A stretch of 64,000 nt of DNA from Afipia sp. Root123D2 (GTDB taxonomy: Bacteria > Pseudomonadota > Alphaproteobacteria > Rhizobiales > Xanthobacteraceae), in assembly GCF_001425835.1 (NCBI RefSeq), contig NZ_LMDP01000002.1:402827-466826 (forward strand), in the 5' to 3' direction. Every line of letters begins with the position of its first letter. Position 1 is the first letter of the stretch. Both the position numbers and the translations under genes were made by a program. Under the pieces are notes generated by a model, which searched no databases, was not told the DNA's origin, and was given only the letters and a program-made list of their open reading frames with translations. Of this stretch, positions 1-64,000 are shown one piece after another.

Positions 1-268
1 TCTTGAACTTGTCGGACGGGATCATGGTCTGGTAGCCGCCGAGATCGGTGTTGTATTTCAGCGACTGCCACGGCAGCGGATAGTGATCGTCGCCAATGCC
101 GAGAAAGCCGCCGAAGCTGAGAACGGCGAACGACACCTTGCCGCTGAGCTTGTCGATCATCATCCGCTCGATCGAACCGATCTTCTCGCCGTCGGCGCCG
201 TACACCGCGGTGCCGTCCACCTTGTCGCTGCCGATCAGATTGTGGGTTTCCTTGATTTCAGTCGCCAT
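1..268 (-). CDS. PRC-barrel domain protein (3' end outside window)
   Basis: Reading from ATG at 268 toward position 1 gives 89 residues of a small cytoplasmic PRC-barrel protein: GSDKVDGTAVYG near the start, KIGSIERMMIDKLSGKV in the middle, then a stretch containing GGFLGIGDDHYPLPW. This is the usual PRC-barrel order. The start is set by a GGAGG sequence about ten bases upstream on the minus strand. Family members in rhizobia are stress-induced, of unclear biochemical role, and often belong to the general stress regulon. The promoter next to it fits that (separate entry). The C-terminus runs off the window edge, so total length is unknown. Confidence 0.85.
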   Translation of the reverse strand, partial: MATEIKETHNLIGSDKVDGTAVYGADGEKIGSIERMMIDKLSGKVSFAVLSFGGFLGIGDDHYPLPWQSLKYNTDLGGYQTMIPSDKFK

Positions 269-294
269 TGCATGGTCCTCCATTTCAAAGAGAC

Positions 295-319
295 AACGTG
301 CGAGGCTCGCTCATGTTCC
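295..319 (-). promoter_or_regulatory. EcfG-type (general stress sigma) promoter of the PRC-barrel gene
   Basis: On the minus strand GGAAC (319-315), a 16-base spacer and CGTT (298-295) match the alphaproteobacterial EcfG consensus GGAAC-N16/17-CGTT exactly. It lies about 27 bases upstream of the ATG at 268. The -35 box sits inside a 21-bp palindrome (312-332, TCATGTTCC-gat-GGAACATGA with flanking bases), so a second regulator could also bind here. The sigma assignment is an inference from the consensus. Confidence 0.7.
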
Positions 320-365
320 GATGGAACATGAGGAAAGACTTGCTATAGCGCAGTGTGTCGTCGGC

Positions 366-396
366 GTAGCCCGGATGGAGCGCAGCGCAATCCGGG
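366..396. repeat. REP hairpin, left copy 1
   Basis: Imperfect palindrome GTAGCCCGGAT...ATCCGGG with a GC-rich loop containing GCGCAGCGC. The same unit occurs in opposite orientation at 1004-1038 on the other side of the transposase gene. This is the arrangement expected for REP sequences served by a RAYT. Confidence 0.75.
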
Positions 397-412
397 ACGT
401 CAACAGAATCTA

Positions 413-439
413 CCTGCATTTCGCTGCGCTTCATGCAGG
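413..439. repeat. REP hairpin, left copy 2
   Basis: Second hairpin, CCTGCAT-(TTCGCTGCGCTTC)-ATGCAGG, 16 bases after the first one. The loop shares the GCTGCGCTTC core (reverse complement of the GAAGCG/GAGCGCAGC core of the neighbouring REP), so it is probably a diverged REP unit. Confidence 0.55.
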
Positions 440-456
440 CTACGGCCTACGATCCA

Positions 457-993
457 TCAATCTTCCGGCTCGCCGAAATCTCCGTCGACTGCAATGCCGT
501 TGCCACCCCAGTCGCGCGGCAAAATTCCATCCCGGATATACCGGTGCACCGACAAAAGCTTCCAATCCGCCGGCGCGGACACCAGCTTATGCTTGACCGG
601 ATTGAAGTGGATATAATTCGCGCAACGCTCGAAATCGGCATCGCTGCGAATGGTATGCTCCCAGAAGCGCCGTTGCCACAGATCGTATTCTCCACGCGCA
701 TTCTGCGACGCGGATACACCCGCTCTCACCGCGTTTCGCGTAAAGCCGCTCTTGATTCGCTTCCATCGTCCGGAGAAATTGGCATCACCCGGCGGCAGCG
801 TCCAGATCGCGTGAAGATGATCCGGCAGCACGGCAATCGCGTCGATGGTGAATGGCTGCTCGTCGCGCGCGCGGCGAAATGCTTCGCGCAGAAATCCGAC
901 ATGATCGACAAGCAATGGCGCACGCCGATTCTGTAGCGTCACCGTGAAAAAGAATGTCCCGCCCGGAACGAGATTGCGTCGATATCGAACCAT
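457..993 (-). CDS. REP-associated tyrosine transposase (RAYT, Y1/HUH type)
   Basis: 178-residue single-strand-specific HUH transposase of the Y1_Tnp / IS200-like fold. The HUH motif is visible as PDHLHAIW (His59, His61). The block WQRRFWEH (107-114) and the conserved NYIHFNPVKHKLV, which contains the presumed nucleophile Tyr127, follow in the right order. The length (about 150-220 residues) fits RAYTs, which are usually single-copy domesticated enzymes that recognise REP hairpins. REP hairpins flank it at 366-439 and 1004-1038, with no classical IS ends or target duplications. The reading frame is intact, so activity is possible. It is monocistronic. Confidence 0.88.
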   Translation of the reverse strand: MVRYRRNLVPGGTFFFTVTLQNRRAPLLVDHVGFLREAFRRARDEQPFTIDAIAVLPDHLHAIWTLPPGDANFSGRWKRIKSGFTRNAVRAGVSASQNARGEYDLWQRRFWEHTIRSDADFERCANYIHFNPVKHKLVSAPADWKLLSVHRYIRDGILPRDWGGNGIAVDGDFGEPED

Positions 994-1003
994 TGCGCGA
1001 GCC

Positions 1004-1038
1004 TACCCCGGATTACGCTTCGCTCCATCCGGGGCTAC
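1004..1038. repeat. REP hairpin, right copy (inverted)
   Basis: TACCCCGGATTACGCTTCGC followed by TCCATCCGGGGCTA is the inverted counterpart of the 366-396 unit. It lies 10 bases upstream of the RAYT start codon. Together the copies form an inverted-REP (BIME-like) frame around the transposase gene. Confidence 0.75.
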
Positions 1039-1079
1039 GTCCCTGAATCTTATTCAAAGAAACCATTATCAGCAAAATC

Positions 1080-1108
1080 TTGACATCCGCCCTTTATAGG
1101 ACTATATT
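1080..1108 (+). promoter_or_regulatory. Near-perfect sigma70 promoter facing a non-coding repeat region
   Basis: TTGACA (1080-1085), a 17-base spacer and TATATT (1103-1108) form a strong housekeeping promoter directed to the right. No convincing coding sequence follows for almost 1 kb on this strand. Transcription would enter the composite repeat at 1110-1900, so a non-coding transcript is possible. Confidence 0.6.
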
Positions 1109-1109
1109 C

Positions 1110-2059
1110 CTCTCATCCCGTCTCACTTTGAGGGGCGGCTCGCGATCGTCACAAGACGCGAGGCGGGATGCGGTGGACGCGATCGGTGCTCGATCGCCGT
1201 GACGCGCGTGACGCTCTCCGGCTTGCCGGACAAAGCTGCGCGCCGATGGCGATGACGACCACACCGGTCTCGTACGGCCCAAGGCGTGTCATCCCGGCGC
1301 ATCGGCTTGCGCCAAGAGGCAGGATGCCGCTCCCGCTAAGGCGGAGGCAGCATCCGGTAGCAGCGGAACGGTGGTGTAATCAGCACCGGCCACCGGGGGT
1401 CATCACGCAGCAAGCCGTTAAAACCATTGCGTGCGGAACGCCGGATGTTTCGGCGTAACCGTGGTGACCATGCTCGTGTGCTTTTTTACTTTGCGCACGA
1501 GGCTGCGGATGCGTTCGAGCATCCGGCGTTCCGCGCGCCCTCATTGTTCGAGGGCAGGAATGCGAGTCTGCCGGGAATGGGGGCAAGCCCCAAGCCCGGG
1601 TCACACCCCGGGCGCATTCGCGCCGCGGGATCGCGAACGTGCATCTGCTGTTTGAAAATTGAATCTGGAACGAGAGACGCGCGACGAGCGATCGTCTTGT
1701 TCGACGTCGTCCCCGCGGGGACGACCCGGAATTGGGTTGTCATCACCGGGCTTGTCCCGGTGATCCCGACAAGGCGGGCACCGTGCGTCCATAAGCGGGA
1801 TGGCCGGGTCAAGCCCGGCCATGACAGCAAGAGAGCGCCGCGCGCTCAACACACGCGAACTGTCATGCGCGGGCTCGACCCGCGCATCCATCGTTCTTCA
1901 TGAAGCCAAGGAGATGGATTGCCGGGACACATCCGGCGGAAACGACGCCTAAGCGGGATCACCGGCACCACAGGCGTGCGAAAACGACACCCTTCTTCAA
2001 ACGGCTATGGCCGGTGATGACAATAGAACAAGTGGTGACCCGTGCAGACAGGCGGCCTT
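1110..2059. repeat. Gene-free region of composite multicopy intergenic repeats
   Basis: No reading frame here resembles a protein or has a ribosome-binding site. The segment near 1115-1180 and the segment 1420-1560 resemble, from memory, sequences repeated many times between genes in Bradyrhizobium and relatives. 1435-1533 is a nested inverted repeat: outer arms GGAACGCCGGATG / CATCCGGCGTTCC (1435-1447, 1521-1533), inner arms CTCGTGTGC / GCGCACGAG (1473-1481, 1493-1501). Short palindromes follow at 1741-1770 (CACCGGGCTTGTCCCGGTG), 1800-1825 (GGCCGGGTCAAGCCCGGCC) and 1864-1889 (ATGCGCGGGCTCGACCCGCG). The last matches, inverted, the repeat at 45599-45630. Confidence 0.55.
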
Positions 2060-2362
2060 TTACGTCCCCCGGCCGCTGTCGCGCTGGGACGCGAGAAACT
2101 CGGACAGCTTCTGCGCGGTCTCCTTGGGGCCGCTCTTCGCGGCAGCCTTGCGCTTCTTCGGCGCAGGCGGTGGCGCGTTGGCAGCCTCTTCCGCCTCCTT
2201 GGCAAGCCGCAGGGCGCGCAGGCGCTCCATGTTCTTGCGAACCGCGACAGCGTCCTTGTCAAAATCCGCCAGCGCCTTGGCACCTTCAATGGCGGCGACA
2301 CGCCGCTTTTCAGTGCGCGCGAGCTGTTCGGGGCTCTGTATTTTGGTCGGGTTTTTGCTCAT
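2060..2362 (-). CDS. Small basic protein of unknown function
   Basis: 100 residues from the ATG at 2362 (MSKNPTKIQ). An upstream in-frame ATG at 2431 would add a segment without conserved look. The protein is helical and charged: an N-terminal part with EQLARTEKRRVAAIEGAKAL, then a Lys/Ala-rich tract APKKRKAAAKSG near residues 68-80. Proteins of this size and composition are annotated in Bradyrhizobium as hypothetical or as putative transcriptional regulators, but no DNA-binding fold is evident to me. It is on the same strand as the dnaJ-like gene, downstream of it by about 80 bases, so co-transcription is possible. Confidence 0.6.
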   Translation of the reverse strand: MSKNPTKIQSPEQLARTEKRRVAAIEGAKALADFDKDAVAVRKNMERLRALRLAKEAEEAANAPPPAPKKRKAAAKSGPKETAQKLSEFLASQRDSGRGT

Positions 2363-2443
2363 CCCCAATATATAGGCATTTTTGAGCAAAATGCTACCCG
2401 AACAGGGGGATAGGCCGGGGAAACTGGCCAAACGGCGCGAAAA

Positions 2444-3439
2444 TCAGCCGAGATCGCTGCGCGGATTGTAGGGCCGCGTGGTGCGCCACTTCTCCATCAG
2501 CGCTTCCAGCTCGGCGTCATGGCCGTCCGGCAGCACGATGCGGGTGGTGACGAACAGGTCCCCGGGTGTGCCCTTGCTCGGCAGCCCCTTGCCCTTGAGG
2601 CGGAAGGTGCGGCCGCTCGAGGTGTTTTTCGGGATCGACAGTTCGACCGCGCCGCCGAGCGTCGGCACCCGGACCTTGCCGCCAAGCACGGCCTCATAGA
2701 GCGTGATCGGAAGCTCGACGCGCAGATCGTTGCCGTCGATCTTGAAGAACGGATGCGGCGCGATCGTCACCGTGATCAGCACATCGCCGGGGCGATGGCC
2801 GAGCGCGGTTTCACCCTGCCCCTTCAGCCGGATCTGCTGGCCGGAGGTGACGCCCACGGGAATCTTGACGTTGAGTTCCCGGCCGGAGGGAAGGCGCACA
2901 CGCTTCTGCGCGCCCTTCGCCGCTTCTTCCAGCGACACGCTCATGGCGGCGTTGACGTCGAGATCGGCCGCGATCGGGGTGTCGTACTCGAACGTGGTGC
3001 CGCCGCCGCGCCCGCCCATGCCGGCAGGGCCGCCGGCCTGCCCGCCGAACATGCTCTTGAGGATGTCCTCGAAGCCGCCGCCGCCGAAACCGCCGGCTTC
3101 GCCGCCGGCCTGACGGAAGGTGTATTCAAAATTCTGATTGCCGCCTGCGCCGCGCGCACCGCGTGCGCCCCGCGCCCCGAACGGCGAACCGCCGCCTTCG
3201 AAGCCCTGAAAGCGCGGCTTGCCCTCGGCGTCGATCTCGCCGCGGTCGAACTGCTTGCGCTTGGTTTCGTCGCCGAGAATTTCGTTAGCCGAATTCAGCT
3301 CGGCGAAACGCGCGGCTGCCTTGGCGTCGTTCTTGTTGGCGTCGGGGTGGTGTTTCTTGGCGAGCTTGCGAAATGCGCTCTTGATCTCGGCAGCGCTTGC
3401 GCTTCGCTGCACCCCCAGGACCTCATAGGGGTCGCGCAT
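2444..3439 (-). CDS. DnaJ/CbpA-type co-chaperone
   Basis: 331 residues. An N-terminal J-domain has the HPD motif at residues 31-33 that stimulates DnaK ATPase. A Gly/Phe-rich linker (about 80-160, with many GARG and GGFGG units) and a C-terminal substrate-binding beta-sandwich region (about 170-325: VRLPSGRELNVKIPVGV, then GDVLITV, HPFFKIDGNDL) follow. The four CxxCxGxG zinc modules of true DnaJ are absent, so this is a class B (CbpA / Hsp40-type) protein. It acts in the cytoplasm with DnaK. The start ATG at 3439 has the canonical MRDPYEVLGV beginning. Confidence 0.93.
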   Translation of the reverse strand: MRDPYEVLGVQRSASAAEIKSAFRKLAKKHHPDANKNDAKAAARFAELNSANEILGDETKRKQFDRGEIDAEGKPRFQGFEGGGSPFGARGARGARGAGGNQNFEYTFRQAGGEAGGFGGGGFEDILKSMFGGQAGGPAGMGGRGGGTTFEYDTPIAADLDVNAAMSVSLEEAAKGAQKRVRLPSGRELNVKIPVGVTSGQQIRLKGQGETALGHRPGDVLITVTIAPHPFFKIDGNDLRVELPITLYEAVLGGKVRVPTLGGAVELSIPKNTSSGRTFRLKGKGLPSKGTPGDLFVTTRIVLPDGHDAELEALMEKWRTTRPYNPRSDLG

Positions 3440-3536
3440 TCGTCAGGTCTCCTTCGTGGAACTCAGTGCGGGGCTGGACAGCCCGCGCCCTTCATTTGGG
3501 GTGAACGTGGCATTTTCACAACGGCTTCTGCCGGTT

Positions 3537-4070
3537 TCAGGACCGCTTCCACGGTTTCATATCGCGGATTTCCCACGGGCCGCGGGCAGATTGGCAGGCC
3601 TTGCCCTGTAGCCAGCCCTCATTGGTACCGCGAACGTAGCTCGCCAGGAAGTCTCGGCAGGTCTTGCCGTCGTCGCTATAGGCGGTGGCCAGCGGCGTCA
3701 CCGACCCTCGCGCGCCGGTCTCCGGATTTTCCCATGGCTGGCTGACGTCCTTGCCGCCGCGTGTCAGGACATCGGACGCCGCATTACGGGCGAGCGCGAG
3801 ATCGCGGTCGGTCAGATTGGTGTCGTCGCTGACCCGGACGATGGGGGCGGAAATCGAGCCGGTGATATCGGCGGCCTCCGCCTTCTTGGTGTCGAACACC
3901 GAGCCGAGCCGGAAGCTGCAGCCGCCCGCCGCCAGCCCGAGGGCGACGATCGCAGCCGCCGTGGCAGCGCCGCGGATCGGTGATAGGCCCGCGCCCCGGT
4001 GTGCCCTATATAGGGGGCTCGGCGCGCCGCTGGCGGGCGTATGTGGACGCAACTCGGGTACTCCAGACAT
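3537..4070 (-). CDS. Outer-membrane lipoprotein of the RT0821/Lpp0805 surface protein type
   Basis: 177 residues if started at ATG 4070. A hydrophobic segment [14 protein letters not shown] ends in a lipobox with Cys about residue 50. After it come an acidic linker and a C-terminal domain with [20 protein letters not shown] and [16 protein letters not shown] elements, in which Cys and the WLQGKAC ending are typical of the RT0821/Lpp0805 surface protein family (17-kDa antigen related). Function is unknown, probably an envelope component. The n-region before the signal helix is unusually long (about 33 residues) and the start codon overlaps the divergent pdxH start, so the true start may differ. 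I found no GTG between them; a TTG occurs seven codons in. Confidence 0.65.
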
Positions 4071-4707
4071 GAACGGCCCAAGCACCATCAAAGACTCAAG
4101 TGAGTTAATTTCCGGTGATTTCACTGAAAGCCCGGAGCCTTTTGCCCTTTTTGCCGCATGGCTCGCGGAGGCGACCAAATCCGAGCCCAACGATCCCAAT
4201 GCGATGGCCCTTGCCACCGTCGATGCCGACGGCCTGCCCGACGTGCGGATGGTGCTGCTCAAGGGGTTCGATACCGACGGCTTCGTGTTCTACAGCCACA
4301 TCGCCAGCGCCAAGGGCCGGGAGTTGACCGCCAATCCCAAGGCCGCGCTTTTGTTTCACTGGAAGTCGTTGCGCCGCCAGGTCCGCGTCCGCGGCGCCGT
4401 CACTCCGGTCAGCGAGGCCGAGGCCGACGACTATTTCGCCACCCGGCCGAAACAGTCGCAACTCGGTGCATGGGCGAGCAAGCAGAGCCAGCCGCTGGAA
4501 AGCCGGATGGCGTTCGAAAAGGCGATCGCCCTCACCGCCGCCAGATATGGGCTTGGCCATGTGCCGCGCCCGCCGGGCTGGAGCGGCTGGCGCATTGCGC
4601 CGCAGGCCATCGAGTTCTGGCACGACCGGCCGTTCCGCCTTCACGATCGCATCCTGTTCGAGCGCGGCGCTGACGCCGCCTGGGGCAAGACGCGGCTTTA
4701 TCCCTGA
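4069..4707 (+). CDS. pdxH: Pyridoxamine 5'-phosphate oxidase
   Basis: 212 residues. FMN-dependent oxidation of pyridoxine/pyridoxamine 5'-phosphate to pyridoxal 5'-phosphate, the last step of PLP synthesis and salvage, in the cytoplasm. The family pattern is clear: [19 protein letters not shown], then KGRELTANP and [14 protein letters not shown] (FMN and substrate binding), [14 protein letters not shown], and the C-terminal WSGWRIAP...[13 protein letters not shown]...RLYP. Length matches the family (about 210-220). The ATG at 4069 overlaps the divergent lipoprotein start by two bases. A TATATA element at 4007-4012 could serve as its -10 box. Confidence 0.96.
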
Positions 4708-4747
4708 TCCCATTCGCGCGTTCGCGCCTGAGAGAGACATCGCCTTT

Positions 4748-5503
4748 ATGACGACTGCCCCGCCGAACACACCCCGCCGCACATTGCTGCTGACCGGCGC
4801 CAGCCGCGGCATCGGCCACGCCACGGTGATCCGTTTCTCCAGCGCCGGCTGGCGCGTCATCACCTGTTCGCGCCATCCGTTTCCCGAACAGTGCCCGTGG
4901 GACGCCGGCCCGGAGGATCATATCCAGGTCGACCTGTCCGATCTCGCTGACACCGAGCGCGCGATTCAGGAAATCCGCTCGCGGCTGGACGGTGGTGAGC
5001 TGCACGCGCTGGTCAACAACGCTGCAATCTCGCCGAAGGGCGACGGCGGCAAGCGCATGAGCACGATCGATACCGACATGGACACGTGGTCGAAAGTTTT
5101 TCGCGTCAACTTCCTTGCGCCGGTGATGCTGGCACGCGGTCTTATCAACGAATTGAAAGCCGTGAAGGGTTCGGTGGTGAACGTCACCTCGATCGCCGGA
5201 TCGCGCGTTCATCCGTTCGCCGGTTCAGCCTATGCGACGTCGAAGGCGGCGCTGGCATCATTGACCCGCGAAATGGCGCACGATTTCGGACAGGTCGGCG
5301 TACGCGTCAACGCCATCGCGCCGGGCGAGATCGATACCGCGATCCTGTCACCGGGCACCGAGAAGATCGTGCATCAGCAGATTCCGATGCGCCGGCTCGG
5401 CACACCGGACGAGGTCGCGAAGATCGTCTACGTGCTGTGCACCGAGACGTCGTCCTATGTGAACGGCGCGGAAATTCACATCAACGGCGGCCAGCACGTC
5501 TGA
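4748..5503 (+). CDS. Short-chain dehydrogenase/reductase (SDR)
   Basis: 251 residues, classical SDR. TGASRGIG (about 16-23) is the cofactor glycine motif, NNAAIS the central motif, and Tyr162/Lys166 in YATSK the catalytic pair, with Ser about 13 residues before. The C-terminal GAEIHINGGQHV is typical of the FabG-like subgroup. Substrate cannot be deduced. Start ATG at 4748 lies 40 bases after pdxH, so a two-gene transcript is plausible. The 3' end is seven bases from the convergent ku stop codon. Confidence 0.9.
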   Translation: MTTAPPNTPRRTLLLTGASRGIGHATVIRFSSAGWRVITCSRHPFPEQCPWDAGPEDHIQVDLSDLADTERAIQEIRSRLDGGELHALVNNAAISPKGDGGKRMSTIDTDMDTWSKVFRVNFLAPVMLARGLINELKAVKGSVVNVTSIAGSRVHPFAGSAYATSKAALASLTREMAHDFGQVGVRVNAIAPGEIDTAILSPGTEKIVHQQIPMRRLGTPDEVAKIVYVLCTETSSYVNGAEIHINGGQHV

Positions 5504-5510
5504 TTTTTGA

Positions 5511-6380
5511 TCAGCTTGCCTTGCGACGCGCGGTGGAGCGGCTCGATTTTTTCGTTGCCCGCGGCGGCGAACTGCGCGTCCGCCGCACCGGTGCGCGCGC
5601 CGTCTTGCCCTTCAGACTCTGCTGAAGCGCGTCCATCAGGCTGACGACATTGCTCGGCTTCTCCTCGCGCGCCGGCTCCTTGATGGTCTTGCCGGATGCC
5701 TTGCGCTTGACCAGATCCTTCAGCGCGGTCTCGTATTCGTCTTCGTATTTGTCGGGTTCGAAATGCGCGGCCTTGGTTTCGAGGATGTGCGAGGCCAGTT
5801 CGACCATATCCTTGGAGATCTTCGGATCCTTGATGTCCGAGAAGAAGTCGTCTGCGTCGCGCACCTCATAGGCATAGCGCAACGTGGTGGCGATCAGGCC
5901 CTTGCCCATCGGCTCGATGGCGACGATGTGTTCGCGGTTGGTGAGGACGATACGCGCCAGCGCGACGCGATCCTTGTCCTTCATGGCATCGCGGATCACG
6001 GCAAAAGCATCGAGCCCCGCCTTGCCATCAGGCACGATGTAATAAGGATGATCGAGATAGCGCCGGTCGATCTCGTCGCGCGGCACGAAGCTATCGATGA
6101 CGATGGTGTGATTGCTTTCGATCTGGACGGCTTCAAGTTCTTCCTTCTCGATCGGGACGTACTCACCCTTGCTGACCTCGTAGCCACGACCCTTCTGATC
6201 TTTCTCGACCACATCACCGGTCTCGGCATCCACCATCTGCTGGCGCAGCCGGTTTCCGGTCTCGCGATTGATCATGTGAAAGCGGATCTTCTCGACCGAG
6301 GTCGAGGCCGGATAGAGGGCGACGGGGCACGTCACCAACGACAGCTTCAGCGATCCCTTCCAATAGGCACGCGGCAACAT
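5511..6380 (-). CDS. ku: Non-homologous end-joining protein Ku
   Basis: 289 residues from ATG 6380 ([20 protein letters not shown], the standard bacterial Ku beginning). The Ku core follows: [30 protein letters not shown], then [13 protein letters not shown] and [19 protein letters not shown]. The C-terminal tail after about residue 245 is Lys/Arg/Ser-rich ([20 protein letters not shown]), a DNA-binding type extension common in bacterial Ku. Ku homodimers encircle broken DNA ends and recruit LigD, encoded divergently next door. The 119-120 bp region between the genes has overlapping stress-type promoters (6410-6442). Confidence 0.96.
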
Positions 6381-6409
6381 CGGACGCTCTCCTACGCATA
6401 CTCCACGAT

Positions 6410-6442
6410 GGAACTTCAACCGGGACAGACAGTTTTCGTTCC
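6410..6442. promoter_or_regulatory. Back-to-back EcfG-type promoters between ku and ligD
   Basis: Plus strand: GGAAC (6410-6414), 16 bases, AGTT (6431-6434), directed to ligD. Minus strand: GGAAC (6442-6438), 16 bases, GGTT (6421-6418), directed to ku. Both keep the -35 and the GTT core of the EcfG consensus and differ only at the first base of the -10. They overlap almost entirely, so one sigma factor could fire both genes from the same 33 bp. In Sinorhizobium some ku/ligD pairs are known members of the RpoE2 stress regulon, which supports the inference. Confidence 0.6.
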
Positions 6443-6498
6443 TGCGGCATCGTCGAACGATGTGTTCTCCTTTTATTCCCAATACGGGAAACAGATTT

Positions 6499-9198
6499 GT
6501 GACCGACAGGCATCTCTCGACCTATCGCACCAAGCGGGACTTCACGAAAACCGCCGAGCCCAGCGGCAAGACAAAAGTCGCACCGTCGAAGCTGCGGCGG
6601 TTCGTAATCCAGAAGCATGACGCCACCCGCCTGCACTACGACCTGCGGCTCGAGATGGACGGCGTATTCAAATCATGGGCCATCACTCGCGGTCCGTCGC
6701 TCGATCCCAAAGACAAGCGCCTTGCGGTCGAAGTCGAGGATCACCCCCTCGACTACGGCGACTTCGAAGGGACGATTCCCAAAGGACAATACGGTAGCGG
6801 CACCGTGCAGTTATGGGATCGCGGCTACTGGTTGTCCGACGATCCCGAAAAAGGGCTGAAGAAGGGCGACCTGAAGTTTGCGCTGGAGGGAGAAAAGCTG
6901 CACGGCGAATGGGTGCTGGTGCGAATGAAGCACGACCGCAAAGGCGGCAAGCGCACCAACTGGCTGCTGATCAAGCACCGCGACAAGTACGCGAAGGAAG
7001 GCAAGGCGAACTCGATCCTCGACGACGATAAATCGGTCGCCTCAGGACGCCCGATGAAGCAAATAGCGCAGGGCAAGGGTCGCGCACCGAAACCGTTCAT
7101 GCTGAGAAAATCGTCAGCGGCAGCCGATCAGGTTTGGGATTCCAGCACGGGACTCGCCGCCGACGAAAGGAAATCGCCGGGGCGGAAAGTCACTGCTCGA
7201 AAGAGCGGAAAGAAGACAGGACGGAAGACCGCTCCCAACAAAGAGCACCGCGTCGGCGCCCTTCCCGACTTCATCGAGCCCGAACTCTGCACGTCGGTTG
7301 AGCGCCCACCTGCGGCGGCAGGCTGGATACATGAAATCAAATTCGACGGCTATCGCATCCAGATGCGGATCGCGGACGGCAACGTGACCCTGCGCACGCG
7401 CAAGGGCCTCGACTGGACGGACCAGTTTGCAGCGATTGCGAAGGCCGCAGAAAAATTGCCGGACGGCATTCTTGACGGCGAAATCGTTGCGCTCGATCAC
7501 ACCGGCGCGCCGAGTTTTGCGTCGCTGCAGGCGGCACTGTCCGATGGCAAAACCGGAGATCTGATCTTCTTCGCATTCGACTTTCTGTTCAGCGAGACCG
7601 AAGACCTTCGCCGCTTGCCGTTATCGGAGCGCAAGGGCCGATTGAAAACGTTACTCAATGGCAAGCGCAAGCCCGACGGTGTGATCCGCTACGTCGAGCA
7701 CTTCGAGACCGGTGGCGATGCGATCCTCCAATCGGCCCGCGAGCTTTCGCTCGAGGGCATTGTATCGAAAAAATTCAACGCACCCTATCGTTCGGGCCGC
7801 TCCAAAAGCTGGACCAAGGCGAAATGCCGGGCGGGCCATGAAGTCGTGATTGGCGGCTGGAAAAACAACGGCGGAAAATTCCGCTCGCTGATGGCCGGCG
7901 TGCCGCGCGGCGATCATCTCGCTTATGTCGGCGTTGTCGGCACAGGGTACGGACAGGCCGTCATCAAACGTATCATGCCCGATCTCAAGGCTGCAGCATC
8001 GTCGACGAATCCGTTCGGCGGCACCAACGCCCCGAAGAAAACCTCCGAGATCCACTGGCTCAAGCCCACGCTCGTTGCCGAGATCGAGTTCGCCGGCTGG
8101 ACCGGCGACGGCATGGTGCGGCAGGCTGCCTTCAAAGGACTGCGCAAGGACAAATCCGCCAGGGAGGTCACAGTGGACAAGCCTGTGAAAGCCGGGATTG
8201 CCGCGCCCAAGCCGGGCAAGAAAGACCGGTCACACGCGACCGAGGCGTCCGGATCGAAAGTGCGCGGCGTGACACGCACCGCGAAATCAACAGACAGCAG
8301 CGCCGAAGTGATGGGCGTCGCTATCTCCAAGCCGGACAAGGCGATGTGGCCTGACGGTGGTGACGGCGAGCCCGTCACCAAACGCGATCTGGCGCAATAT
8401 CTCGAGTCGGTCAGCGGCTGGATGCTCCGACATATCGAGGGACGGCCGTGCTCGATCATTCGCGCGCCGGACGGCATCGACGGAGAAACATTCTTCCAGC
8501 GCCACGCCATGGCGGGGATGTCGAAGCTGCTGGATCTCAAAAAAGTCTCCGGCGACCGCAAGCCGTATCTCCAGATCGATCGTGCCGAAGGTTTGATCGC
8601 CGTGGCGCAAATCGGCGGACTGGAATTCCACCCGTGGAATTGCGCGCCGAACGAACCGGACGTGCCGGGCCAGCTGGTGTTCGATCTCGATCCCGCGCCC
8701 GAGGTCGCATTCAATGCCGTTGTCGATGCCGCACGCGAGATGAGCGACCGGCTCAAGGAGCTCGGGCTTGAGACGTTCTGCAAAACCACCGGCGGCAAGG
8801 GATTACACGTCGTGGCGCCGTTAAAGGATGCGAAGAAGGACAAGATCGACTGGAAAACGGCGAAGGCTTTCGCACAGAAAGTTTGCCAGCAAATGGCCGC
8901 CGACAGCCCGGAGCGCTATCTGCTCAACATGTCGAAACAGCAGCGCAAGGGAAAGATCTTTCTCGACTATCTGCGCAACGACCGGATGGCGACGGCGGTC
9001 GCCCCCCTCTCGCCCCGCGCCCGCGCCGGAGCGCCAGTCTCGATGCCGCTGACCTGGATGCAGGTGCGCAGCGATCTCGACCCGATGAAATATACCGTGC
9101 GCACCGTACCGGCGTTGCTGAAGACATCGAAAGCGTGGGCGGACTACGATCGTGCGGCCCGGCCGCTGAAAGCGGCAATCGCGAAAATCGGAAAGTAG
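6499..9198 (+). CDS. ligD: ATP-dependent DNA ligase D (NHEJ multifunctional enzyme)
   Basis: 899 residues from GTG 6499 ([15 protein letters not shown]); an ATG at 6460 would add 13 residues but has no visible ribosome-binding site. Domain order is phosphoesterase - ligase - polymerase. The 3'-phosphoesterase domain (about 35-150) shows [11 protein letters not shown] and [13 protein letters not shown]. The ligase nucleotidyltransferase has the lysine motif KFDGYR (Lys281), later SLEGIVSKK and an OB-fold. The archaeo-eukaryotic primase-type polymerase begins near 595 and has the metal pair DLDPAP (Asp729, Asp731) and TTGGKGLHV. Linkers at about 185-245 and 555-590 are Lys-rich. It seals and processes breaks held by Ku. 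The stop codon abuts the stop codon of the convergent corA-like gene with no gap. Confidence 0.96.
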
Positions 9199-10176
9199 CT
9201 ACAGCCACTTCTTCCATTTGAAGAACATGTAGGGAAAGATCGCCGCGAAGAGCATCATGATCAGTGCCATCGGATAGCCATGCGGCCAATCCAGTTCCGG
9301 CATCAGTTTGAAATTCATGCCGTAGATCGAAGCGATCAGGGTGGGCGGCATTAGCACCACCGCCATCACCGAGAACAACTTGATGATGTTGTTCTGTTCG
9401 AGATTGACCACGCCGAGCATCGCATCAAGCACGAAGGTGATCTTGTTCGACAGATACGACGCATGATCCGTCAATGACTGGATGTCGCGCTGCAAGGTCT
9501 TGAATTGCGCCTTCTGCTCCTTGCTCCAGCGCCCGGCCGTGTCGGTCTCGACAGTCAGGAATGAAATGACGCGGCCGATCGATACCAGACTCTCGCGGAC
9601 CTTCGAGGTGAGGTCGCCCTTGCGCCCGATGGTGAGAAGAATTTGCGAATACTTGCGAGAATGGCCGCGATCGGCGGACGGTTCAAAAATGTCAGAACTC
9701 ACACCATCAACGTCGCCGCCGATACGCTCCAGAATGTCGGCACAGCGGTCGATGATGCCGTCAAGCAGTTCGAGCAGCACCGAATCGCCGGTGATGTTGG
9801 CCGCGCAGGACCGGCCGAGCTTGGCCGCCACCAGCATGAACGGCTTCGGCTCATCATACCGAACCGTCACCAACCGGTGATCGGTCAGGATGAACGATAC
9901 CGGCGTGATCCGCGGATTGCCGCTGTCGGTGGCGCACATCAGCGTCGCGGTCATGTAGCGCGCGCCGTTCTCGATATAGAGCCGCGAGGAGATCTCGATT
10001 TCCTGCATGTCCTCGCGGGTCGGAATCTCGATGCCGACCAGTTTCTCGACTGCCTTGTCCTCGCCCGGCTCCGGCGACTTGAGATCGATCCACACCGCAT
10101 TCGCTGGAAGCGCATCGAGATCGACGTCCTCGACTTTCTTCAGCGATGTGGCCGTGGGGGCAAAAACCGACAGCAT
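9199..10176 (-). CDS. CorA-family magnesium/divalent cation transporter
   Basis: 325 residues. A long cytoplasmic alpha/beta N-terminal part (1-250) contains helical regions around SRKYSQILLTIGRKGDL and SKEQKAQFKTLQRDIQ. Two transmembrane helices end the protein: VMAVVLMPPTLIASIYGMNF and a C-terminal one ending FFKWKKWL. The signature YGMN (285-288) forms the selectivity ring of CorA pentamers. It is inner-membrane and likely imports Mg2+ (Co2+/Ni2+ possible). Start ATG at 10176 follows a GGAG. The gene has a 326-bp structured upstream region (10177-10502). Confidence 0.92.
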   Translation of the reverse strand: MLSVFAPTATSLKKVEDVDLDALPANAVWIDLKSPEPGEDKAVEKLVGIEIPTREDMQEIEISSRLYIENGARYMTATLMCATDSGNPRITPVSFILTDHRLVTVRYDEPKPFMLVAAKLGRSCAANITGDSVLLELLDGIIDRCADILERIGGDVDGVSSDIFEPSADRGHSRKYSQILLTIGRKGDLTSKVRESLVSIGRVISFLTVETDTAGRWSKEQKAQFKTLQRDIQSLTDHASYLSNKITFVLDAMLGVVNLEQNNIIKLFSVMAVVLMPPTLIASIYGMNFKLMPELDWPHGYPMALIMMLFAAIFPYMFFKWKKWL

Positions 10177-10502
10177 AAGGACACTCCGTCACGGGCACGA
10201 TGACGACCTCGTGCCAAAACGCAAATTCATTCGATTCTTGCAAGCCTTCCGCGACGGGCTGACGACACGGTGGTTGCTGGCCGGAGATCACTCCGTCCGG
10301 GCCCGGAATCGGGCTGGAAGTCGGTCAATGGACCAGCCCGTCAGTCCGGACTGCGGCAGCAAAGTCACAGGTCGCCGCCGCCTTGCCGAAGCCGAGCCCT
10401 GAATACTGGAATTACAGGATGATTTGCGGTTTATAAAGATGAGCGGCTGGCAGAATCATGCCGCAAACGCCATGTGACCTAGCGCCGCGCCTGGAATCCC
10501 CG
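10177..10502. other. Intergenic region between corA-like gene and L,D-transpeptidase; structured
   Basis: No protein gene is evident. Inverted repeats occur at 10311-10341 (CGGGCTGG / CCAGCCCG, 15-base loop) and 10343-10354 (CAGTCCGGACTG). Read on the minus strand they would lie in or before the leader of the corA-like gene. A minus-strand reading frame beginning with GTG at 10291 runs through the leader and out of frame into the corA-like gene. It could be a leader peptide, or chance. No known riboswitch was recognised. Confidence 0.35.
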
Positions 10503-11189
10503 ATGTCGTCCCTTGTCCCGAAATTCGCTGCTGTTCTGGCCGCCGCCGTCATGCTGGCGGGCTGCATGCAAACAGCCACCTATCAGGCAGCCCCGGAGGC
10601 AAATCTGAAGCCCCGCGACAAGGAGTATCTGTCGAAGGTCTCCTACGCCAAAACCCCCGTCGCACCGCCGTTCCGCCGCGCCATCGTCGACTATCATCGT
10701 CACGAGGCGCCCGGCTCCATCATGGTCGATTCCGATAACCACTACCTTTATTACGTGCTCGATGGCGGCAAGGCGATCCGCTACGGCATTACCGTCGGCG
10801 AAGAGGCGATGGCGTGGTCCGGCATCGCCAAGGTCGGCGCCAAGAACGAATGGCCGGACTGGCACCCGACCAAGGGCGAAATCGAGCGCCTCGGCGTCCC
10901 GACCTTCGTCAAGGGCGGCCCCGACAACCCGATGGGGTCGCGGGCGATCTATCTTTATTCCGGCGGCAAGGACACCCTGTTCCGGATCCACGGCACCAAC
11001 CAGCCCGAATATATCGGCGCCTCGATCTCGTCGGGCTGCATCCGCATGACCAACGAGGACGTCATCGACCTTTATGACAAGGTCAAGATGGGCGCCATTG
11101 TGGTGGTGCTCGAACCCAAGCAGGGCGACTCACCCTTCAAGCCGAAAATGGCGCTGCGTGGTGGGGCCGCCACCACCTTCATCCAGTAG
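10503..11189 (+). CDS. L,D-transpeptidase (YkuD) lipoprotein, copy 1
   Basis: 228 residues from ATG 10503. The signal peptide ends in the lipobox LAGC (Cys about 21), so it is a lipid-anchored envelope protein. The YkuD catalytic domain shows the HGTN...SGCIRM pattern: RIHGTNQPEYIG and then SSGCIRMTNEDVIDLY, where Cys is the nucleophile and His the base. Such enzymes form 3-3 (meso-DAP to DAP) peptidoglycan cross-links or attach proteins to peptidoglycan. A near-identical paralogue follows at 11471-12154. Confidence 0.93.
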   Translation: MSSLVPKFAAVLAAAVMLAGCMQTATYQAAPEANLKPRDKEYLSKVSYAKTPVAPPFRRAIVDYHRHEAPGSIMVDSDNHYLYYVLDGGKAIRYGITVGEEAMAWSGIAKVGAKNEWPDWHPTKGEIERLGVPTFVKGGPDNPMGSRAIYLYSGGKDTLFRIHGTNQPEYIGASISSGCIRMTNEDVIDLYDKVKMGAIVVVLEPKQGDSPFKPKMALRGGAATTFIQ

Positions 11190-11470
11190 GCGGTTCGCCT
11201 AGCGATTCGTCATTGGCCCCGGCCCCCTTCTCTTCCCTCGCCCTATTTGACCGCCTTGGTCTGCCTCCGCGCCTCCTGCGTAGGCATTTACCCGCGCGCG
11301 ACGACCGATCTGCGGCTCAAAAGTCACAGCGAGCTTGCTGCATGGCAAAATGGGGCACGGAACGGTGGAAAAGAGAACGGATTGCGGGCAAAACGAAGTC
11401 ACGAAATTGAAAGTCATTCGGGCTTAGGTGCAAGCCGCATCGGCTGAATTTTGTTTGTCAGGGTTTGGGA

Positions 11471-12154
11471 ATGTCGTCGTTCGGGTCAAAGATCGCCATC
11501 GTGCTTGCGGGCGCCATGCTTGCCGGCTGCATGCAGACCACCGCTACCTTCGAGAAGGCACCGGAAGCGAGCCTCAAGCCGCGCGACAAGGAGCTTTTAG
11601 CCAAGGCGCGCTACGAGAAGGTCCCGGTGGCTCCGCCGTTCCGCCGCGCGATCGTCAAATACCATCGCAAGGAAACGCCGGGTTCGATCGTCGTCGATTC
11701 CGACAATCACTATCTCTATTACGTGCTGGATGGCGGCAAGGCCATCCGCTACGGCGTGACCGTTGGCGAGGAAGCCCTGGCATTTTCCGGCATCGCCCGG
11801 GTCGGCAACATGCAGGAATGGCCGAAGTGGACGCCAACCGCGGACATCCACAAGCGCATCGAAGGTCTGCCGCAATCCGTGCCCGGCGGCCCGGATAATC
11901 CGCTCGGCGCCCGCGCGCTGTATCTTTACCAGGGCAATCGCGACACTCTGTTCCGGATTCACGGCACCAACCAGCCGGAATATATCGGCGCGTCGATTTC
12001 GTCCGGCTGCATCCGCATGACCAACGAGGACGTCATCGACCTCTATGACCGGGTCAAGCCGGGCTCGGTGGTTGTGGTGCTCGATCCCAAGCAGGGTGAC
12101 TCGCCCTTCAACTCGAAGATGGCGCTGCAGGGCGGCTCCACCATGGTCGACTAG
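11471..12154 (+). CDS. L,D-transpeptidase (YkuD) lipoprotein, copy 2
   Basis: 227 residues from ATG 11471, with the same architecture as copy 1: lipobox LAGC, linker FEKAPEASLKPRDKELLAK, and a YkuD domain with RIHGTNQPEYIG and SSGCIRMTNEDVIDLY. The two proteins align almost without gaps, including the C-terminal KQGDSPF...KMAL. That indicates a tandem duplication, with divergence concentrated in the middle (TADIHKRIEGLPQSV versus KGEIERLGVPTF). The 281-bp gap between copies has no gene. An intrinsic terminator follows. Confidence 0.93.
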   Translation: MSSFGSKIAIVLAGAMLAGCMQTTATFEKAPEASLKPRDKELLAKARYEKVPVAPPFRRAIVKYHRKETPGSIVVDSDNHYLYYVLDGGKAIRYGVTVGEEALAFSGIARVGNMQEWPKWTPTADIHKRIEGLPQSVPGGPDNPLGARALYLYQGNRDTLFRIHGTNQPEYIGASISSGCIRMTNEDVIDLYDRVKPGSVVVVLDPKQGDSPFNSKMALQGGSTMVD

Positions 12155-12172
12155 GCCTGTTCATCGCAGATC

Positions 12173-12202
12173 AAAAAGCGCCGGTTTACCGGCGCTTTTT
12201 TT
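12173..12202. terminator. Bidirectional intrinsic terminator
   Basis: AAGCGCCGG-TTTA-CCGGCGCTT forms a perfect 9-bp stem with a 4-base loop, flanked by A's on the left and a T8-type run on the right. It lies between the convergent ends of the L,D-transpeptidase copy 2 and the extensin-like gene and can stop both. Confidence 0.9.
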
Positions 12203-12209
12203 ACGGCCG

Positions 12210-13166
12210 CTACCGTGCGCCGCGCTTGCCGGATTTTGCCCGCGCGGGCTCCTCGGCTGCATCGCTGGCTGCCGGTTCGGATACCGCCGGTTCGGGGGCT
12301 TTCTCAGCCGCTTCGCGCGGCGGGGCATCCTGTGGCCGTTCCACAGGCATCAACGGCGCAACCTTCGGCGACGGGTCGTCCACGCCCCATTGGCAGATCT
12401 TGTAGTTGTTACGACGCTCGGCGAGATCGAGATGGATATGGTCTTCGTGATACCAGTCCGAGCCCGGACCGAGTACGGTCGAGAAACGGCTGCAGACCGA
12501 CATCAGCACCTTTTCGCGCGTCGTGCGCGCGACCGTGCGATCGGTCAATGACAGCACAGTTCCATCCGCCAGCTTGAACCCGCGCACATCGAGCGCATTG
12601 GCCTTGCCGTGTTCTGACAGCTTCGCGCCCTTGACGCGATTGCGGCCGCGGCACTCGAAGGAATCGAAATTATCCAGTTCGGTCATTTCGGTGCCGAGGC
12701 CGGCCAGCAGCGGCGCAGCATCCTCACGCACCCAGTTTGCGATCGCGGTCGCCATCATGCAGCGGAGGATCGCCGCCGGCTTGACGGCCACGCGCCGGGC
12801 GTCCGGCAGCACGACGGCTTCGAGCCGTACCAGGTCGTCCCCGCCGCAACCGCCCGGTCCCACAACGGAGGGCACGGACGGCGCAACCGCAATCGCATCG
12901 GTCAATGCGAGGCGGCATGCCGACGGCTCGGGCGGCTTTGGCTGGACGGCAGCCTCAGCTGCTGGCGGGGCCTGATCGGCGGCAACCGGGGGCACCGCGT
13001 GCGGCGCTCCCGGCGGACGAGGACGCGGCAGCGGCACCGCCACAGCAAATACCGACGTGGTTAAAAGCAGCGCCAGCGCTGTCGCAATTATCGGCAACGT
13101 CCTTATACCGCAGGCCTTTCGACGATAAGACCATTTGCGGGCAGCGGTGGGCGCGCTAAAGTTCAT
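12210..13166 (-). CDS. Extensin-like C-terminal domain protein, secreted
   Basis: 318 residues from ATG 13166. The N-terminus is basic, then a hydrophobic signal/anchor helix LPIIATALALLLTTSVFAVAV, then a Pro/Ala-rich linker (RPRPPGAPHAVPPVAADQAPP). The conserved domain (about 80-270) has CRLALTDAIAVAPS, LRCMMATAIANWV, GRNRVKGAKLSEHGKANALDVRGF and SDWYHEDHIHLDL. The H...D...HxH pattern resembles the metal-binding peptidase M15-like fold suggested for the extensin-like family. Probably periplasmic and cell-wall related, in line with the adjacent L,D-transpeptidases. The C-terminus is Ala/Pro/Glu-rich and disordered. Confidence 0.87.
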   Translation of the reverse strand: MNFSAPTAARKWSYRRKACGIRTLPIIATALALLLTTSVFAVAVPLPRPRPPGAPHAVPPVAADQAPPAAEAAVQPKPPEPSACRLALTDAIAVAPSVPSVVGPGGCGGDDLVRLEAVVLPDARRVAVKPAAILRCMMATAIANWVREDAAPLLAGLGTEMTELDNFDSFECRGRNRVKGAKLSEHGKANALDVRGFKLADGTVLSLTDRTVARTTREKVLMSVCSRFSTVLGPGSDWYHEDHIHLDLAERRNNYKICQWGVDDPSPKVAPLMPVERPQDAPPREAAEKAPEPAVSEPAASDAAEEPARAKSGKRGAR

Positions 13167-13230
13167 ACAGATCCCTTGCGGACCGCCAAACAACGCGAAC
13201 AAGAAAGCTGTTTTGAGGAGGAGACATTCA

Positions 13231-14859
13231 ATGCTCGGATTGATGCAAGACTGGCCCTTGCTGTGTCATCGGATTATCGACCATGCGGCAGCGATACATG
13301 GCAATCAGGAAGTCGTCACCCGATCCGTCGAAGGTCCCATACATCGGACCAATTACGCCGAAATTCGAGCGCGCGCGCTGAAAGTTGGTCAGAAGCTCGA
13401 TCAGGAAGGAATCAAGCTCGGCGACCGCGTCGCCACCATCGCGTGGAACACGTGGCGTCATCTGGAAGCCTGGTACGGCATCATGGGCATCGGCGCCATT
13501 TGCCATACCGTCAACCCGCGCCTGTTCCCCGACCAGATCGTCTGGATCGTCAATCATGCGCAGGATCGCGTAATGATGACCGACCTCACCTTCGTGCCGC
13601 TGCTGGAGAAGATCGCGGACAAGATGCCGTCGATCGAACGCTACGTCGTGTTCACCGACAAGGCGCACATGCCGCAGACCACGCTGAAGAACGCGATCGC
13701 CTACGAGGACTGGATCGCGGAGGTCGATGGCAATTTCACCTGGAAGGAGTTCGACGAAAACACCGCGGCCGCGATGTGCTACACCTCCGGCACCACCGGC
13801 GACCCGAAGGGCGTGCTCTATTCGCACCGCTCGAACGTGATGCATGCGCTGATGGCGAACAACTCGGACGCCCTTGGTACTCGCGCGCAGGACGTGATGC
13901 TGCCGGTTGTCCCGCTGTTCCACGCCAATAGCTGGGGTATCGCCTTCTCGGCGCCAACGATGGGCACCAAGCTGGTGATGCCTGGACCCAAGCTCGATGG
14001 CGCGTCGGTGTATGAACTGCTCTCGACCGAGAAGGTCACCTATACCGCCGGCGTTCCGACGGTGTGGCTGATGCTGCTGCAATACATGGCAACCGAGAAG
14101 AAGACATTGCCCGACCTCAAGGTCGTCATCTGCGGCGGATCGGCGATGCCGCGTTCGATGATCAAGGCATTCATGGATATGGGTGTCGAGCCTCGCCACG
14201 CTTGGGGCATGACCGAGATGAGCCCGATCGGAACGGTGGGCGCGCTCAAGCCGCCGTTCTCCGATCTGACCGGCGACGCCGCCCTCGACATTCTGCAAAC
14301 CCAAGGCTATCCGCCATTCGGGGTGCAGATGAAAATCACCGATGACGCCGGCAAGGAATTGCCGTGGGATGGCAAGACGTTTGGCCGCCTCAAGGTGAGC
14401 GGCCCATCGGTGGCCAAGGCCTATTACCGCGTCGACACCAATATTCTCGACGATAAGGGCTTTTTCGACACCGGCGACGTCGCCACGATCGACGGGGGCG
14501 GCTATATGCGGATCACAGACCGCTCGAAGGACGTCATCAAGTCGGGCGGCGAGTGGATTTCGTCGATCGACCTTGAGAACCTCGCCGTCGGCCATCCGAA
14601 GGTGCTCGAAGCCGCCGTCATCGGCGTCGCGCACCCGAAGTGGGATGAGCGGCCGCTGCTGATCGTCCAGCTCAAACCGGAACAGAAGGCGACCCGGGAG
14701 GAGATCCTGCAATACATGGACGGCAAGATCGCCAAATGGTGGATGCCCGACGACGTCCAGTTCGTTGACGCCATTCCACACACCGCCACCGGCAAGATCC
14801 TGAAAACAGCGCTGCGCGACCAGTTCAAGGATTACACCCTGCCCAGCGCGGCCGCCTGA
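13231..14859 (+). CDS. Acyl-CoA ligase (DmdB / medium-to-long-chain type)
   Basis: 542 residues. AMP-forming acyl-CoA synthetase of the ANL superfamily: ATP-binding loop [11 protein letters not shown] (184-194), A5 motif [13 protein letters not shown]7 [12 protein letters not shown]8 [15 protein letters not shown], and the catalytic lysine in the C-terminal [13 protein letters not shown]. The closest named subgroup is the 3-(methylthio)propionyl-CoA ligase / fatty-acyl-CoA ligase group. Substrate is not decidable here. The start ATG follows GAGGAGGAG eight bases upstream. It is monocistronic, ending in a strong terminator. Confidence 0.92.
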
Positions 14860-14907
14860 CGATCGAAGGCGCAGTCTCGCCGCCTCGCAAGACGGCCTGC
14901 CGATAAC

Positions 14908-14939
14908 AGCGAGCCGGGATCACTCCCGGCTCGCTTTTT
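14908..14939 (+). terminator. Intrinsic terminator of the acyl-CoA ligase gene
   Basis: AGCGAGCCGGGA-TCAC-TCCCGGCTCGCT is a perfect 12-bp stem, followed by TTTTTG. A classical rho-independent terminator about 50 bases after the stop codon. Confidence 0.93.
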
Positions 14940-14975
14940 GTTGCGCGGCCAAATCCGCGAAGGCACAACAGCCGG

Positions 14976-15704
14976 ATGGGATTGATCTTCATCCTCGCGG
15001 TCGGCCTTGCGGCCGGAATTGTCAGCGGCATTGTCGGCACGGGATCATCGATCATGCTGGTGCCGGTGCTGGCCTATGTCTACGGGCCAAAGGAAGCCGT
15101 CCCGATCATGGCGGTCGCATCGGTGATGGCCAACCTGTCGCGCATTCTGGCGTGGTGGCGCGAGGTCGACTGGCGCGCCTTCGCGGTCTATTCCGTGACC
15201 GGCGCACCCGCTGCTTTCCTCGGTGCGCGAACCCTGCTGGTGCTGCCGGCGCGGGCGGTCGACATCGCCATCGGCGTTTTCCTGCTGACGATGATACCGG
15301 GACGGCACTGGCTGGCGGCGCGTATGCTTCGCCTCAACCTGTGGCACCTCGCGCTCGCCGGCGCGATCATCGGCTTCCTGACCGGCATCGTGGTTTCGAC
15401 CGGCCCGATTTCGGTTCCGGTCTTCCTCGGCTACGGGCTGATCAAAGGCGCCTTTCTCGCCACCGAGGCAGCCGGCTCGCTCACGATCTATTTCAGCAAA
15501 ATCCTGACGTTCCAGAACGCCGGCGCATTGCCGTGGGAGATGTTCACGAAAGGTCTGGTGGCCGGTTCGTCGCTGATGGTCGGGGCGTTCGTCGCCAAAC
15601 CCTTCGTCCTGCGGCTGCCACCAGAAACCTTTCGCTATGCGATGGACGCGATGATGCTGATCGCGGGATTGAGCATGCTGTGGAACGCACTGCACGTGGC
15701 CTGA
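14976..15704 (+). CDS. TauE/SafE-family membrane transporter
   Basis: 242 residues, mostly hydrophobic, with about eight predicted transmembrane helices. The N-terminal glycine-rich repeat GLAAGIVSGIVGTGSSIMLVPVL and its counterpart in the second half (GAIIGFLTGIVVSTGPISVPVFLGYG) are the pseudo-duplicated signatures of the TauE/SafE (sulfite/organosulfonate exporter) family. Inner-membrane. Substrate is probably a small anion such as sulfite or a sulfonate but is not shown by context. The start lies 37 bases after the upstream terminator. Confidence 0.88.
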   Translation: MGLIFILAVGLAAGIVSGIVGTGSSIMLVPVLAYVYGPKEAVPIMAVASVMANLSRILAWWREVDWRAFAVYSVTGAPAAFLGARTLLVLPARAVDIAIGVFLLTMIPGRHWLAARMLRLNLWHLALAGAIIGFLTGIVVSTGPISVPVFLGYGLIKGAFLATEAAGSLTIYFSKILTFQNAGALPWEMFTKGLVAGSSLMVGAFVAKPFVLRLPPETFRYAMDAMMLIAGLSMLWNALHVA

Positions 15705-15842
15705 CCGCCTTCCCATTGTGGTAATGCCGCCGGCAACGGCAGATTTCAGCATGACCGGCTTCACAGCGCCCCGAAAAATGAGTTAGGTCAACGGTGCGCA
15801 CGGTCTTCCGTCGCAAACCCACGTCCGCATGGAATTCGAGGC

Positions 15843-16691
15843 ATGGCCCGCAGGTTTTCCGCTCCGTACCAGATGGAGCCCGTATCCAGTCTGGCGACGT
15901 GGGCGCGCCGCCTCGCGATCTTCTCGCTGATCACGGCGATCGTTTCGATCATCATCGTCCGGTTCGGCTTTCTCGATTTCAAGCCGGCGCTTGCCACCTT
16001 CTTCGGCGCGCTTGCCTGCGCCGGATTGTCGATCCTGGTCAGCATCGCCGCTTTCGCAGCGATCTGGCAGAACGGATCTCGCGGCATGGCACGAATTCTG
16101 TTCGCGCTGCTGCTCGACATCCTGATCCTAGCCTATCCTGCCTATCTCGCGTTCCAGTACCGGACGCTGCCGCCGATCCACGACATCACCACCGACCCGA
16201 TCAATCCGCCGCAGTTCGACGCACTGGCGCGGCTGCGCGCTGGCGACGAAGTGAACACCGGCATCTACTCTGGCCTTTATTCGGCGGAATTGCAGCGCGC
16301 GGCCTATCCCAATATCGAACCAGTCGATCTCGATGTTTCACCGCAAAAGGCCTACGACACCGTTCTCCATCTCGTGGCACGGCGAAAATGGCTCGTGGTC
16401 GACGAACGTCCGCCACAGCCGCCACTGCGCATCGCGCGGATCGAAGCCGTGGCGCGAACGCCGATTATGGGATTCCGCGAGGATGTCTCGATCCGGATCG
16501 TGCCGTTCGGCGATGGATCGCGGGTCGATGTCCGCTCGTCGTCCCGGTATTTCGAGCACGACCTGGGCAGCAACGCCGCACGCATCACCAAGCTGATCGA
16601 CGATCTCAATCAGGCGATCGACGACGCCGCGCCGGCGAAAAAGATTCTGGCGCCGGCCAAGCCTCAGGCCAAGGGCCCGGTCAAGCGATAG
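15843..16691 (+). CDS. DUF1499 membrane protein
   Basis: 282 residues. Three hydrophobic segments lie in the N-terminal third: LAIFSLITAIVSIIIVRFGF, ATFFGALACAGLSILVSIAAF, and LFALLLDILILAYPAYLAF. The C-terminal soluble half is a DUF1499 domain (PPIHDITTDPINPPQF, then VDLDVSPQKAYDTVLHLV, MGFREDVSIRIVPF, RVDVRSSSRY). Function is unknown. The end overlaps the convergent MBL-fold gene by 28 bases. Confidence 0.87.
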   Translation: MARRFSAPYQMEPVSSLATWARRLAIFSLITAIVSIIIVRFGFLDFKPALATFFGALACAGLSILVSIAAFAAIWQNGSRGMARILFALLLDILILAYPAYLAFQYRTLPPIHDITTDPINPPQFDALARLRAGDEVNTGIYSGLYSAELQRAAYPNIEPVDLDVSPQKAYDTVLHLVARRKWLVVDERPPQPPLRIARIEAVARTPIMGFREDVSIRIVPFGDGSRVDVRSSSRYFEHDLGSNAARITKLIDDLNQAIDDAAPAKKILAPAKPQAKGPVKR

Positions 16692-17593
16692 ACCCCGTCG
16701 ATGGTCGGATCGCCGTCGGTCGCAACCACATTGCGCCCGACAAGGTCCTCAAGATGCGCCAGCACCGAATAACCTGCAGCCCCCATCAACCGCGGATCGA
16801 TTCCGATATAGCTCGCGCGTACGATGGTCGGAATATCGGCAGCCCCTTTTGCGAGCCGATGCAGGATCGAGGCTTCGCGCGCCTTGCGGTGGCGGCTGAG
16901 GAAGTACACGAAGCGGATGGCATCGGGAATCTCGGCACCGTGGCCCGAGAAGTACAGATTTTCGTCACGCTGCGTCAGTTTGTCGAGCGACGCCATGTAG
17001 TCGATCATCGATCCGTCCGGCGGCGCGACGATGGAGGTCGACCATCCCATGACATGATCGCCGATGAACATCTGCCCGCGATCCTTGCACGCGAACGCCA
17101 TATGGTTCGCGGTGTGGCCCGGCGTGGTCACCGCCTCCAGCGCCCAGCCTTCGCCTGAAACCACATCGCCATCCTTCAGGGTGACGTCGGGGCGGAAATT
17201 ACGGTCCGCGCCGGATTCGGTCGAGCGGGTCTCGCTGGCATAGGCCGGACGCGACGCACGATGCGGCCCCTCCGCATAGACGGTGGCGCCGGTCGCAGCC
17301 TTGATGCGCGCAGTGCCGGGCGAATGATCGTTATGAGTGTGGGTGACGAAGATATGCGTCACGGTTTCATTGCGCACGGCGTTGAGCAGCGCTTCGGCAT
17401 GTGCCTCATCGGCCGGACCGGGATCGATAATCGCGACCTTGCCCTTGCCGACAATGTAGCTGACCGACCCGGTGAACGTGAACGGACTGGGATTATTGCA
17501 CAGCAGGCGGCGGACGCCGGGCGCCACCTCATCGACCACATTGGGTTGAAGCGGAAAATTCCGGTTGAACGGAATGTCGTCGTTAACGTTCAC
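16664..17593 (-). CDS. MBL-fold metallo-hydrolase
   Basis: 309 residues, GTG start at 17593. The metallo-beta-lactamase signature HTHNDH (85-90) gives the dinuclear zinc site. Further ligands are seen in VTTPGHTANHMAF and FIGDHVMGW, and FSGHGAEIPD is the last His. The C-terminal winged-helix-like region (about 225-290) resembles the LACTB2/RNase-like subgroup of hydrolases. Substrate is unknown. It is 24 bases downstream of the glutaryl-CoA dehydrogenase gene on the same strand, so probably co-transcribed. Its last 28 bases overlap DUF1499 tail-to-tail. Confidence 0.88.
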   Translation of the reverse strand: MNVNDDIPFNRNFPLQPNVVDEVAPGVRRLLCNNPSPFTFTGSVSYIVGKGKVAIIDPGPADEAHAEALLNAVRNETVTHIFVTHTHNDHSPGTARIKAATGATVYAEGPHRASRPAYASETRSTESGADRNFRPDVTLKDGDVVSGEGWALEAVTTPGHTANHMAFACKDRGQMFIGDHVMGWSTSIVAPPDGSMIDYMASLDKLTQRDENLYFSGHGAEIPDAIRFVYFLSRHRKAREASILHRLAKGAADIPTIVRASYIGIDPRLMGAAGYSVLAHLEDLVGRNVVATDGDPTIDGVYRLTGPLA

Positions 17594-17617
17594 GCTGCTG
17601 CTTGCCCGGTCAAAATC

Positions 17618-18832
17618 TTACGAGAATGCCTGGATGCCGGTGATGGCACGGCCGAGAATGAGGGCGTGCACATCATGCGTTCCTTCGTAAGTATTCACAG
17701 TCTCGAGATTCTGGGCGTGACGCATCACGTGATATTCGCTGGAGATACCGTTGCCGCCGTGCATGTCGCGAGCAAGCCGCGCGATATCGAGCGCCTTGCC
17801 GCAATTGTTGCGCTTGACGATCGAGATCATTTCGGGGGCCATTTTGCCCTCGTCCATCAGGCGGCCAACGCGTAGCGATCCCTGCAGACCGAGCGCGATC
17901 TCGGTTTCCATATCGGCGAGCTTCTTCTGCACGAGCTGGGTCGCCGCCAACGGGCGGTTGAACTGCTTGCGGTCGAGCGTGTACCGGCGCGCGCGTGCGA
18001 AGCAATCCTCCGCCGCGCCCATCGCGCCCCACGAAATGCCATAGCGGGCGCGGTTGAGGCAGCCGAACGGTCCGGCCAGGCCCGAGACGTTCGGCAGCAG
18101 CGCGCTTTCCGGCACTACAACGCCGTCCATCACGATTTCGCCGGTGATCGACGCGCGCAACGACAGCTTGCCGCCGATCTTCGGCGCCGACAGGCCCTTC
18201 ATGCCCTTTTCGAGAATAAAGCCGCGCACCTTGTTGTCATGCGCCGCGGATTTCGCCCACACCACGAACACGTCGGCGATCGGCGCGTTGGAAATCCACA
18301 TCTTGGAACCGGTCAGGCGATAGCCGTCCGCGACCTTCTCGGCACGGGTCTTCATGCCGTCGGGATCGGAGCCGGCGTCCGGCTCGGTCAGGCCGAAGCA
18401 GCCGACCCACTCGCCGGTCGCGAGCTTGGGCAGATATTTCTTGCGCTGGCTTTCGTCGCCATAGGCATAGATCGGATACATCACCAGCGACGACTGCACG
18501 CTGTTCATCGAGCGGTAGCCGGAATCGACGCGCTCGATCTCGCGCGCCACGAGGCCGTAGGCGACATAGTTCGCGTTGGCGCAGCCATATTCCTCCGGCA
18601 GAGTGACGCCGATCAGGCCGAGTTCGCCCATCTCGTTAAAAATCTCACGGTCGGTTTTCTCTTCGAGATAAGCCTGCGTCACACGCGGCAGCAGCTTTTC
18701 CTGCGCATACGATCTCGCGGTGTCGCGGATCATGCGCTCGTCTTCGGTGAGCTGATCGTCGAGCACGAACGGATCATCCCACTGGAACGTCACCTTGGCA
18801 GGTTTGTCCTTGGTCTGGGGTCGCGTGCTCAT
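17618..18832 (-). CDS. gcdH: Glutaryl-CoA dehydrogenase
   Basis: 404 residues, acyl-CoA dehydrogenase fold with FAD. Catalyses oxidation and decarboxylation of glutaryl-CoA to crotonyl-CoA in lysine, tryptophan and aromatic acid degradation. Visible: [12 protein letters not shown] (acyl-CoA dehydrogenase signature 1), a conserved Arg in [12 protein letters not shown] that in this subfamily binds the substrate gamma-carboxylate, and the catalytic glutamate in YEGTHDVH (Glu383). Length and the start ([20 protein letters not shown]) match the bacterial GcdH group. First gene of a likely two-gene unit with the MBL hydrolase. Confidence 0.94.
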
Positions 18833-18949
18833 GAGAAAGTCCTTTCAGATAACAGCCGCAAGTTTTGCGCGGCAATTTTTACGTTAAATCCTTGGCCTCA
18901 GGTTGCAAGCGCAAAACCGGTTCCTCGAATGAGGATTGCGCACACGCCT

Positions 18950-20026
18950 TCAGCCGTCAAACGGCTCGTTGGACACGATCTCGATGCCGAATCCGGAGAG
19001 ACCCTTGTAGTCGTGAGCCGATGAGGTGAGATGACGGATCGACGTCACGCCAAGATCGCGCAGGATCTGGGCACCGACGCCGACCTCGCGCCACTGGCGG
19101 TTGCGATCGGCTTCGGCGGAATGATCGCCGTCGAGCGGCGCCACCGGCACACCAGCCGCGCCGTCGCGCAGGTAGACCAAAACGCCGCTGCCGTTCTTCC
19201 TGAAGGCTTCGAGAGCGGTGGACACCCGGTCGTTGCCGAAGAAAATATCACGCACGATATTGGGCTTGTGAAACCGCGTCAGCACGCTCTGCCCGTCGCC
19301 GATGCTGTTGTAGACAAAGGCGACGTGATAGATCGGATCGAACGGCGAACGATAGGCATAGCCCTGGAGCGGTCCGATCGGGCTGTCCACCGTGAAACTC
19401 GATACGCGTTCGATCAGTTTTTCGCGCGCCTGCCGGTACGCGATCATGTCCGCGATAGTGACGTGCTTAAGATTGTGCTGCCGGGCGAACTGAACGACCT
19501 GCTCGCCCTTCATCACCGTGCCGTCGTCATTCATCAATTCGCTGATGACGCCGACCGGCGGAAGATTTGACATCTTGCAGAGATCGACCGCAGCCTCGGT
19601 ATGGCCCGAACGCAGCAGCACGCCGCCGTCGCGCGCAATCAGCGGAAAGATGTGGCCGGGGCGCGCGAAATCCGCAGCACCGGCGTTCGGGTTCGCCAGT
19701 GCGCGGCAGCAGGCGGTTCGCTCTTCGGCCGAAATGCCGGTGGTCATGCCCGGCTTGTAATCGATCGACACCGTGAAGGCGGTTGTGTGGTTGGAGTCGT
19801 TGTGCGCCACCATCGGATCGAGCCGCAGACGGCGCGCCTCCTCCGTCGTGAGCGGCGCGCAAACGATGCCGGAGGTATGGCGGATGATGAACGCCATCTT
19901 GTCGGCGGTACAGAGCGAGGCGGCGACGATCAGATCGCCCTCGCCTTCCCGGTCCTCGTCGTCAGTCACGACAACAATCTCGCCGGCGGCGAAGGCCTTG
20001 AGGACCTCGGGAATAGGATGGGGCAT
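18950..20026 (-). CDS. ribB: 3,4-dihydroxy-2-butanone-4-phosphate synthase with degenerate cyclohydrolase II domain
   Basis: 358 residues from ATG 20026. Residues 1-205 are a complete RibB domain: DDEDREGEGDLI, HTSGIVCAPL, HNDSNHTTAFTVSID, GHIFPLIARDGGVLLRSGHTEAA. It converts ribulose 5-phosphate to the four-carbon riboflavin precursor. Residues 215-358 have the layout of GTP cyclohydrolase II (SPIGPLQGYAYRSPFD, FHKPNIVRDIFFGN, YLRDGAAGVP) but lack the three zinc cysteines (normally in HSEC...RCDC) and the catalytic RQEGRNIGL. GTP cyclohydrolase II activity is therefore not expected. I saw no FMN riboswitch upstream. The gene is separate from other rib genes. Confidence 0.92.
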   Translation of the reverse strand: MPHPIPEVLKAFAAGEIVVVTDDEDREGEGDLIVAASLCTADKMAFIIRHTSGIVCAPLTTEEARRLRLDPMVAHNDSNHTTAFTVSIDYKPGMTTGISAEERTACCRALANPNAGAADFARPGHIFPLIARDGGVLLRSGHTEAAVDLCKMSNLPPVGVISELMNDDGTVMKGEQVVQFARQHNLKHVTIADMIAYRQAREKLIERVSSFTVDSPIGPLQGYAYRSPFDPIYHVAFVYNSIGDGQSVLTRFHKPNIVRDIFFGNDRVSTALEAFRKNGSGVLVYLRDGAAGVPVAPLDGDHSAEADRNRQWREVGVGAQILRDLGVTSIRHLTSSAHDYKGLSGFGIEIVSNEPFDG

Positions 20027-20184
20027 CAATGTGCTCGCTTGTGAATTTGACGGCCTGATCCTATGGCTCAGGCCGCGCTGCGGCGCAACAGCACTCTCCA
20101 CATGGCGGTTATCCACCCGCTTTTCCAGCCAAATCGGGCTGGATCGGACGCGAAAATCCGTATGAAACGTCCTGATTCCGGTCG

Positions 20185-21063
20185 TCAGGCTGCCGACTGC
20201 TCTCGTTCATTCCGCAGGCTGAAATCGTAGCGCAGATAACGGTGAGGCCGGCCGATGCGCCCGCCGCCCAGCGGCAAGGTTTCGGTCCGGCGTTCGAACT
20301 CCGCGACCAGGGAATCCTTGACGCCGAAGACCACGTCGGAATCCAGATATTCGTCACCCTTCACGAATACATGGGTCACGAGCTTTTCGTGGCCGGGCGC
20401 GGCAATCATGAAATGGACATGCGCCGGGCGGAACGCATGGCGGCCGGCCGCCGCCAGCAATTCGCCCGCAGGGCCATCGACGGGGATCGGATAACTGCGC
20501 GGCATAATCGACCAGAACCAGAAGCGCCCCTCTGCGTCAGTCCGGAGCCTGCCGCGGAGGAAAAACACGCCGGGCTCGCTGAGCTGCAAATCGTAATGCC
20601 CCTCGTCGTCCGATTGCCAAACGTCGACGGTTGCATTGGCGAGAACAGAGCCATCCGACGAGCGGACAATGCCCTCAACGAACAGCGGCTCGCCTTCGAG
20701 GCCGCCGGAAATATCCGCGCCAGGTTCGACGGCGGGCGCGCCCTCGACGTAAAACGGCCCGAGCACCGTCGTTTCCGTCGTGGCGCCGCCGCGCGCATGG
20801 TTGATCGTATCCACGAGCATGGAAACCCCGAGCGTATCGGACAGCAGGATGAACTCCTGCCGGCGCTCGTCGCACATCTGGCCAGTCCGGGTCAGGAAGT
20901 CGATCGCCGTGGCCCATTCTGCCTCGGTGGGCCGCAACTCGCGCACGAACGCGTGCAAATGGCGCACGAGACTCTGAAGCATCTGCCGTGTCCGCGGATC
21001 CGGCGCATGCGCGATGCGGTCGAGAACGGCTTGCGTGAGCGTCTGTTCACTGTAATCGCGCAT
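20185..21063 (-). CDS. Intradiol ring-cleavage dioxygenase (hydroxyquinol/catechol 1,2-dioxygenase type)
   Basis: 292 residues from ATG 21063. The N-terminal helical dimerisation domain (1-100) is typical of catechol/hydroxyquinol 1,2-dioxygenases. Then LGPFYVEGAP, VDVWQSDDEGHYD (iron-ligand Tyr), RSYPIPVDGPAGELL (second Tyr) and RPAHVHFMIAAPGH (two His) supply the Fe(III) ligands in the usual order. It opens an aromatic ring between two hydroxyls to a cis,cis-muconate or maleylacetate. The subtype is inferred only. No other aromatic-pathway gene adjoins it, so context does not help. Confidence 0.88.
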   Translation of the reverse strand: MRDYSEQTLTQAVLDRIAHAPDPRTRQMLQSLVRHLHAFVRELRPTEAEWATAIDFLTRTGQMCDERRQEFILLSDTLGVSMLVDTINHARGGATTETTVLGPFYVEGAPAVEPGADISGGLEGEPLFVEGIVRSSDGSVLANATVDVWQSDDEGHYDLQLSEPGVFFLRGRLRTDAEGRFWFWSIMPRSYPIPVDGPAGELLAAAGRHAFRPAHVHFMIAAPGHEKLVTHVFVKGDEYLDSDVVFGVKDSLVAEFERRTETLPLGGGRIGRPHRYLRYDFSLRNEREQSAA

Positions 21064-21149
21064 GACGAACTCCGGATTGGTCAGCCTCAGTGCCAAACGG
21101 CGATAGCACGTCGCCGCTTCGGACGATCATCAAATCGAGGTCAAATTGC

Positions 21150-22874
21150 CTACGGCAGGACTTCCTTGCGCTCGCGCAGGCTGGCGTCCATTTCGGCGCG
21201 CATGTCCGCCAGCAACCCTTGATCGGCAGTCTGGATCACCTTGTAGAGTTCGCGGGCATCGCTGATCCGGGTCACCGTCACGTAGTCGGCGCCAGCCTCG
21301 TACTGATCGTCGACATCAGCCAGGAGGTCGGCGGTCGCGACAATCTTCGCGGTTGGATTGAGCGAGCGGACGTGACGGACCAGTTTCTCGTTGTTCGCGC
21401 CCTTCAGGAGCGAGTCCGGTACGCTCAGAATAATGATTTCGGCCTTCCCGACACCGGCATGAGTCAGGGTATCGACGTTGCTGATATCGCCATAGACGAC
21501 GTGGATGCCCCGCTGCACCAGGGTACGAAACACGTTGGGATTGAAGTCCACCACGCTGATCTGGCCGAGCAGCGACTTGTCCTGCTGTTCGATCTCGCTG
21601 AGCAGGGCGCTCGCTGCGCGAAAGAAGCCGAGAATGACGATCCGCCGCGCCTCGCCATGACCGCCGCCCTCATGGTCGGCATCCTGACCATGGTCGAGGT
21701 CGCGCAGGCCGAGCCGTTTCAGCGGGCCGATCGCAGCGCGGGTGATCTGGTCGCTGCGCGCGATGACGAAAGTGCTGACAACCGCGAGGATGACGAACGC
21801 AAACGACGCCGCATTCGCGGTCTGCATGCTGATGTGCTTGGCCGCGACACCGGTCTGGATCACCACCAGCGAAAACTCGCTGATCTGTGCGAGATTGAGC
21901 GCGGGCAAAAGGCTGGCACGCAGCCCCTGCTTCAACAGGTACAGCGGCAAGAATGTCGTCACCAGCCTGCTCACCACCGTGAACACCGCGATCACCAGCG
22001 CAAGACTGATCACCGAACCACTCGGCACCGGGATCGTCATACCCAGCGCAACGAAGAAAAGCGTAATGAAGAAGTCGCGCAGCGTCGTGACCTTCGCCGT
22101 CACATCGAGTGCATAGGGGAAGGTGGACAGTGATACGCCCGCGACCAGCGATCCCATCTCACGGGACAGATGCAGCCGCTCCGCGACCTCGCCGATCAAG
22201 AAGCACCAGGCCAGGGCACCGAGCAGGACCAGTTCGGGCTGGCGCGCGATCTGATGAAACAGTTTCGGCAACACATAGCGGCTGAGCAGCAGTGCGGTTG
22301 CGACCAGCACGCCGACACGTACGACCGACAACAGGACGATGCTGATCTGCAGATCGTCGAGACTGGGCTGCACGGCGAGAAACAGGATCGCGAAAATATC
22401 CTGCAACACCAGAACGCCGAGGGTGATGCGTCCCGGCAGCGTGTCCAGTTCGCGTTTCTCGTACAGGACCTTGACGATGATGACGGTGCTGCTCAGCACA
22501 CACGCGACGCAGAGATAGAGCGCATCGAACTTGCCGCCGCCGAGGGACAATCCGATCCCGACAAAGAAAGCAATGCCGAGCAGACAACCTCCGATCATCT
22601 GCCCGCCGGCCGTGAACAGAATCACCTTGCCGGCCCGGATGATCTTCTTCAGGTCGATTTCGAGCCCGATCATGAACAGCATGAAGATCAGGCCGAGTTC
22701 GGAGATGACGCTGATGGATTCTTCGGAGTGAACCCATCCTATGCCGAACGGGCCGATCACAAACCCGCCGATGAGATAGGCGAGAATCAGCGGTTGCCGG
22801 GAAAAATGCGCGACAAGCCCCAGCACCCACGCAAACAGGATGCACAGCGTGACATCTCGAATGAGATCGTGCAT
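21150..22874 (-). CDS. CPA2-family monovalent cation:proton antiporter (YbaL/KefB type)
   Basis: 574 residues from ATG 22874. About twelve transmembrane helices (1-385), with GLIFMLFMIGLEIDLKKI, LGVLVLQDIFAILFLAV (the conserved QD pair of CPA2 exchangers) and GAFV-type ends replaced by SLVAGVSLSTFPY. The C-terminal part (about 405-540) is a TrkA-N/RCK nucleotide-binding domain: RRIVILGFFRAASALL, VVDFNPNVFRTL, VVYGDISNVDTL. The usual GxGxxG of that domain is GFFRAA here, so NAD(H) binding may be altered. Exports K+ or Na+ against protons across the inner membrane, likely stress-related. Monocistronic. Confidence 0.92.
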   Translation of the reverse strand: MHDLIRDVTLCILFAWVLGLVAHFSRQPLILAYLIGGFVIGPFGIGWVHSEESISVISELGLIFMLFMIGLEIDLKKIIRAGKVILFTAGGQMIGGCLLGIAFFVGIGLSLGGGKFDALYLCVACVLSSTVIIVKVLYEKRELDTLPGRITLGVLVLQDIFAILFLAVQPSLDDLQISIVLLSVVRVGVLVATALLLSRYVLPKLFHQIARQPELVLLGALAWCFLIGEVAERLHLSREMGSLVAGVSLSTFPYALDVTAKVTTLRDFFITLFFVALGMTIPVPSGSVISLALVIAVFTVVSRLVTTFLPLYLLKQGLRASLLPALNLAQISEFSLVVIQTGVAAKHISMQTANAASFAFVILAVVSTFVIARSDQITRAAIGPLKRLGLRDLDHGQDADHEGGGHGEARRIVILGFFRAASALLSEIEQQDKSLLGQISVVDFNPNVFRTLVQRGIHVVYGDISNVDTLTHAGVGKAEIIILSVPDSLLKGANNEKLVRHVRSLNPTAKIVATADLLADVDDQYEAGADYVTVTRISDARELYKVIQTADQGLLADMRAEMDASLRERKEVLP

Positions 22875-23221
22875 GTCCTCAGCTGATCCAGTGATGAAAT
22901 CCCCGGAACCTGTATAGGGCCGCCACAATTGGTCTGAAAGTCCTAATTTCCGCGGGGCGTTGGCGGGATGGTGGACGACAATTTGTCGCGCTGCGTCAGT
23001 GCATCGGGCGAATCAACCCGTTGCCCTTATCCAGCGGATTTTATCCATTGAATTCATGCGATGGCGACCTCACCTGTCCGTACGGGTTGAACGATCGCCG
23101 CCGGATGGTCACAATAGCCCGGCAGGGAATCTTCTGCGGTGTTCAAGCCTGATTCGACACTCATTCTCTCGCGCGGTTTCCTCCCAACCTCTTTTAGAAC
23201 GAATTGCTGCAAGGCTTTCCC
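22875..23221. other. Gene-free intergenic region
   Basis: 347 bases between the divergent antiporter and DUF2147 genes. No small coding sequence with a ribosome-binding site, no strong hairpin and no tRNA-like element was found. It must hold both genes' promoters, which I could not pinpoint. Confidence 0.5.
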
Positions 23222-23692
23222 ATGACATCTCGCGTGATCTCCCTTTCCAATACTGTAGCCGGCGTGCTGCTCTCACTGGTGGCCCTGACGTTCACAGGGT
23301 CCGATGCGACGGCACAGGAGGGCGCATCACCGGCGGGAGTCTGGCTCACGGAGAAAGGCGATGCCCGAATCCAGGTCACGCATTGCGGCTCGGGGATTTG
23401 CGGCAAGGTGGTTTGGCTCCGCGACCCGATCGACGCCGCCACCGGCAAACCGCAGACCGACGACAAGAACCCGAATCCGTCGCTGGCCGCCCGTCCGATG
23501 ATCGGCTTGCCGCTGTTCAACGATATGCGGTCGACCGCACCGTCCCAATGGGCGGGTCGAATCTACAATGCAGATGACGGCAGGTTCTATGCGAGCAACA
23601 TCGCCATGACAGGACCGACGACCCTGCGAGTCGAGGGCTGTGTCGGCGCTTTGTGCGGCGGTGAGACCTGGAAAAAGATCAGCGGCCGCTGA
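23222..23692 (+). CDS. DUF2147 secreted protein
   Basis: 156 residues from ATG 23222. The signal peptide SNTVAGVLLSLVALTFTGSDATAQ probably cleaves after about residue 31. The mature part has the DUF2147 features: GVWLTEKGDARIQVTHCGSG, ICGKVVWLRDP, KPQTDDKNPNP, LPLFNDMR, and a final VEGCVGALCGGETWKKI. The two cysteine pairs suggest disulfides in the periplasm. Function is unknown; some members are lipocalin-like. It lies 33 bases upstream of the island boundary at 23726. Confidence 0.88.
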   Translation: MTSRVISLSNTVAGVLLSLVALTFTGSDATAQEGASPAGVWLTEKGDARIQVTHCGSGICGKVVWLRDPIDAATGKPQTDDKNPNPSLAARPMIGLPLFNDMRSTAPSQWAGRIYNADDGRFYASNIAMTGPTTLRVEGCVGALCGGETWKKISGR

Positions 23693-23725
23693 GGCCGAAA
23701 AATATATGTAATTTCAGGAAGATAC

Positions 23726-23773
23726 ATGGTCGGAGTGGCAGGATTTGAACCTGCGACCCCTGCGTCCCGAACG
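23726..23773 (-). repeat. attL: duplicated 3' part of tRNA-Pro (island boundary)
   Basis: 48 bases identical to 26413-26460, comprising the CCA end, acceptor 3' strand, T-arm, variable loop and half of the anticodon stem-loop of tRNA-Pro. After 23773 the match breaks down into AAATGTTCTATCCGC, where the true tRNA reads CAGTGCTCTACCGGG. It is therefore a tRNA fragment left by site-specific integration and not a second functional tRNA. Confidence 0.9.
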
Positions 23774-23857
23774 AAATGTTCTATCCGCAAATAATTGATT
23801 TTACTGTGCTTTTCGTTTTACCTGATGTCATATTTTCACGTTTCGTTCACGGTATAT

Positions 23858-23877
23858 CTGCAACGAAACTGCAAACA
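23858..23877 (+). repeat. Internal island-end repeat, left copy
   Basis: CTGCAACGAAACTGCAAACA, one base shorter than CTGCAAACGAAACTGCAAACA at 26346-26366 and in the same orientation. Each copy also contains two CTGCAA direct subrepeats. They may be arm-type integrase binding sites or the residue of an older insertion at the same tRNA. Confidence 0.55.
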
Positions 23878-24030
23878 GCGGGCGGGTATTTGAATACTTG
23901 CTCGCGGAGTATGGGCCTCGATTTTTCACGAAGCTAAAGCTCCAGGCCAGTTCAGTGGAACTAGACCCTTGCGGGGAAATACAGAGTCACCGTTAATCCC
24001 CTGTCAGCAGCGAACCACTGGACGTCCTGT

Positions 24031-25266
24031 ATGAAACTCAATCACTGGGAGCCTGATCTGCGAACGATCAGCACGTGGATTCAGGACGGCGAGATTGACT
24101 TACAACCTAATTTCCAGCGAGGCGATGTCTGGCCTCTCCCCAAAAAGCGGAAGCTGATTGACACTGTTCTAAGGGGCTGGTCCATACCGCCAATCCACGT
24201 CGTCGTGACGCCCTCTGGCACGCTTGAGGTTTTGGATGGCCAGCAGCGCTTAACCGCCATCCGGGACTTCATGAGGGATGACTTCCCTGTCGATGGCTCG
24301 GTTGAACCGTTCGATCATTCGATTGAAGAACTGCACGGCACCCGATATTCGAATCTACCGCTTACGATGCGGAGGGCGTTCGATCAGTATACACTTCGGG
24401 TTTTCCGCATAACGGACTCCCGAACAATGGGAATGGGAGAGCTAGCCGCATTTCATCTTTGGTGGGCACTCAAAAATCTTAGCGAAAAGACGGTACTGCT
24501 TCTCGAAGAGCCTGAATCTTATCTATCACCAAGTTGCCAGACCGCTTTTGCGATCATTTTGGCGCAGCGCGCTGTCCAAATGAAAGCGTTCGTTATTTTA
24601 ACAACGCATTCTCCTGCGATCATAAGAGAAGCAGGCCTACACAATCTTCGCTTTCTTTATCGTGACGGACGAAATTCGCTTCTTAGCAATCCAAAGAGAA
24701 TCGAAGCACTGCTCAATGGCGTCGGAATAGAGACACGAACCGACACAATATTGCTGGTTGAAGACCAAGCTGCAGCTTTATTCACTGGCCTATGGCTAGC
24801 GCACTTTGATCCGATGGTTGCGATTGGAGTCGAAGTTCATCCATTAAAAGGAGCGAGCAATATAAACAAATTACTTGAAGCCTTTCCATCTACGGCAAGC
24901 TCTGTTCGAATACGCGGCCTGTATGATGGCGATCAAAAAGGCCAAGTGCCACGAGGAATAGAGCACCTAGCGGCCTTTCTTCCTGGTGATGTTTGCCTTG
25001 AGGCTATGTACCGCAAAATGCTCGCGGCTGATTATGATCGGGTTGGCCCTCTGCTCGGAATAGCTGATCTGGCAGCCATTCTTTATTCTCTCAGACAGTA
25101 CGAAGACCATGATTGGTTCGTTAAGCTGGCGAGTGCGGCGAATTTAACGATTGAGCAACTCCACCTACCGCTGTTTAAGGCTTGGATATCTGATCAAAAC
25201 AATCTGAATCTTGCCAAACAGGCATTCGAAGCACTGCAAAAAATCCTTGATTCCAATCGTTACTAA
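24031..25266 (+). CDS. Chimeric protein: DUF262 (DGQQR) domain fused to C-terminal half of an ABC-type ATPase with TOPRIM
   Basis: 411 residues. Residues 1-128 are the N-terminal part of a DUF262 / GmrSD-like domain (NFQRGDVWP, KLIDTVLRGWSIPPI, LEVLDGQQRLTAIRDF). At about residue 130 it switches to an ABC-ATPase C-half: signature-like MGMGELAAFHLWWAL, Walker B LLLEEPES (154-163) and the H-switch TTHSP (191-195). An OLD-like TOPRIM follows, with Glu245 in LLVEDQ and Asp299/Asp301 in LYDGDQKG. The ATPase N-half, including Walker A, is absent. DUF262 normally continues with an asparagine-rich NQG region, also absent. An in-frame deletion joining two defence genes, or a true fusion, are both possible. 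The parent families are phage-defence nucleases. The ribosome-binding site before the ATG is weak. Confidence 0.75.
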   Translation: MKLNHWEPDLRTISTWIQDGEIDLQPNFQRGDVWPLPKKRKLIDTVLRGWSIPPIHVVVTPSGTLEVLDGQQRLTAIRDFMRDDFPVDGSVEPFDHSIEELHGTRYSNLPLTMRRAFDQYTLRVFRITDSRTMGMGELAAFHLWWALKNLSEKTVLLLEEPESYLSPSCQTAFAIILAQRAVQMKAFVILTTHSPAIIREAGLHNLRFLYRDGRNSLLSNPKRIEALLNGVGIETRTDTILLVEDQAAALFTGLWLAHFDPMVAIGVEVHPLKGASNINKLLEAFPSTASSVRIRGLYDGDQKGQVPRGIEHLAAFLPGDVCLEAMYRKMLAADYDRVGPLLGIADLAAILYSLRQYEDHDWFVKLASAANLTIEQLHLPLFKAWISDQNNLNLAKQAFEALQKILDSNRY

Positions 25267-25346
25267 TCGCATCCAAAACAGAGGCCGACGTGACAGTTCT
25301 CCAGAATGCGAGACTATCTCGTGGAGAGCAACTGGCCGATTAGCCT

Positions 25347-26000
25347 TCAATGGGCAACTCGTTCCGGCTTCTTCCCGACTCTGACCTTAATGGCTTGAGA
25401 CTTCTCCTTTTCTAGCCCATCTCTTAAACCGGCGGAAGCTGCTATACCAATTTCCGCAAGGACTTCCGTTAGCGCATTAACGGCTGGAGCAAACTCTTGC
25501 TCTTTGCTAGGCGCGATCTCAAACTTGACTCCTAATTCTATTTGGAACGCTAGAAATGCAGAGGGCGGTTCTAGTTTCCATCCAGCATCAATTAGTGCAT
25601 GCGCGATTACATTTGCGAAGTTCTTGGCCTCGGGGTCATCTTGGTATGTTACCAAGTCAAACACTTGCCCCTGAAATGGCCTTGCCGCTTCGATTAACCT
25701 TGCACTTTGTTCTTGGTTTAGGGATCGCCATGCCATTTCTTTTTCGAGCGTAAGCCTGGCGAGTCTCTCTCCTTCCGCGATTCTATTAGCTTCAGCTCCT
25801 CGAGCATCCGCTAGAGAAATGCGTTCGTCAGAATCTTGTTTATATTTCTCAAACTCAGTTTTGGACTCCGAAATCTCGGCTCTCTGCAATCTTACAACAA
25901 ACCAAGTTGAAAGCCCTGCGATCAAACCAGCCACCCCTACAATCAGGAGTGAAGCACGCATTAGATCTTCCCAGCTGTGGAGCGAGAGACCCCAAATCAT
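25347..26000 (-). CDS. Single-pass membrane protein with coiled coil, unknown function
   Basis: 217 residues from ATG 26000, chosen because AGAGAGCG lies 5-6 bases upstream; an ATG at 26024 would add eight residues. One transmembrane helix comes near the N-terminus (SLLIVGVAGLIAGLSTWFVV), then a charged coiled coil (about 45-105, KTEFEKYKQDSDERISLADARGAEANRIA...). A C-terminal domain has RPFQGQVFDLVTYQDDPEAK and a terminal Lys-rich tail. Similar hypothetical proteins occur in alphaproteobacterial accessory regions; the function is unknown to me. It converges on the chimeric gene, with 80 bases between the stops, and shares its AT-rich codon use. Confidence 0.65.
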   Translation of the reverse strand: MIWGLSLHSWEDLMRASLLIVGVAGLIAGLSTWFVVRLQRAEISESKTEFEKYKQDSDERISLADARGAEANRIAEGERLARLTLEKEMAWRSLNQEQSARLIEAARPFQGQVFDLVTYQDDPEAKNFANVIAHALIDAGWKLEPPSAFLAFQIELGVKFEIAPSKEQEFAPAVNALTEVLAEIGIAASAGLRDGLEKEKSQAIKVRVGKKPERVAH

Positions 26001-26196
26001 TTTCGCTCTCTTTGAAATAGTCATTTTAGACAATCGGGTGTCGGTTTGTCTGAGTCCTACGAGCATGAAGCAACAAATCGCGAAGACGCGGCGACCGCTA
26101 TTAGGTGTCAATAGCTTTAGGCTGACCTCAATTCGATTTGCTGGAATACAAAATCAAAGAACGAGGAAATAGCCGAACCAAAATCGCGCCTTGGCT

Positions 26197-26240
26197 TGGC
26201 TAGGCTTTGAACCTGCGCACCCTGCGTACTAGGCGCAACC
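26197..26240 (-). repeat. Decayed third copy of the tRNA-Pro 3' segment
   Basis: GGCTTTGAACCTGCGCACCC followed by TGCGT matches the att core AGGATTTGAACCTGCGACCC-CTGCGT with a few substitutions and then diverges (ACTAGGCGCAACC). It is in the same orientation as the two exact copies. This suggests an older attachment-site scar inside the island. It could also come from a different tRNA with the same T-arm. Confidence 0.6.
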
Positions 26241-26345
26241 AAGAGTAATTCACACACAATGAGCGACGATTCGAAACGGAAACACTCGAATGTGGGATGG
26301 AAAGATCAAGCTTAGTACAAAACTGACGCTTTTCGGAGCGCGTTT

Positions 26346-26366
26346 CTGCAAACGAAACTGCAAACA
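26346..26366 (+). repeat. Internal island-end repeat, right copy
   Basis: CTGCAAACGAAACTGCAAAC followed by A, the partner of 23858-23877, 47 bases inside the right att repeat. See the island entry. Confidence 0.55.
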
Positions 26367-26413
26367 AGGTCAAATTAGCGGGTGAAAAATCGGAAATTCT
26401 TCAATGTTTTCAA

Positions 26414-26490
26414 TGGTCGGAGTGGCAGGATTTGAACCTGCGACCCCTGCGTCCCGAACGCAGTGCTCTACCGGGCTGAGCCACACTCCG
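26414..26490 (-). tRNA. tRNA-Pro (anticodon CGG)
   Basis: 77-nt gene on the minus strand with CCA encoded (26416-26414). Acceptor strands CGGAGTG / CACTCCG pair. The anticodon stem CTGCG / CGCAG encloses loop TTCGGGA, giving anticodon CGG for codon CCG. The T-arm CGCAGGTTCAAATCCTGC is regular. The 3' 48 bases serve as the integration target of the island. Confidence 0.95.
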
Positions 26491-26588
26491 ACATGAAGGC
26501 CGGTCTTATAACCTTGGGACTCGCGCACCGCAAGAAGCGGTATAAAAGGTTTGGAGCGAAATTCCGCCCATCCCCAAAAGCGGTAAAA

Positions 26589-27575
26589 ATGACGGTTGAG
26601 CTGACGACAGATACAATTTCCGTGGATTCCGGCGCGGCCGGCGCCGCTGCGACCTGTCTGGGCGGCGGCGGACTGGTCGCCTTCCCCACCGAAACCGTCT
26701 ATGGGCTCGGCGCCGATGCCACGAACGCCATCGCCATTGCGCGGCTGTATCAGGCCAAGGGCCGCCCGTCGTTCAATCCCCTGATTGCCCACGTCCCCGA
26801 TCTTGCAGCAGCACGGCGCATAGCAATCTTCAACGACACCAGCCTGAAACTGGCGAAGGCGTTCTGGCCGGGGCCGCTGACACTGGTTCTGCCGAAGGCG
26901 CCGGACTGCCCGGTGGCCGATCTCGCCACTGCCGGGCTCGAAACCATCGCACTTCGCGTGCCGGCGCATGCCGTGGCGCGAGACATTCTGCGCGCATTGG
27001 GGAAGCCGATAGTGGCGCCATCCGCGAACATCTCCGGCCACGTCTCGCCAACCACGGCGGATCACGTGCGCCACGATCTCGCCGGACGCATCGACCTGAT
27101 TGTCGATGGCGGCCCGGTCGCCGTCGGCGTCGAATCCACCATCGTGAGCTGTCTCGCGGCGCCGATGTTATTGCGCCCCGGCGGCCTGCCCCGCGCCGAG
27201 ATCGAGCGCATACTGGGACATGCGCTGGTGCAACCGCCTGCGGAAGTCGAAACCAACGACACCAATCCTCTCGCGCCCGGCATGATGTCGTCGCACTACG
27301 CACCGCGCACGCCAGTGCGCCTCGGGGCGAACAGCCTCAAAACCGGCGAGGCGCTGCTCGCCTTCGGCCCTGATGTTCTGCCTGCCGGCACCGAGAAGGT
27401 CATGAATTTGTCCCCGGCCGGAGACCTGGTGGAAGCCGCGGCCAATCTTTTCAGCTATCTTCGCGCCCTCGATCAGGTTGGCGCACGCGGCATCGCCGTG
27501 ATGCCGATCCCCGATCATGGTCTCGGCGAAGCCATCAACGACCGGCTGCGGCGTGCCGCGATTCCGCAAGACTGA
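26589..27575 (+). CDS. L-threonylcarbamoyladenylate synthase (Sua5/YrdC)
   Basis: 328 residues from ATG 26589. The YrdC domain (about 10-200) shows GGGLVAFPTETVYGLGADA, the KGRPSFNPLIAH lysine/arginine motif and PSANISG. A C-terminal Sua5 domain (about 215-325, PGMMSSHYAPRTPV) makes it the long Sua5 type. It makes threonylcarbamoyl-AMP from threonine, bicarbonate and ATP for the universal t6A37 tRNA modification. It is divergent from tRNA-Pro, with about 100 bases between them. Confidence 0.93.
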   Translation: MTVELTTDTISVDSGAAGAAATCLGGGGLVAFPTETVYGLGADATNAIAIARLYQAKGRPSFNPLIAHVPDLAAARRIAIFNDTSLKLAKAFWPGPLTLVLPKAPDCPVADLATAGLETIALRVPAHAVARDILRALGKPIVAPSANISGHVSPTTADHVRHDLAGRIDLIVDGGPVAVGVESTIVSCLAAPMLLRPGGLPRAEIERILGHALVQPPAEVETNDTNPLAPGMMSSHYAPRTPVRLGANSLKTGEALLAFGPDVLPAGTEKVMNLSPAGDLVEAAANLFSYLRALDQVGARGIAVMPIPDHGLGEAINDRLRRAAIPQD

Positions 27576-27628
27576 GAACCGGCACGCATAACGCACCGGC
27601 ACAAACGAAAACGTCAGGGAAGGACAGA

Positions 27629-29053
27629 ATGAACGTCGTGCAACAACCCCCTCGCCCCCTGCCCCCTGAGCTTATTGCGCGTTTCAAAGCCATCGTCGGT
27701 GACAAATACGCCGTCACTGATCCGTATGAGATCGCGCCTTATCTGGTGGAAGATCGCGGGCTGTTCTCCGGCACCGCGCCGCTGGTGCTGCGTCCCGGCT
27801 CGACCGCCGAAGTCTCCGCAATCTGCAAGCTCGCCACCGAAACCCGCACCGCGCTGGTGCCGCAAGGCGGCAACACCGGCCTCGTCGGCGCGCAGGTCCC
27901 GCATGGCGAAGTGGTGCTGTCGCTGCGGCGGCTCGACAAGATCCGCGAGATCGATCCGCAGTCCAACACCATGACCGCCGAAGCCGGTGTCATTCTTGCG
28001 AATGCGCAGCAGGCGGCCGCGGAGGTCGATCGTCTTTATCCGCTCTCACTCGGCTCCGAAGGAAGCTGCACGGTCGGCGGAAATCTCTCCTCCAACGCCG
28101 GCGGCATTGCAGCAGTGGCTTATGGCGTGGCGCGAGATCTTGTACTCGGTCTGGAAGTGGTGCTCGCGGACGGACAGATCATGCACGGCCTGTCCAAGCT
28201 GAAGAAGGACAACACCGGCTACAATCTGCGTAACCTGTTCATCGGCGCGGAAGGAACGCTCGGCATCATTACCGCCGCAACGCTGAAACTGTTTCCCAAG
28301 CCGCGCACCGTCGAGACTGCATTCGCCGGAATGGCCACGCCTGCCGACGCGCTGAAGCTGCTGGAAATTGCGCAGACCAGCGCCGCCAACAATCTCACCA
28401 GCTTCGAATTGCTTCCGCAGATCGGCATCGATTTCTGCGTCAAACATGGCCCGTCGATCCGCGCACCTTTAAGCGGACGGCACGGCTGGTACGTACTGAT
28501 GGAGATTTCATCGCTGCGCGACGACGCGCGCGAAACTCTCGAAGCGATTCTCGCTGATGGCATGGAGAAAGGCATCGTCGAGGATGCGGTGATCGCCGCC
28601 AATCTCGATCAGCAGGCCGCGTTCTGGAAACTGCGCGAAGTCATGTCGCCGGCACAGAAGCCGGAAGGTGGATCGATCAAGCACGACGTCTCGGTGCCGG
28701 TGGCGGCAGTTCCGCAATTTCTCGCGGAGGCCGATGCCGCCGTGGTGAAACTCATCCCCGGTTCGCGGCCGTTCGCTTTCGGCCATCTCGGCGACGGCAA
28801 TATCCACTACAACATCAGCCAGCCGCTCGGCGCCGACACCGAAGGCTTCATGGCGCGCTATCATGAGGTCAACGATATCGTCCACGGCATCGTGCTGTCA
28901 CATGGCGGCTCGATTTCCGCCGAGCACGGCATCGGCGTGCTCAAACGCGATGAACTTCCGCACGTTAAGGATCCCGTGTCGATGTCGATCATGCGCGCGC
29001 TCAAGAAGCAGTTCGATCCGCTGAACATCCTCAATCCCGGCAAGGTGCTGTAA
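27629..29053 (+). CDS. FAD-linked oxidoreductase (D-2-hydroxyglutarate/D-lactate dehydrogenase type)
   Basis: 474 residues. The VAO-type FAD domain has LVPQGGNTGLVGAQVP and GSEGSCTVGGNLSSNAGG (pyrophosphate and flavin binding) and YNLRNLFIGAEGTLGIITAATL. The C-terminal cap has the metal-binding FGHLGDGNIHYNI and LSHGGSISAEHGIG, and ends LNPGKVL, as in D-2-hydroxyacid dehydrogenases of the GlcD/D2HGDH group. Oxidises a D-2-hydroxyacid to the 2-oxoacid, passing electrons to a carrier. A ribosome-binding site AGGGAAGG precedes the ATG. It follows the Sua5 gene by 53 bases on the same strand. Confidence 0.9.
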   Translation: MNVVQQPPRPLPPELIARFKAIVGDKYAVTDPYEIAPYLVEDRGLFSGTAPLVLRPGSTAEVSAICKLATETRTALVPQGGNTGLVGAQVPHGEVVLSLRRLDKIREIDPQSNTMTAEAGVILANAQQAAAEVDRLYPLSLGSEGSCTVGGNLSSNAGGIAAVAYGVARDLVLGLEVVLADGQIMHGLSKLKKDNTGYNLRNLFIGAEGTLGIITAATLKLFPKPRTVETAFAGMATPADALKLLEIAQTSAANNLTSFELLPQIGIDFCVKHGPSIRAPLSGRHGWYVLMEISSLRDDARETLEAILADGMEKGIVEDAVIAANLDQQAAFWKLREVMSPAQKPEGGSIKHDVSVPVAAVPQFLAEADAAVVKLIPGSRPFAFGHLGDGNIHYNISQPLGADTEGFMARYHEVNDIVHGIVLSHGGSISAEHGIGVLKRDELPHVKDPVSMSIMRALKKQFDPLNILNPGKVL

Positions 29054-29065
29054 CGAACGCAACCT

Positions 29066-29863
29066 TCAATCGAATAGCGACCCTTGCCCGCTGTCTCCCG
29101 CCGCGCTTTTCGCTGGCCGTGCCTTGCCGTTCACATCGGTCTTTCTTCGCACACGCGGCTTCCGTGCAGCCTCAACGTCTGCGGCAGCGGCCTCCTCGGC
29201 ACTGATCGGCGCAACAAGCGCAGCATCGTCATTCGCGACGCGGTTCACCGCCGTCGAAACCTCATGCCAGGTGAAAGTGCCGGGCGGTGGCGCAGCCAAT
29301 AGCGCCATCGCTTCTTCGGCCTCGGATGAGTTGCCGTCGAGCCAGCGGTCGAAATCCTCCGGCGCGATCGTGACCGGCATCCGGTGATGAAGCGATGCGA
29401 GATCGGGAGTCGCAGGCGTAGTGATGATCGCAACGGTATCAAGTTCCTCACCGTTCGGGCCGACCCAGGTTTCGGCGAGGCCGGCGAACGCAATCGGCTG
29501 GCCGTCTCGCGGATGGATGAAAAACGGCCGCTTGCGGGATGGCGACGGCTGCCACTCATAGTAGCCGTCCGCAGGCAGCAAGCAGCGGCGGCGCTTCATC
29601 GCATTGCGGAACGCCGGCTTGTCGAGCACGGTTTCGGCGCGTGCATTGATCACCAGCGAGAATGTTCGCGGATCCTTGACCCAGGAAGGCAACAGCCCCC
29701 ATCGCATCAGCTGGAAACGCCGGACACCATTATCGAGCAAAACAACCGGCACCGGCTGGGTCGGCGCCACGTTATGGCGAGGCGGAAAATTGGGCTGATC
29801 AGCATAGCCGAATGCGCGTCGTAGCGCTTCCGGAGGCGAGATGATGACATACCGACCGCACAT
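29066..29863 (-). CDS. SOS response-associated peptidase (SRAP / HMCES-like)
   Basis: 265 residues. Cys2 after the initiator Met (MCGRYVI) is the residue that forms a thiazolidine cross-link with abasic sites in single-stranded DNA. The other active-site elements are present: NVAPTQPVPVV, MRWGLLPSWVKD, NARAETVLDKPAF, GYYEW (Glu) and HHRMPV (His). It shields abasic sites in ssDNA and can self-reverse. The C-terminal 45 residues are a basic disordered tail (KPRVRRKTDVNGKARPAK). Tail-to-tail with the FAD oxidoreductase gene, 12 bases apart. Confidence 0.93.
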   Translation of the reverse strand: MCGRYVIISPPEALRRAFGYADQPNFPPRHNVAPTQPVPVVLLDNGVRRFQLMRWGLLPSWVKDPRTFSLVINARAETVLDKPAFRNAMKRRRCLLPADGYYEWQPSPSRKRPFFIHPRDGQPIAFAGLAETWVGPNGEELDTVAIITTPATPDLASLHHRMPVTIAPEDFDRWLDGNSSEAEEAMALLAAPPPGTFTWHEVSTAVNRVANDDAALVAPISAEEAAAADVEAARKPRVRRKTDVNGKARPAKSAAGDSGQGSLFD

Positions 29864-29943
29864 GACAGATTACCCGAATTGCCTACGTAAAATGCCTTGG
29901 AAAACAGGTTCGTTTAAGTCCTTTTAACCTTGCATCCCCAACA

Positions 29944-30474
29944 GTGGCGAAAATGGCGCCCTCAAACCTCGATACAGCACCTTCCGATCCCGACATGGCT
30001 GCGCCGACGGACGATGCGACCGCACGCGCGCAACGCTTGCAGGCCGCCAACATCAATCCGCGGACCGGCCTCGCCACCGACTATCTGAATCATTTCAACG
30101 AGGCCATCATGCTTCTCGAAATGATCCCCGACATGCCTGATTGCGCCGAGGACTTTCTGGACTGGCAGCCGCTGTCCTATCGCGACCATTTCGCGGCTTC
30201 CAATTTCAAGGCGCGGGAACTGGCGATCAGCGCCTATGAGCAATCCGATGGCGCTCTGCGCGCGGAGTTCGACAGCATCACCAACACAATGACATCCATC
30301 CTGATCGCCGTCGGCGACGCGATGCGCGACAGCAAGCAGGACGTCACCCGCACCACCCTGGCAGAACAGGCGACCGGCTGGGTCAAACCGTTGCTGACGC
30401 TGGCCGGTTCTATTATCAACGGCGCCAACGACGAAGCCGACATTGACCAGATCATGAATCAGCAGGCTCCGTGA
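29944..30474 (+). CDS. Conserved protein of unknown function
   Basis: 176 residues from GTG 29944; an ATG three codons in (29953) is also possible, with no strong ribosome-binding site for either. The first 30 residues are disordered (PSNLDTAPSDPDMAAPTDD). The remainder looks alpha-helical: NPRTGLATDYLNHFNEAIMLLEMIPD, CAEDFLDWQPLSYRDHF, ALRAEFDSITNTMTSILIAVG. This composition is typical of a small soluble rhizobial family of unknown role. The stop overlaps the GTG start of the Nudix gene by four bases (GTGA), indicating translational coupling. Confidence 0.75.
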   Translation: MAKMAPSNLDTAPSDPDMAAPTDDATARAQRLQAANINPRTGLATDYLNHFNEAIMLLEMIPDMPDCAEDFLDWQPLSYRDHFAASNFKARELAISAYEQSDGALRAEFDSITNTMTSILIAVGDAMRDSKQDVTRTTLAEQATGWVKPLLTLAGSIINGANDEADIDQIMNQQAP

Positions 30475-30893
30475 CACCGCCATCTACCACCGGCCCCCGG
30501 CTCGCCGTCAGTGCCGCGATTTTCCGGGACGGCAAAATTCTGCTGGTGCGGCGCGCCCGGGCTCCAGCCCGCGGGGTCTACACCCTGCCCGGCGGCCGGG
30601 TGGAATTCGGTGAAGCCCTGACCGAAGCGCTGACACGAGAAATCGCCGAGGAAACCCAGCTTACCATCGAGATCGTTGGCCTTGCCGGCTGGCGGGAAGC
30701 CCTGCCGGCGCAGACCGGCGGAGGCCATTTCGTTATCCTGCCGTTTGCAGCCCGCTGGATCGGCGGAGACCCGGTCCTGAACGACGAACTGGACGACGCG
30801 CAATGGCGCCTCCCGGGAACGCTCGGCGACCTGCGGCTAACCGAGGGGCTGGAGGAGGTGATCGCCACAGCCGCCCGGATGATTGGCAGCTGA
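30471..30893 (+). CDS. Nudix hydrolase
   Basis: 140 residues, GTG start overlapping the preceding stop. The Nudix box reads GGRVEFGEALTEALTREIAEETQL, with all glutamates of the GX5EX7REUXEEXGU pattern in place (the final glycine is replaced by Gln). Hydrolyses a nucleoside diphosphate linked to another moiety; the substrate is unknown (ADP-ribose-type or oxidised nucleotides are common). Translationally coupled to the upstream helical protein. Confidence 0.9.
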   Translation: MTPPSTTGPRLAVSAAIFRDGKILLVRRARAPARGVYTLPGGRVEFGEALTEALTREIAEETQLTIEIVGLAGWREALPAQTGGGHFVILPFAARWIGGDPVLNDELDDAQWRLPGTLGDLRLTEGLEEVIATAARMIGS

Positions 30894-30931
30894 CCGGCCA
30901 TTCGCCTTGCTTCCTCCACATCCAGAAGGCT

Positions 30932-31321
30932 ATGACGGCCTTCATGCTGAAGCATATTTTCGCGGTTTTCCTTGTCATGACGGCGCTTGTTTCCGGTTCC
31001 GCCCGGGCACAGGACGCGGCCGCGCCGTTCGACGCCGACCTGCAACGGCTCGCCGAAATCCTCGGCGCGCTGCACTATCTGCGCGGGATTTGCGGCACCA
31101 ACGAAGGCCAGAAATGGCGTAGCGAAATGCAGGCGCTGGTCGATGCCGAGACACCTACCGGTGATCGCCGCACACGGATGATCGCGAGTTTCAATCGCGG
31201 CTATAACGGCTTCCAGCAGACCTACCGGACCTGCACACCCGCGGCCAGCGTCGCGATCCGGCGTTATCTCGAGGAAGGCTCGAAGATCTCCCGCGACCTC
31301 ACGGCACGCTACGCGAACTAA
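30932..31321 (+). CDS. TIGR02301-family exported protein
   Basis: 129 residues from ATG 30932 with AGAAGG upstream. The signal peptide (LKHIFAVFLVMTALVSGSARAQ) cleaves near residue 26. The mature part has the family pattern: LQRLAEILGALHYLRGICG, EGQKWRSEMQALVDAE, RMIASFNRGYNGFQQTYRTCTPAA and IRRYLEEGSKI. Two Cys may form a disulfide. It is a periplasmic rhizobial protein of unknown function. Confidence 0.85.
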   Translation: MTAFMLKHIFAVFLVMTALVSGSARAQDAAAPFDADLQRLAEILGALHYLRGICGTNEGQKWRSEMQALVDAETPTGDRRTRMIASFNRGYNGFQQTYRTCTPAASVAIRRYLEEGSKISRDLTARYAN

Positions 31322-31539
31322 CGGCTACGAGCGCTGCAATCTTTCCGGTGGATATCCTGCACGGACGCCCTGCGCGGGAAAGCCTAAAATGCCTGCCAAG
31401 CACCTTTAGACTCATTTGATTTCGGCTTGTTAACCTTTCCTAAAGAAGTGGTCTGGCCGGACCCGCGCCTCGTGCTAAAGCTCAGGTGGTTTCAACAGTG
31501 CGCCTTTTGCGGCCGCGCTTGCCCAGGTTGTTTCAGTTC

Positions 31540-31806
31540 ATGACGCATTCGTCCCACCTCGCTCCGTCCCGCGCGCCCATGCCCGATCAGGAACAGAAGC
31601 AGGCTGCGCTGGGCTATCTCAACGAGGCCTGGGCTGAAGCCCTGCACGACGGCATCGACGGTGACTGTCTGGCGCAGGCCAGCCTGTTCACCGCCTTCGC
31701 GCAACTGGTCAGCACCTATGGTGAGGACGCCGTCGCCAAATTCGTCGAGGGCCTTCCCGGCCGGGTGCGCAGCGGCGAATTCTCGGTCGTCGCTTTCAAG
31801 CAATAG
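31540..31806 (+). CDS. Small conserved hypothetical protein
   Basis: 88 residues from ATG 31540; an ATG at 31579 (MPDQEQKQAALGY) is an alternative. The conserved-looking part is ALGYLNEAWAEALHDGIDGDCLAQASLFTAFAQLVSTYGEDAVAKFVEGLP, a helical soluble domain. Function is unknown. It converges on the dihydroorotase gene, with 29 bases between stops. Confidence 0.7.
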   Translation: MTHSSHLAPSRAPMPDQEQKQAALGYLNEAWAEALHDGIDGDCLAQASLFTAFAQLVSTYGEDAVAKFVEGLPGRVRSGEFSVVAFKQ

Positions 31807-31835
31807 CTTGCCGCTGCCGCACTCTGTCGCGGCAA

Positions 31836-33170
31836 TCAGGGCTTCAGCGTTTCCATGAAGCGGATGGTCTCGCCGGTTGACGGCGACACCAGTTCTCCCT
31901 GCCACATCACGCGGCGGCCGCGCACGAATGTTCCGACCGGCCAGCCCGTCACCTTCACCCCGTCATAGGGTGTCCAGCCCGCCTTCGAGGCGACCCATTC
32001 GTTGGTGATGGTTTCGCTGCGCTTCAGATCGACCACCGTGAAGTCGGCGTCGTAACCGGCCGCGATCCGGCCTTTGCAGGCGATGTTGAAAATCCGCGCC
32101 GGTCCCGCACTGGTAAGATCGACGAACCGCGCCAGCGACAGCCGACCGGCATTGACGTGGTCGAGCATGGTGGGCACCAGTGTCTGCACGCCGGTCATGC
32201 CCGATGGCGACGCGGGATAGGTCTTCGACTTCTCCTCGAGCGTATGCGGTGCGTGATCGGAGCCGAGTACGTCGACGATGCCCTGTTCGATCCCCCGCCA
32301 GATACCATCACGATGGCTGGCATCGCGCACCGGCGGATTCATCTGCGCGCGGGTCCCGAGGCGCTCGTAACAGTCGGGCGCAGCGAGCGTGAGATGGTGC
32401 GGCGTCGCCTCGACAGTCGCGACATCCTTGTGGTCGCGCAAATAATCCATCTCTTCTTTCGTCGAGATATGAAGCACATGGATCCGCGCACCGGTTTCAC
32501 GCGCGATCGTCACCAGACGTTGCGTCGCCATCAGCGCCGCCATCTCGTCGCGCCACACCGGATGCGACCGCGGATCGCCCTCGATGCGGAGGCCCTTGCG
32601 GTCGTTGAGACGATATTCGTCCTCGGCATGGAACGAGGCGCGGCGGCGGATCACGCCGAGAATCTTTCGCAGACCGCCATCGTCCTCGACCAGCAGGCTG
32701 CCGGTCGATGAGCCGATGAAAACCTTGACGCCGGCGCAGCCCGGCGCACGCTCCAGTTCCGGCAGATTCTGATAATTCTCGCGCGTGCCGCCGATGAAGA
32801 AGGCGTAGTCGCAGTGCATCCGGTGATGGCCGGCCTTCACCTTCGTGGTAAATGTCTCTTCCGTGATCGTCAGCGGATTGGTGTTCGGCATTTCGAACAC
32901 CCCGGTGACGCCGCCCATGACCGCGCTGTGCGATCCGGTTTCGAGGTCTTCCTTGTGAGTCAGTCCCGGCTCGCGGAAATGCACCTGGGTATCGATCACG
33001 CCGGGCAGGACGTGCAGTCCCTTGCAGTCGATCGTCTCGCCCGCGCTGGCCTGGCGGAGATCGCCGATCGCGGCGATGCGCCCGCCGGAAATACCAATAT
33101 CCCGTACACCTTCGCCATCCTGGTTGACGACGGTGCCGGCTCTCAAAATCGTGTCAAATGTCTGGGTCAT
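31836..33170 (-). CDS. Dihydroorotase-like amidohydrolase
   Basis: 444 residues from ATG 33170. TIM-barrel amidohydrolase with a metal motif in DTQVHFREPG (60-69), KVFIGSSTG (the carboxylated-lysine region), HVLHIST, and GSDHAPHTLEEK (catalytic Asp). It would close N-carbamoyl-aspartate to dihydroorotate in pyrimidine synthesis. The first His of the usual HxHFREPG is Gln62, which may affect metal binding or mark a subfamily. No other pyr gene adjoins it, so a second dihydroorotase elsewhere is possible. It is divergent from ygfZ; the 135 bp between must hold both promoters. Confidence 0.88.
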   Translation of the reverse strand: MTQTFDTILRAGTVVNQDGEGVRDIGISGGRIAAIGDLRQASAGETIDCKGLHVLPGVIDTQVHFREPGLTHKEDLETGSHSAVMGGVTGVFEMPNTNPLTITEETFTTKVKAGHHRMHCDYAFFIGGTRENYQNLPELERAPGCAGVKVFIGSSTGSLLVEDDGGLRKILGVIRRRASFHAEDEYRLNDRKGLRIEGDPRSHPVWRDEMAALMATQRLVTIARETGARIHVLHISTKEEMDYLRDHKDVATVEATPHHLTLAAPDCYERLGTRAQMNPPVRDASHRDGIWRGIEQGIVDVLGSDHAPHTLEEKSKTYPASPSGMTGVQTLVPTMLDHVNAGRLSLARFVDLTSAGPARIFNIACKGRIAAGYDADFTVVDLKRSETITNEWVASKAGWTPYDGVKVTGWPVGTFVRGRRVMWQGELVSPSTGETIRFMETLKP

Positions 33171-33305
33171 CGGTCCTTGCCGCCCGTTTTCAACCGGCAC
33201 AACCGCCATGCGGGCCTTGTTGCAGGCACCTTACAGCCTTACGTTGCGATGTGGTATCCGCACAGTGTATTTTCCCAGCGAACTTCGGTTCTTAGAGACT
33301 TCTCC

Positions 33306-34187
33306 ATGAAAGCAACGTTTCTCACCGATCGTGGCGTGGTGAAGGTCGGCGGCGATGACGCGCGCGGCTTTCTCAACGGTCTGGTGACGACCGATATCGA
33401 TCTGCTGCAACCCGGATTGGCGCGTTTCGGCGCACTGCTGACGCCGCAGGGCAAGATCATCACGGATTTTCTGGTGACGCAGGTAACCGCCGGCCAGGGC
33501 GGCGGGTTCCTGTTCGATGTGCCGAAAGTGCTGGCGCAGACCCTCACCGACCGTCTCGACTTCTACAAACTGCGCGCCAAGGTGACTGTCGAGAACCTCT
33601 CCGACGGACTCGGCGTCCTCGCGGTCTGGGACGGCGAGCCGGCGATGAAGCCCGACCTCACCTTCGGTGATCCGCGCGATGCCCGGCTGGGCTGGCGGAT
33701 TCTGATACCAGCCGATCTGGCCGGCAAGGCAGCGAGTGCTGTCGGCGCCGATATGGTGGATGTCTCCGGCTACGAGGCGCACCGGATCGCCTGCGGCGTG
33801 CCGCGCGGCGGAACGGATTTTACGTACGGCGACGCCTTTCCCCATGAGACCAACATGGACCGGCTCCACGGCGTCGATTTCGACAAGGGATGCTATGTCG
33901 GTCAGGAGGTCGTGTCGCGCATGGAGCATCGCGGCACGGCGCGGACGCGAACCATCCGCGTAATCGTCGCTCAATCCGTGCCCGAGCCTGGCATCGGCAT
34001 CACCGCCGGGGATAAAACCATCGGGACCATGGGATCGACCGCCAACGGCCTTGGCCTCGCGCTGCTGCGGACAGACCGTACCCGCGACGCGCTCGACGCC
34101 GGATTGCCGCTGACGGCAGGCGGCATTCCGATTTCGCTTGTTGCACCCGAAGATGTTCGCACGCCGACCAAGAAAGCCTCGGCATGA
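33306..34187 (+). CDS. ygfZ: Folate-binding YgfZ/GcvT-like protein
   Basis: 293 residues. The N-terminal GcvT-like folate-binding fold starts LTDRGVVKVGGDDARGFLNGLVTTDI, followed by LTPQGKIITDFLV. The signature KGCYVGQEVVSRMEHRG holds the functional Cys of the YgfZ family, which supports assembly and repair of some iron-sulfur proteins with tetrahydrofolate. The gene overlaps the next (tag) by four bases (ATGA) and begins a three-gene operon with ygfZ-tag-HD order. Confidence 0.92.
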   Translation: MKATFLTDRGVVKVGGDDARGFLNGLVTTDIDLLQPGLARFGALLTPQGKIITDFLVTQVTAGQGGGFLFDVPKVLAQTLTDRLDFYKLRAKVTVENLSDGLGVLAVWDGEPAMKPDLTFGDPRDARLGWRILIPADLAGKAASAVGADMVDVSGYEAHRIACGVPRGGTDFTYGDAFPHETNMDRLHGVDFDKGCYVGQEVVSRMEHRGTARTRTIRVIVAQSVPEPGIGITAGDKTIGTMGSTANGLGLALLRTDRTRDALDAGLPLTAGGIPISLVAPEDVRTPTKKASA

Positions 34188-34807
34188 GAAGCGCGCGTCT
34201 GCACGCCGACGGACTGCATCGCTGCCCGTGGCCCGGTGAAGATCCGGTTTACGTGGCCTATCACGATCAGGAATGGGGCGTCCCGGAGTACGACGATCGG
34301 GCGCTGTTCGAGAAACTGATTCTCGACGGCTTCCAAGCAGGATTGTCGTGGATCACGATCCTGCGCAAGCGCGATAATTTCCGCAAAGCCTTCGACGATT
34401 TCGATCCGGCGAAGATCGCGCGTTACAGCGACAAGAAAATCGAAGTACTGATGAACGACGCAAGCATCGTGCGCAACCGTTCCAAGATCGTCGGCACCGT
34501 CAACAGCGCCAAGGCTTATCTGAAAATCATGGAGGAGGGTCCCGGCTTCTCGAAGCTGTTGTGGAACTTCATGGACGGCAAGCCGAAGGTGAACCACTTC
34601 AAGACCACCGCCAGCGTGCCCGCCGAGACGCCGCTGTCGAAGGCGATGTCGAAGGAACTGCTATCTCACGGGTTCAAGTTCGTCGGGCCGACGATCGTCT
34701 ACGCATTCATGCAGGCGACCGGCATGGTCAACGATCATCTGGTGAACTGCCATTGCCACGAGAGCTGTGGCAAGGCGAAGAAACCTGCGCGCTTCAAAGC
34801 CACATGA
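34184..34807 (+). CDS. tag: DNA-3-methyladenine glycosylase I
   Basis: 207 residues. Removes 3-methyladenine from alkylated DNA. The Tag signatures are clear: RCPWPGEDPVYVAYHDQEWGVPEYDDRALFEKL, GFQAGLSWITILRKRDNFRKAFDDFDP, and the zinc-binding C-terminal NCHCHESC with the N-terminal Cys14 and His of YHDQ. Starts within the ygfZ stop codon (ATGA) and its stop overlaps the HD gene start in the same way. Confidence 0.95.
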   Translation: MRSARLHADGLHRCPWPGEDPVYVAYHDQEWGVPEYDDRALFEKLILDGFQAGLSWITILRKRDNFRKAFDDFDPAKIARYSDKKIEVLMNDASIVRNRSKIVGTVNSAKAYLKIMEEGPGFSKLLWNFMDGKPKVNHFKTTASVPAETPLSKAMSKELLSHGFKFVGPTIVYAFMQATGMVNDHLVNCHCHESCGKAKKPARFKAT

Positions 34808-35421
34808 GTGCGAAGAAGACCTCGCCTGCCAAATCATCGGCCCGCGCCTGGCAACGGATGTTGTCGGGACGACGGCTCGACCTGCTCGATCCCTCGCCTC
34901 TCGACATCGAGGTGACCGATATCGCCCACGGGCTGGCGCGGGTCGCACGATGGAACGGGCAGACGTCCGGCCCGAACATTTTTTCCGTGGCCCAGCACAC
35001 GCTGCTGGTCGAGGCCGTGCTGCGCAAACAGACCCCGCGCATCGATCACCGTGTCCGCCTGGCTGCGATGCTGCACGATGCGCCGGAATACGTCATCGGC
35101 GACATGATCTCACCGTTCAAGGCGGTGATCGGCGGTTCCTACAAGCTGGTCGAAAAGCGCCTGCTGTCGGCCATTCACATCCGGTTCGGCCTTCCCGCCA
35201 TCCTGCCCGCCGAAATCGAACAGCAGATCAAGGCCGCCGATATGGGCGCGGCCTACCTTGAGGCGACGCACCTTGCGGGATTCGACGAGGCCGAAGCGAA
35301 ACGGCTGTTCGGCCGCGATCCGAAACTACCGCCCGCTATTCAAGCCGACTATGTGTCGCCGTGGTCCGCCACCAAGGCGGAAAAACAGTTCATCGCCCGC
35401 TTCAAGGCGTTGCTGCCGTAA
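34804..35421 (+). CDS. HD-domain phosphohydrolase (YfbR-like 5'-nucleotidase type)
   Basis: 205 residues. The HD signature HDAPEYVIGDMISPFK and the preceding NIFSVAQHTLLVEAVL supply the metal ligands (H...HD...D). The layout matches the YfbR/HD-hydrolase group acting on deoxynucleoside monophosphates. Overlaps the tag stop by four bases, so it is translated from the same mRNA. The pairing with a base-excision glycosylase suggests nucleotide-pool or repair-linked function (inference). Confidence 0.88.
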   Translation: MSAKKTSPAKSSARAWQRMLSGRRLDLLDPSPLDIEVTDIAHGLARVARWNGQTSGPNIFSVAQHTLLVEAVLRKQTPRIDHRVRLAAMLHDAPEYVIGDMISPFKAVIGGSYKLVEKRLLSAIHIRFGLPAILPAEIEQQIKAADMGAAYLEATHLAGFDEAEAKRLFGRDPKLPPAIQADYVSPWSATKAEKQFIARFKALLP

Positions 35422-35520
35422 AATTTTCGCAGCGCCGCAAGGGAGAGATTGTCTGGCGCGGTAACGGCTTCCGCCTGGGCAAACCCGGACCTATAATCCG
35501 CGACAAATGCAGGAACCGTC

Positions 35521-36027
35521 ATGATTCACGTTTGCTCGCTCGCCGCTCTGCCCGCCACCGTCGAAGCCACCGGAGCACGGCATATTCTCACCGTGATGGG
35601 AAATGTCAGCCGGGTGACGCGCCCGGCCTCGGTCCCTGAAGCCAATCATATGCTGATCTCGATGGATGACATCACGGCGCCGGCGGACGGTTTTGTCGTG
35701 CCGTCCGATAGCCATGTCGAACGGGCGCTTACATTCGTGCGCAACTGGGATCGCGCAGCGCCGCTCGTCATCCACTGCTACGCCGGCATCAGCCGCTCGA
35801 CCGCGAGCGCATTCATGACCGCGTGCGCGCTTAACCCGAATCGGGATGAAAGCGACATTGCGCGGAACATCCGCGCCGCATCGCCGACCGCGAGCCCCAA
35901 CCGCCTGATCGTAACCTTGGCCGATCGCATCCTCGGCCGTGACGGCCGCATGGTCCGCGCGCTCGATCTGATCGGTCCCGGCGACATGAGCGTCGAAGGC
36001 AGGCCGTTCCGGATCGACATTGAATGA
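35521..36027 (+). CDS. Dual-specificity / tyrosine phosphatase family protein
   Basis: 168 residues. The active-site P-loop reads HCYAGISRST (Cys nucleophile and Arg of HCx5R), preceded by a conserved ISMDDITAP acidic stretch (general acid Asp) and followed by helices. This is the small bacterial PTP-like fold common in rhizobia. The natural substrate (protein or phosphoinositide/nucleotide) is unknown. It precedes the NadQ-like gene by 13 bases and is likely co-transcribed. Confidence 0.87.
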   Translation: MIHVCSLAALPATVEATGARHILTVMGNVSRVTRPASVPEANHMLISMDDITAPADGFVVPSDSHVERALTFVRNWDRAAPLVIHCYAGISRSTASAFMTACALNPNRDESDIARNIRAASPTASPNRLIVTLADRILGRDGRMVRALDLIGPGDMSVEGRPFRIDIE

Positions 36028-36040
36028 CGTCGGTCGTTCG

Positions 36041-37024
36041 ATGAGCGAAAAACTCCTCACGCCGATCGAGATCGGATTGACGGCGGCGATCGTTTCCGTC
36101 GAGGGCAACGAACCCCTGATCCTTACTGCCTCCGGCGGCGATGACGAGACGCTTGCCGGCCTACCGTTCGGCCCGTTCGATCCGGTTGCGCATCGCACAT
36201 TCGAGATCGGCCTGCGCGCGTGGGTGGAAGAGCAGACCGGCCTGCGGCTCGGCTACGTCGAACAGCTCTATACCTTCGGCGACCGCGGGCGCCACACGAT
36301 GATCGGCGATACCGATGCCCACGTCGCATCGGTCGGCTATCTGGCGCTGACCCGCAAGGCGGACAACACCTCGCAGCCGCAGGTGGCGGGGGCGACCTTC
36401 GAACCATGGTACCGCCATTTCCCATGGGAGGATTGGCGCGACGCCAAACCTGCGATCATCGAAAAGGAAATCTTTCCGGCGTTGTCCGAATGGGCGGCGC
36501 AATCGGACAAGGAAAATCCGGCGCGCGCATTGAGCCGCCGGGATCGCATCCGGCTCTATTTCGGCACCGACGGCGCGCAATGGGACGAAGAACGCGTCCT
36601 CGACCGCTACGAATTGCTCTACGAAGCCGGCCTGATCGAGGAAGCCAAGCGCGACGGCCGGCCAGCGGCTCTGGCGCGCAAATCCCTGCCCGGACTCGGC
36701 GCATCGATGCGCTTCGATCACCGACGCATTCTCGCCACCGCCATCGCCCGCCTGCGCGCCAAGCTCAAATATCGTCCGGTGGTGTTTGAACTTCTTCCGC
36801 CCGAGTTCACACTCACCGATCTGCAGCGCACGGTTGAGGCGATCTCGGGGCGTCATTTGCACAAGCAGAATTTCCGCCGTCTCGTCGAGGCCGGGGCGCT
36901 GGTCGAACCGACCGGCGACATGTCGACACAGACCGGCGGGCGGCCGGCGGCGCTGTTCCGTTTCCGCCGCGAGGTCTTGCAGGAGCGGCCAGCGCCCGGT
37001 TTACGGGTCCGCGGCCGCCGATAG
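36041..37024 (+). CDS. nadQ: NadQ/NrtR-like NAD-biosynthesis regulator
   Basis: 327 residues from ATG 36041 (MSEKLLTPIEIGLTAAIV); TTG 36020 would overlap the preceding gene. The N-terminal half is a degenerate Nudix domain (IVSVEGNEPLIL, YVEQLYTFGD, VGYLALT; no intact Nudix box). The C-terminal half (about 240-325) is a winged-helix DNA-binding domain (FTLTDLQRTVEAISGRHLHKQNFRRLVEAGALVEPTGD). This matches COG4111 / NadQ, the alphaproteobacterial repressor of nadABC, whose Nudix-like domain senses a NAD-related metabolite. A palindrome before nadA at 41725-41745 is the candidate target, about 4.7 kb downstream. Confidence 0.75.
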   Translation: MSEKLLTPIEIGLTAAIVSVEGNEPLILTASGGDDETLAGLPFGPFDPVAHRTFEIGLRAWVEEQTGLRLGYVEQLYTFGDRGRHTMIGDTDAHVASVGYLALTRKADNTSQPQVAGATFEPWYRHFPWEDWRDAKPAIIEKEIFPALSEWAAQSDKENPARALSRRDRIRLYFGTDGAQWDEERVLDRYELLYEAGLIEEAKRDGRPAALARKSLPGLGASMRFDHRRILATAIARLRAKLKYRPVVFELLPPEFTLTDLQRTVEAISGRHLHKQNFRRLVEAGALVEPTGDMSTQTGGRPAALFRFRREVLQERPAPGLRVRGRR

Positions 37025-37065
37025 ATTTTAGCACGAGCCGCCGCAGGGGCTCGTTTGGAGGATCG

Positions 37066-39744
37066 ATGGAATTTCTCGCGCTGGTCATCGCCATTGTCGC
37101 GTTCATCATGGCCCGCAAGGCGCGGCTGCTGTCGAAGGAACTGAACGCACGTCTTGCGCAACTCGAGGCAGCGCAGCCTCTGGTCAACGCGGCAGCGGTG
37201 GCGTCACCTTCCGCAGACGCACCGATGGCGCCGCCGATTGCGCCGGAACCACCGCCGTCCGAGCCAGTTATGACCGATATGGCGAGTCCGGATGCACCAT
37301 CCGCTGCGCCGGATAACATCGAAGCTCCCTCGCCCGCATCAGCACCGCAAAGCGGAGCGGTCAGCACCGGCCCCGGTCTCGAGGAACGTCTCGGCACCCG
37401 CTGGGTGGTGTGGATCGGCGGACTGACGCTGGCGCTCGGCGGCTTTTTCCTCGTGCGCTACTCCATCGAAGCAGGACTGCTTGGCCCCGGTGTGCGGGTA
37501 ATGCTCGGCGGCGCGTTCGCGCTGGCGCTGCTTGCCGCCGGCGAATGGGCCCGCCGCAAGGAAAGCATTTCATCCATCGCGCCGCTGCCAGTTGCCAATA
37601 TCCCGGCCATCCTCACGGCTGCCGGTACCGCCGTCGCGTTCGCGACCGTCTATGCCGCTTACGCACTCTATGATTTTCTGGCGCCCGCGATCGCCTTCGC
37701 TTTGCTCGGTGCCGTCGCGCTCGGCACGCTCGCCGCCGCACTGCTGCATGGTCCGGCGCTGGCAGGCCTCGGCGTGATCGGTGCGTTCGTGACGCCGATC
37801 CTCGTCTCATCGGACAAGCCCGACTATTGGGCGCTGTACGTCTACATTGCCATCGTCACTGCCGCCGCGTTCGCACTGGCGCGCGCCCGGTTGTGGCGCT
37901 GGCTCGCGGTGACGACGATAGCATTTGGCCTGCTATGGACGCTGGTCGGCATCGACGATACCGGCACGCTTGGAGCTCATGGTTTCGCGGCGATCGCAAG
38001 CTTCATCCTCGCGGCGCTACTGGTCGTCACCGGCTTCATGTTCGGCCCGACTGCCGAGCCGGGCCGCGTCGAACCAATTTCCTCGATCGCACTCACCGCG
38101 AGCCTTTTCGGCGCGGCCGTTCTCGTTCTCACGACCGGCCATGCCGACGCGGCGATGATCATCTTCGCGCTTCTGGTCGCGGCGACATTCGCAGTCGCCT
38201 GGCGTGCGGAATCCGCCACCGGCGCAATCGGCGCCGCGGCGCTGTTCGTTTTTGTCGTGTTTGCCGAATGGGCCGTTCGCGGCAATCCGGATTTCGCGAT
38301 GATGCCCGGCGGCCCCTTGCCCGGCATCGGGCCGGACGCCAACGAAGCATCGGTCGGCCTGCATCTGACCGTCGCCGCGATCTTCGCGGTGGGATTCGGC
38401 GGTGCCGGATTCCTCGCGCAGGGCCGGTCGATTGGCGCAATGGTGCCCGTGATCTGGGCGGCGTCTGGCGTGTTCGCACCGCTCGCCATCCTCGTCGCGC
38501 TCTATGCGCGCATTGCCCACCTCGATCGTTCGATCCCGTTCGCAATCCTCGCGATCGCACTGGCGGCCGCATTCGCGGCAGCGACCGAACTGCTCACCAA
38601 ACGCGACACCCGACCGGGACAAGCGATTTCGATTGCACTGTTCGCTACCGGTACCCTTGCCGCGCTGGCGCTGGCCTTCACCTTCGCGCTCGAAAAAGGC
38701 TGGCTGACGATTGCACTGGCATTGATGTCGCTCGGCACGGCGTGGATTTCGATGAAGCGGCCGATCCCGTTTCTGCGCTGGCTCGCGGCGATCCTCGCTG
38801 TCATCGTAGTGCTGCGGATTGGCTACGAACCGCGCATCGTCGGCAACGACGTCGGCACCACGCCAATCTTCAACTGGCTTCTGCTCGGTTACGGCATTCC
38901 GGCACTGTCGTTCTGGGGTGGATCGTACCTGATGCGCCGGCGCGGTGATGACGCGCCGCTGCGCATGGTCGAATCCGCCGCTATCCTGTTCACCGTACTG
39001 CTGGCGTTCATGGAGATCCGCCATTTCGTCAACGGTGGCGACGTCTATCGCCGGGCATCCGGTTTGACAGAAACCGCGCTGCAGGTGTGCGTTGCGCTGG
39101 CGATGGCACTCGGACTCGAGCGTCTACGCATCAAGTCCGGTAGCATCGTGCATAACGTCGCAGCGGTCCTGCTGACTGTCGCCGCCGGAATCGGAATCGT
39201 GTTCGGACTGTTCGTCCTCAACAATCCGACGATCTGGCGGATCGATGTCGGCAGCGGCATCATCAACCTGCTGCTGCTCGGCTATGCGCTGCCGGCCGCT
39301 CTCGCGCTGTTGCTATCCTATGCCGTTGCCGGACGGCGTGCCGCCGCCTACGCCAACACCATCGCCGCCGGCGCGCTCCTGCTCGCGCTCGCCTATGTCA
39401 CGCTGATGGTGCGTCACGCACTTCAGGGGTCGCTCTTGAATCGCGGCATCCTCAGCGATGCGGAACAGTACACTTATTCGGTGGCGTGGCTGATCTTCGG
39501 CATTGTGCTGCTGGGTGCAGGACTGCTGCTGCCATCGCAGCGGGCAAGGCTGGCGTCTGCCGTCATTATCGGCATCACCATTCTCAAGGTGTTCCTGATC
39601 GACATGGCGAACCTGACCGGCGCCTACCGGGCGTTCTCGTTCATCGGTCTCGGACTGGTGCTAGTGGCGATCGGCTGGCTCTACCAGCGCATTCTGTTCA
39701 GGCGAGCAAGACCGATGCCGGCATCGCCGGCAGGCGGCTCCTGA
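37066..39744 (+). CDS. DUF2339 large polytopic membrane protein
   Basis: 892 residues. A single N-terminal helix (FLALVIAIVAFIMARKA) precedes a coiled, Ala/Pro-rich linker (about 30-105). Then a long array of more than twenty hydrophobic segments fills the rest (for example WVVWIGGLTLALGGFFLVRY, the usual DUF2339 start of the core). The family function is unknown; an envelope transport or scaffold role is a guess only. Start ATG with GGAGG ten bases upstream. The protein ends near LVAIGWLYQRILF. It is a probable continuation of the 35.5-37 kb operon, with a 41-bp gap. Confidence 0.88.
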   Translation: MEFLALVIAIVAFIMARKARLLSKELNARLAQLEAAQPLVNAAAVASPSADAPMAPPIAPEPPPSEPVMTDMASPDAPSAAPDNIEAPSPASAPQSGAVSTGPGLEERLGTRWVVWIGGLTLALGGFFLVRYSIEAGLLGPGVRVMLGGAFALALLAAGEWARRKESISSIAPLPVANIPAILTAAGTAVAFATVYAAYALYDFLAPAIAFALLGAVALGTLAAALLHGPALAGLGVIGAFVTPILVSSDKPDYWALYVYIAIVTAAAFALARARLWRWLAVTTIAFGLLWTLVGIDDTGTLGAHGFAAIASFILAALLVVTGFMFGPTAEPGRVEPISSIALTASLFGAAVLVLTTGHADAAMIIFALLVAATFAVAWRAESATGAIGAAALFVFVVFAEWAVRGNPDFAMMPGGPLPGIGPDANEASVGLHLTVAAIFAVGFGGAGFLAQGRSIGAMVPVIWAASGVFAPLAILVALYARIAHLDRSIPFAILAIALAAAFAAATELLTKRDTRPGQAISIALFATGTLAALALAFTFALEKGWLTIALALMSLGTAWISMKRPIPFLRWLAAILAVIVVLRIGYEPRIVGNDVGTTPIFNWLLLGYGIPALSFWGGSYLMRRRGDDAPLRMVESAAILFTVLLAFMEIRHFVNGGDVYRRASGLTETALQVCVALAMALGLERLRIKSGSIVHNVAAVLLTVAAGIGIVFGLFVLNNPTIWRIDVGSGIINLLLLGYALPAALALLLSYAVAGRRAAAYANTIAAGALLLALAYVTLMVRHALQGSLLNRGILSDAEQYTYSVAWLIFGIVLLGAGLLLPSQRARLASAVIIGITILKVFLIDMANLTGAYRAFSFIGLGLVLVAIGWLYQRILFRRARPMPASPAGGS

Positions 39745-39765
39745 AACAGGATCAGGCGACGAAAA

Positions 39766-40293
39766 TCAGTCGGTGGTGGAGCGGCGCAGTTCCAGCGCCG
39801 GCTCGGTGTGAACTTCCGCAGCGCGCGAGGCGTCGGCGGATCGGGTCGGATGCGGCGCACGCAGCGAGCGCGGCCGCGTGATCATGCGGGTCATCAGCGT
39901 GCGGACATTGCCCTGCTTGTGGAAATCGCAATAGGCAAAGCCGAGGCCGGACACCGCGCCACGGAAACTGACCGGGCTGGACTTGTCGAGATTGAAGCAC
40001 GGTTCGAACGGCAGCCCCTTGATCGAGGCGCAGATCGACTGGCCGCGAACCTGAAGCGTGTTGTGCGGCAGGCGCATGTGGCGCAACTGGCCGGAGCCAC
40101 TGAACTGCACCGAGCCGGCGGCCGAGCCGTCTTCATAGACCCGCCCGACCCCTTTGGTGCCGTCGAAGCAGTTGAAGGCGAAAAGCTTGTTGGCGACAAA
40201 CTTGCGCGCCTCGTTCGCATTCATCTGTTCGGCAAAGGCCGGGGCGGTGATCGCACCTGCGATAAGGATCCCGAATGCAATACGCGCGAACAT
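39766..40293 (-). CDS. Secreted hypothetical protein with cysteines
   Basis: 175 residues from ATG 40293. The signal peptide FARIAFGILIAGAITAPAFAEQ cleaves after about residue 21. The mature domain has NCFDGTKGVGRVYEDGSAAGSVQFSGSG, SICASIKGLPFEPCFN and FAYCDFHK (four cysteines, probably two disulfides), then an Arg/Ser-rich tail. I do not recognise a named family, though similar rhizobial exported hypotheticals exist. It stands alone, convergent with DUF2339. Confidence 0.72.
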   Translation of the reverse strand: MFARIAFGILIAGAITAPAFAEQMNANEARKFVANKLFAFNCFDGTKGVGRVYEDGSAAGSVQFSGSGQLRHMRLPHNTLQVRGQSICASIKGLPFEPCFNLDKSSPVSFRGAVSGLGFAYCDFHKQGNVRTLMTRMITRPRSLRAPHPTRSADASRAAEVHTEPALELRRSTTD

Positions 40294-40421
40294 GTGGCGA
40301 CTCCAACTCTGGAACTGAGCAGTGAACGGGCGGCCGCCCCCGCAGCCGTTCCTTAACCCGCTGATTACCATATCAACGGTGGCAACATTGGCGCACCATG
40401 GTTTGTAAAGTCTGAATGTCC

Positions 40422-41408
40422 TCAGGTTATTTTCACGACCAGTCGGCCGCGAACCTGGCCGCCAAGAATTTTCGGCCCAGTGGCGATGACATCGTCCAAG
40501 CTAATTTCGTGAGTGATTTCAGAAAGTTTTGACTTGTCGAGATCGCTGGCCAGACGGCTCCAGGCGACCCGGCGGCGCTCGATCGGGCACATCACGGAAT
40601 CGATGCCCAAAAGGCACACCCCGCGCAAAATGAAGGGGGCGACCGAGGACGGCAGGTCCATCCCCGCCGCGAGGCCGCAAGCGGCGATCGCTCCGCCGTA
40701 TTTCGTCATCGACAACAGGTTGGCAAGCGTGGTCGAGCCGACGCTGTCGACGCCTCCGGCCCAGCGCTCCTTGCCAAGCATCTTGGCCGGGCCCGACAAT
40801 TCGTTGCGATCGACAATCTCCGCGGCTCCAAGGTCACGCAGGTACTGGGATTCGCTGGTGCGGCCCGTCGAAGCAATGACGTGGAAGCCGAGCTTGGCCA
40901 GCAACGCGATTGCAACAGAACCCACACCGCCCGCAGCGCCCGTCACGACGACCGGGCCGTGCTTCGGCGTCACGCCATGCCGCTCCAGCGCCAGCACCGA
41001 CAGCATCGCCGTGAAGCCCGCAGTCCCGATAGCCATGGCGTCCCGCGCGCTCATGCCTTCCGGCAGCCGCACCAGCCAGTCGCCCTTGACGCGCGCCTTC
41101 TCGGCGTAGGCCCCGAGGTGGGTTTCACCCAATCCCCAGCCGGTCGAGACAATCTTGTCGCCGGCTTTCCAGTCCGGGTGCGACGACGCGATCACGGTGC
41201 CCGCAAAATCGATACCGGCGATCATCGGAAAACGTCGCACCACCGGAGCTTTGCCGGTGACAGCCAGGCCGTCCTTGTAGTTCACGGTGGACCACTCGAC
41301 CGCGACAGTGACGTCGCCGTCCATCAGTTCCGCCTCGTCGAACTGCGTCAGAAATGCCGTGGTGCCCTTGTCCGCCTTATCGATTCTGATTGCCTTGAAG
41401 GTTGTCAA
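40422..41408 (-). CDS. acuI: MDR-family NADPH oxidoreductase (AcuI/YhdH, acrylyl-CoA reductase type)
   Basis: 328 residues, TTG start at 41408 with GGGAGCG seven bases upstream. The quinone-reductase MDR fold shows [28 protein letters not shown], the GxGxxG-like [18 protein letters not shown], and [21 protein letters not shown], typical of YhdH/AcuI. It lacks zinc-ligand cysteines. AcuI reduces acryloyl-CoA to propionyl-CoA (acrylate detoxification). The acyl-CoA ligase at 13.2 kb could act in the same field, but the two genes are 26 kb apart. Confidence 0.88.
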
Positions 41409-41766
41409 AACGCGCTCCCGATCCGTTGATGGGGCGGGACAGTAATGCCCCGGCGCCTCGCGTCAACGCGTCTTGCGCTGGAGACTTCTGCCGGATTCGA
41501 CGGATTTTCGAGCAGGGCTGCGATGCAAACGAACATGCGCCCCAGCTCGCTTTTTTCGCTGGAGCATCTGGCGGAATAGCTTCTGACCTGCTATATTTGT
41601 TTTGCTCGTTATGAGGATAAGTTGTCTTCCTGGCGAACCCGGAACCTTCGCGCCGCTGCGAAGTAGCTCCGGACAGCACCGAGTTTGGGACCCCGGCCTT
41701 CGTGCCGGATTTCTCAAACCCTACATATGCTCATTTTGAGTATATAACAGATCTTCGGAGGCAGTC
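41409..41766. other. Divergent control region between acuI and nadA
   Basis: 358 bases without a convincing gene. The right end holds the palindrome at 41725-41745 and a TATATAAC -10-like sequence (41741-41748) next to nadA. The rest shows no strong hairpin. Promoters for both genes must lie here. Confidence 0.5.
41725..41745. promoter_or_regulatory. Candidate NadQ operator before nadABC
   Basis: Palindrome with arms ATATGCTCA and TGAGTATAT around TTT (8 of 9 pairs match), 22 bases upstream of the nadA start. It overlaps the -10-like TATATAAC, so a bound repressor would block transcription. NadQ is encoded in the same window (36041-37024) and is known to regulate nad genes in alphaproteobacteria. 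That this palindrome is its site is an inference. Confidence 0.6.
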
Positions 41767-42879
41767 ATGCCGATCGCAGGAATTTACGGCCCGGACGATT
41801 TCGGAAATCCCGTTCACGGCCGTGTAACCGGGCAGGCTCGCAGCCGCATCACGGCGGAGGAGCGCGCCCGCGCGCTGCCGATGCCCTCGCTGGAATGGAC
41901 GCCCGACGTCGAGCGCGCCACCGCGCACCTGTACGAGAAGGTGAAGGCCGTCATTCCGCCGGTCGAATGGCCGTTCATGGCGCCGTATATCAAGGCGATC
42001 AACGAACTGAAGCGCGAGCGCGACGCGGTCATTCTGGCGCACAACTATCAGACCGCGGAAATCTTTCACTGCGTCGCCGACATCGGCGGCGACTCGCTGC
42101 AGCTTGCCCGCGAAGCGACCAAGGTGAAGGAAAGCGTCATTATCCAGTGCGGCGTCCATTTCATGGCCGAGACGTCGAAGATCCTGAATCCGGAAAAGAC
42201 CGTGCTGATCCCCGATTCGCGCGCCGGCTGTTCGCTGGCCTCGTCGATCACCGGCGAGGACGTGCGGCTGCTGCGCGAACGTTTCCCCGGTGTGCCGGTG
42301 GTCGCTTACGTCAACACGTCCGCCGACGTGAAGGCGGAGGTCGACATCTGCTGCACTTCGTCCAACGCCGTCCAGGTGGTCGAGAGCCTCAACGCCGACA
42401 CCGTCATCATGCTGCCCGACCAGTATCTGGCGAAATACGTCGCCTCGCAGACCAAGGTGAAGATCATCGCGTGGAAGGGCGCGTGCGAAGTGCACGAGCG
42501 CTTCACCGGCGACGAGCTGCGCACCTATCGCGAAGCCGATCCGAGCATTCAGATCATCGCACATCCGGAATGTCCGCCCGACGTCATCAAGGAAGCGGAC
42601 TTCACCGGCTCGACCGCGCACATGATCAACTGGGTCCGCGACCATAAGCCAAAGCGTGTGGTCATGGTCACCGAATGTTCGATGGCCGACAACGTGCAGG
42701 CGGAAGTGCCGCAGGTCGAATTCATCAAGCCGTGCAACCTGTGCCCGCACATGAAGCGGATCACGCTGCCGAAGATTCTCGACAGCCTGGTCTACATGCG
42801 TGAGGAAGTCACGGTCGATCCGATGATCGCCGGCAAGGCGCGCCGCTCGGTCGAACGCATGATCAGCCTGAAGAACTGA
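41767..42879 (+). CDS. nadA: Quinolinate synthase
   Basis: 370 residues. Condenses iminoaspartate with dihydroxyacetone phosphate to quinolinate in de novo NAD synthesis, using a [4Fe-4S] cluster. Signature stretches: [39 protein letters not shown] (Cys), [27 protein letters not shown] (Cys) and [11 protein letters not shown] (Cys). A GGAGG ribosome-binding site lies at 41757-41761. First gene of nadABC. Confidence 0.96.
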
Positions 42880-42905
42880 TCGCAACGATCAATCCACTCA
42901 GCCAG

Positions 42906-42962
42906 CATGGCCGGGCATAGTCCGTCGAAGACGGGCGTAAACGCCCTGATGACCCGGCCATG
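42906..42962. repeat. Nested palindrome between nadA and nadB
   Basis: Outer arms CATGGCCGGG and CCCGGCCATG enclose an inner hairpin GGGCGTAAACGCCC (42933-42946). It is related to the interspersed palindromes at 1741-1889 and 45516-45632. Being inside an operon it would lie in the mRNA as a stable structure, perhaps affecting nadA mRNA stability or downstream expression. Confidence 0.7.
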
Positions 42963-43013
42963 TCGTCTCAAGCGAGGCGGGTACGACGTCTCAGATGTTG
43001 AAAGATTGCGGCC

Positions 43014-44615
43014 ATGGGCAGCACGAACGACCTGACACACGGGCTTGATGATATCGTCATCGTCGGTGGCGGACTGGCCGGGCTGTTCTGCGCGCTCAAG
43101 CTCGCCCCCTGCCCGGTGACGGTGATTTCAGCCGCGCCGCTCGGCGAAGGCGCATCGAGCGCCTGGGCGCAGGCCGGCATCGCTGCCGCAGTCGGCGAAG
43201 GCGATACCCCGGAATCCCACGCCGCCGACACCGTTGCTGTTGGTGGCGGCATTGTCGATGAGGCCGTCGCACTCGGCCTTGCCCGCGAAGCCGGCGCGCG
43301 CATCCACGACCTCTTGCAATACGGCGTGCCGTTCGATCGCGATCTCGAAGGCAAGCTCGCTGTCGGCCGCGAGGCCGCCCACTCGGCGCGGCGCATCGTG
43401 CATGTCCGTGGCGACATGGCGGGCAAGGCGATCATCGCAGCATTGACCGAAGCGGTCCGCCAAACGCCGTCGATCCGGGTGATCGAAGGTTACGTCGCAG
43501 AAACGCTTTTGACCGACCACGGCAGAGTCTCCGGCCTTCAGGTCCGCAATGCCGCTGACGCCACGGCGACGCCAGTGACCATCGCTGCACGCGCTGTCGT
43601 GCTGGCAACCGGTGGCATCGGGCATCTCTACGCGGTCACCACCAACCCACCGGAAGCCAGCGGCCTCGGCCTGGCGCTGGCGGCCCGCGCCGGTGCGATC
43701 GTCGCCGATCCGGAGTTCATCCAGTTTCACCCGACCGCGATCATGGTCGGCCGCGATCCCGCGCCACTCGCAACCGAGGCGCTGCGCGGCGAAGGTGTGA
43801 CGCTGATCAATGCAAAGGGCGAGCGCTTCATGCTCGCGCTGAACCCGCTTGCTGAACTTGCGCCGCGCGACATTGTCGCGCGCGGCGTGTTCGCCGAGAT
43901 CGCGGCGGGGCGCGGTGCATTCCTCGATGCCACAGCCGCTCTTGGTGCAAAGTTCGCCGAGAAATTTCCGACGGTCTATGCCAGTTGCCGCGCGGCCGGC
44001 ATCGATCCGGCGACGCAGCCGATCCCGGTGGCGCCAGCGGCGCACTACCACATGGGCGGCATCGCGGTGGATCCGCGCGGCCGCACCTCGATCGACGGTC
44101 TGTGGGCCGGTGGCGAGGTATCCTCGACCGGCGCACATGGCGCCAATCGCCTCGCCTCGAACTCGCTGCTCGAAGCCGTGGTCTATGCCGCTCGCATCGC
44201 CGAAGACATCAACGGCATAACGTCGGCCTCGCCAGCACCATCTATCGGTGAGCAGCCGGTGCCGCGCAATTACGCAATGCCGCCGCTGACCGAAGCCAAT
44301 CTGCGCAACATGATGAGCTCCCATGTCGGCGTGATCCGCGATGGCGAGCGTCTCGCGGAGGCGATCCGTTCATTCGCCAGCATCGAACAGAACACCGGCA
44401 ATATCGCCCTGCGCAACATGGCGACGACCGCCCTGCTGGTCGCCACGGCCGCATGGTCGCGGCAAGAAAGCCGTGGCGCGCACTACCGCTCCGACTATCC
44501 CGATGAAAACCCGTTGCTGGCAAAACGGACCATGACGACGCTGGCCGAAGCGCGTAAGATCGCGGCCGCGATATCCCAAGGCAAACCTGCCAACACACTC
44601 TCGTTAAGCGCATGA
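43014..44615 (+). CDS. nadB: L-aspartate oxidase
   Basis: 533 residues. FAD enzyme oxidising L-aspartate to iminoaspartate, the first step of de novo NAD synthesis. Seen: [12 protein letters not shown] (FAD), [62 protein letters not shown], and [44 protein letters not shown]. The 3' end overlaps nadC by four bases (ATGA). Confidence 0.96.
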
Positions 44616-45505
44616 CCGTGAACGATGTCACCGACCCCGCAGCATTGCTGCATCCGGAAGCCTTCCTGTCGCCGCTTGCGATCGACGATGCCGTCACCCG
44701 CGCGCTGGAGGAAGATCTCGGACGCGCCGGCGACGTGACGTCGGTTGCAACCATTCCGGTAGCCACGCACGCCCATGCCATTCTCATTGCCCGGCAGGCC
44801 GGCGTCATCGCCGGCCTGCCGCTCGCGGTTGCGACCTTCCGGCGGCTGTGCGCCGATATCAACATTCAGGCCCACGTCCATGACGGCAACTCCGTCGCCA
44901 AGGGCGTTCACGTCCTGACCATTTCGGGACCGGCGCGCGCCGTGCTTGCGGGCGAACGGACGGCGCTGAATTTCGTCGGACGTCTCTCGGGCATCGCAAC
45001 GCTGACGGCGGAATACGTCCGCCACACCGGCGTGACCAAGATGCGCATCTGCTGCACGCGCAAGACCACGCCGGGCCTGCGCGCACTGGAGAAATACGCA
45101 GTGCGCTGCGGTGGCGGCTTCAACCACCGTTTCGGCCTCGACGACGCGATCCTGATCAAGGACAACCACATCGCTGTCGCCGGCAGCATCAGACGCGTGC
45201 TGGAGCGTGCCCGCGCCCATGCCGGCCATCTGGTCAAGATCGAAATCGAAGTCGACACCCTCGATCAGTTACGCGAAGTGCTCGATACCGGCCTCGCCGA
45301 TGTGGTGATGCTCGACAACATGAGCGTGCCGATGCTGCGCGAAGCCGTGCAGATAAACAACAAGCGTGTGGTGCTGGAAGTCTCCGGCGGCGTCACGCTG
45401 GCATCGGTTGCCGATATTGCTCAAACCGGCGTCGACTACGCGTCGTCAGGGGCGCTGACTCACTCAGCACCGAATTTCGATGTCGCGCTCGACATCGATG
45501 CATGA
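44612..45505 (+). CDS. nadC: Nicotinate-nucleotide pyrophosphorylase (carboxylating)
   Basis: 297 residues. Converts quinolinate and PRPP to nicotinate mononucleotide and CO2. Typical: [88 protein letters not shown]. Overlaps nadB (ATGA), completing nadABC. Confidence 0.96.
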
Positions 45506-45515
45506 CGAATCGTCA

Positions 45516-45632
45516 TTGCCGGGCATGGCCGTTCAAAGGACGGCGTCGCTTCCGCTCGCCGATGACCGGCATCCATCCTCTAAAATATCGTTGGACCGAT
45601 GGATGCGCGGGTCCAGCCCGCGCATGATCCGG
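45516..45632. repeat. Interspersed palindromic repeats after nadC
   Basis: ATTGCCGGGCATGGCC...GATGACCGGCAT (45516-45569) and GGATGCGCGGGTCCAGCCCG (45600-45619) continuing to CGCATGATCC. The second is the inverted match of 1861-1892. No gene. Lies between the convergent nadC and SleB-type genes and may serve as transcript ends. Confidence 0.65.
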
Positions 45633-45653
45633 CGAGAACAGTGAGTGTCGCCG

Positions 45654-47057
45654 CTACGGTTTCTCGCTCGCCAATTCCCTGGAGATTTCAGCCGTTTGCG
45701 CCGGGGTTCCCCATTTCGGCGCGTCGCTTCCGTCGCCCCATGCGCGCGGGCGATAGAACGTATGGACGCCGAACCTGTACATCTTCTTCATCTCGTGAAC
45801 CCACGACGGATGCACCCAGTACGCGTGATAATGCGTCGACTTGCCGACTTCCGGCAGCCACAACCGCCCGTCGAGCGAGGCTTTCGCAATCTTCTTCGCC
45901 CGCTCCCACATGTCCGGTTCCTTGACGACGTCGCGGATGCCATCGCAGGCGAAAGTGAATTGGCAGGCAAGATGGCGATGCGAGTTCTGGTAGACCACGC
46001 CGCAGACCGTCGTCGGATAGTAACCCGAGAATGCACGGTTCAGCACGACCTGAGCGACCGCGATCTGGCCACGTACGGCTTCGCCACGCGCTTCGAAATA
46101 GACTGCCTCACTCAGACACTTCTCGGCCTTCGCCCGTGACTTTTCGTTGAGTTTCAGGCGCTCGGCGGGTGTCTGCATCTGTCCCGTCACCTCGCCCTTG
46201 CCAGCGACGGTTTCACCGCCTGCCGACTCCGCGGGAGCGGGAGCGACAGGAACGGTCGCGGACTGCTTCATGTCCGGATCAGCCCCGGGCACGACGATGA
46301 TCGGCTCCTGCCCCGGCTGCCAGCGCTCAAGGGACTCGCTCGACACGCCGAGCGATGAACTGCCGAAGAACAGGCTCGACGTCTTGACCGAGAACGGGTC
46401 GCGCGGCGTTTCAGCGATCGGCTCCACCGCCGGATTGGGCGTCGCATGAAGCGCGGCAAGTGCGGTCTCATCGAGCGCACCGCCGGCGGTGGCCTTGGCG
46501 TCGGTGGCGGCATCGTATTGCGGCAGACGCGGCGAGCTTAGCGCGGCCTGCAGTTCCTCATCGAGCGGCGCCGCCTCTGCGGTCTTCGCACCCTTCACCG
46601 ATCCATTGTCATTCGCGGGAAGGGTTTCATCGGTGGGCGCTGCAGCCTCCGGCTGCTCAGGTTCCGGCACATGAACCGGAAGCCGATCACCCTTCAGGGT
46701 CCGGACCACGCTCGGAAAATCGGAAGCCTGCAGCGGTCGCACCGGCTGGCCCAGCGGATTGCGATCGAAGGAGCTCATGACGCCGCCGGCGCCGCCGAGG
46801 CTGGCCAGACGATACGACGCGGTACGCGGAACATCGGTGCCGATCGGCCGCACGAAATTGAACGATGCGACCTGGATCGACCGGCGAGCTGACGCGAAAA
46901 CGTATTGCTGCCAGCGCTCGGTAACGCCCGGCTGATGTGCCAGCAAGGCGGCGAGATCCTGATAGCCGATTTCCGTCGGGGTCACTGTCAGAAGACAGAG
47001 AACAAAACCGAAGGGCGCGAACCGCGCGCCCTTCGGCCCGTTACGCAACATCGTCAT
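45654..47057 (-). CDS. Cell wall hydrolase (SleB/Hydrolase_2 type), membrane-anchored
   Basis: 467 residues from ATG 47057 (GTG 47069 also possible). N-terminal hydrophobic segment FAPFGFVLCLLTVTP. A long disordered Pro/Glu/Ala-rich middle (about 60-320). The C-terminal hydrolase domain begins SRAKAEKCLSEAVYFEARGE (catalytic Glu in YFEARGE), then GQIAVAQVVLNRAFSGYYPTTVCGVVYQN, CQFTFACDG, and THYHAYWVHPSWV. It is the peptidoglycan lytic transglycosylase fold of SleB. The substrate is probably peptidoglycan. Named sleB in spore formers, but sporulation is not implied here. Confidence 0.9.
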   Translation of the reverse strand: MTMLRNGPKGARFAPFGFVLCLLTVTPTEIGYQDLAALLAHQPGVTERWQQYVFASARRSIQVASFNFVRPIGTDVPRTASYRLASLGGAGGVMSSFDRNPLGQPVRPLQASDFPSVVRTLKGDRLPVHVPEPEQPEAAAPTDETLPANDNGSVKGAKTAEAAPLDEELQAALSSPRLPQYDAATDAKATAGGALDETALAALHATPNPAVEPIAETPRDPFSVKTSSLFFGSSSLGVSSESLERWQPGQEPIIVVPGADPDMKQSATVPVAPAPAESAGGETVAGKGEVTGQMQTPAERLKLNEKSRAKAEKCLSEAVYFEARGEAVRGQIAVAQVVLNRAFSGYYPTTVCGVVYQNSHRHLACQFTFACDGIRDVVKEPDMWERAKKIAKASLDGRLWLPEVGKSTHYHAYWVHPSWVHEMKKMYRFGVHTFYRPRAWGDGSDAPKWGTPAQTAEISRELASEKP

Positions 47058-47354
47058 CGATACGCTCACGCAACACTACACACACACGCGATCGTCCCGC
47101 ACTGTCCGTGCAATTCGATCAATTTCGTTGGTATCTAATTAAAGTTGCCGCGGGGTTAATTGGCGATGCACGCGTGTCACACGCAACCAGGCACGCAAGC
47201 ACCAGCGATCACATCGAAAGCGTTGGTAAACCGCGCCTTCCACAAGGTGGTAAACAGCGCGTCAACAAAATTAGTGAATCGTGGAATGGCGGATTCCCGC
47301 GTTTGCAGATGCTGTTTGCTGTCTGCAGGCCGGTTCCAGCTATCGCCCCGACGC
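47058..47354. other. Intergenic region, no gene
   Basis: About 300 bases between the SleB-type gene start and the ppdK terminator hairpin. It contains promoter space for the SleB-type gene. No coding sequence or other strong structure was found. Confidence 0.45.
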
Positions 47355-47392
47355 TAAAAAGCATCATGCCCGGACAAGTCCGGGCATGATGC
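47355..47392 (-). terminator. ppdK terminator built on an interspersed palindrome
   Basis: GCATCATGCCCGGA-CAAG-TCCGGGCATGATGC (47361-47392) is a perfect 14-bp stem. On the minus strand it is followed by TTTTTAG (47360-47354), so it fits an intrinsic terminator 22 bases after the ppdK stop at 47415. The stem belongs to the same palindrome family seen elsewhere in the window. Confidence 0.75.
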
Positions 47393-47414
47393 AGCGTAGT
47401 GTGTCTGGATCGGT

Positions 47415-50300
47415 CTATGCCTGGCTTGCGACCGTCTTGCCGAGAGCGGCTTGCGCGGCAGCCAGACGCGCGATCGGCACGCGATAGGGCGAGCACGACA
47501 CATAGTCCAGTCCAACCTCATGGCAGAACGCGATCGACGACGGATCGCCCCCATGTTCGCCGCAGATGCCCATCTTGAGGCCGGGACGCACCTTGCGTCC
47601 GCGTTGCACGCCGATCTTCACCAGTTCGCCGACACCGTCACGATCGACCGAAACGAATGGATCGACCTCGAGAATGCCGCGCGACATATAGGTGCCGAGG
47701 AAGCTCGCGGCGTCATCGCGGCTGATGCCGAACGCGGTCTGCGTCAGATCGTTGGTCCCGAACGAGAAGAACTCGGCGGTCTTCGCGATATCGCCCGCCA
47801 TCAGACAGGCGCGCGGCAGTTCGATCATGGTGCCGACCTGATAGTTCAGCTTGGCACCGGTCTCGCGCATCACCGCCTGCGCGGTGGCATCGATGCGGCC
47901 GCGCACTAGGTCGAACTCGGCGCGGGTTGCGATCAGCGGCACCATCACCTCGAGGCCGACCTGCTTGCCGGTCCGTTTGCCGGCCTCAACCGCGGCCTCG
48001 AACAACGCACGCGCCTGCATCTCGCTGATCTCGGGATAAGCGATGGCGAGGCGGCAGCCGCGGAAACCGAGCATCGGGTTGAATTCGGACAATTCACGCA
48101 CCCGGTCAGTGAGGCGGCGCGGATCGGCGTTCATGACGCGCGCAACTTCCTCGATCTCGGCCTGCGAATGCGGCAGGAATTCATGCAGCGGCGGATCGAG
48201 CAGGCGGATCGTGACGGGAAGGCCCTTCATGATCTCAAACAGCTCGACGAAGTCGGCGCGTTGCATCGGCAGCAGTTTCGCCAGCGCCGCGCGGCGGGAC
48301 TGTTCGTCCTCGGCGAGGATCATCTCGCGCACCGTGCGGATGCGGGTTTCCTCGAAGAACATGTGCTCGGTGCGGCAAAGGCCGATGCCTTCGGTGCCGA
48401 ACTTGATCGCGGTGCGCGCATCCGCCGGTGTATCGGCATTGGTGCGCACCTTGAGCTTGCGCACCTGATCGGCCCAGCCCATCAGCGTGCCGAACTCGCC
48501 GGACAGCTCCGGCTCGATCATCGGCATCCGGCCGGCCAGAACCTGACCCATGGCGCCGTCGATGGTGATGATGTCGCCGCTCTTGAAGGTGCGGTCGCCG
48601 ACCGTCATGGTGCCGCGCCCGTAATCGACGCGAACCGCGCCGCAGCCTGACACGCAGGGCTTGCCCATGCCGCGCGCAACCACCGCCGCGTGAGAGGTCA
48701 TGCCACCGCGCGTGGTGAGAATGCCCTCAGCCGCGTGCATGCCGTGAATATCTTCCGGCGACGTCTCGACGCGGACCAGAATAACCTTGCGGCCGTCGGC
48801 CTGAAGCTTGGCGGCCTCGTCGGACGAGAACACGATCTCGCCGGCGGCGGCACCGGGTGACGCCGGCAGGCCGGTGGCGATGACATCGCGCTTGGCGACC
48901 GGATCGATGGTCGGATGCAGAAGCTGGTCGAGCGACGCGGGATCGATCCGCATCACAGCATCCTTTTTCGAGATCACGCCTTCATTGGCGAGTTCGACCG
49001 CGATCCGCAGCGCAGCCTTTGCAGTGCGCTTGCCGTTGCGGGTCTGCAGCATCCACAGCTTGCCCTGCTCCACCGTGAATTCCATGTCCTGCATGTCGCG
49101 GTAGTGCTTTTCGAGCAGCGTGTAGATGCGCGTCAATTCCTTGAAGGCATCCGGCATCGCCGATTCCATCGACGCCTTGTCGGAGCCGGATTCCTTGCGC
49201 GCCGCTTCGGTGATGTCCTGCGGCGTGCGGATGCCGGCGACGACGTCCTCGCCCTGGGCGTTGATCAGGAATTCGCCGTAGAGACGCTTCTCGCCGGTCG
49301 AGGGATTGCGGGTGAACGCAACGCCGGTCGCCGAGGTGTCGCCCATGTTTCCGAAGACCATGGACTGAACGTTGACGGCCGTGCCCCACGATTCCGGAAT
49401 GTCGTGCAGGCGGCGATAGGTCACCGCGCGCGCCGTCATCCACGAGCCGAACACTGCGCCGATCGCGCCCCACAGCTGATCGTGCGGATCCTGCGGGAAG
49501 TCCTTGCCGGTTTCCCGCGCCACCGCATCCTTGTACCGGCCGACGACATCGACCCAATCGTCGGCCGTCATGTCGGTATCGAGCGAGTAGCCCTTGCCGT
49601 CCTTGTAGGTATCGAGGATGTCCTCGAAGTGATGATGCTCGAAGCCGAGCACGACATCCGAGTACATCGTGATGAATCGGCGATAGCTGTCATAGGCGAA
49701 GCGGCGGTCGCCTGAGAGCGCGGCGAGCGCCTCCACCGTGGTATCGTTGAGGCCGAGGTTGAGAACGGTATCCATCATGCCCGGCATCGAGGCACGGGCA
49801 CCGGAGCGCACCGAAACCAGCAGCGGGTTTTTTGAGTCGCCGAACCGCTTGCCTGCGATCTTGCCGACATAGTCCAGCGCCTTTTCGACCTGAGCCTTGA
49901 GGTCTTTCGGGTAGGTCTTGTTGTTGTCGTAAAAGTAGGTGCAGACCGAGGCTGGGATCGTGAAGCCGGGAGGCACCGGCAGACCGAGATTGGCCATCTC
50001 GGCGAGGTTCGCGCCCTTGCCGCCGAGCATGTTGCGCATGTCGGCCTTACCTTCGGCCTTGCCATCACCGAAAGTGAAGACCCACTTACCAGCCTTCGGC
50101 GCTGACGTCGCCGCGTTCTTGACCGGCTTTCTGGCGGCCACCTTGGCGGGGGCCTTCACCGGACGCTGGGCCGGGCGCTTGATCGGCTTCTTGGCGGCGA
50201 CCTTCGCGACCACCTTTCGCGCCGATGTGGCGCGTGCCGGCTTGGCTGAAGATTTGGATTTTGCGGGGGATTTCCGGGACTTCGATGCAGCTTTGGCCAT
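47415..50300 (-). CDS. ppdK: Pyruvate, phosphate dikinase with basic N-terminal tail
   Basis: 961 residues from ATG 50300. Converts pyruvate, ATP and Pi to PEP, AMP and PPi, reversibly. The core starts about 72 (WVFTFGDGKAEGK...GGKGANLAEM, nucleotide-binding domain), the phosphohistidine domain has GGMTSHAAVVARGMGKPCVSG (His), and the C-terminal PEP domain has EGIGLCRTEHMFFE and GICGEHGGDP (Cys). The unusual part is residues 2-71: a Lys/Ala/Pro-rich tail (SRKSPAKSKSSAKPARATSA, then RPAQRPVKAPAKVAARKPVK), like a histone H1-type tail, absent from typical PPDK. Start ATG near GGAAGCC. Confidence 0.95.
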   Translation of the reverse strand: MAKAASKSRKSPAKSKSSAKPARATSARKVVAKVAAKKPIKRPAQRPVKAPAKVAARKPVKNAATSAPKAGKWVFTFGDGKAEGKADMRNMLGGKGANLAEMANLGLPVPPGFTIPASVCTYFYDNNKTYPKDLKAQVEKALDYVGKIAGKRFGDSKNPLLVSVRSGARASMPGMMDTVLNLGLNDTTVEALAALSGDRRFAYDSYRRFITMYSDVVLGFEHHHFEDILDTYKDGKGYSLDTDMTADDWVDVVGRYKDAVARETGKDFPQDPHDQLWGAIGAVFGSWMTARAVTYRRLHDIPESWGTAVNVQSMVFGNMGDTSATGVAFTRNPSTGEKRLYGEFLINAQGEDVVAGIRTPQDITEAARKESGSDKASMESAMPDAFKELTRIYTLLEKHYRDMQDMEFTVEQGKLWMLQTRNGKRTAKAALRIAVELANEGVISKKDAVMRIDPASLDQLLHPTIDPVAKRDVIATGLPASPGAAAGEIVFSSDEAAKLQADGRKVILVRVETSPEDIHGMHAAEGILTTRGGMTSHAAVVARGMGKPCVSGCGAVRVDYGRGTMTVGDRTFKSGDIITIDGAMGQVLAGRMPMIEPELSGEFGTLMGWADQVRKLKVRTNADTPADARTAIKFGTEGIGLCRTEHMFFEETRIRTVREMILAEDEQSRRAALAKLLPMQRADFVELFEIMKGLPVTIRLLDPPLHEFLPHSQAEIEEVARVMNADPRRLTDRVRELSEFNPMLGFRGCRLAIAYPEISEMQARALFEAAVEAGKRTGKQVGLEVMVPLIATRAEFDLVRGRIDATAQAVMRETGAKLNYQVGTMIELPRACLMAGDIAKTAEFFSFGTNDLTQTAFGISRDDAASFLGTYMSRGILEVDPFVSVDRDGVGELVKIGVQRGRKVRPGLKMGICGEHGGDPSSIAFCHEVGLDYVSCSPYRVPIARLAAAQAALGKTVASQA

Positions 50301-50417
50301 GGCTTCCAGTCGTGGGCGTGAGGAAAACGGCAGGCGGGTTACACCACGGATGGACGCCCCCACGCAAGTGACGCAAGGGCCGATTCTCGCTCTGCAGAAG
50401 AAGTTTTCGGGCTGGTT

Positions 50418-50561
50418 CTACTTGATAATTCCAAGGCCGATGATGCCGATGAAAATAAGGTAGATCGCCACAATGAAATTCAGCAGCCGCGGCATGACGA
50501 GAATGAGGATGCCGGCGATCAGGGCAACGATCGGCTGAATGTGAGCCATGCTGACGGTCAT
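50418..50561 (-). CDS. DUF3096-type small membrane protein
   Basis: 47 residues, too small for most ORF callers: MTVSMAHIQPIVALIAGILI, then LVMPRLLNFIVAIYLIFIGI, then IGLGIIK. Two hydrophobic helices separated by MPRLLN match the DUF3096 family of tiny inner-membrane proteins. A ribosome-binding site GGAG lies about eight bases upstream of ATG 50561. It is divergent from the DUF1236 gene; both may be stress-related. Function is unknown. Confidence 0.8.
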   Translation of the reverse strand: MTVSMAHIQPIVALIAGILILVMPRLLNFIVAIYLIFIGIIGLGIIK

Positions 50562-50806
50562 GAAGGTCTCCGAAAAAATCTGGCGGAATGGTGAGATTGG
50601 AACGAATCGCGAGGCGAAAGTTTGGCTGCGCTAGTTTCGTCGATAGCAGATGTTTTGGACAGTGGATTGGTTCCGCCGCTGCGAAAATGCCCCAATGAAA
50701 CCACGTGCGCGGCAGGAACGACGCCGCGCATCGTGAATTGTTACAGCCTGTTCATCGGCGCGTGCCGGCGACGCTCGTTGATCACGCTCATCACCAGGAG
50801 ATGACC

Positions 50807-51169
50807 ATGCGTAACACACTTCTCGCAGCTGCCTTGTTGGCTGGCGCCACGGTGCTTCCTTTTGCCGCTCATGCACAGGAGCGCATCATTGTGCAGGAAA
50901 GCACCACCACGGGCATGGCTCATGAGCCGATCGTGGGCATCGCAGAGGATTTGCAGCCGCGCTTCCGCGAATACGTCGTGCAGGAGAATGTTCCCGACTA
51001 CACCGTGCAGGAACGCGTGGTGGTCGGCGCGACGCTGCCTGAAACCGGCGTAATTTATTACGACGTGCCGCAACGGTTCGGCGCGAACCGCTATCGCTAT
51101 ACCCGCGTGAACGGCGAATATCTGGTGGTCGAGCCGCGAACACGGCGCGTGGTGCAGGTCATCGATTAA
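50807..51169 (+). CDS. DUF1236 secreted protein
   Basis: 120 residues from ATG 50807; AGGAG at 50796-50800 is spaced 6 bases from it, whereas ATG 50801 would directly abut. Signal peptide LLAAALLAGATVLPFAAHAQ. The mature part contains VPDYTVQERVVVGATLPETGVIYYDVPQRFG...YRYTRVNGEYLVVEPRTRRVVQVID, the DUF1236 repeat-like pattern common in Bradyrhizobium. Periplasmic, function unknown. A terminator follows. Confidence 0.88.
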   Translation: MRNTLLAAALLAGATVLPFAAHAQERIIVQESTTTGMAHEPIVGIAEDLQPRFREYVVQENVPDYTVQERVVVGATLPETGVIYYDVPQRFGANRYRYTRVNGEYLVVEPRTRRVVQVID

Positions 51170-51230
51170 CACCCATAGCCGAGCAGGTTGCGGGAGGTCC
51201 CTCACCCGCGCGTACCTGAAGCGGCAAGTA

Positions 51231-51267
51231 GCCCCGTCCGGGTTCATACCCGGGCGGGGACTTTTAT
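51231..51267 (+). terminator. Intrinsic terminator after DUF1236 gene
   Basis: CCCCGTCCGGGT-TCAT-ACCCGGGCGGGG forms a stable stem with one mismatch, followed by ACTTTTATT. It lies 60 bases after the DUF1236 stop and just before the convergent glyS stop. Confidence 0.85.
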
Positions 51268-51274
51268 TGCGGTA

Positions 51275-53350
51275 TCAGTCTTGAATTTTCGAGAAGTCCG
51301 CGACTGCGCGGGTCGCCGCGCGGATTTCGTTCAGCAGCTTGAGGCGGTTTTCGCGAACCTTGGCATCGTCGTCGTTGACCTTCACCTTGTCGAAGAAGGC
51401 ATCGACCGCCGGGCGCAACTTCGCCATCGCGCTCATCGCGGCAGCGAAATCCTCCTTGGCAACAGCAGTTTCCGCCTCGCCCTTCACCTGATCAATCGCG
51501 GTAGCAAGCGCCTTCTCTTCGTCGAGCCGATAGAGCGCGGCATCCGGCGCGCCATCGAACTTGCGCTTATCCTTCTTCTCTTCGATGGCGAGGATGTTGG
51601 ACGCACGTTTGGTGCCCGCCAGCAGGTTCTTGCCGTTATCGGTGTCGAGGAATTTGCCGAGCGCCTCAACACGACGCACGACCATCAGCAGATCGTCCTG
51701 ACCTTCGAGAGCGAAAACCGCATCGACCAGGTCGTGGCGCGCGCCTTGGTCACGGAGCTGGACCTTCAAGCGGTCTGCGAAGAAGGAAAGGAGGTCATTG
51801 CCATTGTTGAGTTTCGCAGCCTTGGCAAAGGCTTGGAGTAACCGTAGGCGAATCCCGTTATCTACAAGGAGCCTGATCACACCCAACGCCGCTCGCCGCA
51901 AAGCAAACGGGTCCTTCGATCCCGTCGGCTTCTCATCGATGGCCCAAAAGCCAGTGAGAATGTCGATCTTGTCGGCCAGCGCCACCGCAATGCTCACCGG
52001 ATCGGTCGGCACGCGATCGTTCGGCCCCTGCGGCTTGTAGTGATCCTCAATAGCGGCAGCGACGCTGGCATCTTCGCCCTGCGCCAGCGCGTAGTACTTG
52101 CCCATCAGGCCCTGCACTTCGGGGAATTCACCGACGACTTCGGTCAGCAGATCGACCTTTGCGAGGCGCGCGGCACACTTGGTCTTCTCGACATCGGCGC
52201 CGACCAGCGGCGCAAGCTCCGCCGCCAGCCGCTCGATACGCGCGATGCGCTCGGCCTGGGTGCCCAGCTTTTCGTGAAACACGATCTGCTCGAACTTCGG
52301 CAAGCGGTCTTCGAGCTTTGTCTTGAGATCGGTCTCATAAAAGAATTTGGCGTCCGACAACCGCGCGCGGATCACACGCTCGTTGCCGGCGACGATGGCC
52401 TTGCCGCCGTCGCTGGCTTCGATGTTCGCTGTCAGAATGAATTTGTTGGCGAGCTTGCCCGTCTTGGGATCGCGCACCACAAAACATTTCTGGTTGTTGC
52501 GAATGGTGGCGCGGATCACCTCGCCGGGAATCGACAGGAAGTCCTCGTCGAACGACCCCATCAGCACCACCGGCCATTCGACCAGCCCCGAGACTTCGTC
52601 GAGCAGCACCTGATCCTCGACCAGTTCGAACCCTTGCGCAAAGGCAAGATTCTTCGCCTCGGCCAGAATGATATCCCTGCGGCGCTGCGGATCGAGCACG
52701 ACCTTCGCGGCTTCCAGCTTCGCCTCGTAATCCTCGAACCGGCGCACGCTGAATTCGGCCGGCGCCATGAAACGATGACCGCGCGTCATCTGCCCGGCCT
52801 CGATGCCGGCGACATCGAACTTCACCACATCCGTCTCTTCGGTCTCGAGACCGAACGTCGCGACGATCGAATGCAGCGGACGCACCCAGGTCAGCGCACC
52901 GGGCTTCGCCGAGCGCTCGCCCCAGCGCATCTGCTTCGGCCACGGGAAAGTGCGAATGATGACGGGAAGAATTTCCGCGATCACGTCGATGGCGGCGCGG
53001 CCCGGCTTCTCCATCAGCGCGACATAGAAGTCGCCCTTCTTCGGATCGCGCTGGATCGTCGCCTCGTCGAGCGATTTCAGTCCGGTCGCTTTCAGGAAGC
53101 CCTGCACGGCGGCATCGGGGCCGCCGACGCGCGGGCCCTTGCGCTCTTCCTTCAGGTCCGGTTGACGCGCAGGAATGCCGTGAACGGTCAAGGCGAGACG
53201 ACGCGGCGTGACAAACGCCTTCGCGCCTTCATAGACGAGGCCTTCGGCGACCAGCTTGTCGGTGACCAGCTTGCGCAGATCGTCCGCCGCCTTCGCCTGC
53301 ATGCGCGCGGGAATTTCCTCGGAGAACAGTTCGAGCAGAAGATCAGGCAT
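51275..53350 (-). CDS. glyS: Glycyl-tRNA synthetase beta subunit
   Basis: 691 residues. [21 protein letters not shown] is the standard start; [36 protein letters not shown], and [38 protein letters not shown] are typical, with the C-terminal anticodon-binding DALR-like region from about 560 ([26 protein letters not shown]). With GlyQ it forms the alpha2beta2 glycyl-tRNA synthetase. glyQ lies directly upstream with a three-base gap. Confidence 0.96.
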
Positions 53351-53353
53351 CGC

Positions 53354-54283
53354 TTATGCTCCGCCCGCTTCGGTCGCGACCCACGCTTCGCCGCAGGCTT
53401 TCGCCAGATCGCGCACGCGCAGGATGTAGCTCTGACGCTCGGTGACCGAGATCACGCCGCGCGCATCGAGCAGATTGAACACGTGGCTCGCCTTGATGCA
53501 CTGGTCGTAGGCCGGCAGAGCCATCAGATGACGCTCCTTCTTGCCGTCCTGCCACCCGGCTTCGAGATATTTCTTGCAGGCGCCTTCGGCCATCTTGAAC
53601 TGCTCGAACAGCATCGTGGTGTCGGAGTGTTCGAAATTGTGCCGCGAGTATTCCTGCTCGGCCTGCAGAAACACGTCGCCATAAGTCACCTTCTCGGCGC
53701 CTTCGCGTCCGTTGAAGTTGAGATCGTAGACGTTGTCGACGCCCTGCACGTACATCGCGAGGCGCTCGAGCCCGTAGGTCAGTTCGCCCGCGACCGGCGC
53801 ACATTCGACGCCCGCGACCTGCTGAAAGTAAGTGAACTGCGACACTTCCATGCCGTCGCACCAGCACTCCCAGCCGAGCCCCCACGCGCCGAGCGTCGGG
53901 CTCTCCCAGTCGTCCTCGACGAAACGGATGTCGTGCAGCGCGGCATCGACGCCGATGGCGGCAAGCGATTTCAGATAGAGATCCTGAATGTCCGGCGGCG
54001 ACGGCTTCAGGATCACCTGAAACTGGTAGTAGTGCTGCAGCCGGTTTGGGTTCTCGCCGTATCGTCCGTCCTTCGGCCGGCGCGACGGCTGCACATAAGC
54101 GGCGTTCCAGTGCTTCGGCCCCAGCGCGCGCAAGGTCGTTGCCGGATGAAACGTCCCCGCGCCCACTTCCATGTCGTAAGGCTGCAGGATGACACAGCCA
54201 TGATCCGCCCAATAGCGTTGCAGCGTCAGGATCAAGCCCTGGAACGAACGTTCGGGGCGCATATGCGACGGTTGGGAATCCAT
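53354..54283 (-). CDS. glyQ: Glycyl-tRNA synthetase alpha subunit
   Basis: 309 residues. Class II aminoacyl-tRNA synthetase subunit: [102 protein letters not shown] [15 protein letters not shown]. It activates glycine. First gene of glyQS. Confidence 0.96.
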
Positions 54284-54594
54284 GAATCCAGGTCGTTTTC
54301 GGGGATTGGGAAAAGTGCGATTGCGCGCGGACCGTATCGGCGCGGGGGGTAGGAATCAAGGCGACGACCAGCGAAAACCATTGTCCTTTCAGGGGGTCCA
54401 GCCTCCGCCGCCGGCCTGCGGAAACGTCCTGTTAACCGCAGCTCAAGACGCATCTCCGGCGCTTGGGCTTCGTTAGGAACTCGCCGCTATCACAACAGGC
54501 ATTGAACGAGAAGACCGGTACAAACCCGGCCCGCCTTTCTTCGCCCTGCGCTGCGGCCCCGGCCCGCGAGCAGGCAGACCGGATAGGGCTGACA
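54284..54594. other. Intergenic region upstream of glyQ
   Basis: 311 bases between the divergent glyQ and the small membrane peptide. I found no T-box or other recognised RNA element and no coding sequence. Promoters for glyQ (minus strand) are expected here but not identified. Confidence 0.4.
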
Positions 54595-54681
54595 ATGTTC
54601 ATTCTCGAAATCATCGGCGCGGTCATGATCGCGCTCTCGCTGTGTGCCCTGCTCAGCCAGGACGCCGGCATTTCCCGCTGA
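54595..54681 (+). CDS. Possible 28-residue membrane peptide
   Basis: 28 residues: MFILEIIGAVMIALSLCALL, then SQDAGISR. A single hydrophobic helix with a short polar tail; ATAGGG stands about eight bases upstream. It resembles the hydrophobic small proteins common in rhizobial genomes, but length and lack of context keep this uncertain. Confidence 0.45.
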   Translation: MFILEIIGAVMIALSLCALLSQDAGISR

Positions 54682-54693
54682 ACGCAACCCCGA

Positions 54694-54879
54694 TCAATGC
54701 GGGCGAAAGGCGCCGGTTTCCGGATCACGGCGCAGTTTCGGCATCGCCTCGCGCTCGTCCGGCGATGCCTGCCGCGCTTCATCCAGTTCGCGATTGATAC
54801 GGCGGCCTTCCTTGGCAGCCAGCCGCACCAGCGCGGCACCGCCCAGAAGCCCGGCCAGAACCAGAATCAGCGGCGGCAT
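54694..54879 (-). CDS. Small membrane-anchored hypothetical protein
   Basis: 61 residues from ATG 54879, with AGGGAGC upstream; the in-frame ATG at 54918 is less well supported. The start MPPLILVLAGLLGGAALVRL forms one transmembrane helix, then a charged tail (EGRRINRELDEARQASPDER, ending KLRRDPETGAFRPH). Function is unknown. It follows the sppA-like gene by 28 bases on the same strand. Confidence 0.7.
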   Translation of the reverse strand: MPPLILVLAGLLGGAALVRLAAKEGRRINRELDEARQASPDEREAMPKLRRDPETGAFRPH

Positions 54880-54907
54880 GATCGCTCCCTGTCTGCGATG
54901 CGCGGCG

Positions 54908-55795
54908 TCATAACCCATAGCGCGCCCAGATCGCCCGCGACTCCAGCGCGGAGATCAGTTCATCCGGGAATCCGCTGGCGCTGACCAGCGCGCCGGCACC
55001 CGGTTTCTTGCCGATGACATTCGACAGCAGTCCGGATGGCGGTGCAATCACCGGCATCTGCACTTCCTTGCCGTAGCGGGCGCGCAGCACGGTGCGAAGA
55101 TCGCCGATCTCATCCGCCAGACCGAGCGATAAGGCTTTCTCCCCGGCCCAGTATTCGCCCGAAAACAGGAAGGAGTCGTCGCCCCTCAGCCGGGCGCCGC
55201 GGCTGCGTTTCACCAGCGCAATAAATGTATCGTGGATGTCGCTCTGGATCGCTTTGAGCCGCGCCACATCGTCGGGATTCTCGGGCAGAAAAGGGTCGAG
55301 CGTCGCCTTGTGCTCGCCCGACGTATAGAGCCTGCGCTCGATGCCGACCTTCTTGATCAGATCCTGAAAACCAAACGAGCCGCCGACCACGCCGATCGAT
55401 CCCAGGATCGAGGACGGGTCGCAGAAAATCTCGTCACCAGCGCACGCGATCATGTAACCGCCGGACGCTGCGACGTCCTCGACGAACACCAGCACCGGAA
55501 TTTTGCGCTCATCGGCCAGTTGACGGATGCGGGCATAGATCTGGCGCGACTGCACCGGCGAACCGCCCGGCGAATTGATCACCAGCGCCACCGCTTTCGC
55601 ATTCCGGATCGCGAAGGCGCGCTCCAGAATCTTCGTGACTCCGGCAAGCGACAGGCCAGGACGCAGCGGCGTGACGGCACCGATGGTGCCCGAGAGGCGG
55701 ACCACCGGCACGACCGGCACCCGCCGCAGGCGTGCGGGCAACCAGCGCGTCAACCGGTCCATCAACCCATTGTGACCTTTATCGTCATCAGCCAT
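54908..55795 (-). CDS. sppA: S49-family signal-peptide peptidase (SppA-like)
   Basis: 295 residues from ATG 55795 with AAGGA upstream. Crotonase-like serine protease fold: VVPVVRLSGTIG, VALVINSPGGSPVQSRQIYARIRQL, the nucleophile in AASGGYMIACAGDEIF, ILGSIGVVGGSFGF, and the candidate lysine base in TSGEHKATLDPF. The typical N-terminal membrane anchor is missing, so it may be soluble or peripheral. SppA-type enzymes degrade released signal peptides or membrane protein fragments. Confidence 0.9.
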   Translation of the reverse strand: MADDDKGHNGLMDRLTRWLPARLRRVPVVPVVRLSGTIGAVTPLRPGLSLAGVTKILERAFAIRNAKAVALVINSPGGSPVQSRQIYARIRQLADERKIPVLVFVEDVAASGGYMIACAGDEIFCDPSSILGSIGVVGGSFGFQDLIKKVGIERRLYTSGEHKATLDPFLPENPDDVARLKAIQSDIHDTFIALVKRSRGARLRGDDSFLFSGEYWAGEKALSLGLADEIGDLRTVLRARYGKEVQMPVIAPPSGLLSNVIGKKPGAGALVSASGFPDELISALESRAIWARYGL

Positions 55796-55912
55796 GAAAC
55801 ATCCTTCATACTTCCAACTTAAATTCGGATCATGCCAATGAACTTCGACGTGGCATAAGTTTTGCGTTCCAACGACATATAGGCTGCAACGGCGCAGCCT
55901 GAAGGTGCGGAC

Positions 55913-56011
55913 ATGAAAATCACCCTTCTGATGTTGCTGATTGGCGCGCTGTTTACGGCCATCCACTTCACCTCTACGCCAGACAACAAGTCCAAATCGC
56001 TTCCGCAATAG
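55913..56011 (+). CDS. Small 32-residue membrane peptide
   Basis: 32 residues: MKITLLMLLIGALFTAIHFT, then STPDNKSKSLPQ. A clear N-terminal hydrophobic helix; GAAGG lies seven bases before the ATG, a good ribosome-binding site. It stands alone, divergent from sppA. Function is unknown; the strong start signals make it more credible than 54595-54681. Confidence 0.6.
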   Translation: MKITLLMLLIGALFTAIHFTSTPDNKSKSLPQ

Positions 56012-56046
56012 CGGAAGAAAGCCTGTTATTGGGCCAGCCTCTACGC

Positions 56047-56829
56047 TTAGCCCGGTTTCGACGGCAGCAACGTCATCTTCCCGCCCAGAACCGCGTTGGC
56101 TTCGGGGGTCGGAGTTCCCGCCTCATTGTTAAGCACCAGCGCTGGAAAAAGCTCCATCGGCGCACGGCCGCCTTTGGTCGCACGGACCAATATCCTGATT
56201 GCGGACGACGCAGGCGCCGAATGAACCGGCATAATTGCAAGGCTGCCGAAGCCGCGCGCCAGCGCCGCCAGAACCTCAGCCAGCCCGTCGGCACGCCAGA
56301 TCAAGGTCAGCACACCACCCGGCTTGAGAACGCGGCGCGCTGCATGAACCCATCGTTCGAGCGTATCGTCTGCGGCAATGTGCGCGGAGTGCTTATCGGG
56401 CGATGATCGAAACCGCGATGCCGGATTGAACGGCGGGTTCATCAGCACGATGTCGGCGCTGTCGGGTGCAAGGCCTGCCGCCGCGAATTCATCCGGCCTC
56501 GCGGCGACGTCGAGCACAATCACCTTCGCAGGCAAATCATTCAGCGCCGAATTGGCTTGCGCCAAAGCCGCCACGGCGCTGTCGATCTCGACCAGCACCA
56601 GATCGAGGTCGCCGGTACGGCTCGCAACCGCCAAGCTCGCGGCCCCGATCCCTGCGCCAAATTCGATGACGCGTTGTCCGGGACGGGCCGGCGTTGCCGC
56701 CGCCAACAGGATCGCATCATGCCCAGCGCGGTGCCCCCGTTTCGGCTGACGCAGCCTCAGCCGTCCCCCCAGAAAAGCGTCTTCCGTGACGTCTGCCGCC
56801 GAAGCCGGCTCGCGACCCGGATCACTCAT
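56047..56829 (-). CDS. TrmN6-like tRNA/adenine-N6 methyltransferase
   Basis: 260 residues from ATG 56829. SAM-dependent Rossmann methyltransferase: RLRQPKRGHRAGHDAILLAAATP, then VIEFGAGIGAASLAVAS (SAM motif I), and the catalytic NPPF (D/N-P-P-F of amino-group methylases). It fits the TrmN6 (YfiC, tRNA1Val A37 N6) group. Its start overlaps the DUF2007 gene stop by eight bases. Confidence 0.88.
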   Translation of the reverse strand: MSDPGREPASAADVTEDAFLGGRLRLRQPKRGHRAGHDAILLAAATPARPGQRVIEFGAGIGAASLAVASRTGDLDLVLVEIDSAVAALAQANSALNDLPAKVIVLDVAARPDEFAAAGLAPDSADIVLMNPPFNPASRFRSSPDKHSAHIAADDTLERWVHAARRVLKPGGVLTLIWRADGLAEVLAALARGFGSLAIMPVHSAPASSAIRILVRATKGGRAPMELFPALVLNNEAGTPTPEANAVLGGKMTLLPSKPG

Positions 56830-57049
56830 TGTCCCGCAACTCGTAGCCAAGCCCGGCATCGACCAGCAACTGCCGCGCCGCCAGATTGTCGTCGTCATGA
56901 ACCAGGATGCGCCGGGGAATGACGCCAAGCGAGCCTTCGACAATGCTCATATTGGTGTCGAGCAGCAGGTGATGGATATTGGCGCCGTCCAGCAGCGCCC
57001 CGACGGCGGAAACCAGCACCATATCGTTGGTTCGCAGCAGTTCGCGCAA
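56822..57049 (-). CDS. DUF2007 domain protein (TTG start)
   Basis: 75 residues from TTG 57049. GAGGAGG lies eight bases upstream of this TTG, and LRELLRTNDMVLVSAVGALL matches the family's usual MRELLRTNDM beginning, so the TTG is preferred over upstream codons. It continues IHHLLLDTNMSIVEGSLGVI and PRRILVHDDDNLAARQLLVD. DUF2007 proteins are small putative signal-transducing proteins. The stop overlaps the TrmN6-like start, so the two are coupled. It is divergent from the polyprenyl synthase gene. Confidence 0.85.
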   Translation of the reverse strand: MRELLRTNDMVLVSAVGALLDGANIHHLLLDTNMSIVEGSLGVIPRRILVHDDDNLAARQLLVDAGLGYELRDNE

Positions 57050-57161
57050 TTCCACACCCTCCTCAAAATCCCGAATGGCCGCGCCGGTCCGGGTCCGACG
57101 CCCTTGCCGCCTGACACAGCAGTTTCTATTGTTAGCCACAATTTCAATCCGGAGGCCATGC

Positions 57162-58172
57162 GTGGCAGTCATTGTTCCCTTCGAGAGCCCCTCGACCGCA
57201 TCGATAGATCAACTGGTCGGGCTCGTTGCCACCGACATGGAGCGTGTCAACGCCACCATCCTGTCGCGGACAGGCTCGGAAGTCACCATGATCCCGGAGG
57301 TCGCCAACCACCTGATTTCCTCGGGCGGCAAACGGCTGCGGCCGATGCTCACCCTGGCGATGGCGCAACTCGCCGGCTATTCAGGCGAAGGCCACATCAA
57401 GCTCGCCGCGGCGGTCGAGTTCATGCACACCGCGACCCTGTTGCACGACGACGTGGTCGACGAAAGCGAATTGCGCCGTGGCAAGCTGTCGGCCCGGATG
57501 CTGTGGGGCAACGAGGCCAGCGTGCTGGTCGGCGACTTCCTGCTCGGTCAGGCATTCCGGATGATGGTCGAGGTCGGCTCATTACGGGCCCTCGATATCC
57601 TGTCGTCCGCCGCTGCCACTATCGCCGAGGGCGAGGTGATGCAGCTTGCAGCCGCGAAAAACACCGCCACCACCGAAGATGAATATCTCGCCGTGGTCCG
57701 CGGCAAAACCGCCGAACTGTTCGCCGCCGCCTGCGAGGTCGGGCCGGTGATCGCCAACCGTCCGAAGGCCGAACAGACGGCCTGCCGCTCGGTCGGCATG
57801 AACCTCGGCATCGCGTTCCAACTCGTGGACGACGTGCTGGACTACGGCGGCAAGGCTGCCAAACTCGGCAAGAACGTCGGCGACGATTTCCGTGAAGGCA
57901 AGATCACGCTGCCGGTCGTGCTGGCGTTCCGCCGCGGCAACGACGTCGAGCGCGAATTCTGGATCCGGACGCTGGAGCGCGGCGAGATCGGCGAAGGCGA
58001 TCTCGATCATGCGATCGGGCTGATGACCAAGCATCGCACGCTGGAAGACGCCATGCATCGCGCCCAGCATTACGGCGCGATGGCGGTCGATGCATTGGCG
58101 CTGTTTCCGCAATCACCGATGAAGTCGGCACTCGAGCAGGTGGTCGCCTTCTGCCTCGCACGCTCCAACTGA
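57162..58172 (+). CDS. Polyprenyl (octaprenyl) diphosphate synthase
   Basis: 336 residues from GTG 57162, with GGAGG six bases upstream. Trans-prenyltransferase: GGKRLRPMLTLAMAQLAGY, the first aspartate-rich motif LLHDDVVDES, ILRRGKLSARMLWGN and FQLVDDVLDYGG (second motif). It makes the long-chain diphosphate used for ubiquinone side chains. The exact chain length is not readable from the sequence. Divergent from DUF2007. Confidence 0.93.
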   Translation: MAVIVPFESPSTASIDQLVGLVATDMERVNATILSRTGSEVTMIPEVANHLISSGGKRLRPMLTLAMAQLAGYSGEGHIKLAAAVEFMHTATLLHDDVVDESELRRGKLSARMLWGNEASVLVGDFLLGQAFRMMVEVGSLRALDILSSAAATIAEGEVMQLAAAKNTATTEDEYLAVVRGKTAELFAAACEVGPVIANRPKAEQTACRSVGMNLGIAFQLVDDVLDYGGKAAKLGKNVGDDFREGKITLPVVLAFRRGNDVEREFWIRTLERGEIGEGDLDHAIGLMTKHRTLEDAMHRAQHYGAMAVDALALFPQSPMKSALEQVVAFCLARSN

Positions 58173-58179
58173 CCGCTAT

Positions 58180-58263
58180 AGCCTCTTCAAGCGAAGCATG
58201 CCCTAGGGCGCCGACCCGAGGGTGAGTACCGGTTCGGGTGAAGCAAACGCGCCAAAATGAAAA
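58180..58263. repeat. Diverged Rhizobiales-type intergenic repeat (tentative)
   Basis: The stretch CAAGCGAAGCATG...GAGTACCGGTTCGGGTGAAG...CAAAATGAAAAG has the layout of a short intergenic repeat common in Rhizobiales. This is judged from memory of that family and not from a search. It sits between the convergent polyprenyl synthase and ispE stops and may act as a transcript end. Confidence 0.35.
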
Positions 58264-58266
58264 GTG

Positions 58267-59151
58267 CTAACTCAGCACGCCGGCATGAACCCACCAGCCG
58301 GGATGCGCCTGCGCGATCGCCTGCCCCGCCGATTTTGCATCGTCGGCGTTGCCATAGATCGCAAAGCAGGTCGCGCCTGAACCGGACATCCGCGCAAGAC
58401 GCACGCCATCGGTTTCGCGCAACACCGTCAGCACGTCACCGATGATCGGTTCGACGCGCAGTGCCGGCGCTTCGAGATCGTTGGCACCGCCTTTGAGAAA
58501 ATCAAGCCACACATCGGCCGACGCGCCGACCTTTGGCCAGGTCACCGCTTCGAGCACCTCGGAAATGCCCACGCGAAACTGGCCTTTCTTCAGGCCCAGC
58601 TCGGCGAAAACATCCTTGGTCGCCACCGCCACGCGCGGATTGATCATCACGCAGGGCAGCTCGGGCAGATCGAGCGCAGCCAGTTCGTCACCAATGCCCT
58701 GCATCGAGCACGCGCGCGAGGCAAGGCACACCGGAATATCGGCGCCGGTCACACGCGCGGCCTCGGACAGACGCTCGTCGTCGGCGACAATTCCGTTGGC
58801 AGTCGCGAGCAGCCGGAGCGCCGCGGCCGCATCGGCCGAACCGCCGCCGATGCCGGCCGCAACCGGCAGATGTTTGTCGAGCGAGAACCGGCCGAGCGTG
58901 AGGCCCGGAACACATTCGGCCAGCGCACGCGTAGCGCGAATGATCAGATTGTCGCCGCTATCGCCGCACGCATCCGCACCCGGTCCGGTCGTTGTGAGGC
59001 TGAGATCTCCACCAGGCGCGAAGGCCAGCGTATCCACGCAATCCGCGAACGCCACCACACTGTCGATGTCGTGATAGCCGTCGGGCCGGCGGCCCAGCAC
59101 GCGCAATGTCAGATTGACCTTGGCGCGCGCGGTCTCGATCAACGGTTGCAT
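58267..59151 (-). CDS. ispE: 4-diphosphocytidyl-2-C-methyl-D-erythritol kinase
   Basis: 294 residues. GHMP kinase of the MEP isoprenoid pathway: ARAKVNLTLRVLGRRPDGYHDIDSVV, the ATP loop LPVAAGIGGGSADAAAALRLL, ADIPVCL, and ARMSGSGATCFAIYG. It phosphorylates CDP-ME. Its product feeds isopentenyl diphosphate synthesis, the substrate of the neighbouring polyprenyl synthase. It is 26 bases downstream of the TPR gene on the same strand. Confidence 0.95.
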   Translation of the reverse strand: MQPLIETARAKVNLTLRVLGRRPDGYHDIDSVVAFADCVDTLAFAPGGDLSLTTTGPGADACGDSGDNLIIRATRALAECVPGLTLGRFSLDKHLPVAAGIGGGSADAAAALRLLATANGIVADDERLSEAARVTGADIPVCLASRACSMQGIGDELAALDLPELPCVMINPRVAVATKDVFAELGLKKGQFRVGISEVLEAVTWPKVGASADVWLDFLKGGANDLEAPALRVEPIIGDVLTVLRETDGVRLARMSGSGATCFAIYGNADDAKSAGQAIAQAHPGWWVHAGVLS

Positions 59152-59177
59152 TGAGCCCAGCCCTGCCCGATCAGCCT

Positions 59178-60992
59178 TTAGCCGCCTTTATCGGCGTCTT
59201 TTTTCTTGTCGGCAGCAGCCGACGACGAAGTGTCGATGTCCGGCAGCCCGTTCTGGATTTTTGCCTCGATCTTCGGCAGCTCATCCGCTTCCGGCTTCAG
59301 GTCGCGTGCGTGCGCCCACTGGAATTTCGCTTCCAGCTTGCGGCCGACGCGCCAATAGGCATCGCCGAGATGGTCGTTGATCGTCGGATCTTCCGGCTTG
59401 AGATCAATCGCGCGTTCGAGATTCTTCACCGCGTTTTCGTAGTCGGCGATGCGATAATAGGCCCAGCCCAGCGAGTCGACGATGAACCCGTCATCAGGAC
59501 GCTGTTCGACGGCGCGGCGAATCATCTTCATCGCTTCATCGAGATTGAGCCCCTGATCAATCCACGAATAGCCGAGATAATTGAGCACGTGGGCCTGATC
59601 GGGCTGGATCTCAAGCGCCTTCTTGAGATCAGCCTCCGCCTTCGGCCATTGCTTGGAACGCTCCTCGCAAATGCCGCGGAAATAATAGAGCACCCAGTTC
59701 GGCTTCGCCGCATCGCCGGCATCGATCGCCTGCGAATAGGTGCTGCCGCATTCAACGAACTTCTTGCGGGCCCGTTCGATATTGCCGAGCGCCATGATCG
59801 CCTCGACATCCTTCGAGTCCTCGGCAATCACATCCTTCAGAATCTTGACGGCCTCTTCGGTACGATCGACAGAATTGAGGTCAGTCGCGAGCTGGATCTG
59901 CGCGTTGCGCTTCAGCGGTGAGCTGGCCGGCACCCGCTCGTAGATCTTGATCGCCATCTGCGGCTTCTTCACCGACTCGTACAGATCGGCGAGCGACAAC
60001 AGTGCCAGCGAATGATTGGGGTGAAGATAGAGAGCGAGCTGCAGATAGACGAGCGCAAGATCCTCGCCGCCGCGGCGGGTCAGCGAGGCGCCGATACCGT
60101 ACAGCGCTTCGGCCGCGCCGGACTGGGCCGAGTCGGCCAGCGGCGGCAGCTTCTTGCCGGCTTTCAGTTCGCGGATGCCTTCGAGCACGATCGGGTGACG
60201 CGCGAGCTTCTTGTCGAAATTCTCATAGACGGCCAGCGCTGCAGCCTGATCCTTGTTGCGCGACAGCCAGTGGGCATAGGACTCGGCCACGCGCAGCGCT
60301 GAATCGTCGAGCTTGTAAGCCCTCTCGAAGCGCGCTCCGGCTTCCTTCTGCTTGTCGGCCAGTTCGTAGATCATGCCGGCATGGAGGTCCTTGAACAGCG
60401 GATACCATTCCGGCCCGGTCAGCTTGTCGATGTTGGCGATCGCGGCCTTGGTCTGGCCGGCACCGAAGCCCGCCCAACTCGACAGCAGGGTGGCGACCAG
60501 ATCAGTGATCGGGCCCCTCACCGACTGATTGATGTTCTGTTGCGCTGTCGCGTAGTGCTTCTGCTTGAGCGCGTGAACGCCGACCACCAACCGCGCGACG
60601 CGATTGGTCTTGTCGATGGTCAGGATGCGGTTCGCGAGCTTGATCGCCTCGTCCATTTCACCGTCGGCAAGCGACGAAATGAACGCGCGATCGAGCAGGT
60701 CATTGTTCTTCGGGTCGAGCCGCAGCGCAGCACGATAGAACGCAGACGCCGCCGACGCGTCGCGATCCGTGCTGGCATGGCGCGCGGCGAGATAGCTGCC
60801 GGCCTTTGTCATGTTCTTGAGGTCGCGCGCCGTGGGATACGGCGTCGACTTGGTGACGTCAGCCGTATCGGTCGGCTGGGCAAGCAGCGGACCGGAGAAC
60901 GTGATCGAAGCGACTGCCATCGACGCGACGGCGACAGTGGCAAGCGCCACGCGATTGAAACGACCTGAAGACATCACGCGCGCGGGCTCCAT
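59178..60992 (-). CDS. Tetratricopeptide-repeat exported protein
   Basis: 604 residues from ATG 60992 (ATG 60974 also fits). Signal peptide about VALATVAVASMAVASITFSG with cleavage near LLAQ. TPR units are recognisable from about 65 to 585, for example AASAFYRAALRLDPKNNDLL, DLALVYLQLALYLHPNHSLAL, AVKNLERAIDLKPEDPTIND and PDDGFIVDSLGWAYYRIADY. TPRs mediate protein-protein contact, here in the periplasm or outer-membrane side. The C-terminus is Lys/Asp-rich (SSSAAADKKKDADKGG). It lies 164 bases after ETF-QO, followed directly by ispE. Confidence 0.9.
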   Translation of the reverse strand: MEPARVMSSGRFNRVALATVAVASMAVASITFSGPLLAQPTDTADVTKSTPYPTARDLKNMTKAGSYLAARHASTDRDASAASAFYRAALRLDPKNNDLLDRAFISSLADGEMDEAIKLANRILTIDKTNRVARLVVGVHALKQKHYATAQQNINQSVRGPITDLVATLLSSWAGFGAGQTKAAIANIDKLTGPEWYPLFKDLHAGMIYELADKQKEAGARFERAYKLDDSALRVAESYAHWLSRNKDQAAALAVYENFDKKLARHPIVLEGIRELKAGKKLPPLADSAQSGAAEALYGIGASLTRRGGEDLALVYLQLALYLHPNHSLALLSLADLYESVKKPQMAIKIYERVPASSPLKRNAQIQLATDLNSVDRTEEAVKILKDVIAEDSKDVEAIMALGNIERARKKFVECGSTYSQAIDAGDAAKPNWVLYYFRGICEERSKQWPKAEADLKKALEIQPDQAHVLNYLGYSWIDQGLNLDEAMKMIRRAVEQRPDDGFIVDSLGWAYYRIADYENAVKNLERAIDLKPEDPTINDHLGDAYWRVGRKLEAKFQWAHARDLKPEADELPKIEAKIQNGLPDIDTSSSAAADKKKDADKGG

Positions 60993-61156
60993 GAAACCGA
61001 AGTGTATCCTGAGAGTTGCGCGGCTCCGACGCGGGAGCCTGCAGCGGGCAACAATGACCCGTTTGCCCTCCATCCGCAAGGATTCGAGGAGCGGATCGAA
61101 GGGCCGCTATAGTGTGGCGGTATCGTGGCGGGACGGAGCGCGCTCTCGCGATCGTG

Positions 61157-62818
61157 TCACATGCCTTGATAATTTGGGCCGCCGCCGCCCTCCGGCGGAA
61201 CCCATGTAATGTTTCCGTTGGGGTCCTTCACGTCGCAGGTTTTGCAATGAACGCAATTCTGCGCGTTGATCTGGAAGCGCGGACCGCTTGCCTCCTCGAC
61301 CCATTCGTACACCCCCGCCGGACAATAGCGGTTCGACGGGCCGGCAAAGACATCGTGTTCGGAGGTCTTTTGCAGGTTCATGTCGGCGACCTTGAGGTGG
61401 ATCGGCTGGTCCTCCTCATGATTGGTGTTGGACAGGAACACCGACGACAGCTTGTCGAAGGTGAGCTTGCCGTCCGGCTTCGGACCGAGGATCGGCTTGT
61501 GCTGCTTCGCCGGATCCAGCGTTTTGCGATCCGGCTTGGCGTGCGACTGGGTGCCGAACAGCGAGAAGCCAAACAGCGTGTTGGTCCACATATCGAGACC
61601 GCCGAGTCCGACGCCGATGATGGTGCCGAACTTGGACCACAGCGGCTTGACGTTGCGGACCCGGTGAAGGTCCTTGCCGACCGCCGACCCGCGCCAGGCG
61701 TTCTCGTATTCGGACAGTTCATCATTGGTGCGGCCCGCAGCCAGAGCTGCGGCAACATGTTCGGCCGCCAGCATGCCGGTGCCCATTGCATTATGGACGC
61801 CCTTGATGCGCGGCACGTTGACGAAGCCCGCCGCGCAGCCGATCAGCGCGCCGCCGGCGAACGACAGCCGAGGCACCGATTGATAGCCGCCTTCGGTGAT
61901 CGCGCGTGCGCCATAGGAAATGCGCTTGCCGCCCTCAAATGTGCCTCGTACTGCCGGATGCGTCTTGAAACGCTGGAATTCCTCGAACGGCGACAGGTAC
62001 GGATCGTTGTAGTTGAGATGGACGACGAAGCCGACGGCAACGAGGTTGTCGCCGTAGTGATAAAGGAACGAGCCGCCGCCGGTCGAATTGCCGAGCGGCC
62101 AGCCGAACGAATGCTGGATCGTGCCCTTCTTGTGCTTGGCCGCATCGATCTGCCAGACTTCCTTCAGGCCGATGCCGAATTTCGACGGCTCGCTCCTGGC
62201 ATCGAGGCCGTACTTGGCGATCAACTGTTTGGTCAGGCTTCCGCGCGCGCCTTCGGCGAACAGCGTATACTTGCCGAGCAATTCCATGCCACGGGTATAT
62301 GAATCCTTGTGCGAGCCGTCGCGCGCCACGCCCATGTCGCCGGTAGCGATGCCGCGCACTTCGCCGTTCTCGCCATAGACCACTTCAGCCGCGGCGAAGC
62401 CCGGATAGATTTCGACGCCGAGCGCCTCGGCCTGCGGTGCGAGCCAGCGGCAGACGTCGCCGAGCGAACCGATGAAGCAATGATGATTGTTCATCAGCGG
62501 CGGCATCATGATGTTCGGCAGCTTGATCGCGCTGCTTTCAGTCATCCAGTAAAACTGGTCGTCCTTGACCTGCGTCGTCAGCGGACAATCCGCATCCTCG
62601 CGCCAGTTCGGGAGCAGCTTGTCGAGCGACACCGGATCGATCACCGCGCCGGACAGGATGTGCGCGCCGACCTCGGATCCCTTCTCGACCACGACCACCG
62701 ACAGGTCGGGATTGATCTGCTTCAGCCGGATCGCTGCGCTGAGGCCGGAGGGACCGGCGCCGACGATCACAACATCGAATTCCATCGATTCGCGCGGCGG
62801 CAACTCTTCAGTGCTCAT
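61157..62818 (-). CDS. Electron transfer flavoprotein-ubiquinone oxidoreductase
   Basis: 553 residues. FAD domain VVIVGAGPSGLSAAIRLKQ; ubiquinone/FAD region GAHILSGAVIDPVSLDKLLP; KHKKGTIQHSFGWPL; the C-terminal [4Fe-4S] cluster with cysteines in YCPAGVYEW and CVHCKTCDVKDP, ending WVPPEGGGGPNYQGM. It passes electrons from reduced ETF (fed by acyl-CoA dehydrogenases such as GcdH in this window) to the quinone pool at the inner membrane. Start ATG 62818. Divergent from the UDG gene. Confidence 0.96.
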   Translation of the reverse strand: MSTEELPPRESMEFDVVIVGAGPSGLSAAIRLKQINPDLSVVVVEKGSEVGAHILSGAVIDPVSLDKLLPNWREDADCPLTTQVKDDQFYWMTESSAIKLPNIMMPPLMNNHHCFIGSLGDVCRWLAPQAEALGVEIYPGFAAAEVVYGENGEVRGIATGDMGVARDGSHKDSYTRGMELLGKYTLFAEGARGSLTKQLIAKYGLDARSEPSKFGIGLKEVWQIDAAKHKKGTIQHSFGWPLGNSTGGGSFLYHYGDNLVAVGFVVHLNYNDPYLSPFEEFQRFKTHPAVRGTFEGGKRISYGARAITEGGYQSVPRLSFAGGALIGCAAGFVNVPRIKGVHNAMGTGMLAAEHVAAALAAGRTNDELSEYENAWRGSAVGKDLHRVRNVKPLWSKFGTIIGVGLGGLDMWTNTLFGFSLFGTQSHAKPDRKTLDPAKQHKPILGPKPDGKLTFDKLSSVFLSNTNHEEDQPIHLKVADMNLQKTSEHDVFAGPSNRYCPAGVYEWVEEASGPRFQINAQNCVHCKTCDVKDPNGNITWVPPEGGGGPNYQGM

Positions 62819-62965
62819 GGTGTCGTCTCGGAATAATGTTTCGGAATGGTTCTAATTATTGTTCTTTCCGATTTTGCGGCGAAGAACAACCCCGTGGGCG
62901 GATCGGGCAGAGAAACCGCTAAATTGTTCCGTAAGCCGTTTCGTGCCGAGGCGATCCAGCCTACA

Positions 62966-63787
62966 ATGGTGGCATCCATGATGCCTGATCCCATTCCCAC
63001 CCTTTCGGCCCGCGACCTGCTTGCCTTCTATCTGGAGGCCGGCGTGGACTGCGCATTGTCTGACGAGCCAGTGGATCGGCTGTCGGAATCCGAGGCCGTT
63101 GCCGACGAACCGCCTGCTCCGCGTCAGATGCCTCGGGCCGGGATTTCCGCGCCAGCCATTTCGCGCAGCGAAATCGCGCCGGCACCGGACGTTGCGATCA
63201 TGTCGGCGCGCGACATCGCGCCGACAGCGGCAACGCTGGCAGAACTGCGTGCACTGCTCGAGACGTTCGACGGCTGCGCCCTGAAAGCGACCGCCACCAA
63301 GCTCGTTTTCGCCGACGGCAATCCCGAAGCGAAAATCATGTTCGTCGGCGAAGCACCCGGCCGGGACGAGGACCTCGAAGGGCGGCCGTTTGTCGGCCGC
63401 TCCGGCAAGTTGCTCGACCGGATGATGAACGCGATCGGGCTCGACCGCTCCAGCGCCTACATCGCCAACATTATTCCGTGGCGGCCGCCCGGCAACCGCG
63501 ATCCATCGCCCCAGGAAACGCAGATCTGCCTGCCGTTCATCCGGCGCCAGATCGAACTGGTCGATCCCGACGTCCTCGTCTGCCTCGGCAAACCGTCCTC
63601 GCAGGCGGTGCTTGAGCTCAAGGACGGCATTATGAAAACCCGCGGCCGCTGGTACGACTACGACACCGGCAGGCGGAAAATCCGCACGATGCCGACCTTC
63701 CATCCCGCCTACCTGCTGCGATCGCCGTCCTACAAACGCATGACGTGGCAGGATTTGCGGGCGGTGAAAAAAGCACTTCAGCCTTGA
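62966..63787 (+). CDS. Family-4 uracil-DNA glycosylase
   Basis: 273 residues from ATG 62966; ATG 62978 and 62981 are in frame too. A disordered 70-residue N-terminal extension precedes the UDG domain: FDGCALKATATKLVFADGNP, the GEAPGRDED catalytic loop, GRPFVGRSGKLLDRMM, NIIPWRPPGNRDPSPQETQIC, and FHPAYLLRSPSYKRMTW. Removes uracil from DNA. Family-4 enzymes usually bind a [4Fe-4S] cluster with four cysteines; only one Cys stands where the N-terminal CxxC is expected (a Phe occupies the other position), so cluster binding may be altered in this lineage. Confidence 0.9.
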   Translation: MVASMMPDPIPTLSARDLLAFYLEAGVDCALSDEPVDRLSESEAVADEPPAPRQMPRAGISAPAISRSEIAPAPDVAIMSARDIAPTAATLAELRALLETFDGCALKATATKLVFADGNPEAKIMFVGEAPGRDEDLEGRPFVGRSGKLLDRMMNAIGLDRSSAYIANIIPWRPPGNRDPSPQETQICLPFIRRQIELVDPDVLVCLGKPSSQAVLELKDGIMKTRGRWYDYDTGRRKIRTMPTFHPAYLLRSPSYKRMTWQDLRAVKKALQP

Positions 63788-63873
63788 GCGCAGGCACTGA
63801 AGTCCGAACGCCGGAGCGACACACCTTGCTGCATGGCCGGTATTCGAGGCGCTATTTCCCATAGAATAATCTT

Positions 63874-63900
63874 CTGTTTCTGCGCATAAACGCAGAACAG
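63874..63900. promoter_or_regulatory. Palindrome upstream of the next gene
   Basis: CTGTTTCTGCG...CGCAGAACAG (63874-63900) is a near-perfect inverted repeat with one extra base in the left arm, 35 bases before the start codon at 63935. It could be an operator or a hairpin in the leader; no regulator is suggested by context. Confidence 0.45.
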
Positions 63901-63934
63901 GTCGGCTGTAACAACCGCCCTTCGGAGACGGAAG

Positions 63935-64000
63935 ATGACGGCCAGCACCGTAACGGAGATTTATGACGACACCCGCGCGCGCTCCAATGTGAAGCGGCTC
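63935..64000 (+). CDS. Start of a probable transporter gene (truncated at window end)
   Basis: 22 codons: MTASTVTEIYDDTRARSNVK, then RL. GGAGACGGAAG precedes the ATG. The N-terminus resembles the pre-TM1 segment of MFS transporters placed after ETF-QO and UDG in related genomes; this is memory-based and cannot be confirmed from 22 residues. Confidence 0.4.
   Translation, partial: MTASTVTEIYDDTRARSNVKRL

Follow-up and report, generated by a model that had tools for sequence, protein, structure and literature searches.

A single open frame of 411 codons plus stop, starting with ATG, lies at positions 24031..25266 of the forward strand in the window, by which we mean the whole 64,000-nt stretch of Afipia sp. 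Root123D2 DNA analysed here. Its N-terminal part (24031..24417, forward strand, residues 1-129) belongs to a DUF262 (GmrSD_N) protein, which we call A, and its C-terminal part (24418..25263, forward strand, residues 130-411) to an ATPase-TOPRIM protein, which we call B. The Pfam family GmrSD_N (DUF262, PF03235) matches residues 14-130 with an E-value of 4.7e-16 (59.9 bits against a cut-off of 33.2) and stops at position 152 of the 199 profile positions, and the PADLOC model NsnA matches residues 7-129 (84.7 bits, 1.8e-24). Similarly, AAA_21 matches residues 128-198 (E 1.5e-9), covering only positions 233-303 of a profile of 304. As both Pfam profiles are covered only in part, the C-terminal part of DUF262 and the N-terminal part of the ATPase are absent from the fusion. 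The A part carries the DGQQR motif at residues 69-73, and the B part retains a signature-like MGMGEL, the Walker B motif EEPE, a TTHS motif and the TOPRIM residues Glu244, Asp299 and Asp301, the last three being invariant columns in an alignment of eight proteins. A Walker A P-loop, which in the intact relatives reads GPNGVGKTT, is absent from the fusion sequence, and a DUF1524 domain was detected by Pfam neither in the fusion nor in the closest intact A protein discussed below. The initial annotation, made from the sequence alone, had described one continuous 411-residue frame joining DUF262 to an ATPase and a TOPRIM domain, with the Walker A half and the DUF262 C-terminal half missing, and this description was confirmed by the ORF and Pfam analyses. 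It had also placed DGQQR at 69-73, MGMGELA at 133-139 and the TOPRIM aspartates at 299 and 301 correctly; the TOPRIM glutamate is residue 244 and not, as it had stated, residue 245.

The fusion is located in an islet of 2.7 kb with a lower GC content than the window as a whole. The islet is bounded by a tRNA-Pro(CGG) gene predicted by ARAGORN (26414..26490, reverse strand), the presumed insertion target, and, at the far end, by a 58-nt copy of the 3' end of this gene (23726..23783, reverse strand; direct repeat D1), in which 55 of 58 positions are identical and the first 48 are free of mismatches. We propose that the islet was probably inserted at the tRNA-Pro gene. The only other cargo discussed here is a frame of 254 codons, convergent to the fusion (25347..26111, reverse strand), to which no function was assigned and which had no Pfam match up to an E-value of 0.1; it is probably a real gene, and an N-terminal hydrophobic stretch can be seen by eye. 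No integrase was found by Pfam in the two main frames of the islet. An exact 16-nt direct repeat, AACGAAACTGCAAACA, is present near both islet ends (23862-23877 and 26351-26366), and these copies are possibly recombinase arm sites. A third piece of the tRNA-Pro end, 26 nt long and 88% identical, lies inside the islet at 26202-26227 and hints at an earlier, nested insertion.

In the genus survey, in which distances were compared by eye from match positions, the DUF2147 gene and the tRNA-Pro gene are only 37-99 nt apart in 13 of the 28 other species, corresponding to the empty state. The interval measures 0.5-15.7 kb in a further 12 species, with a tRNA copy in one of them only and with other genes in most of those that were read, and the two matches are on different contigs in the remaining 3. 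Neither the fusion nor the 254-residue frame had a match in the 15 sister-genome regions. Other small islets do occur at the same tRNA-Pro gene: one species (G028, L068:770-2824) carries an islet of 2.0 kb bounded by a 46-nt tRNA copy, the cargo of which, an HTH gene (1490-1798) and a 332-residue reverse transcriptase (PF00078, 1761-2759), is possibly a retron, and another (G001, L078:716-1983) carries an islet of 1.3 kb, again with a 46-nt tRNA copy, containing two convergent frames of about 140 residues with weak HTH matches below the Pfam cut-offs. In a third genome (G020, L064:3385-3433), a perfect 49-nt piece of the tRNA-Pro end is found with no tRNA gene in the surrounding 6.5 kb, possibly a displaced islet end.

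The two parts of the fusion have clear and separate parents. For the N-terminal part this is P0006, a 386-residue DUF262 protein with 80% identity over 138 aligned residues, and for the C-terminal part P0002, a 482-residue ATPase-TOPRIM protein whose residues 196-477 share 92% identity with all 282 residues of this part; with identities of this order on both sides, the joint cannot be a matter of chance. P0002 possesses a normal Walker A motif, and residues G49, G52 and K55 of this motif are invariant across 54 aligned B proteins and absent in the fusion. In general, the A-type DUF262 proteins comprise about 390 and the intact B proteins about 480 amino acids. Complete A and B genes lying directly next to each other on one strand, with A first, were found at no fewer than five loci in other genomes, namely in a genome of the same family (L004, a locus too short for its flanking genes to be judged well), Alicyclobacillus (L005), Reyranella (L006), Paenibacillus (L007) and Shewanella (L008). 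With the B start taken by homology, the two genes overlap by 4 nt in the first four of these (ATGA or GTGA) and by 14 nt in Shewanella. Eleven further A/B protein pairs, among them P0006 and P0004 on a 3254-nt contig, can be proposed from source contigs of equal size, which is an inference and not adjacency read in DNA, and at least 13 more A/B matches of equal-sized contigs were seen by eye in a further B-family search. For three close A proteins (P0007, P0009 and P0012), no B protein of an equal-sized contig was present among the matches listed. A B gene cut at the end of its locus (L009) was not counted as part of a pair, and the remaining genome-contig matches cover parts of B only. The A-B pair has also been damaged in a different way elsewhere: at a locus from the same class (L066), the DUF262 gene (374-1504) directly in front of an intact ATPase-TOPRIM gene is without its first ~80 residues.

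By eye, no third gene is common to the flanks of the Alicyclobacillus, Reyranella, Paenibacillus and Shewanella loci, where the neighbouring ORFs differ. The closest intact pair (P0002, P0003 and P0004/P0006) had no match among plasmids and phages and nothing close to it among viral contigs, and the genome samples, drawn at every rank from genus to phylum, yielded no close match either; among the matches listed, genome contigs gave more distant pairs only.

At the joint, the fusion reads RVFRITD followed by SRTMGMGEL. Eight A proteins that were compared have ITDY or ITEY at the corresponding position (ITDF in P0019), and in the three B proteins nearest to the fusion the sequence is YDSRTMG, so that the GAC at 24415-24417, the codon for Asp129, is shared by both parents and a T is expected next in both (24415..24418, forward strand; the position is deduced from the sequence and the protein motifs of the parents, at the protein level). 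The joint falls inside the interval 24415-24425, in which an abrupt junction had initially been placed. A microhomology of 2-4 nt, from GA to GACT, may have been present; this is only suggestive, as 4 nt or more are expected in 1 of 64 random joints. If P0006 and P0002 are taken as length standards, ~1358 nt (about 1.36 kb) are missing, which is an estimate since the two proteins do not come from one locus. Because A and B overlap by 4 nt and are read in different frames, the missing length would be about 3n+2 and not a multiple of three. The deletion had been described as in frame; this is true of the product, the frame of which is continuous, but not of the deleted length.

We consider it likely that the fusion is the product of one deletion of ~1.36 kb across adjacent A and B genes and that it is inactive, as predicted below. 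A and B would have lain side by side, and a single event at the short GAC(T) match would have removed the end of A together with the start of B. The initial annotation had offered two readings, and the first of them, a large deletion joining two adjacent defence-type genes, is supported by the five or more loci at which separate DUF262 and ATPase-TOPRIM genes are directly adjacent.

The composition of the two parts raises a different possibility. GC3 is 0.63 in the A part (81 of 128 codons) and 0.41 in the B part (115 of 282 codons; Fisher p 2.9e-5), whereas in five intact pairs the GC3 values of A residues 1-128 and of B from residue 196 to the end differ by at most 0.09. In addition, the best A proteins among the matches listed are 80-83% identical to the fusion and the best B protein, P0002, 92%, although in each of the 11 inferred pairs the A protein resembles the fusion more closely than its B partner does. 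The GC3 step and this imbalance in identity suggest that A and B may derive from different operons. One might speculate that the fusion is a mosaic, in which the parts originate from two separate A-B operons, or from an operon with a swapped A gene, and were joined by illegitimate recombination. We regard this as a serious minority view and considerably less probable than the plain deletion, with which the gene order and the homologous positions agree. GC3 can vary between neighbouring genes, and P0002, for which no close A partner was found, is encoded on a contig of 8086 nt that may yet hold one.

Little change was detected at conserved sites of the fusion. None of the columns conserved at the 90% level is changed, neither in the B part (0/48, 23 relatives) nor in the A part (0/43, 52 relatives), and lowering the threshold to 80% brings the count to 2/63 and 1/58, respectively, which is no higher than in intact controls such as P0002 (3/64) and P0006 (3/58). 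Over 283 columns, the fusion has 8 lineage-specific changes, counted against agreeing P0002 and P0003, and P0002 has 6, counted against agreeing fusion and P0003. A decay signal at conserved sites of the fusion was looked for and not found. The proline at residue 380 was considered as damage and rejected, a proline being present there in 2 of 23 relatives too. As the 90%-conserved columns are intact, the fusion event is probably recent. The sequence shows no sign of long decay, which suggests either a recent event or a protein that remains in use, and the earlier description of the frame as young or selected is to that extent correct.

The intact columns are equally expected of a selected fusion, which speaks against a view of simple decay. 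Such a compact protein, in which the DUF262 part would control the TOPRIM nuclease directly, or which would act as a decoy or in a dominant-negative way, could be invoked to explain the open frame, the unchanged 90%-conserved columns in both halves, a number of amino-acid changes not clearly above that of P0002 (8 vs 6) and the predicted folding of both terminal parts. We nevertheless think it unlikely, about half as probable as the mosaic, because the ATPase core is broken and the architecture is a singleton among the matches listed. In the protein database, the fusion is represented by one member sequence on one contig of 1,264,344 nt. No second protein with both domains was present among the best 120 of 418 matches to the fusion. 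In a search with an ATPase-TOPRIM family alignment that was open to longer proteins, DUF262 occurred in the fusion alone among the best 120 of 172 matches, and in a second such search in none of the best 120 of 429 matches. The genome samples gave only two other matches to B, both of them full-length (G120 and G1116); these overlapping samples comprised 29 genus, 391 family, 397 order, 385 class and 398 phylum genomes, with up to 4 candidates scored per genome in the larger ones. The search for proteins with the same junction thus yielded none among the matches listed. In the portions of the open-licence literature that were accessible, no paper was found which describes the fusion or names a two-gene DUF262 and ATPase-TOPRIM system.

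The predicted structures point in the same direction as the broken core. The fusion was modelled with AlphaFold from an alignment of 38 rows (pTM 0.49). When the model is divided into blocks of ten residues, a pLDDT of at least 85 is reached by 11 of the 13 blocks in the DUF262 part and by 16 of the 17 in the TOPRIM part, and the block means of the ATPase remnant, residues 131-240, are 44-63. For intact P0002 (54-row alignment), the whole model has a mean of 92.9 and a pTM of 0.81, and the corresponding stretch was modelled with confidence, with values of 71-98. This comparison is supportive and not a clean control, since the alignments differ, and the alignment used for the fusion mixes two families, which could lower the confidence of the model. 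In Foldseek searches, the fusion matched OLD nucleases, with one match below an E-value of 0.001 (6p74), and weakly BrxU, ParB and sulfiredoxin, and the intact B protein matched OLD, GajA, the retron protein PtuA and SMC/Rad50 heads.

An ABC ATPase without its Walker A half cannot bind ATP in the usual way. With Walker A gone, the fusion can most likely no longer function as the ATP-driven system of its parents, as far as can be predicted from motifs and models. We infer that DUF262, which is described as ParB/Srx-like in the accessible part of one study (PMC10952713), cannot take the place of the ABC ATPase half that carries Walker A. The second initial reading, in which DUF262 stands in for the missing ATPase half of a compact fusion not yet described, found no support: no second example was found among the matches listed, and the ATPase remnant was not modelled with confidence. 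It appears very improbable that a defence operon was reduced to a single functional protein of 411 residues, in which a DUF262 nucleotide switch gates a TOPRIM nuclease without an ABC ATPase cycle.

Still a shade less probable is an assembly artefact joining two separate genes, as a singleton protein evaluated without reads might suggest, since neither missing half had a match in the 4.8-Mb, 99.93% complete assembly of 7 contigs, the frame stays open across the joint, and the joint lies ~427 kb into its contig (C2; 1,264,344 nt in the database), far from the contig start. With P0006 and P0002 as queries, this assembly matched P0006 with residues 1-138 only and P0002, at the place of the fusion, with residues 196-477 only, the sole other match being one of 27% identity to ATPase residues 182-304 in another protein.

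With regard to known defence systems, the fusion and its parents resemble several families in part. Menshen is a three-gene system, and we take the PADLOC labels NsnA and NsnB to stand for it; judged by their titles, the papers found under these labels do not apply them to a defence system. NsnA is the best model for A, with 84.7 bits for the fusion and 115.5 bits (7.9e-34) for P0006. The NsnB model matches only part of the ATPase of B (2.1e-8 in the fusion; 56 bits and 1.3e-15 in P0002), and for P0002 it is outscored by a PtuA and an AriA model; the best-scoring PADLOC models match intact B only in part. Unlike Menshen, the intact relatives appear, by eye, to consist of two genes without a shared third one, and no separate third gene of the Menshen type was found among the frames of the islet. 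In the accessible part of PMC10952713, the DUF262 gene of Menshen goes with a predicted OLD nuclease, and the accessible parts of two further papers only list Menshen among other systems (PMC11680222, PMC11811056).

The combination of an ABC ATPase with a C-terminal TOPRIM domain is shared with the OLD family and GajA. Within the set compared (the Thermus scotoductus OLD protein 6p74, the C-terminal region of the Xanthomonas OLD protein 6njw/6njx, GajA and related PtuA ATPases), 6p74 is the best solved relative of intact B by sequence and fold and of the fusion by fold. However, the fusion lacks the N-terminal half of the ATPase, and intact B is short (~480 amino acids) and of low global similarity to 6p74 (TM 0.31). 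The type IV restriction enzymes GmrSD and BrxU share with the fusion the GmrSD_N domain with DGQQR and a weak fold match (BrxU 7p9k, E 0.013), but the DUF1524 domain had no match in P0006 or the fusion. The GajA-like ATPase segment and the TOPRIM residues are reminiscent of Gabija; however, the islet has no room for a GajB-type helicase, its largest other frame having 254 residues and no Pfam match, and the partner of B in the intact relatives is DUF262. As A and B resemble parts of Menshen and OLD-type systems, we propose an anti-phage role for the parental A-B pair, in which the intact DUF262 protein might act as a nucleotide-dependent sensor or switch for the OLD-like nuclease. The fusion would no longer do so, and what remains of the pair would be a DUF262 fragment and, carried by an unfolded linker, a TOPRIM domain.

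Taken together, the fusion most likely represents ordinary gene decay, through an ordinary kind of event, at a tRNA-Pro site which, as a by-product of this analysis, was seen to hold small islets bounded by tRNA copies in two other species of the genus. It also serves as a caution that a chimeric domain architecture known from one genome needs to be checked against the gene order of its parents. The more useful by-product of the analysis is the parent itself, a compact two-gene DUF262 and ATPase-TOPRIM pair.
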